A DNA stretch of 21,045 nucleotides from a virus: positions 1 to 21,045 of IMG/VR virus record IMGVR_UViG_3300027963_000393; one strand, written 5' to 3'. The position numbers and the translations under genes were made by a program. The notes below the pieces were generated by a model. The model worked only from the letters and a program-made list of their open reading frames with translations. It was not told where the DNA came from and ran no database searches. Numbering within the stretch: the stretch's first letter is position 1; every line of letters starts with the position of its first letter. Shown here in pieces: positions 1 through 21,045 of the stretch.

Positions 1-1125
1 GCCGCATACGACCAATATGTAAGAATGGCGCTTCGCTCCATTCCGGTTATGCGTTCTCTCGCTGACGTCAAGCCAGTGCAACAGGCAATGCCAGGATCAT
101 CAGTTGTATTCTCAATCTATTCAGACTTAGCACAAGCTACTTCTACATTGACAGAAACATCAGATGTATCTTCCATTGCTCTCGGTAACCCATCACAGGT
201 TACAGTAACTCTGAACGAATACGGTTCAGCAGTTACAACAACAAAGAAGCTAAACCTAACTTCTTTCAACGACGTTGATTCAGCTCTTGCTGACATCATC
301 GCGTACAACGCAGCAGACTCGATTGACAACGTAGTAGGTCAGGTCCTCTCAGCAGGAACTAACGTAATCTACTCAAATGGTCCATCAGGAACTGCTCCAA
401 CAACATCTGCAACAGTTCTAGCAGCAGACACAATGACAGTTGCAGATATCCGCAACGCTGTTGTATCTCTACGCACAAACAAGGCATTGCCTCGTATGGG
501 TGAACTCTATGCAGCATACCTACACCCACGTCAGTCAGCCGATCTTCGCGCTGAAACAGGCACCGGTGGATTCCAGGAACTAACAAAGTACGTAGAACGT
601 ACACCGTTCGTTGCTGGCGCAGTAGGAGTTATCGAAGGCGCTTTCATCGTTGAGACACCACGTGTCCTCAATGGTCTAAAGCTCGCTGCTGGTATCTCAC
701 CTACAACAACTATCACCAACGTTGCATTGACATCAAACGTTGTAACAGTTACAACAGCAGTTGCTCACGGTCTTGGTGTAAACCAGATTGTAACAGTTGC
801 TGCTACAACTAACACAGCTATCAATGGTACATACACCATTGCATCTGTTCCTACAACAACAACATTTACCTATTCACTAACATCAAGTAATATTACTTCT
901 GTTGCTGATACAGGTACTGTAACATTTACCAACAACTACCGCGCAATCGTCGCTGGTCGTGAAGCATTGGCTGAAGCACAGGCTGCAGACATCTCAACCG
1001 TTATCGGTCCAGAGATTGATGCACTCCGTCGTTTCCGCACAATCGGTTGGTACTACTTCGGAGGCTTTGCACGCCTTCGTGAAGCAGCGCTCTATCGCAT
1101 TGAGTCTGCAGCAACAAACGGATAA
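1..1125 (+). CDS. Major capsid protein, N4-gp56 family (5' partial) with inserted domain
   Basis: Forms the icosahedral head shell. The reading frame is open to the first base of the window, so the N-terminus lies upstream; the first internal ATG is at 25. The body matches what I know of the N4-gp56 family: a PGSSV/beta-strand N-arm, a TLTE..DV segment, a VTLNEYGSAVTTT strand, an IAYNAADSIDN helix with VLSAGTN after it, a VRTN-type helix, an LHPRQSADLRAETGTGGF segment, and a VGVIEGAFIVETPR strand. About 75 residues rich in Thr/Val (about 697-930) interrupt the usual fold before the C-terminal region (VAGREALAEAQ ... RTIGWYYFGGFARL). That segment resembles an accessory beta domain displayed on phage virion proteins. 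Family assignment rests on recalled motifs, not a search. Confidence 0.85.
   Translation, partial: AAYDQYVRMALRSIPVMRSLADVKPVQQAMPGSSVVFSIYSDLAQATSTLTETSDVSSIALGNPSQVTVTLNEYGSAVTTTKKLNLTSFNDVDSALADIIAYNAADSIDNVVGQVLSAGTNVIYSNGPSGTAPTTSATVLAADTMTVADIRNAVVSLRTNKALPRMGELYAAYLHPRQSADLRAETGTGGFQELTKYVERTPFVAGAVGVIEGAFIVETPRVLNGLKLAAGISPTTTITNVALTSNVVTVTTAVAHGLGVNQIVTVAATTNTAINGTYTIASVPTTTTFTYSLTSSNITSVADTGTVTFTNNYRAIVAGREALAEAQAADISTVIGPEIDALRRFRTIGWYYFGGFARLREAALYRIESAATNG
697..930 (+). other. Inserted beta-rich domain within the capsid protein
   Basis: Approximate limits of a Thr/Val/Ala-rich stretch, from just after GISP to before FTNNYRAI. It contains ITNVALTSNVVTVTT, AHGLGVNQIVTV, NGTYTIASVP and TTFTYSLTS. 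The same TVTTA..HGL..GQ.VTV...NG.Y.V..VPT.TTFTY pattern occurs, to my knowledge, as a movable module in many phage structural proteins. Its place near the C-terminal third of the capsid protein suggests surface display or capsomer bracing. The function is inferred. Confidence 0.6.
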
Positions 1126-1140
1126 TTCCGCTAGTGCAAC

Positions 1141-1170
1141 GGCAGGGGTGGGGTCAAGCCCACCTCTGTC
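1141..1170 (+). other. GC-rich stem-loop after the capsid gene
   Basis: CAGGGGTGGG (1143-1152) pairs with CCCACCTCTG (1159-1168) around a 6-nt loop, with one G-U pair; a further G-U and G-C pair extend the stem to 1141-1170. No T-run follows, so it is not a classic terminator. It lies in the only sizeable gap (63 nt) between the capsid gene and the next gene. It could protect the 3' end of the abundant capsid mRNA or act as a partial terminator. Pairing is seen; function is inferred. Confidence 0.5.
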
Positions 1171-1188
1171 ACTTAGGAAAGGTTTGAT

Positions 1189-1515
1189 ATGGCATACACA
1201 TTAGTAACACCCTACCAATGGCAGACTTGGGGCGCAGGCACTGGTGTATACAGTGAGTACTCACGCCTTGCTGGTCGCCGGTTCAACGGTGGAACTATTG
1301 ACGGTGCTATTCCAATTAGCCTTACAGATGTAGCACGTGGTCAGACAATGATCGTCAATGGCACCACAGTAACTCTGACATTAACTCCTAGCCAAGATGA
1401 TCTGGCTGCAGCTAGTTACTACTTCCTTGGTGGACACGAGTATGAGATTAGTGATGCACAGGCAACAGTTCTTATTAACGCTGGCTATGGCGATTATGTG
1501 ACACCCATAGTATGA
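1189..1515 (+). CDS. Small virion-module protein of unknown function (108 aa)
   Basis: I do not recognise a named family. The ATG is preceded by AGGAAAGG at a good distance. The protein starts MAYTLVTPYQWQTWG, has a central stretch rich in Thr/Val that reads as beta strands (MIVNGTTVTLTLTPSQDDL), and ends with a motif of the type YEISDAQATVLINAGYGDYV. That ending resembles the DAQA..L..AGYG.YV endings of small phage head proteins. Its place directly after the capsid gene suggests a head-decoration, head-completion or connector role. Its stop overlaps the next start by 4 nt, so the two are probably translated together. Confidence 0.6.
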   Translation: MAYTLVTPYQWQTWGAGTGVYSEYSRLAGRRFNGGTIDGAIPISLTDVARGQTMIVNGTTVTLTLTPSQDDLAAASYYFLGGHEYEISDAQATVLINAGYGDYVTPIV

Positions 1516-1784
1516 GTTTACACAGAATACAAAAACATCCTGAATATGTAGAAGGATGCTTTGGCTGCAAGATAGGCGAGTTAGAGTTGAGCGTAGGAGT
1601 GGCAAACCATAGAGGATTGCCTACTGCTAAGCAGCACGATAAGGAACTACAGTCTTATTATGATGCAACAAGACAGGGCATAGAACCGCGTTCAACAAAG
1701 AGTAAAGATATAGATGCAGCAGTTAAACTTTCCAACGAAGCTGGCAAGGCTTTTGATGGAATTCAAATGACCTTTAAGGAGTAA
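1512..1784 (+). CDS. Conserved actinophage-type hypothetical protein (90 aa)
   Basis: Starts within an ATGA overlap with the gene before. The N-terminus has HPEYVEGCFGCKIGEL, with a CFGCK pair (C16, C19) that could bind a metal, followed by a helical basic region (AKQHDKELQSYYDATRQGI). I recall similar HPE(F/Y)V.GCFGCK proteins in the structural regions of actinobacteriophages, with no known function. It may be a small head or assembly protein. Confidence 0.6.
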   Translation: MSLHRIQKHPEYVEGCFGCKIGELELSVGVANHRGLPTAKQHDKELQSYYDATRQGIEPRSTKSKDIDAAVKLSNEAGKAFDGIQMTFKE

Positions 1785-1786
1785 TA

Positions 1787-1978
1787 ATGGCAAAGATGTC
1801 ACCTAAGATGATGAAGGCTTATTCAGCCTACGAAAAAACAGAACCAAAAGCAATGAAAAAGAAAGAATCTAAAAAAGGCGAAACTAAGGCACAAAAAGCC
1901 AAAGAAGTAAAACAAGGTATGCACAAAATGCCTAATGGAAAAATGATGAAGAACTCCTCTATGAAGAAAGGTAAGTAA
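1787..1978 (+). CDS. Lysine- and methionine-rich small protein (63 aa)
   Basis: A GGAG site lies shortly before the ATG. It has 20 Lys and no Arg in 63 residues, plus about ten Met, and contains MHKMPNGKMMKN, a motif I recall from tiny phage proteins of unknown role. The composition suits nucleic-acid binding or a disordered virion component. It opens a run of six tiny, mostly basic genes (1787-2850) whose DNA is visibly richer in A than the capsid gene. The DNA-binding role is inferred from charge only. Confidence 0.6.
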   Translation: MAKMSPKMMKAYSAYEKTEPKAMKKKESKKGETKAQKAKEVKQGMHKMPNGKMMKNSSMKKGK

Positions 1979-1980
1979 CA

Positions 1981-2118
1981 ATGAATAACAACACAGAATT
2001 AACAACAGACATAAATAATCTTGTTTACCCACCAGCAGATAAGCAATATCCAAGCAACCTTAAGTACGAAACTTATGAAGAACTACAGACAGGTGCAATG
2101 GGCAAGGCTGCTAAGTAA
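1981..2118 (+). CDS. Tiny hypothetical protein (45 aa)
   Basis: ATG lies 2 nt after the previous stop, with AAGGTAAG upstream as a weak ribosome site. The protein begins MNNNTELTTDINNLVYPP and ends with ELQTGAMGKAAK. It has no recognised domain and, unlike its neighbours, is not strongly basic. The reading frame is supported by its exact fit between flanking genes and by the TAATG overlap with the next start (2118). Confidence 0.5.
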   Translation: MNNNTELTTDINNLVYPPADKQYPSNLKYETYEELQTGAMGKAAK

Positions 2119-2291
2119 TGAACAATGCAGCCAAGAAAGCCAAGATCTCTAAAATAATGAAAGAGTTTAAGGCGGGAACGCTGAATTCTGGTTCTAGCAA
2201 AGGGCCAATAGTTAAGGGCAAGAAGCAAGCGATTGCTATTGCACTATCTTCGGCAAAGATGTCTAACAAGAAAATGGGTAAGAAGAAGTAA
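2118..2291 (+). CDS. Small basic protein, DUF6496-like (57 aa)
   Basis: Starts by TAATG overlap with the preceding gene. Basic throughout, with a KGKKQAIAIALSSA core that resembles the G..VK.RKQAIAIALSEA core I associate with DUF6496, a small family common in phage and bacterial genomes with no known function. An amphipathic helix (SKIMKEFKAGTL) precedes the core and a lysine tail (NKKMGKKK) follows. It could act as a head-associated or nucleic-acid-binding protein, which is inference from charge and place. Confidence 0.55.
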   Translation: MNNAAKKAKISKIMKEFKAGTLNSGSSKGPIVKGKKQAIAIALSSAKMSNKKMGKKK

Positions 2292-2594
2292 ATGGCAAAG
2301 ACTCCAGCGTGGCAACGCAAAGAAGGACAAAATCCTAAAGGTGGACTTAATGCAAAAGGCCGTGCCTCATTAAAGGCTTTAGGTCAAAATATTAAAGCAC
2401 CTGTTAAGTCTGGAGATAATCCACGTAGGGCAAGTTACCTTGCTCGCGCTGCTGGTAATCCAGGACCTGAACGCAAGCCCAATGGAGAACCAACCAGATT
2501 ACTTTTATCCCTGCAAGCGTGGGGTGCATCTAGTAAAGCAGATGCAAGATCTAAAGCAGCAGCCATATCTAAAAGAAATAAAGGTAAAAAATAA
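2292..2594 (+). CDS. DUF6321-like basic protein (100 aa)
   Basis: ATG follows directly on the previous TAA. The order of motifs is WQRKEGQNPKGGLNAKGRAS, then a PVKSGDNPRRASYLARAAG segment, GPERKPNGEPTRLLLSLQAW, and a basic tail. This order (NP.GGL..KGR ... K.PV ... R..S...R..G..GP ... GEPTR..L.L..W) is what I recall for DUF6321 proteins of phages, whose function is unknown. It is strongly basic and belongs to the small-protein run. No catalytic motif is visible. Confidence 0.6.
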   Translation: MAKTPAWQRKEGQNPKGGLNAKGRASLKALGQNIKAPVKSGDNPRRASYLARAAGNPGPERKPNGEPTRLLLSLQAWGASSKADARSKAAAISKRNKGKK

Positions 2595-2692
2595 TGTGCG
2601 CTAAATGTGGTTGTAAATGCAAAGCAGGCAATCCTCAAAAGGGTTGTAAATGCACCTGTGCTACTTGCAAGAACGCAAGAAGAAAAAAATGA
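2594..2692 (+). CDS. Cysteine-rich mini-protein, metallothionein-like composition (32 aa)
   Basis: Starts by a TAATG overlap and ends by an ATGA overlap, so it is framed on both sides by real genes. Eight of 32 residues are Cys (positions 2, 5, 7, 9, 18, 20, 22, 25), in two clusters of CxxCxCxC and CxCxCxxC type, with a basic C-terminus (NARRKK). Such Cys spacing suits Zn or Cu cluster binding, as in metallothioneins, but no homology can be claimed at this length. It might store metal, act as a zinc-knuckle nucleic-acid binder, or be a virion component. Confidence 0.55.
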   Translation: MCAKCGCKCKAGNPQKGCKCTCATCKNARRKK

Positions 2693-2850
2693 AAAAGAAA
2701 GTAGCATTTTGGGATACAAAGAATCCTAAAGCAAAGTCAAAGACATTAACGCCTGCACAAAAGGCGTCAGCAAAAGCAAAGGCTAAGGCCGCAGGACGAC
2801 CTTATCCAAACTTAATAGATAACGCAGCAGCTTCTCGCAAAAAGAAGTAA
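2689..2850 (+). CDS. Basic Ala/Lys-rich small phage protein (53 aa)
   Basis: I chose the ATG at 2689, which overlaps the previous stop (ATGA), over an upstream in-frame ATG at 2650 that would read through the Cys-rich gene. The protein has an aromatic N-terminus (KKKVAFWDTK), an Ala/Lys helix (LTPAQKASAKAKAKAAGR) and the ending GRPYPNLIDNAAASRKKK. I recall the same LT.AQKA.AK..AKAAGRPYPNLVDN layout in small proteins near the head genes of actinophages, with unknown function. It may bind DNA or be a head protein. Confidence 0.6.
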   Translation: MKKKVAFWDTKNPKAKSKTLTPAQKASAKAKAKAAGRPYPNLIDNAAASRKKK

Positions 2851-2860
2851 GGAGACATAG

Positions 2861-3141
2861 GTGGCACTAGGAGTAGCAGGAACAACGCTAAGAGATGAAC
2901 TAAATCGTCTGGCTAATGGTGGCACCTATCGAGCACCAGGGGCGATGGTAGGACAAGCCTTGGCTGCTCGCCAATGGGCAGTTCTAAAGTCAGTAACAAC
3001 AAATTTAACAGATACAGTGGGAGTATTAAATGCAATTCAAGGCACGACTAGCACCAATCGTCTTGACTTTAATGGCGTATGCAACGCTCTCGCTGGTACT
3101 TCTCAACTACCTGCAGCGCAGGCTCTCAGAGGAATCTCATC

Positions 3142-3145
<4 letters not shown>
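2861..3145 (+). CDS. Conserved phage structural-region protein (94 aa)
   Basis: GTG start with AAGGAG (SD) at about 9 nt. The N-terminus TTLRDELNRLANGGTYRAPG and the end FNGVCNALAGTSQLPAAQALRGI are features I recall from an actinophage family of unknown function (TTLRDELNRLANGG ... NAVCN.LAGT). The predicted fold is mostly helical. It sits after the tiny basic genes and before the tail-type genes, so a head-tail joining or assembly role is plausible but unproven. The stop overlaps the TTG start of the next gene. Confidence 0.6.
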
Positions 3146-4916
<1,771 letters not shown>

Positions 4917-4919
<3 letters not shown>

Positions 4920-4928
4920 ACTTGTGGT
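4917..4928 (+). promoter_or_regulatory. Candidate leaderless -10 box for the glycosyltransferase gene
   Basis: TAGACT (4917-4922) is followed by exactly 6 nt and then the ATG at 4929. There is no Shine-Dalgarno-like sequence before this ATG. In actinobacteria a TANNNT box 6-8 nt before the start codon is typical of leaderless mRNAs. A possible -35 (TTGGAT, 4892-4897) lies 19 nt upstream of the box. The sequence is seen; promoter activity is inferred. Confidence 0.45.
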
Positions 4929-5987
4929 ATGAGATTCCACGTAATAAGCCTGCCTCACACGCAGACAACTAAAGATTATGTCAACTGTGCCTATACTGAA
5001 AAGGTAAGGCGCTTTTGCATAATGATGAAGAGTTTAGGCCATACGGTCTATCTCTATGCTGGTGATCAGAACGAAGCACCAGTTGATGAGTTAATCACCT
5101 GCATCACTAAAGAACAGCAAGATGAAGCACTTGGTGATAAGCATTATACCGAAGCTGCATTTGATAATACTTTACCGCACTGGCAGATATTTAATCAGAA
5201 CGCAATTCACGAACTAGGTAAGCGACTACAGCATAAAGACTTTATCTGTCTTATTGGTGGTGCTTCACAGAAGCCTATCGCAGATTCTTACCCAGAGTAT
5301 ATGAGCGTAGAGTTTGGTGTTGGCTACGGCGGAGTATTTAGCAAGTACAGAGTCTTTGAGTCCTACGCTTGGATGCATAGCATCTATGCAATGTATAAGG
5401 ATCCGACTCTAGTAGATGGCAACTTCTACGATGCGGTAATCCCTGGTTACTTAGAACCAGAGATGTTCCCATTGCAGGAGAAGAAAGAAGATTACTACCT
5501 GTATGTAGGTCGTATGGTAGACCGCAAGGGCATCATCATTGCTCAACACGTCTGCAAAGAACTAGGCTTAAAACTTATCTTGGCAGGTCCTGGTAAACCC
5601 AAACTTGAATATGGTGAATGGGTAGGACCAGTAGGGCCAGAAGAACGAGCAAAGTTAATGGGTGGTGCTATTGCCCTATTTGCACCAACGCTATACATAG
5701 AACCTTTTGGCAATGTAGTTATCGAAGCACAAGCCTGTGGTACTCCAACGATTACTACAGACTGGGGAGCTTTCACAGAAACCAACCCACAAGGTGTTAC
5801 TGGATACCGTTGCAGAAATGCAATGGAATTTGCAGTAGCAACAGAATGGGTTAAGAAGTTAGATCCAGTTGCAATACATAAGAGAGCTGTAGCGTTGTAT
5901 TCATTAGATGCTATTGCACCACAATACGAACAATACTTTGCAAGACTGCTGACTCTATGGGGAGATGGCTGGTATGAAAGGAAATAA
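4929..5987 (+). CDS. Glycosyltransferase, GT4 family (352 aa)
   Basis: Transfers a sugar from an activated donor, probably a nucleotide sugar, to an acceptor. The GT-B C-terminal half is clear: YYLYVGRMVDRKGIIIA near residue 190, a LKLILAGPGKP strand, then EPFGNVVIE (E258 and E266) giving the EX7E signature of retaining GT4 enzymes, followed by EAQACGTPTITTDWGAFTE. The N-terminal half has a Rossmann-like start (MRFHVISLPHTQT) and MMKSLGHTVYLYAG. Length is normal for the family. It lies directly after the collagen-like fibre, so glycosylation of its Thr-rich triplets is a good hypothesis; cell-surface sugars or DNA bases are other possible acceptors. It lacks an SD site and may have its own promoter. 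Confidence 0.85.
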   Translation: MRFHVISLPHTQTTKDYVNCAYTEKVRRFCIMMKSLGHTVYLYAGDQNEAPVDELITCITKEQQDEALGDKHYTEAAFDNTLPHWQIFNQNAIHELGKRLQHKDFICLIGGASQKPIADSYPEYMSVEFGVGYGGVFSKYRVFESYAWMHSIYAMYKDPTLVDGNFYDAVIPGYLEPEMFPLQEKKEDYYLYVGRMVDRKGIIIAQHVCKELGLKLILAGPGKPKLEYGEWVGPVGPEERAKLMGGAIALFAPTLYIEPFGNVVIEAQACGTPTITTDWGAFTETNPQGVTGYRCRNAMEFAVATEWVKKLDPVAIHKRAVALYSLDAIAPQYEQYFARLLTLWGDGWYERK

Positions 5988-6883
5988 TGCCAACACTTAG
6001 CGATATGATAGATGAGGTTCGCTCATCTCTAGCAGGTTATACCCTGCGTCAAGATAGAATAACCTACTTAAATAGTGCTATAACATCTACTGCTACCGCT
6101 ATGACTATTGGCTCAAGTGCCAACCTAGCAAAAGGTATCATTGAAATTGATGATGAACTTATTTGGATTGATAACTTTAGCCAAGCAAGCAACACGCTTA
6201 ATGCAGCTCCAGGCTTTGGTCGAGGCTATCAGAACACTAACGCTTCACCACACGCACAGTATGCCCAAGTAACTCTTACTCCAACTTTTCCAAAGGTAAT
6301 GATTAAGAAGGCTATCAACGATGTCATTAACAGCGTTTATCCTAAACTTTGGTCTGTTGCCTCATATACTTTTACTTTTAATGCAAGCCAGACTACCTAT
6401 GCGTTACCTGATGATGTGCAGTCAGTTCTTTATATGTCTTGGCAAACAACAGGTTCAAGCCTTGAATGGCTACCTATCAACCGCTGGCGCGTTGATCTAA
6501 TGGCAAATGTAGCAACTTTTAATACACAAAAGACTATAAACCTATACGAGAATATCCAGCCAGGACGAACAGTACAGGTGTGGTACACAACTACTCCTAA
6601 TACTTTAGATAACCCAACAGATGACTTTGCAGATGTAACAGGATTACCTGCTTCTTCAGTTGAGGTCATAACACTTGGTGCCTGCTACAAATTACTATCT
6701 TATGTAGATGCTGGTCGTATCAACCTAAGTTCAGCAGAAGCTGACTTAAACGATACCAAGATTCCAAGCACAGCAGGTGTTGCTTCATCACGTTATATCT
6801 ACGCTCTATACCAACAAAGACTCACTGACGAAGCGCTCAAACTGCAAGATCTATATCCAATTAGGATACACTACCTAAAATGA
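5987..6883 (+). CDS. Virion adaptor/connector-like protein (298 aa)
   Basis: Starts by TAATG overlap with the glycosyltransferase. The N-terminal helix (LSDMIDEVRSSLAGYT) is followed by a beta module (SAITSTATAMTIG ... GIIEIDDELIWID ... GFGRGYQNT). Then comes a helix-strand-rich part with IKKAINDVINSVYPKLW, TYALPDDVQSVLYM and PINRWRVDL. The last part resembles phage adaptor or head-completion proteins that have AIN.VI...YP.LW and Y.LP.D......V motifs, so a head-to-tail joining role is likely. The ELIWID module is a movable domain also seen in the fibre at 7320. The exact role is inferred. Confidence 0.6.
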   Translation: MPTLSDMIDEVRSSLAGYTLRQDRITYLNSAITSTATAMTIGSSANLAKGIIEIDDELIWIDNFSQASNTLNAAPGFGRGYQNTNASPHAQYAQVTLTPTFPKVMIKKAINDVINSVYPKLWSVASYTFTFNASQTTYALPDDVQSVLYMSWQTTGSSLEWLPINRWRVDLMANVATFNTQKTINLYENIQPGRTVQVWYTTTPNTLDNPTDDFADVTGLPASSVEVITLGACYKLLSYVDAGRINLSSAEADLNDTKIPSTAGVASSRYIYALYQQRLTDEALKLQDLYPIRIHYLK

Positions 6884-7323
6884 ACAAAAGACCGCCTAGC
6901 AAAGTTTGCTCTTCCTGCAAGGAAGCAAAGTATCTTAAAGATTTTAGCAAAAGCAGAAATCGCATTGACGGACATCACACACAATGCAAGTTGTGCAGAA
7001 GCAAATTCAAACCATCAGAAGAATCAAGAATAAAGAACACTGAAAGACTCAGGGTTTGGAATAGATTTAAGGCTACTGGGTTTACCCAAGAAGATTTTGA
7101 CTTAAAGTTAAAAGAACAGGGTGGGGTGTGTGCAATTTGTGGCACAGACAACCCAGGTAAATTAGATTTTTGTGCAGATCACGACCACGCAAACGGAACA
7201 AAACGGGGAGTCCTGTGTCGCAAGTGCAATGCAGGACTAGGACACTTTAACGATAATGCTGAGTTTATGGAGAAAGCAATTATGTATCTAAACCAATATA
7301 AGACAAACGAGGTGGCTTCGTGA
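6880..7323 (+). CDS. HNH endonuclease, recombination endonuclease VII type (147 aa)
   Basis: Nuclease of the T4 endonuclease VII-like HNH fold. An N-terminal zinc motif (C10xxC13 ... C36xxC39) precedes the nuclease core, which reads CAICG, then CADHDHANGTKRGVLCRKCN and LGHFND; this is the usual Cys4 zinc plus DHDH active site. Lone copies inside structural operons usually behave as homing-type selfish genes. It overlaps both neighbours by 4 nt (ATGA, GTGA) and has visibly lower G+C than the fibre genes, which suits a mobile origin. A Holliday-junction role in packaging is possible but less likely here. Confidence 0.85.
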   Translation: MNKRPPSKVCSSCKEAKYLKDFSKSRNRIDGHHTQCKLCRSKFKPSEESRIKNTERLRVWNRFKATGFTQEDFDLKLKEQGGVCAICGTDNPGKLDFCADHDHANGTKRGVLCRKCNAGLGHFNDNAEFMEKAIMYLNQYKTNEVAS

Positions 7324-8159
7324 CTAGACAGTATTCCTCTATCAGCGTTGAGACAACGCTGGCTAGTAGCATCAATACAACTGCTACTACTATCACAGTG
7401 GCAACTGGTACTGCTACTGCCCTAATGGGTGGCATTACCTTAGCTAGCGGTAACGTAGACATCTTTACCGTAGCCCTTGATGCCGATACGGTTAACGAAG
7501 AAATTGTATATGTCACGCAGGTATCTGGTGACACACTAACGATTAGTCGAGGTCAGGCTGGCACAGGAACTGCTGGAGTATCTGGTGTATCACATACTGC
7601 CGGTGCAACTGTTAAGCACGTACTTACCTCATCTGACTTAATCTTCTTCCGTAATAATGCCTCACCGGTAGCATCCTTTGGATTTAGCGGATCCACTTCT
7701 GGAACTACCACGCTGCAGGCAACTGCAGTAGCTGGTACTAACACACTAACCCTGCCTGCTACAAGCAATGATACCTTGGTAGGTAAGGCAACTACAGATA
7801 CGCTGACTAACAAGACTTTAACTAGCCCGACAATTACCACACCTAAGATAACAATAGATTTTAATGCTCAGACTGGCACATCTTATTCTTTGGTTGCCTC
7901 AGATCAAGACAAGCTAGTAACACTCAGCAACGCTGCTGCTATTACACTCACTGTACCACCATCAGTATTTAGCGCTGGACAGTTGGTAAACATTCAACAG
8001 ATTGGCGCAGGGCAAGTAACCTTGGCAGCAGGTGTTGGCGTTACCATCACCTCAACCGGAGCAACATCTGCAGCTCCTAAACTACGGGCGCAGTTCTCTG
8101 CAGCTACAGTTGTCTGCACTGCTGCTAATACATTTACGGTGATTGGGGACTTGAGCTAA
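7320..8159 (+). CDS. Second tail fibre / fibre-tip protein (279 aa)
   Basis: GTG start in a GTGA overlap, with GAGG upstream. Residues about 8-100 form a beta module (TLASSINTTATTITVATG ... NEEIVYVTQVSGDTLTISRG ... SHTAGATVKHVLTSSDL) common at the N-terminal part of phage fibres. A TDTLTNKTLTSPTITTPKI linker follows. The C-terminal domain ends STGATSAAPKLRAQ ... VIGDLS and clearly resembles the end of the collagen-like fibre. The protein is probably part of the host-recognition apparatus. Its T/S/A-rich composition is typical of trimeric beta fibres. Confidence 0.75.
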   Translation: MTRQYSSISVETTLASSINTTATTITVATGTATALMGGITLASGNVDIFTVALDADTVNEEIVYVTQVSGDTLTISRGQAGTGTAGVSGVSHTAGATVKHVLTSSDLIFFRNNASPVASFGFSGSTSGTTTLQATAVAGTNTLTLPATSNDTLVGKATTDTLTNKTLTSPTITTPKITIDFNAQTGTSYSLVASDQDKLVTLSNAAAITLTVPPSVFSAGQLVNIQQIGAGQVTLAAGVGVTITSTGATSAAPKLRAQFSAATVVCTAANTFTVIGDLS

Positions 8160-8719
8160 TGACTCCAATGCTAGGCATTATGGCTAGTTCAATAAGCGGC
8201 AGTAAGGCAGTAACTAACTCTTACGAGTCTATTGCGACAACGACTCTTAGTGCTGCTGCGTCAGTCATTACCTTTTCTTCAATTCCAGCAACTTACAAGC
8301 ATTTACAGATTCGAGAGATTTCACAGATAAACGTGGCTGGCGCAAGCAAAGACGTTTATATGAGATTTAACTCTGATACTGGCGCGAACTATTCAATGCA
8401 CGTTTTATATGGTAACGGTACATCAGCATTAGCTACTGCCAGTATTTCTGCAACTTATGCCGAACTTGCCACAACAGGAACAACAGCAGGAGCATCAGTA
8501 TTTTCGGGTGGAGTTATAGATATTTTAGATTATGCAGATACAAATAAATATAAAACTAGCCGTTCAATTACATCGTGGGACGGAAATGGAACTGGTGTGG
8601 TTTTCTTTTATAGTGGAAACTGGCGTTCTACTTCAGCTATATCAACCGTCACTTTAACTGCATCGACAGGTTCTTTTACCGCTAACTCATCATTTGCGCT
8701 TTACGGGATTAAGGGGTAA
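8159..8719 (+). CDS. Fibre-tip paralogue A (186 aa)
   Basis: TAATG overlap with the preceding gene; an alternative ATG lies at codon 8. It shares with the proteins at 9271 and 9781 the N-terminal pattern YxxIAxTTL ... ITFSSIPATYxxLQI, the middle FNSDTGANYSM.. YGNGTSAL, and the C-terminal NWRSTSAISTVTL ... FALYGIKG. This layout is common in small proteins at the ends of phage fibre operons, where they may act as receptor-binding tips or interchangeable head domains. It belongs to a tandem family of three with HNH genes between. The binding role is inferred. Confidence 0.7.
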   Translation: MTPMLGIMASSISGSKAVTNSYESIATTTLSAAASVITFSSIPATYKHLQIREISQINVAGASKDVYMRFNSDTGANYSMHVLYGNGTSALATASISATYAELATTGTTAGASVFSGGVIDILDYADTNKYKTSRSITSWDGNGTGVVFFYSGNWRSTSAISTVTLTASTGSFTANSSFALYGIKG

Positions 8720-8725
8720 CGGAGA

Positions 8726-9271
8726 ATGGCAGCAGGATCAAACATTATGCGCCACGAGTTACTCGCTAACGACTGGGATGTTGCAGAGTTCCTTGACCGC
8801 GTTACTCCAAAGATGCACGAAGAATGCTGGATTTGGGAAGGCGCAAAAGTCTCAGAAGGTTATGGATTTATCAAGCGCAAGAAGAACGGCAAGTCTGTAA
8901 CTATGTTTGCACACCGCTTGATGTACACAATTCATAACGGAGCAATCCCTGAAGGATATGTTGTTGACCATATGTGTCACAGTGAAGATACAGAAGCCTG
9001 CGAAGGTGGCGCTTGTATCCATCGTGCTTGTATTAACCCAGCACACCTACAGGCAATTACATTTAAGATGAATTTACAGCTAGCAAAGAAGTGGCGTGGT
9101 GGGCAGTTCCCATCAAGCAGTAGAAAGAATCGCCGTGAGAAGCGCGGCACTTGTCGTAAGGGTCATCCTTGGATTGAGGAGAATATGGTCATTAGAAAAT
9201 CAGGGCGTGTTGATTGCGCAACTTGTCGCAAAGTACACAACGCTAAGATCAATGCAAAGGTGGGAATCTAG
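8726..9271 (+). CDS. HNH homing-type endonuclease, HNH_3-like (181 aa)
   Basis: Lies between tip paralogues A and B. The start at 8726 has AAGGGG about 9 nt upstream; the ATG at 8747 is an alternative. The core reads CWIWEGAKVSEGYGFI, FAHRLMYTIHNGAIPEGYVV, DHMCHS, then CINPAHLQAIT, the typical layout of phage HNH_3 nucleases (W.G......GYG ... AHR..Y....G.IP....DH.C....CVNP.HL). A basic segment and a C-terminal Cys motif (CRKGHPW ... CATCRKVHN) probably bind DNA. Such genes usually move by homing into neighbouring conserved sites. Confidence 0.9.
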   Translation: MAAGSNIMRHELLANDWDVAEFLDRVTPKMHEECWIWEGAKVSEGYGFIKRKKNGKSVTMFAHRLMYTIHNGAIPEGYVVDHMCHSEDTEACEGGACIHRACINPAHLQAITFKMNLQLAKKWRGGQFPSSSRKNRREKRGTCRKGHPWIEENMVIRKSGRVDCATCRKVHNAKINAKVGI

Positions 9272-9771
9272 TGGCTGCTTCTAGTACATATACCCCAATA
9301 GCGACTACTACGCTGGCAAGCGCAACCTCAACAGTAACCTTTTCAAGTATTTCAGGAAGTTACACAGATTTAGTCTTTATCTTTTCGGGCAACACAAGCG
9401 CAATCGCTAACTCATTTATGCGTTTCAACTCTGATAGTGGAACTAATTACTCTATGACGTGGATGGCAGGTGATGGAACCTCTGCTCTTTCGGGTCGTGA
9501 AACCACAAAAACACGCCTTCTTATTGACGTGTATGGTTATGCCAATCCATCAAACATTACAAACAAAGTTATGAGTATTCAAAACTATTCCAATGCGACT
9601 ACATACAAAACCGTACTAGGCCGTGCTAATAACTCGGCAGTTGGTACTGATGCGCTTGTAGGTTTATGGCGCTCTACTTCTGCCATTACTCAAATAGATA
9701 TTCTTACATTAAGTGCAACCACATTTTCAGTCGGCTCTACCTTTACCCTATACGGAATCGCGGCGGCTTAA
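9271..9771 (+). CDS. Fibre-tip paralogue B (166 aa)
   Basis: GTG start overlapping the TAG of the HNH gene by 1 nt. The pattern shared with paralogue A includes YTPIATTTLASATSTVTFSS, FMRFNSDSGTNYSM, GDGTSAL, and LWRSTSAITQIDIL near the end, closing FTLYGIAAA. It is closer to A than to C in the FNSD.G.NYSM segment. It is probably a receptor-binding tip or fibre cap. Lacking any enzyme motif, it is most likely structural. Confidence 0.7.
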   Translation: MAASSTYTPIATTTLASATSTVTFSSISGSYTDLVFIFSGNTSAIANSFMRFNSDSGTNYSMTWMAGDGTSALSGRETTKTRLLIDVYGYANPSNITNKVMSIQNYSNATTYKTVLGRANNSAVGTDALVGLWRSTSAITQIDILTLSATTFSVGSTFTLYGIAAA

Positions 9772-9780
9772 GGAGCAACT

Positions 9781-10299
9781 ATGGCAAATACCTTCGAACT
9801 TATTGCATCTAGTACTTTAGCAAGCCCAGCCGCCACGATTAGTTTCACTTCTATTCCAGCAACTTTTACAGATTTGTGTTTAGTCTTGTCATTAAGAGTC
9901 ACTAGAGCCTATGCTGCTTCCACGATTGGTTTAACAGTGAATAGTTCTGCTACTGGATATTCACAAAAAACATTAAGCGGTGATGGGAGTGCCGCTTCAT
10001 CTAGCGGCGGTACATCATTAGTGAGAATTGCCGATTTGACTGTTCCTGCTAATACTGCAACAGCAAGCACTTTTGGCAATCAAATGATTTATTTTACAAA
10101 TTACGCAAGCAGTAATAATAAATCTATCTCGGCTGATTCAGTGTCAGAGCAAAACGGAACAACCGCATATGCAAATCTAGTTGCTGGACTTTGGGCTGAC
10201 AGTGCAGCAATTTCCACTATATCTTTGAACGAACCTAATGGAAGTTCTAATTTTGCAACCTACTCAACCGCCTACCTATATGGAGTAAAGTCAAGTTAA
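9781..10299 (+). CDS. Fibre-tip paralogue C (172 aa)
   Basis: AAGGAG lies 5 nt before the ATG. It shares with A and B the opening FELIASSTLASPAATISFTS and IPATFTDLCL, the SGDGSAA segment, and the closing AGLWADSAAISTISL ... AYLYGVKSS. The middle has diverged (TVNSSATGYSQKTL in place of FNSD.G.NYSM), as expected for a tip under selection to bind different receptors. No HNH gene separates it from B, but one follows it directly. Confidence 0.7.
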   Translation: MANTFELIASSTLASPAATISFTSIPATFTDLCLVLSLRVTRAYAASTIGLTVNSSATGYSQKTLSGDGSAASSSGGTSLVRIADLTVPANTATASTFGNQMIYFTNYASSNNKSISADSVSEQNGTTAYANLVAGLWADSAAISTISLNEPNGSSNFATYSTAYLYGVKSS

Positions 10300-10303
10300 C
10301 GGC

Positions 10304-10315
10304 TATACTTAACCT
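10304..10315 (+). promoter_or_regulatory. Candidate leaderless -10 box for the HNH gene at 10316
   Basis: TATACT (10304-10309) ends exactly 6 nt before the ATG and no Shine-Dalgarno site is present. The box is close to the TATAAT consensus, but I see no good -35. A self-contained leaderless promoter would let a homing gene be expressed independently of the fibre operon. The sequence is seen; the activity is inferred. Confidence 0.5.
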
Positions 10316-10882
10316 ATGCCATATACAAACGATTACGCTTGCACCGTAGATGGTTGCGAACGCAAGCGAAGAACCAAACTGCACTGTCCAACACATAATG
10401 CTAGGTTCAAGAAGTACGGGGATCCGCTTGGTAAAGCCAGGTGGGACTATCGCTTTGAACATCATAGTTGCACAATAGATGGATGCGATAAAAAGCACGC
10501 AGCTAAAGGTCTATGCCAAATGCACTATAGGCGCAAGGCTCTATACGGTGATCCATTAGTTACTAAAGGTAATCCTAGAGGTAACAAAGTTATGGTAACT
10601 AATACTGGTTACATCAGTATTTATGAGCCAGAACATCCTAACGCAGCAGGTAATGGATATGTACTAGAACACAGAAAAGTAATGTCTGACCATCTTGGTA
10701 GGGCTTTACTTCAAAGTGAAAGTGTTCATCACGTTAACGGTGATAGAACAGATAACCAATTAGAAAATCTTGAACTTTGGTCTAGCGCACAACCGGCAGG
10801 ACAAAGACAAGAAGACAAAGTTAAATGGGCGTTGGAAATGATTATCCTGTACGCACCACATCTATTAAAGGAGACAGAATGA
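10316..10882 (+). CDS. HNH endonuclease with tandem zinc-finger repeats (188 aa)
   Basis: Two similar N-terminal units, each C-x4-C-x(9)-C-x2-H followed by R...YGDPL (CTVDGCERK ... CPTHNARFKKYGDPL, then CTIDGCDKK ... CQMHYRRKALYGDPL), should be zinc-binding DNA-recognition fingers. The HNH_3 core is HRKVMSDHLGRALL, SVHHVNGDRTDNQLENLELW, with the HH..N..........N...LW signature. I recall homing endonucleases with this finger-plus-HNH layout. It lies after tip paralogue C, interrupting the fibre region, and overlaps the next gene by 4 nt. Confidence 0.9.
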   Translation: MPYTNDYACTVDGCERKRRTKLHCPTHNARFKKYGDPLGKARWDYRFEHHSCTIDGCDKKHAAKGLCQMHYRRKALYGDPLVTKGNPRGNKVMVTNTGYISIYEPEHPNAAGNGYVLEHRKVMSDHLGRALLQSESVHHVNGDRTDNQLENLELWSSAQPAGQRQEDKVKWALEMIILYAPHLLKETE

Positions 10883-11112
10883 GTAACCCAACACGAATCG
10901 AAATCAACTGCGAGACAGGCGTGGAGTCAATCATCGAATTGACCGATGCTGAAGTAGCAGAGATGACCTACGCAGCAGAACTAGCAGCTGAGAAGAAGGC
11001 TGAAGAAGATGCAGCAGCAGAAGCACTTGCTGCACTTAAGGCATCAGCAAAGGCAAAGCTTGTTGCAGGTACACCGCTTACCGAAGCAGAAGCAAACACG
11101 CTCGTTCTCTAG
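10879..11112 (+). CDS. Small Ala/Glu-rich coiled-coil protein (77 aa)
   Basis: The ATG at 10879 (ATGA overlap, AAAGGAGA upstream) is better than the in-frame ATG at 10825 inside the HNH gene. The N-terminus (PTRIEINCETGVESIIEL) is a short beta hairpin; it is followed by LTDAEVAEMTYAAELAAEKKAEEDAAAEALAAL-type helix, a probable coiled coil, ending AKLVAGTPLTEAEANTLVL. Small proteins of this build often follow fibre genes in phages. A fibre-assembly or chaperone role is possible, but no function is established. Confidence 0.55.
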   Translation: MSNPTRIEINCETGVESIIELTDAEVAEMTYAAELAAEKKAEEDAAAEALAALKASAKAKLVAGTPLTEAEANTLVL

Positions 11113-11139
11113 TTTAATCTTTCTATTTAAGGAGAAGTA

Positions 11140-13047
11140 ATGCCATACGGCGATGACATAACCGAAGGTATCCCGTATACCCTCTCCAACCCTGCGGGAT
11201 CTACTACCTACACTCCAACCGGACCAGCATACGAAGTAGCCTTTGCTGCGTTGCCATTTTTCCTTGCTAACTCTGACGAGCAACCGTATCGCCGTGTAAC
11301 TGCTCAGTATCGTAAGCAACAGATTGACCAGACACGTGAGGCTGGAGAACAGACTCTGACTGGTTGGTGGCTACGCAGCCAATCATCCTTTCACCTTGGT
11401 GCTGGCATTAAGTTCTTTGAACCACAGCAAGAAGAGTCGCTACGCTTCCAGTACACAGAGTCTAAAGGTTTAGATATCTGGACTAGAGGACAGGCAACCC
11501 TGCTCAATGACACAGCCAGCTTCTATGCTGGTGCTGCTGCTGCACAACTTATCGGTGTCAATGATGGCACCAGTGACTGCATTTTGGTAACAGATGGCAC
11601 AGCGCTCAAGAAGATTACTAGCGCTGGAGTATCAAGTACTTACACACAGGCTGGCACACCAGCTACTATCTTTAGCCTTACTACTAATGGTAAGCAGTAC
11701 TTCTTTATCAATGGCAGCCACGTACACCGAGGTAACCTTGCTGGTACTACTAGCGATACTGAAATCTATAACGCTTCTAGCACTACTCGTGGAACTATTC
11801 GTTATGTAAAGCAACGCCTTATTGCTGCTATCAATAACAAAATCTATGAACTAGATGCCAATAACGCATCTGGTGCGCTACCTGCTGCTTTATATACACA
11901 TCCTAATACTTCTTGGGTATGGTCTAGCATCTCTGAAGGACCACAGGCTATCTACATCTCTGGCTATGATCCCAACGGTACTTCATCATCTGTATTTAAG
12001 ATTGCCTTAGACCCTACAATTAGTAACTCTTTAGGTTTTCCTACACTAGAAACACCCACTGTTATTATTGATATGCCACAAGGTGAGCGCATCAATGACT
12101 TTGATGTATACCTTGGTGCTTATGCAATCCTTGCCACCAGTCTAGGTTTTAGAGTAGGTGTCTCTGATGCTACCGGAGATATCCAGTACGGACCACTTCT
12201 GTTTAGAGATGCAGCCTGTAACGCTATTGCTTTTAGGGATAGTTATGCCTACATTGCAACCCTTGTAGATGGTGAAGCAGGGCTAGTGCGTGTAGATTTA
12301 TCTACTACTGTCATAACAAACAGCCTGTTATTTCCTTGGGCTTGGGATCTGATAGCAACTGGTACTACTACCACTGCATCTCAGGTTGCCTTCTTTGGCA
12401 ACTCAGACAGAGCAGCCTTTACCAATGGCAATAACACTTGGGCTGAATCAACTACCAGCCTAGTAGCAAGTGGCTACCTGCGTACCGGATTTATTCGCTA
12501 TAACACACTTGAGACAAAGATTTACAAACTAATGCAAGCTCGTGTAGATACAACCAATGGTGGAATTAACATTGATTCTATTGACTCGGTAGATACTGAG
12601 TATCGTATTGGTACATTCTCACAAGGGGCTACAGTGCCTCAAATCAATATCAGCTACCCACAAGCTGCCCAAGAGTATCTTGGATTTAAGTTTACACTGA
12701 ATCGTTCTAGTACCGATGTAACCAAGGGTCCACTATTTACTGGTTATCAGATACGTTCCCTACCTGCAACACCACGCCAGCGCCTGATTCAGTACCCAGT
12801 GTTCTGCTATGACCACGAGAGCGACAAGTTTGGTAATGAGATTGGCTACGAAGGATCTGCATACGAACGTATGTCACAACTAGAATCCGTTGAAAATGCT
12901 GGAGATACTATCCGCGTTCAGGATATGAGAACCGGTGAGTCATACCTTGGTATCATCGAAGAGATGGACTTTATGAATAAGACACCAGAGGATAAAAGGT
13001 TCTCTGGTTTTGGCGGCACACTTCTAGTCACGATTCGGACGGTCTAA
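11140..13047 (+). CDS. Large tail protein, beta-propeller-like (635 aa)
   Basis: AAGGAGAAG site before the ATG. The N-terminal part (YEVAFAALPFFLANSDEQPYRR ... WWLRSQSSFHLGAGIKFFE) is followed by repeating beta segments with short hydrophobic strands and Asp/Gly turns (DCILVTDGTALKKIT, KQYFFINGSHVHRGNL, RGTIRYVKQRLIAAINNKIYEL, SVFKIALDP, LVRVDLST). These are suggestive of a beta-propeller. A C-terminal beta domain (YPVFCYDHESDKFG ... GESYLGIIEEMDF) ends it. Comparable large proteins serve as tail-nozzle or tail-hub components in short-tailed phages, so that is my best guess. It is the biggest virion protein here. Confidence 0.55.
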   Translation: MPYGDDITEGIPYTLSNPAGSTTYTPTGPAYEVAFAALPFFLANSDEQPYRRVTAQYRKQQIDQTREAGEQTLTGWWLRSQSSFHLGAGIKFFEPQQEESLRFQYTESKGLDIWTRGQATLLNDTASFYAGAAAAQLIGVNDGTSDCILVTDGTALKKITSAGVSSTYTQAGTPATIFSLTTNGKQYFFINGSHVHRGNLAGTTSDTEIYNASSTTRGTIRYVKQRLIAAINNKIYELDANNASGALPAALYTHPNTSWVWSSISEGPQAIYISGYDPNGTSSSVFKIALDPTISNSLGFPTLETPTVIIDMPQGERINDFDVYLGAYAILATSLGFRVGVSDATGDIQYGPLLFRDAACNAIAFRDSYAYIATLVDGEAGLVRVDLSTTVITNSLLFPWAWDLIATGTTTTASQVAFFGNSDRAAFTNGNNTWAESTTSLVASGYLRTGFIRYNTLETKIYKLMQARVDTTNGGINIDSIDSVDTEYRIGTFSQGATVPQINISYPQAAQEYLGFKFTLNRSSTDVTKGPLFTGYQIRSLPATPRQRLIQYPVFCYDHESDKFGNEIGYEGSAYERMSQLESVENAGDTIRVQDMRTGESYLGIIEEMDFMNKTPEDKRFSGFGGTLLVTIRTV

Positions 13048-13241
13048 TGGAACTGAAAGACTATACAACAATAGCAGTTGCAGTAATGACAATCTTTGGT
13101 GGCTTCGTTGGCGCCGTCAAATGGATGGTCAAGCACTACCTTAACGAACTTAAACCGAACGGTGGCAGCTCAATCAAGGATTCTATGAACCGTATGGAAC
13201 AGCGCATTGACGATCTTTACAAACTGGTAGCGGAGAAGTAA
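13047..13241 (+). CDS. Membrane-anchored coiled-coil protein, probable lysis accessory (64 aa)
   Basis: TAATG overlap with the tail gene. One transmembrane segment at about residues 8-26 (TIAVAVMTIFGGFVGAVKW) is followed by a C-terminal helix with heptad-like pattern (KDSMNRMEQRIDDLYKLVAEK). This resembles XhlA/DUF2746-like small proteins found beside lysis genes in phages of Gram-positive hosts. It sits right before the endolysin, so it may be a holin or holin partner. Confidence 0.6.
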   Translation: MELKDYTTIAVAVMTIFGGFVGAVKWMVKHYLNELKPNGGSSIKDSMNRMEQRIDDLYKLVAEK

Positions 13242-13696
13242 TGATTCCACTAGCAAAGCGTGCAACACCTGCAGCTATTGCAGTACTGCGCCAAGCAACA
13301 GCGCACTTTCCTAAGCGCAAGAAGGCAAGTGATGGCCTACTGCCATCGGCAGCACACGTACATCAGAACCCAAACTCTGACCACAACTCAGGGTACGCGG
13401 TAGACATAACACACGATTCTGTCAATGGTGTTGATTGCGTTATTGCTTATCAAGAATTTCAGAAAGACCCACGCGTTAAGTACTTAATATTCGCTGGCAG
13501 GATTTGGTCAAAGGAGAAGGGTAGCAAAGTCTATACCGGACCCAACAAGCACCACAAACATCTTCACATCTCCATAAAAGAGAACTGTGGGGATGACACA
13601 TCGCCTTGGTTTACTTGGCTCCCCAAGCCCAAGGTAGTAAATAAAGTAAAGGCTAACCTACCCAAGCCTTTACCTAAGAAAAAGGAGAACAAATGA
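13241..13696 (+). CDS. Endolysin, M15-type (VanY-like) zinc peptidase (151 aa)
   Basis: Cuts peptide cross-links of peptidoglycan to release phage. The zinc-site pattern of M15 peptidases is visible: SDHNSGYAVDITH (H48 and D55) and HKHLHIS (H109, with H107 nearby). The N-terminal segment (KRATPAAIAVLRQATAHFPKRKKASDGLLPSAAH) has the SDG.....H layout common in these phage enzymes. A basic tail rich in Lys/Pro (KPKVVNKVKANLPKPLPKKK) may aid wall binding; no separate cell-wall-binding domain is seen. No signal peptide, so a holin is needed, and a candidate follows with a 4-nt overlap. Confidence 0.8.
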   Translation: MIPLAKRATPAAIAVLRQATAHFPKRKKASDGLLPSAAHVHQNPNSDHNSGYAVDITHDSVNGVDCVIAYQEFQKDPRVKYLIFAGRIWSKEKGSKVYTGPNKHHKHLHISIKENCGDDTSPWFTWLPKPKVVNKVKANLPKPLPKKKENK

Positions 13697-13884
13697 ACAA
13701 GAAGAAATTAGAAGCTATCGCAGCAACATATCTTCGTGCTGGTATTGCGGCAGTAATTGCCCTTTACCTTGCAGGAGTTACAGATCCAAAGGCTTTGGCA
13801 ACAGCAGGAATTGCTGCTATTGCAGGTCCATTGCTTAAGGCGATTGACCCAAACGCAAAAGAGTTTGGTCGTGGTGCTAAGTAA
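13693..13884 (+). CDS. Putative holin (63 aa)
   Basis: AAGGAG precedes the ATG. Two hydrophobic stretches, about residues 16-29 (RAGIAAVIALYLAG) and 34-50 (ALATAGIAAIAGPLLKA), flank a short turn, with a charged N-terminus (NKKKLEAIA) and a basic C-terminus ending EFGRGAK. The LDPN-like and EFGRG ending is something I recall from actinophage holin-like proteins. It would form membrane lesions that let the M15 enzyme reach the wall. Last gene of the late operon, followed by a terminator. Confidence 0.7.
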   Translation: MNKKKLEAIAATYLRAGIAAVIALYLAGVTDPKALATAGIAAIAGPLLKAIDPNAKEFGRGAK

Positions 13885-13907
13885 TTAGCCCATAAGCGCG
13901 AGGCAAC

Positions 13908-13951
13908 AGCCCTCACTCAGGAGAAATCCTGGGTGGGGGCTTATTTTTTAT
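13908..13951 (+). terminator. Strong rho-independent terminator of the late operon
   Basis: A 15-bp stem (13908-13922 with 13927-13941, two G-U pairs) closes a GAAA tetraloop (13923-13926, a stable GNRA loop) and is followed by TATTTTTTA. It ends + strand transcription after the lysis genes and just before the convergent minus-strand HNH gene. No T-run is present on the other side, so it should work mainly for + transcripts. Confidence 0.92.
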
Positions 13952-13953
13952 GC

Positions 13954-14307
13954 CTAAAATATGCCTGAGTTAGAGTCCCCACTCAAGTAGGTCTTCAGGC
14001 GGTGGCAGTTTGCACAGAGCGTCTGTAAGTTTGATGGGTCGTTGTTCCATCTATCCCCGTCAATGTGGTCCACGTCAAGCTGACTGATGTGGACTGGCTT
14101 GAAGTCACAGCGCTGGCAGTAATCTTTCTTATGGATTGCGTAGGGATATTGACTCTTAATGATGTTGCGTCTGTAAACCGTAAAGCATCTGAATCTACTG
14201 GTAGCTGTAGACATCCTTGAGTCCCTAAGTTTGATTCTAGTAGGCCCACAGACTGAGCAGATACCAGTCCTGGACTCTTCATCAATCTCCGAAAGTCTGT
14301 GCTTCAT
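13954..14307 (-). CDS. HNH endonuclease, minus strand (117 aa)
   Basis: I place the start at the ATG at 14307 (MKHRLSEIDEE); an ATG at 14343 would add 12 residues and overlap the upstream gene more. The N-terminal part has CSVCG and a later Cys. The nuclease core reads CQRCDF ... LDVDHIDGDRWNNDPSNLQ, TLCANCHRLKT, the classical HNH plus CxxC layout (DHIDG..NNDP.NLQ.LC..CH). It overlaps the upstream zinc-ribbon gene by 26 nt. This pair is the only minus-strand coding block and looks like a mobile insert between the late and early modules. Confidence 0.85.
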   Translation of the reverse strand: MKHRLSEIDEESRTGICSVCGPTRIKLRDSRMSTATSRFRCFTVYRRNIIKSQYPYAIHKKDYCQRCDFKPVHISQLDVDHIDGDRWNNDPSNLQTLCANCHRLKTYLSGDSNSGIF

Positions 14308-14515
14308 ACCTGTCAGGTTCACAAGGAACTCGTACCAAAGCACCGCAGGAAAAGCAGGTAGCGTCTAGGAAGTACCAAGATAGCTCGAAGTCATCAAAGG
14401 ACGCTGCAACGTTGAATACTTGGGAGCCACATATGCACACGTGGACTGGTCCTAAGTCCCGCAGATCGGCACCAGTGACCTGTGGTAGCCCACGTAGTGG
14501 GTTTCTGTGCTTCAT
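14282..14515 (-). CDS. Zinc-ribbon-like small protein, minus strand (77 aa)
   Basis: The ATG at 14515 is used because the longer frame upstream runs through an inverted-repeat region and shows no protein-like sequence. The protein has CICGSQVFNVAASFDDFELSWYFLDATCFSCGALV: a CxCG and a CxxCG pair separated by an aromatic strand region, a probable zinc ribbon. I recall similar CxCGS..F.V..SF.DYE...YF....C..CG proteins in actinophages, with unknown function. It is transcribed with the HNH gene on the minus strand. No clear SD site is present. Confidence 0.6.
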   Translation of the reverse strand: MKHRNPLRGLPQVTGADLRDLGPVHVCICGSQVFNVAASFDDFELSWYFLDATCFSCGALVRVPCEPDRYEAQTFGD

Positions 14516-14529
14516 TCTTGGCAGGGTTG

Positions 14530-14588
14530 GTAGACGGAGCCGGACCAGCAGTACGGTACTGTCCGTCTGCTGCGCCCCTAAAGGGCGC
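14530..14588. promoter_or_regulatory. Cluster of inverted repeats in the divergent region
   Basis: Three features are visible. GTAGACGGA (14530-14538) pairs with TCCGTCTGC (14562-14570) with one wobble. Nested inside is the near-perfect palindrome CAGTAC-G-GTACTG (14549-14561). Next to it GCGCCC-CTAAA-GGGCGC (14572-14588) forms a 6-bp stem. No T-run follows any of them. They sit between divergently transcribed genes, so they may be an operator pair or a structured RNA. The inverted repeats are seen; the function is unknown. Confidence 0.5.
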
Positions 14589-14597
14589 CCTGTCTGC

Positions 14598-14626
14598 TTA
14601 ACTCGCCTCACGGCTCGTAGTATACA
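14598..14626 (+). promoter_or_regulatory. Candidate sigma70-type promoter for the rightward early/middle operon
   Basis: TTAACT (14598-14603) and TATACA (14621-14626) are separated by 17 nt, each matching 4 of 6 consensus bases. The expected start of transcription near 14633 would lead into the proteasome-like gene and the downstream replication genes. The inverted repeats lie just upstream. On the minus strand the same place holds TATACT (14624-14619), which could serve the minus-strand pair, but I see no good -35 for it. Confidence 0.4.
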
Positions 14627-14665
14627 CATACCCATCTGAGTAATGTGTCTTACGACACGCAATGG

Positions 14666-14677
14666 TACGATAAGGCT
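14666..14677 (+). promoter_or_regulatory. Candidate leaderless -10 box for the Ntn-hydrolase gene
   Basis: TACGAT (14666-14671) is followed by exactly 6 nt and then ATG at 14678, with no well-placed SD site (an AAGG sits only 2 nt from the ATG). It fits the actinobacterial TANNNT-N6-8-start layout of leaderless genes. It is an alternative to the promoter at 14598-14626; both could act. Confidence 0.4.
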
Positions 14678-15232
14678 ATGACAACCTTAGTAGGTATTCA
14701 AGGTAAAGACTTTGTAGTTTTTGCAGCAGATAGTCAGATAACAGATGGCGACCAACGCATCATCTCTATCGAGACGCCCAAGATAATCTCGGTAGGTAAG
14801 TACCTGCTGGGCCTTACTGGTGACTCACGTCCAGGTGACATCCTTGCCTACTCGTGGAAGCCACCGCTATATCGTGGTGAAGATCCCGTTCGTTTTATGG
14901 GTAGCAAGATACTTCCTAGTATCTCAGCAGCTTTCAAAGAAGGTAACTACGAGATTGATAACAAGGAGATGAACTTCTCGTTCCTTATCTCATTCAACGC
15001 TAACCTGTTCTCCATTGGTGGCGACCTATCGTTTAACACATCTGAGCGTGGGCTGTTCTCGGCAGGCTCAGGTGGAAATTATGCTCTTGGGTACTTGTAT
15101 TCCTTGCCACTTAAGAATTACAATAAACTCATTACGGCAAGTGTGGTAGCAGAAGAGTCGGTCAGGATTGCATCCTTACTAGATATCAATACGCATCCAC
15201 CAATACAAGTAATCGGACAAGTGAGGGTATAA
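14678..15232 (+). CDS. Proteasome-beta/HslV-like Ntn hydrolase (184 aa)
   Basis: A threonine protease of the proteasome fold. After Met removal the protein begins TTLVGIQGKDFVVFAADSQ. With Thr as residue 1, the catalytic Thr1, Asp17 and Lys34 (equivalent to Lys33) are present, as are a later GSG segment (SAGSGGNYALGYL) and an Asp in LLDINTHPP near residue 168 that matches the conserved C-terminal Asp. A GTG at 14645 would add a 12-residue propeptide, but Met directly before Thr1 argues for the ATG at 14678, as in HslV. Length fits HslV or a beta subunit. No ATPase partner is seen. It may degrade host or phage proteins, or work with host factors; substrate unknown. Confidence 0.75.
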   Translation: MTTLVGIQGKDFVVFAADSQITDGDQRIISIETPKIISVGKYLLGLTGDSRPGDILAYSWKPPLYRGEDPVRFMGSKILPSISAAFKEGNYEIDNKEMNFSFLISFNANLFSIGGDLSFNTSERGLFSAGSGGNYALGYLYSLPLKNYNKLITASVVAEESVRIASLLDINTHPPIQVIGQVRV

Positions 15233-15340
15233 ATGAAAGAGATAATTGCACTTTGTTTAACCAGCTTTCTACTAGGTTTCGTTGCAGCATATGGCTTCGA
15301 TACTTGGTTGACCTGGAGAGATGACCGCAAATGGCGATAG
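15233..15340 (+). CDS. Tiny single-pass membrane protein (35 aa)
   Basis: ATG directly after the previous TAA, with GAGGG upstream. A hydrophobic stretch (about residues 4-21, IIALCLTSFLLGFVAAYG) is followed by an aromatic, charged tail (FDTWLTWRDDRKWR), giving a type of small membrane anchor. It overlaps the next gene by 10 nt. The sequence is a plausible real protein, but nothing is known about its role. Confidence 0.5.
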   Translation: MKEIIALCLTSFLLGFVAAYGFDTWLTWRDDRKWR

Positions 15341-16290
15341 CAGATCCAAAGGAATTACTGCTACACGTACTGCACGCCAAGGATGCTTCTCGTGACCGCA
15401 GTATGCAGACAGAGGTGGGTCCATCAGAGATAGGTGGCTGTCGTCGTAAGGTCTGGTACAGACTGAACGCACAGCCTCATACGAATGACAACCAATCTAA
15501 GTTGGCTGCCATTATGGGTACTGCCATACACGCAGCTATCGAAGATGCTATAGGTTCACTTGATCCTGAAGGTAAAGAATACTTAGTAGAAACTGAAGTT
15601 GCCTACGGTGATATGAAAGCACACGTAGATTTATTTGTACCTAGTACTGGCGCAGTCATTGACTGGAAGACTTCTAAGATTAAGAACCTTAGTTACTTCC
15701 CATCAAAGCAACAGCGTTGGCAGGTGCAGGTCTATGGTTACTTGCTATCTAAGAATGGCTATGAGGTCAAGACAGTTAACCTTGTAGCAATAGCACGTGA
15801 TGGTAACGAGAAGGATGTAAAGGTACATAGCGAGGCATACGATGAGGCCATAGCACTAGAGGCATTTGCTTGGTTGGCATCTGTAAGGGCTTCAGAGACA
15901 CTGCCAGAGCCTGAGAAGGATGAGTCCTTCTGTAAGGACTACTGCCAGTACTATGACGCATCCGGTGAGATGGGTTGTACTGGATTAAAAAAAGAACGTA
16001 TCGTCCTTAGTGAAGTAGTGATTGAGGACGAAGAAGTTGACAAGCACGCACTGCATTACTTACAGTTAGACACACAGATTAAAGAGCTGGAGAAAGAGAA
16101 AGATTCATTGAAGGCTAGCCTTGAAGGATCTACAGGCATCACTATGAGTGGTGTTGAAATCAGTTGGACAACAGTTAAAGGTCGTGAGACAGTTAATGCA
16201 AAAGAGGTTGAGAAACTTCTGGGGTTTGTTCCTAAATTAGTAGGCAATGAATCTGTAAGAATAAATATCAAACACAGTGGAGGAAAGTAA
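15331..16290 (+). CDS. PD-(D/E)XK nuclease, Cas4/RecB-like with Fe-S cysteines (319 aa)
   Basis: DNA exonuclease of the Cas4/AddB-like group, probably used in phage recombination or end processing. Seen: GPSEIGGCRRKVWY (C37), H67 in MGTAIHAAIED, D100 in AHVDLF, VIDWKTSK (D111-x-K113), and QVQVYGYLLSKNGY, which is the QxxxY box. A cluster C201, C205 and C216 (FCKDYCQYY ... GCTG) with C37 would hold a 4Fe-4S cluster. The C-terminal third is a charged helix (LDTQIKELEKEKDSL) plus a small beta domain. No CRISPR array or other cas gene is present, so an adaptation role is not supported. Confidence 0.85.
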   Translation: MAIADPKELLLHVLHAKDASRDRSMQTEVGPSEIGGCRRKVWYRLNAQPHTNDNQSKLAAIMGTAIHAAIEDAIGSLDPEGKEYLVETEVAYGDMKAHVDLFVPSTGAVIDWKTSKIKNLSYFPSKQQRWQVQVYGYLLSKNGYEVKTVNLVAIARDGNEKDVKVHSEAYDEAIALEAFAWLASVRASETLPEPEKDESFCKDYCQYYDASGEMGCTGLKKERIVLSEVVIEDEEVDKHALHYLQLDTQIKELEKEKDSLKASLEGSTGITMSGVEISWTTVKGRETVNAKEVEKLLGFVPKLVGNESVRINIKHSGGK

Positions 16291-16671
16291 ATGGCTGCAA
16301 ACGAGAACACTAAGTTCCAAATCAACTACAAGTTAGCTGATGGAACTCTTATCAATCTTTACGCATCAGATGTAAAGGAACTTGAGACAGGTCTTACAGA
16401 CCTTGCAATGGTTGCAACAATGATTAAGTCAACATCAGTAGAACTATCAGGTGGAGTAACTGCAACTGCAACAGCAGTACAGAACATCCAAGCACAGTTC
16501 GCTGCAACACCAGTAGCAGCATCATCAGACCCATCAGTGAAGATGTGCCGTCACGGACAGATGAACTACCGTTCAGGAGTTGGAGAGAAGGGTCCTTGGC
16601 AAGGCTTTATGTGTGCAGGACCGAAGGAATTACCGAAGTCGGAGAAGTGCGACACAATCTGGATTCGATGA
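16291..16671 (+). CDS. Recombination-associated Cys/His protein (126 aa)
   Basis: Starts after TAA with GGAGGAA as a strong SD. The N-terminal two thirds are predicted beta/helical (INYKLADGTLINLYAS, then DLAMVATMIK). The C-terminus carries MCRHGQMNYRSGV ... GPWQGFMCAGP ... KSEKCDTIW, a C..H ... C ... C motif that should bind zinc. I recall proteins with this CxHG ... W.G..C ... C..IW ending beside Cas4-like nucleases in actinophages, with no agreed function. A single-strand DNA-binding or recombination-partner role is a guess from context. Confidence 0.55.
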   Translation: MAANENTKFQINYKLADGTLINLYASDVKELETGLTDLAMVATMIKSTSVELSGGVTATATAVQNIQAQFAATPVAASSDPSVKMCRHGQMNYRSGVGEKGPWQGFMCAGPKELPKSEKCDTIWIR

Positions 16672-16675
16672 CTGA

Positions 16676-16942
16676 ATGCGTTCGCCGAGGTTCTATGAGA
16701 ACCCAAGCTGCGCTCAAGTAGGAGGTGAATTTTGGTTTCCGGAAAGAACCGATGGTTCAATGAATACTGTAGAGATGGTGATGGCAAAATCTATTTGCCA
16801 TACCTGTCCACACAAAGCTGAGTGTGCAGAGTGGGGAATAAATAAAGAACAATTTGGTATCTGGGGTGGTCTAACACAGGCAGATCGTGTACCTATTCGG
16901 AAACAATTAAATATAATACTGAAGGGGGAAAACGTTGCTTAG
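16676..16942 (+). CDS. WhiB-family iron-sulfur transcription regulator (88 aa)
   Basis: Has the four WhiB cysteines: C12, then C41xxC44xxxxxC50 (CHTCPHKAEC), followed by the GIWGG turn (FGIWGGLT) and a DR..IR basic segment, in normal WhiB length. WhiB proteins are 4Fe-4S partners of the main sigma factor and alter host promoter use. Phage copies such as that of mycobacteriophage TM4 interfere with host WhiB function. It has no SD site, and TTCGAT lies 6 nt before the ATG, a weak match to a leaderless box. This gene is the best evidence that the host is an actinobacterium. Confidence 0.92.
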   Translation: MRSPRFYENPSCAQVGGEFWFPERTDGSMNTVEMVMAKSICHTCPHKAECAEWGINKEQFGIWGGLTQADRVPIRKQLNIILKGENVA

Positions 16943-17810
16943 CTTAGATAGAGCCTGGGGAACTGTGCTCACTAAAGCAACGCCACTTCCTGATGTATGG
17001 AGTGGGTTAGCAGCTAAGCAGATTAAGTTCCGTAGGGGACAGGTCTGTATGGTAGCTGCAGCCCCTAACGCTGGTAAGTCTATGTTCGCACTTATCTACG
17101 CAATTAAAGCAGGCGTACCAGCACTATTCTTTTCAGCAGATACTGATACGACTACGGTGATGATGCGAAGTGCAGCACACTTATCAGGTCATAATCAGGT
17201 CAACGTTGAACAGAACTTATCTAACGATAGCAACTACTACAATCACCACCTTAGTAAGTTGGGTCATATTAAATGGGTCTTTGATTCCAGTCCGTCACTC
17301 GATGATATCGAGTTGGAGATCAGAGCGTACGTGGAGTTATACGGAATTGCTCCAGAGTTAATCATCATAGATAACTTGATGAACGTGGCAGCAGAGACTG
17401 ATAATGAATGGGCAGGCTTACGTGCGATTATGATGGAGCTGCACGATATGGCACGTAAGACAGAAGCCTGTGTATTAGTCCTGCACCACGTCTCTGAGCA
17501 GTCAGAGTATGGCTCACCAACTAAGCCACCTGCCCGTCGTGCTATTCACGGCAAGGTAAGCCAGTTGCCAGCGTTGATACTAACCCTGGGTTATGATCCG
17601 TTGAACGCAGAGTTAAACATTGCAGCAGTAAAGAATAGGTTTGGGCCACACACGGCTGATGCTTCTGACTTTACATCGCTAATGGTTAACTACGGAGCTT
17701 GTCAGATATCAGATAGAAACGCCTTCGGTGCAATGCTAGGGCGGGATGCACGAGCAGGTTATACTGGGGACTACATCGTAGATGAATATGGAAATGAGAT
17801 AGAACAATGA
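16935..17810 (+). CDS. DnaB-type replicative helicase, RecA-like ATPase domain (291 aa)
   Basis: TTG start, GGGGGA upstream, overlapping the WhiB stop. Walker A is AAPNAGKS (residues 42-49), Walker B is ELIIIDN (about 141-147), with LHHVS later as a sensor-type motif and ARRAIHGKVSQLPALIL after it. This is the C-terminal ATPase domain of DnaB/gp4-like helicases without the usual N-terminal domain. Primase parts are encoded separately downstream (18867-19788). It should unwind DNA for phage replication; RadA-like ATPases are a less likely reading. Confidence 0.8.
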   Translation: MLSLDRAWGTVLTKATPLPDVWSGLAAKQIKFRRGQVCMVAAAPNAGKSMFALIYAIKAGVPALFFSADTDTTTVMMRSAAHLSGHNQVNVEQNLSNDSNYYNHHLSKLGHIKWVFDSSPSLDDIELEIRAYVELYGIAPELIIIDNLMNVAAETDNEWAGLRAIMMELHDMARKTEACVLVLHHVSEQSEYGSPTKPPARRAIHGKVSQLPALILTLGYDPLNAELNIAAVKNRFGPHTADASDFTSLMVNYGACQISDRNAFGAMLGRDARAGYTGDYIVDEYGNEIEQ

Positions 17811-17938
17811 GTGAGAAGAAAATTGCTGGATTTTGGTGGGCGTATGGTCGTAAGCGAGGGTTTGGTATTGGCTTTGATATATCTGATTATCATTGGAATA
17901 TTGATCTTGGCTTTTGGTATTTTGGACAGGAGTTCTAA
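17807..17938 (+). CDS. Tiny aromatic-rich protein (43 aa)
   Basis: Starts by ATGA overlap with the helicase stop, and its own stop overlaps the next ATG (TAATG). It is rich in Phe, Trp, Tyr and Gly (GFWWAYGRKRGFGIGFDIS, DLGFWYFGQEF), with alternating strands. No domain is recognised. The fit at both ends is the main support for it being real. Confidence 0.5.
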   Translation: MSEKKIAGFWWAYGRKRGFGIGFDISDYHWNIDLGFWYFGQEF

Positions 17939-18105
17939 TGAGTCATTTAGATAGAGAAGTAGCTATTCTTAAAGTGGACTTGGCAAACTTCTTCAATGCT
18001 TTAATTCAATCCGGTGTGGTTGAGATAGTTAAAGACGAAGAAGGTCAGATGGTTTACAAGACTAATAAGGTTGTGCTTGTAGATGAGCAACCCGAAGTAC
18101 AATAA
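17938..18105 (+). CDS. Small helical protein (55 aa)
   Basis: The ATG at 17938 overlaps the previous stop (TAATG) and is preferred to an upstream ATG at 17914. The sequence is MSHLDREVAILKVDLANFF then a helix-strand part, with EIVKDEEGQMVYKTNKVVLV. The pattern suggests a small winged or dimerising protein. It overlaps the next gene by 23 nt. No function is known. Confidence 0.5.
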   Translation: MSHLDREVAILKVDLANFFNALIQSGVVEIVKDEEGQMVYKTNKVVLVDEQPEVQ

Positions 18106-18439
18106 GGCCAAGGGTGCAGCCTTCGAAATAGATGTAATGAAATGGTTTCGTAGTCTGGGTGTACTAGCTGAGCGCTTGCGCTTAGCAGGCAAGGACGACG
18201 AAGGTGATTTAGTATGCGTGGTTGCGGGACAGACATACATACTAGAACTCAAGAACACGGCAAGACTAGACCTGCCTCAGTTCTGGAGAGAAGCAGAAGT
18301 TGAGGCGCTTAACTACGCTAAGGCTCGTGGTATCGGAGAAGTGCCACTGCACTATGTTGTAGTTAAGCGTCGCAACGCTGGCATAGAGAAGGCTTGGGTG
18401 GTCCAAGACTTACAGCAATGGTTAAAGGAGAAACAATAA
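18083..18439 (+). CDS. Holliday-junction-resolvase-like PD-(D/E)XK nuclease (118 aa)
   Basis: A small nuclease that should cut branched DNA during phage recombination or packaging. The catalytic pattern is E15 in KGAAFEIDV, D42 in DDEGDLV and E55-x-K57 in ILELKNT, which is the spacing of Hjc-like and phage resolvases. Helices follow (QFWREAEVEALNYAKARG) and then VVVKRRNAG. Length is typical. It starts inside the preceding gene (23-nt overlap), as in many compact phage operons. Confidence 0.8.
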   Translation: MSNPKYNKAKGAAFEIDVMKWFRSLGVLAERLRLAGKDDEGDLVCVVAGQTYILELKNTARLDLPQFWREAEVEALNYAKARGIGEVPLHYVVVKRRNAGIEKAWVVQDLQQWLKEKQ

Positions 18440-18606
18440 TGGCAGTACCAGAAGGTATGATTACAACGTCACAGATTTGGAGTGAAGATGGCAACAACAA
18501 TCAGGCCGTTGAAGAGGCGACGCAAGAGAGCGTCAGTGAAGAAGCCAATGCCACAGAGTCAGAGGTGGTCGAAGGTGGAAGTGAGACAGAAGATGACTCA
18601 GAGTAA
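18439..18606 (+). CDS. Small highly acidic protein (55 aa)
   Basis: AAAGGAG lies well placed before the ATG. 16 of 55 residues are Asp or Glu and there is no Lys, Arg or His. The N-terminus (PEGMITTSQIWSEDG) is the only part with hydrophobics; the rest (EEATQESVSEEANATESEV) is likely disordered. The charge resembles DNA-mimic or anti-defence proteins but also simple linkers; no homology is claimed. It overlaps the next start by 14 nt. Confidence 0.5.
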   Translation: MAVPEGMITTSQIWSEDGNNNQAVEEATQESVSEEANATESEVVEGGSETEDDSE

Positions 18607-18775
18607 ACTAACTGAACAAGAATTTGCAGAAGGTGTTGCAGCTCTTATGGTTGAATCACCAGATCCTGAAAATCCAAACCTAGAACACAACGCTTACAAC
18701 TGGGGACTTGCACACGCAGGGTTGCTCTTTAACGGAGTGAAGGTTGAAGTTATTAAAGGTATGCAACCTAAATGA
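18593..18775 (+). CDS. Small hypothetical protein (60 aa)
   Basis: The ATG at 18593 (MTQSKLTEQEF) is preferred over the upstream frame beginning at 18482, which would be fully dual-coding with the acidic gene and gives an Arg-rich, unlikely N-terminus. The body reads AEGVAALMVESPDPENPN and AYNWGLAHAGLLFNGVKV, mostly helical. No family is recognised. It ends by ATGA overlap with the Cys-rich gene. Confidence 0.5.
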   Translation: MTQSKLTEQEFAEGVAALMVESPDPENPNLEHNAYNWGLAHAGLLFNGVKVEVIKGMQPK

Positions 18776-18945
18776 TTTGCCAGCCTTGTATGGATGCAGG
18801 CGAATACAATCGCTTGGATCAGATTAAACTTAGCAAAGCACATCACGAACAATGCGAGGGGTGCGTATGCCAGCACAAGACTGGTCCAGGTTGGGTTTTA
18901 AGAAAAGGTTCAAAGGCTCCGTTGATGCGAACTCAATCCCCATAA
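18772..18945 (+). CDS. Small Cys/His protein, CQHKTG family (57 aa)
   Basis: ATGA overlap with the previous stop. It has C3 and C6, then HHEQCEGCVCQHKTGPGWV, with three more Cys and two His, so it probably binds zinc. I recall short actinophage proteins with the CKGC.CQHKTG.GWV motif, of unknown function, which supports it being real. Its last 79 nt overlap the primase zinc-finger gene in another frame. Confidence 0.6.
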   Translation: MICQPCMDAGEYNRLDQIKLSKAHHEQCEGCVCQHKTGPGWVLRKGSKAPLMRTQSP

Positions 18946-19244
18946 CACCCATCATTGCCTTCTATGGCGGTGAAGTAAGAGAAGGTAATGGAGCATCGGT
19001 GCGTTGTGTACTACACAATGACAGTCATAGGTCTGCATCTATTAACACCTATGACAATCTGTATTTCTGTTTTACCTGTGGCAAGGGAGGCAACGCCGCA
19101 AATATAGTTTGCCTCATAGAGAATCTGGAGTTTAACGATGGCCTCAAACGTGCAGTCGAAATTGCAACTAGAAGCGGCGCAGAAATACGCACAGGAAATA
19201 ACTCCAGAAACTCTCGTCGCGCTAGAAGAACGTGGGATATCTGA
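18867..19244 (+). CDS. DNA primase, CHC2-type zinc-finger domain (125 aa)
   Basis: The start at 18867 has GAGGGG 5 nt upstream; an ATG at 18852 has none. The zinc-finger core is VRCVLHNDSHRSASINTY then LYFCFTCGKGGNAANIV, which is the C..H ... C..C ribbon of bacterial and phage primases (CHC2). The end (GLKRAVEIATRSGAEIR) is like the helix after this domain, then becomes basic and stops. The matching Toprim domain is in a different frame from 19138. The finger reads the template and the Toprim part makes the primer, so the two products should act together. Confidence 0.8.
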   Translation: MPAQDWSRLGFKKRFKGSVDANSIPITPIIAFYGGEVREGNGASVRCVLHNDSHRSASINTYDNLYFCFTCGKGGNAANIVCLIENLEFNDGLKRAVEIATRSGAEIRTGNNSRNSRRARRTWDI

Positions 19245-19788
19245 ACTTGCAGCAGCTAAGTTCCAACTAGGCACAGTCGTTGATCCTATTAACGGTCACG
19301 AAATGCACGCTGGTTGGCTATCCATCCCCTACATCACGGCCCTTGGTGGGTGTGTAGGCTTTAAGTTTCGTAGGTTAGATGATGGCAAGCCTAAGTATGG
19401 CAGTCCTACTGGGCAGAAGGCCCATCTATACAACGCTGTTGATGTGACAGTGAGTAGTCCCTACATCGTGGTCTGTGAAGGTGAGTTAGATACAGTCATT
19501 ACTAGCGGTGTCCTTGGTATCCCTGCAGTGGGTGTCCCTGGAGTACAGGCTTGGAAGCCACACTTTGCTAAGTTACTGAACGGCTATGACAGTGTATTCA
19601 TTGTGGGCGATAACGATGTGAAGGAAGATGGCTCTAACCCAGGAGCAGACTTTAGTAAGCGTGTTCAGCAAGAGGTATTGAACGGAGTAATAGTAACATT
19701 ACCACCTAATATGGACATTAACGACTACTACTTAGCCTATGGTGCTGATGCAACGAGAGCTTTGCTAGTAGGAGAGCAGAATGGATAA
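19138..19788 (+). CDS. DNA primase, Toprim domain (216 aa)
   Basis: Own ATG with CTGGAG 7 nt upstream. After a helical start (AQEITPETLVALEERGIS) comes the primase core (GWLSIPYITALGGCVGFKFRRLD, then PKYGSPTGQKAHLYN), and the Toprim motifs VVCEGELDTVI (catalytic Glu) and VGDNDV (DxD metal pair). It ends with PPNMDINDYYLAYG, a common primase ending. It overlaps the zinc-finger gene by 107 nt in another frame. It makes RNA primers for phage replication with the helicase at 16935. Confidence 0.85.
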   Translation: MASNVQSKLQLEAAQKYAQEITPETLVALEERGISELAAAKFQLGTVVDPINGHEMHAGWLSIPYITALGGCVGFKFRRLDDGKPKYGSPTGQKAHLYNAVDVTVSSPYIVVCEGELDTVITSGVLGIPAVGVPGVQAWKPHFAKLLNGYDSVFIVGDNDVKEDGSNPGADFSKRVQQEVLNGVIVTLPPNMDINDYYLAYGADATRALLVGEQNG

Positions 19789-19897
19789 GAGTGAATGGCA
19801 ACAGATGATACTAACTTTGCATACTATGGGCTTTCACATCTTGCAGATCAACGAAGAAGAGGAGACGCTACTAATATGTCCAACCCGAACCCGTTAG
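19781..19897 (+). CDS. Tiny hypothetical protein (38 aa)
   Basis: AGGAGA precedes the ATG, which lies inside the end of the Toprim gene. The sequence (MDKSEWQQMILTLHTMGFH then EEETLLICPTRTR) looks like a compact alpha/beta protein. It overlaps the next gene start (19876). Support is limited to its RBS and coding-like composition. Confidence 0.4.
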   Translation: MDKSEWQQMILTLHTMGFHILQINEEEETLLICPTRTR

Positions 19898-20184
19898 TAG
19901 ACCATCTTGCAGTAGTTGGATACCGTGCTGCTGGTGTATCAACTGATGACCTTACATCTTTCATTGAATCCTTTGCATCCCTGCGTGCTAGCCGTGTGCG
20001 TGGTGTGGGTGCAGACCAGTATGCGATAGCACAAGGGCAGAAGTTCGAGTCCTTTACTACTGGCGATACCATTAAAGAACTGATTGAAGAGCTGGCAGAT
20101 GCTAGCAACTACATAGACTTCCTTGCTATCAAACTATTAAACATCCAGCACACTATAGATTTGGTGCTACCTGACTGTGACTGA
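19876..20184 (+). CDS. MazG-like / nucleotide-metabolism candidate (102 aa)
   Basis: I chose the ATG at 19876 (MSNPNPLVDHL); an ATG at 19795 would add 27 residues that overlap the tiny gene. The visible motifs are YAIAQGQKFESF, then TIKELIEELADASNYIDFLAIKL. A helix with EL..EL.DA.NY is typical of small phage proteins of the MazG/dUTPase-like all-alpha group that hydrolyse nucleotides, though the full metal-binding EExxE ... ExxD set is not evident. It ends by an 8-nt overlap with the methyltransferase. Confidence 0.5.
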   Translation: MSNPNPLVDHLAVVGYRAAGVSTDDLTSFIESFASLRASRVRGVGADQYAIAQGQKFESFTTGDTIKELIEELADASNYIDFLAIKLLNIQHTIDLVLPDCD

Positions 20185-20842
20185 ACAAGAACTTATACTA
20201 GGCGATGCCTTAGAAGAACTTCCTAAAATAAAAGTAAAAGAAAAAAAGTTTGTAATTGTAACTGACCCACCTTTTAATGTTGGTTATCATTACAATACCT
20301 ACAAAGATAATATGGATTCAGAAGAGTATTATGAAATGCTTGCTTCTGTATTTCAATATGCCCCTTTTGTGGTTATTCATTACCCTGAAGAAATATACAA
20401 GATAGCCTTCCAGGTTGGTGAATTTCCAGACAAAGTTGTAAGTTGGGTTTACAATTCTAATACAGCAAAACAGCACAGAGACATAGCCTTCTTTGGTATT
20501 AAGCCAGACTTCAAACAATACGGACAGCCATATAAAAATCCTACAGACAAAAGAATTATGCAAAGAATTGCCGATGGTAAGATAGCAAGACTGTATGACT
20601 GGTGGGAGATTAACCAAGTTAAAAACGTATCTAAAGATAAAACTGCTCACCCTTGCCAGATGCCTTTGGAAGTTATGAAAAGAATTGTTGGTATCTTGCC
20701 ACCTGACTACACGATAGTAGACCCGTTTATGGGTTCAGGTACAACAGGTTTAGCCTGTAAAGAATTAAATCGAAACTTTATAGGTATTGAAATGGATGCA
20801 GAATATTATGCTATCGCTCAGCAAAGGATAGATAGTGACTGA
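20177..20842 (+). CDS. DNA methyltransferase, N6-adenine/N4-cytosine type (221 aa)
   Basis: Transfers a methyl group from S-adenosylmethionine to a DNA base. The catalytic motif IV is DPPF (residues 30-33) and the cofactor motif I is VDPFMGSGTTGLAC (about 181-194), giving the beta-class order (catalytic motif first). HPCQMPLEVMKRIV (motif X region) precedes motif I and IGIEMDAEYYAIAQQRI follows. GTG start. No restriction partner is nearby, so it is probably an orphan enzyme that protects phage DNA from host nucleases. Its DNA is visibly richer in A/T than the neighbours, suggesting a separate origin. Confidence 0.9.
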   Translation: MTEQELILGDALEELPKIKVKEKKFVIVTDPPFNVGYHYNTYKDNMDSEEYYEMLASVFQYAPFVVIHYPEEIYKIAFQVGEFPDKVVSWVYNSNTAKQHRDIAFFGIKPDFKQYGQPYKNPTDKRIMQRIADGKIARLYDWWEINQVKNVSKDKTAHPCQMPLEVMKRIVGILPPDYTIVDPFMGSGTTGLACKELNRNFIGIEMDAEYYAIAQQRIDSD

Positions 20843-21045
20843 ACTACACCCATCCATATATGACATAGCACCATCGGTAGCACAGACCATCCACAATAGG
20901 TACAAAGCCTTTGTAGACCTTGATGATGTCAAGCAAGAGTGCATCAAGTGGGCGCTATCGCGTGCTGCATATTTGAATGAGCAGTTGTCAGAGCCTGAGA
21001 TTAAACAGCGTCAGCACAATGAACAGCGTGTTGGTTGGCAGATGT
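20835..21045 (+). CDS. Possible sigma-like DNA-binding protein (3' partial)
   Basis: GTG at 20835, overlapping the methyltransferase stop, with AAAGGA upstream; the frame stays open to the window end (70 residues). It begins MTELHPSIYDIAPSVAQTI and contains NRYKAFVDLDDVKQECIKWAL, similar to the DL.QEG..WL helix in region 2 of sigma factors and in related phage HTH proteins. The downstream part is missing, so the class is uncertain. If it is sigma-like, it and WhiB could together redirect host RNA polymerase. Confidence 0.45.
   Translation, partial: MTELHPSIYDIAPSVAQTIHNRYKAFVDLDDVKQECIKWALSRAAYLNEQLSEPEIKQRQHNEQRVGWQM

Follow-up and report, generated by a model that had tools for sequence, protein, structure and literature searches.

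The window (the whole stretch of viral DNA analysed here, a complete IMG/VR record of 21,045 bases) carries a gene for a proteasome-fold threonine hydrolase (Table 1), as the initial annotation had proposed. With a probability of roughly 0.6, we read its product as a phage-encoded, self-compartmentalising threonine protease of the BPH/HslV branch that has no unfoldase of its own. The fold, the catalytic residues, the purifying selection, the absence of a partner and the synteny were computed; we infer the Met removal, the ring, the activity, the substrate and the timing. Phage proteasome homologues were already known (PHROG 1040; Fuchs, Alva, and Lupas, 2021), their function unexplained; the earlier remark that there is no well-studied phage example therefore holds for function, but not for the homologues themselves, which have been described (PMC8665760, phrog_1040 and several annotated phages) and catalogued, none with a known function. 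New here are a clade of actinophage homologues, the two places that the gene takes in their genomes, and the link of this clade to phages in culture. The clade is widespread in viral contigs and has a complete active site under strong selection; its sister clade includes two phages in culture, both from the very abundant ‘Ca. Nanopelagicales’, and the role of a viral proteasome subunit thereby becomes testable by experiment.

Fold, family and active site

Both profile searches and structure prediction bore out the assignment to the proteasome/HslV type. The window protein exceeded the cut-off of PF00227 (Pfam Proteasome; 30.4 bits vs. 22.4, E = 3.6e-7) and matched phrog_1040, ‘peptidase HslV family’, among the PHROG profiles (E = 3.1e-21). 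It stayed below the thresholds of the HslV equivalogs (TIGR03692, 30.1 vs. 157.75 bits; NF003964, 30.7 vs. 137), and the equivalog model of the bacterial 20S proteasome beta subunit (PrcB) gave no match to it at E up to 1; by score, the protein is neither HslV nor PrcB. An alpha-subunit partner for a PrcB-type assembly was not found by profile search, which gave one proteasome-like gene per genome. The AlphaFold2 model (built on an alignment of 49 sequences; pLDDT 92, pTM 0.89) has the four-layer alpha-beta-beta-alpha Ntn fold (Z 20.5 and rmsd 2.6 against 20S beta and BPH), with helices H1 (50-58), H2 (70-88), H3 (133-142), and H4 (151-168) and the expected strands; the presence of H1-H4 in the model is compatible with ring stacking. 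VIA-align gave Z of about 20 against the archaeal 20S beta subunit, BPH, and yeast beta5, over 168-173 residues at 2.6-2.7 A, and Foldseek placed BPH at the top of the PDB matches, with HslV next. The model of the E7-type protein (from the sister clade described below) likewise has a pLDDT of 92, and its best PDB matches are BPH, HslV, and 20S beta, with Z of about 20.

The complete catalytic set read earlier from the single sequence was recovered in the relatives. Across the 49 aligned sequences, with identity down to 30%, T2, D18, K35, and G48 never vary; these include Thr1 and Lys33, the residues on whose conservation in homologues the initial annotation had made its reading depend. The GSG segment (130-132) and D169 are invariant throughout the window's clade; in the E7 clade the segment reads GSG or GTG, and residue 169 is Asp, Asn, or Ser. 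Every one of the 117 genes read has Thr as its second codon, although their start codons vary (96 ATG, 8 ATC, 7 GTG, 3 TTG, and 3 ATA), so no propeptide is encoded; removal of Met would expose Thr1 in the window protein, the event that mass spectrometry showed for BPH (PMC5777263). Among nine window-clade genes the median dN/dS is 0.11, that is, the protease gene is under strong purifying selection.

Table 1. Features of the protease locus, in positions of the window.
Feature	Position	Strand	Basis or remark
Proteasome-like (BPH/HslV-like) threonine hydrolase, 184 aa including initiator Met	14678..15232	+	PF00227, phrog_1040, AF2 model, PDB matches, relatives
Thr1 codon (precursor residue 2), predicted catalytic nucleophile after Met removal	14681..14683	+	Thr in 117/117 genes
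Asp17 (precursor D18)	14729..14731	+	Invariant in 49-sequence alignment and tree set
Lys33 equivalent (precursor K35; 34 in mature numbering)	14780..14782	+	Invariant; aligns with BPH lysine
Oxyanion-hole Gly (G48 = proteasome Gly47)	14819..14821	+	Invariant in 49-sequence alignment
GSG segment, residues 130-132 (S131 = Ser129 equivalent)	15065..15073	+	Window clade conservation
Late Asp (D169 = proteasome Asp166)	15182..15184	+	Invariant in window clade
TANNNT -10 box TACGAT, TG upstream as in extended -10; leaderless-type promoter	14666..14671	+	6 nt before ATG
Palindrome GTGTCTTACGACAC, operator-like	14645..14658	+	Same place in most relatives
Intrinsic-terminator-like hairpin closing preceding late/lysis unit	13908..13941	+	
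RecE/Cas4-like exonuclease, next sizeable gene, fixed protease neighbour in clade	15331..16290	+	phrog_1674, E 8.3e-32
WhiB-like regulator, actinophage marker	16676..16942	+	phrog_472
DnaB-like helicase of the protease's rightward unit	16935..17810	+	phrog_243, E 1.2e-71

Among solved structures the protein is most like BPH (PDB 5ovs, 5ovt, and 5ovu; best Foldseek match, Z 20.5), with a full-length profile match to the C. metallidurans BPH (E = 4.7e-11); the Thr1, Asp17, Lys, Gly, Ser, and Asp are all present, and Met removal is predicted rather than a propeptide. It differs from BPH in sequence (about 20-24% identity), in being phage-borne, and in lacking the elongated acidic pore loop: its H1-H2 loop, SWKPPLYRGED, is short and not strongly acidic, with WKPP as the predicted pore loop. 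BPH forms tetradecamers and has no known unfoldase; the purified protein was inert on standard peptides and casein, though its Thr1 was reactive towards epoxomicin (PMC5777263). Lack of signal in a fluorogenic assay would therefore not disprove activity. With HslV (ClpQ) the window protein shares the fold, Thr1, Asp17, GSG, and a similar length, but it scores about 30 bits where the HslV cut-offs are 137 and 157.75, and no HslU was found in related phage contigs; in a Salmonella jumbo phage, HslV has been annotated without HslU (PMC7823757). Unlike PrcB, it has neither a propeptide nor an equivalog match.

Fuchs, Alva, and Lupas (2021) described phage-borne AAH and PPH groups. Neither AAA+ partners nor a function emerged for these, and AAH was reported from no phage specific to Actinobacteria (PMC8665760). 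Like their AAH, CPH, and PPH homologues, the window protein is phage-borne, HslV-like (group I), matches PHROG 1040, and has no AAA+ partner that we could find. Membership in PPH, whose proteins are about 140 residues long and lack helix H2 (PMC8665760), was rejected on length (184 aa) and on the presence of H2 at 70-88. In the tree, the window protein falls outside a clade (support 100/98) that includes homologues from Rhizobium, Sinorhizobium, and Streptomyces plasmids, which we call AAH-like by their distribution only; the window protein has TT/GSG/Asp169, and that clade mostly TC or TV, GCG, and Ser. Many branches of the tree are long, and the placement of the protein relative to BPH and HslV is unreliable; because of the long branches, and because the comparison with AAH goes by distribution and not by the published AAH/CPH alignments, we do not claim a new subfamily. 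A 181-aa proteasome homologue is encoded on Sinorhizobium americanum plasmid B (NZ_CP013109, 103799-104344) within a nif region, where nifQ stands on one side of it and an iron-sulfur assembly gene, followed by nifS, on the other.

Promoter and start of the protease gene

A terminator-like hairpin (13908-13941) ends the preceding unit, and the protease is therefore the first gene of the rightward unit, in agreement with the initial annotation; after it the unit contains, by PHROG match, the RecE/Cas4-like exonuclease, WhiB, the DnaB-like helicase, a primase, and a methyltransferase. Where the promoter directly precedes the protease gene, most genes have a TANNNT box 6-7 nt ahead of the ATG; across eight related contigs, just 2.6% of ATGs share this spacing. 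The TANNNT -10 motif has been mapped in mycobacteria (PMC3898074). Judging from this arrangement, the protease mRNA is probably leaderless. A sigma-70 promoter scan found none, and none was expected, since the promoter has no -35. We rejected a longer in-frame GTG start (14645), given the -10 box 6 nt before the ATG and the conserved Thr at codon 2. Just 5′ of the -10 box lies the GTGTCTTRCGACAC palindrome, kept across the clade in most relatives and present once in the window; it is likely an operator. Related genomes carry a GTGTC-GACACGC element 5′ of the protease; in contig G004 the element matched at one further place.

In a minority of relatives, for example at seven of the loci inspected, HNH genes or a small ORF are inserted between the conserved promoter and the protease, whose start there is ATC, ATA, or TTG. 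These non-AUG starts overlap the stop of the inserted ORF, and their recurrence in several arrangements looks unusual. We considered a fusion or an intein for these genes and ruled it out, the ten examined having the HNH gene or small ORF between the same promoter and the gene, overlapping the start. Two small ORFs flank the protease in the window: directly after it (15233-15340, plus strand) is a 35-aa single-pass membrane-like ORF (MKEIIALCLTSFLLGFVAAYGFDTWLTWRDDRKWR), in the place of which G004 has a different, 94-aa ORF; and at 14282-14662 (minus strand) is a small Cys-rich protein (CxC...CxxC) with no PHROG match and a weak relative in E7 (38% over 50 aa).

Relatives, host and the two genome positions

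Close relatives of the protease are encoded in at least 101 viral-contig stretches, and a wider scan raised the relatives to at least 593 such stretches. Named phages contribute 28 records, every one less than 60% identical, including Actinomycetia phage DSL-LC01, Arthrobacter phages Hum25 and Pitbull, Microbacterium phage Pumpernickel, and LanE43-AprE7 and LanE43-AprF5 (E7 and F5); similar proteins are also found in phages of many non-actinobacterial hosts. A scan of genome contigs gave one short match, in a Gammaproteobacteria MAG. E7 (OX376640) and F5 (OX376641) are ‘Ca. Planktophila’ isolates (PMC10202952) and the only two phages isolated so far on ‘Ca. Nanopelagicales’. Synteny between the window phage and E7 extends over structural as well as replication genes (capsid 44% and helicase 45% identity), which makes a Nanopelagicales host plausible at the level of sequence. 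That the window comes from an actinobacterial phage, as first read, is upheld by its WhiB gene and by the DnaB-like helicase, whose named relatives are almost only in actinophages; the best-scoring named relatives of the capsid are E7, F5, and Streptomyces phages, and Bacillus and Vibrio phages match too. The genomes look podovirus-like, relatives of Streptomyces phage Manuel (Beephvirinae). At the DNA level, the replication region matches named phages, among the matches listed, over only about 90 bases, in methyltransferase genes. The window also encodes a collagen-like GPTG-repeat protein (3480-4919), followed by a glycosyltransferase-like gene (4929-5987); collagen-like proteins and glycosyltransferases have likewise been reported for E7 and F5 (PMC10202952).

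Each of E7 and F5 has a 178-aa homologue of the same fold, in a genome syntenic throughout with that of the window phage, but at about 29% identity and in another place: theirs stands behind the portal gene with a Shine-Dalgarno-like site, whereas that of the window heads the replication operon. The two positions hold for the two clades at large. The exonuclease lies close 3′ of the protease in 145 of 146 window-type loci (median distance 107 nt; the loci of the two scans overlap), and the portal gene is directly 5′ of the protease in 78 of 80 E7-type loci, where the protease starts about 15-20 nt past the portal stop in those read individually. The gene is present in exactly one copy in each of eight related contigs, E7, F5, and the window. 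Prohead proteases usually lie behind the portal gene, and by position the E7-type protease agrees with them and the window-clade protease, in the replication operon, does not. With the single copy of the E7-type phages placed in the structural module, an essential early role cannot safely be assumed; the idea of host takeover, which the initial annotation had drawn from the early position, is weakened accordingly. A role compatible with late expression would fit both positions.

Possible roles of the protein

Profile searches for AAA+ partners covered PF00004, absent from 23 related contigs, and PF07724 (the HslU family), absent from 18; the contigs searched include G002 and G006, which have terminal repeats and are apparently complete. 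The related contigs thus encode no unfoldase of these two families. In the mechanism we favour, the leaderless mRNA would be translated and host methionine aminopeptidase would strip the Met, exposing Thr1 without a propeptide; Thr1 would act as the nucleophile, activated by the Lys and Asp, and copies of the protein would stack into a double homo-oligomeric ring like that of BPH and HslV, enclosing the active sites. As no phage unfoldase of these two families was found, such a ring may take small, unfolded, or specific substrates alone, independently of ATP, or may borrow a host ATPase. Its biological role we read from gene position only: the swap between the replication operon and the place beside the portal, with one copy per genome, fits a role in, or compatible with, the late part of infection, for instance the removal of scaffold, of unused virion proteins, or of one particular host protein, better than a strictly early one. 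Several points speak against the favoured reading: BPH, of all solved relatives the closest, was inert in standard peptide and casein assays (PMC5777263); the connectase shows that the same fold can be a monomeric ligase (PMC8665760); and the predicted pore loop WKPP is not the acidic loop of BPH.

An early protease for host takeover or counter-defence, one that would destroy certain host proteins and might use a host AAA+ ATPase to do so, is possible, though we hold it only tentatively: the gene is the first of its rightward unit, with a conserved promoter and palindrome ahead of it, and its homologues in Arthrobacter, Microbacterium, Pantoea, and Vibrio phages stand among early or metabolic genes, but its position in E7-type phages is in the late module, and a search for defence-related families found no match. 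The late position leads to the somewhat doubtful proposal of a virion-morphogenesis protease, that is, a proteasome-fold enzyme that would degrade scaffold or trim head or portal proteins as prohead proteases do. The place directly behind the portal in 78 of 80 E7-type loci, the single copy per genome, and the lack of any other protease among the scanned head-module proteins of G002 argue for it. Against it are the replication-operon position in the window clade, away from the portal; the early or nucleotide-metabolism genes among which most other phages' homologues sit; and the podovirus-like look of the genomes, which are related to Streptomyces phage Manuel (Beephvirinae), since phages of this group often lack a prohead protease. 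Doubtful to a like degree is the broader idea of a distinct proteasome subfamily in freshwater actinophages that would act on its own, with no unfoldase, during virion assembly or late in infection. It would be the proteasome-fold equivalent of ClpP-type prohead proteases, and its gene would have moved between the late structural and the replication module.

We regard as improbable a specialised Ntn hydrolase, either a monomeric, connectase-like protein ligase or a small-molecule amidase; the fold family does include the monomeric connectase (PMC8665760) and BPH showed no peptidase activity (PMC5777263), but the model has no connectase-type helical insertion and its H1-H4 are intact. There is very little to be expected of a poison or decoy beta subunit that would co-assemble with the host 20S proteasome, an assembly that some actinobacteria have and whose fold the window protein shares: the active site is complete and strongly selected, the bacterial 20S beta equivalog gives no match at E up to 1, a propeptide is lacking, and comparable proteins are found in phages that infect many hosts outside the actinobacteria. 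That the phage protein poisons the beta ring of its host thus looks unlikely, and the self-compartmentalising protease of the BPH/HslV branch is the reading we retain.

A different arrangement is seen in Aeromonas phage 2L372X (NC_048770), in which the consecutive genes gp210 and gp211 are both annotated ‘peptidase HslV family’; the two could possibly form a two-subunit phage proteasome.
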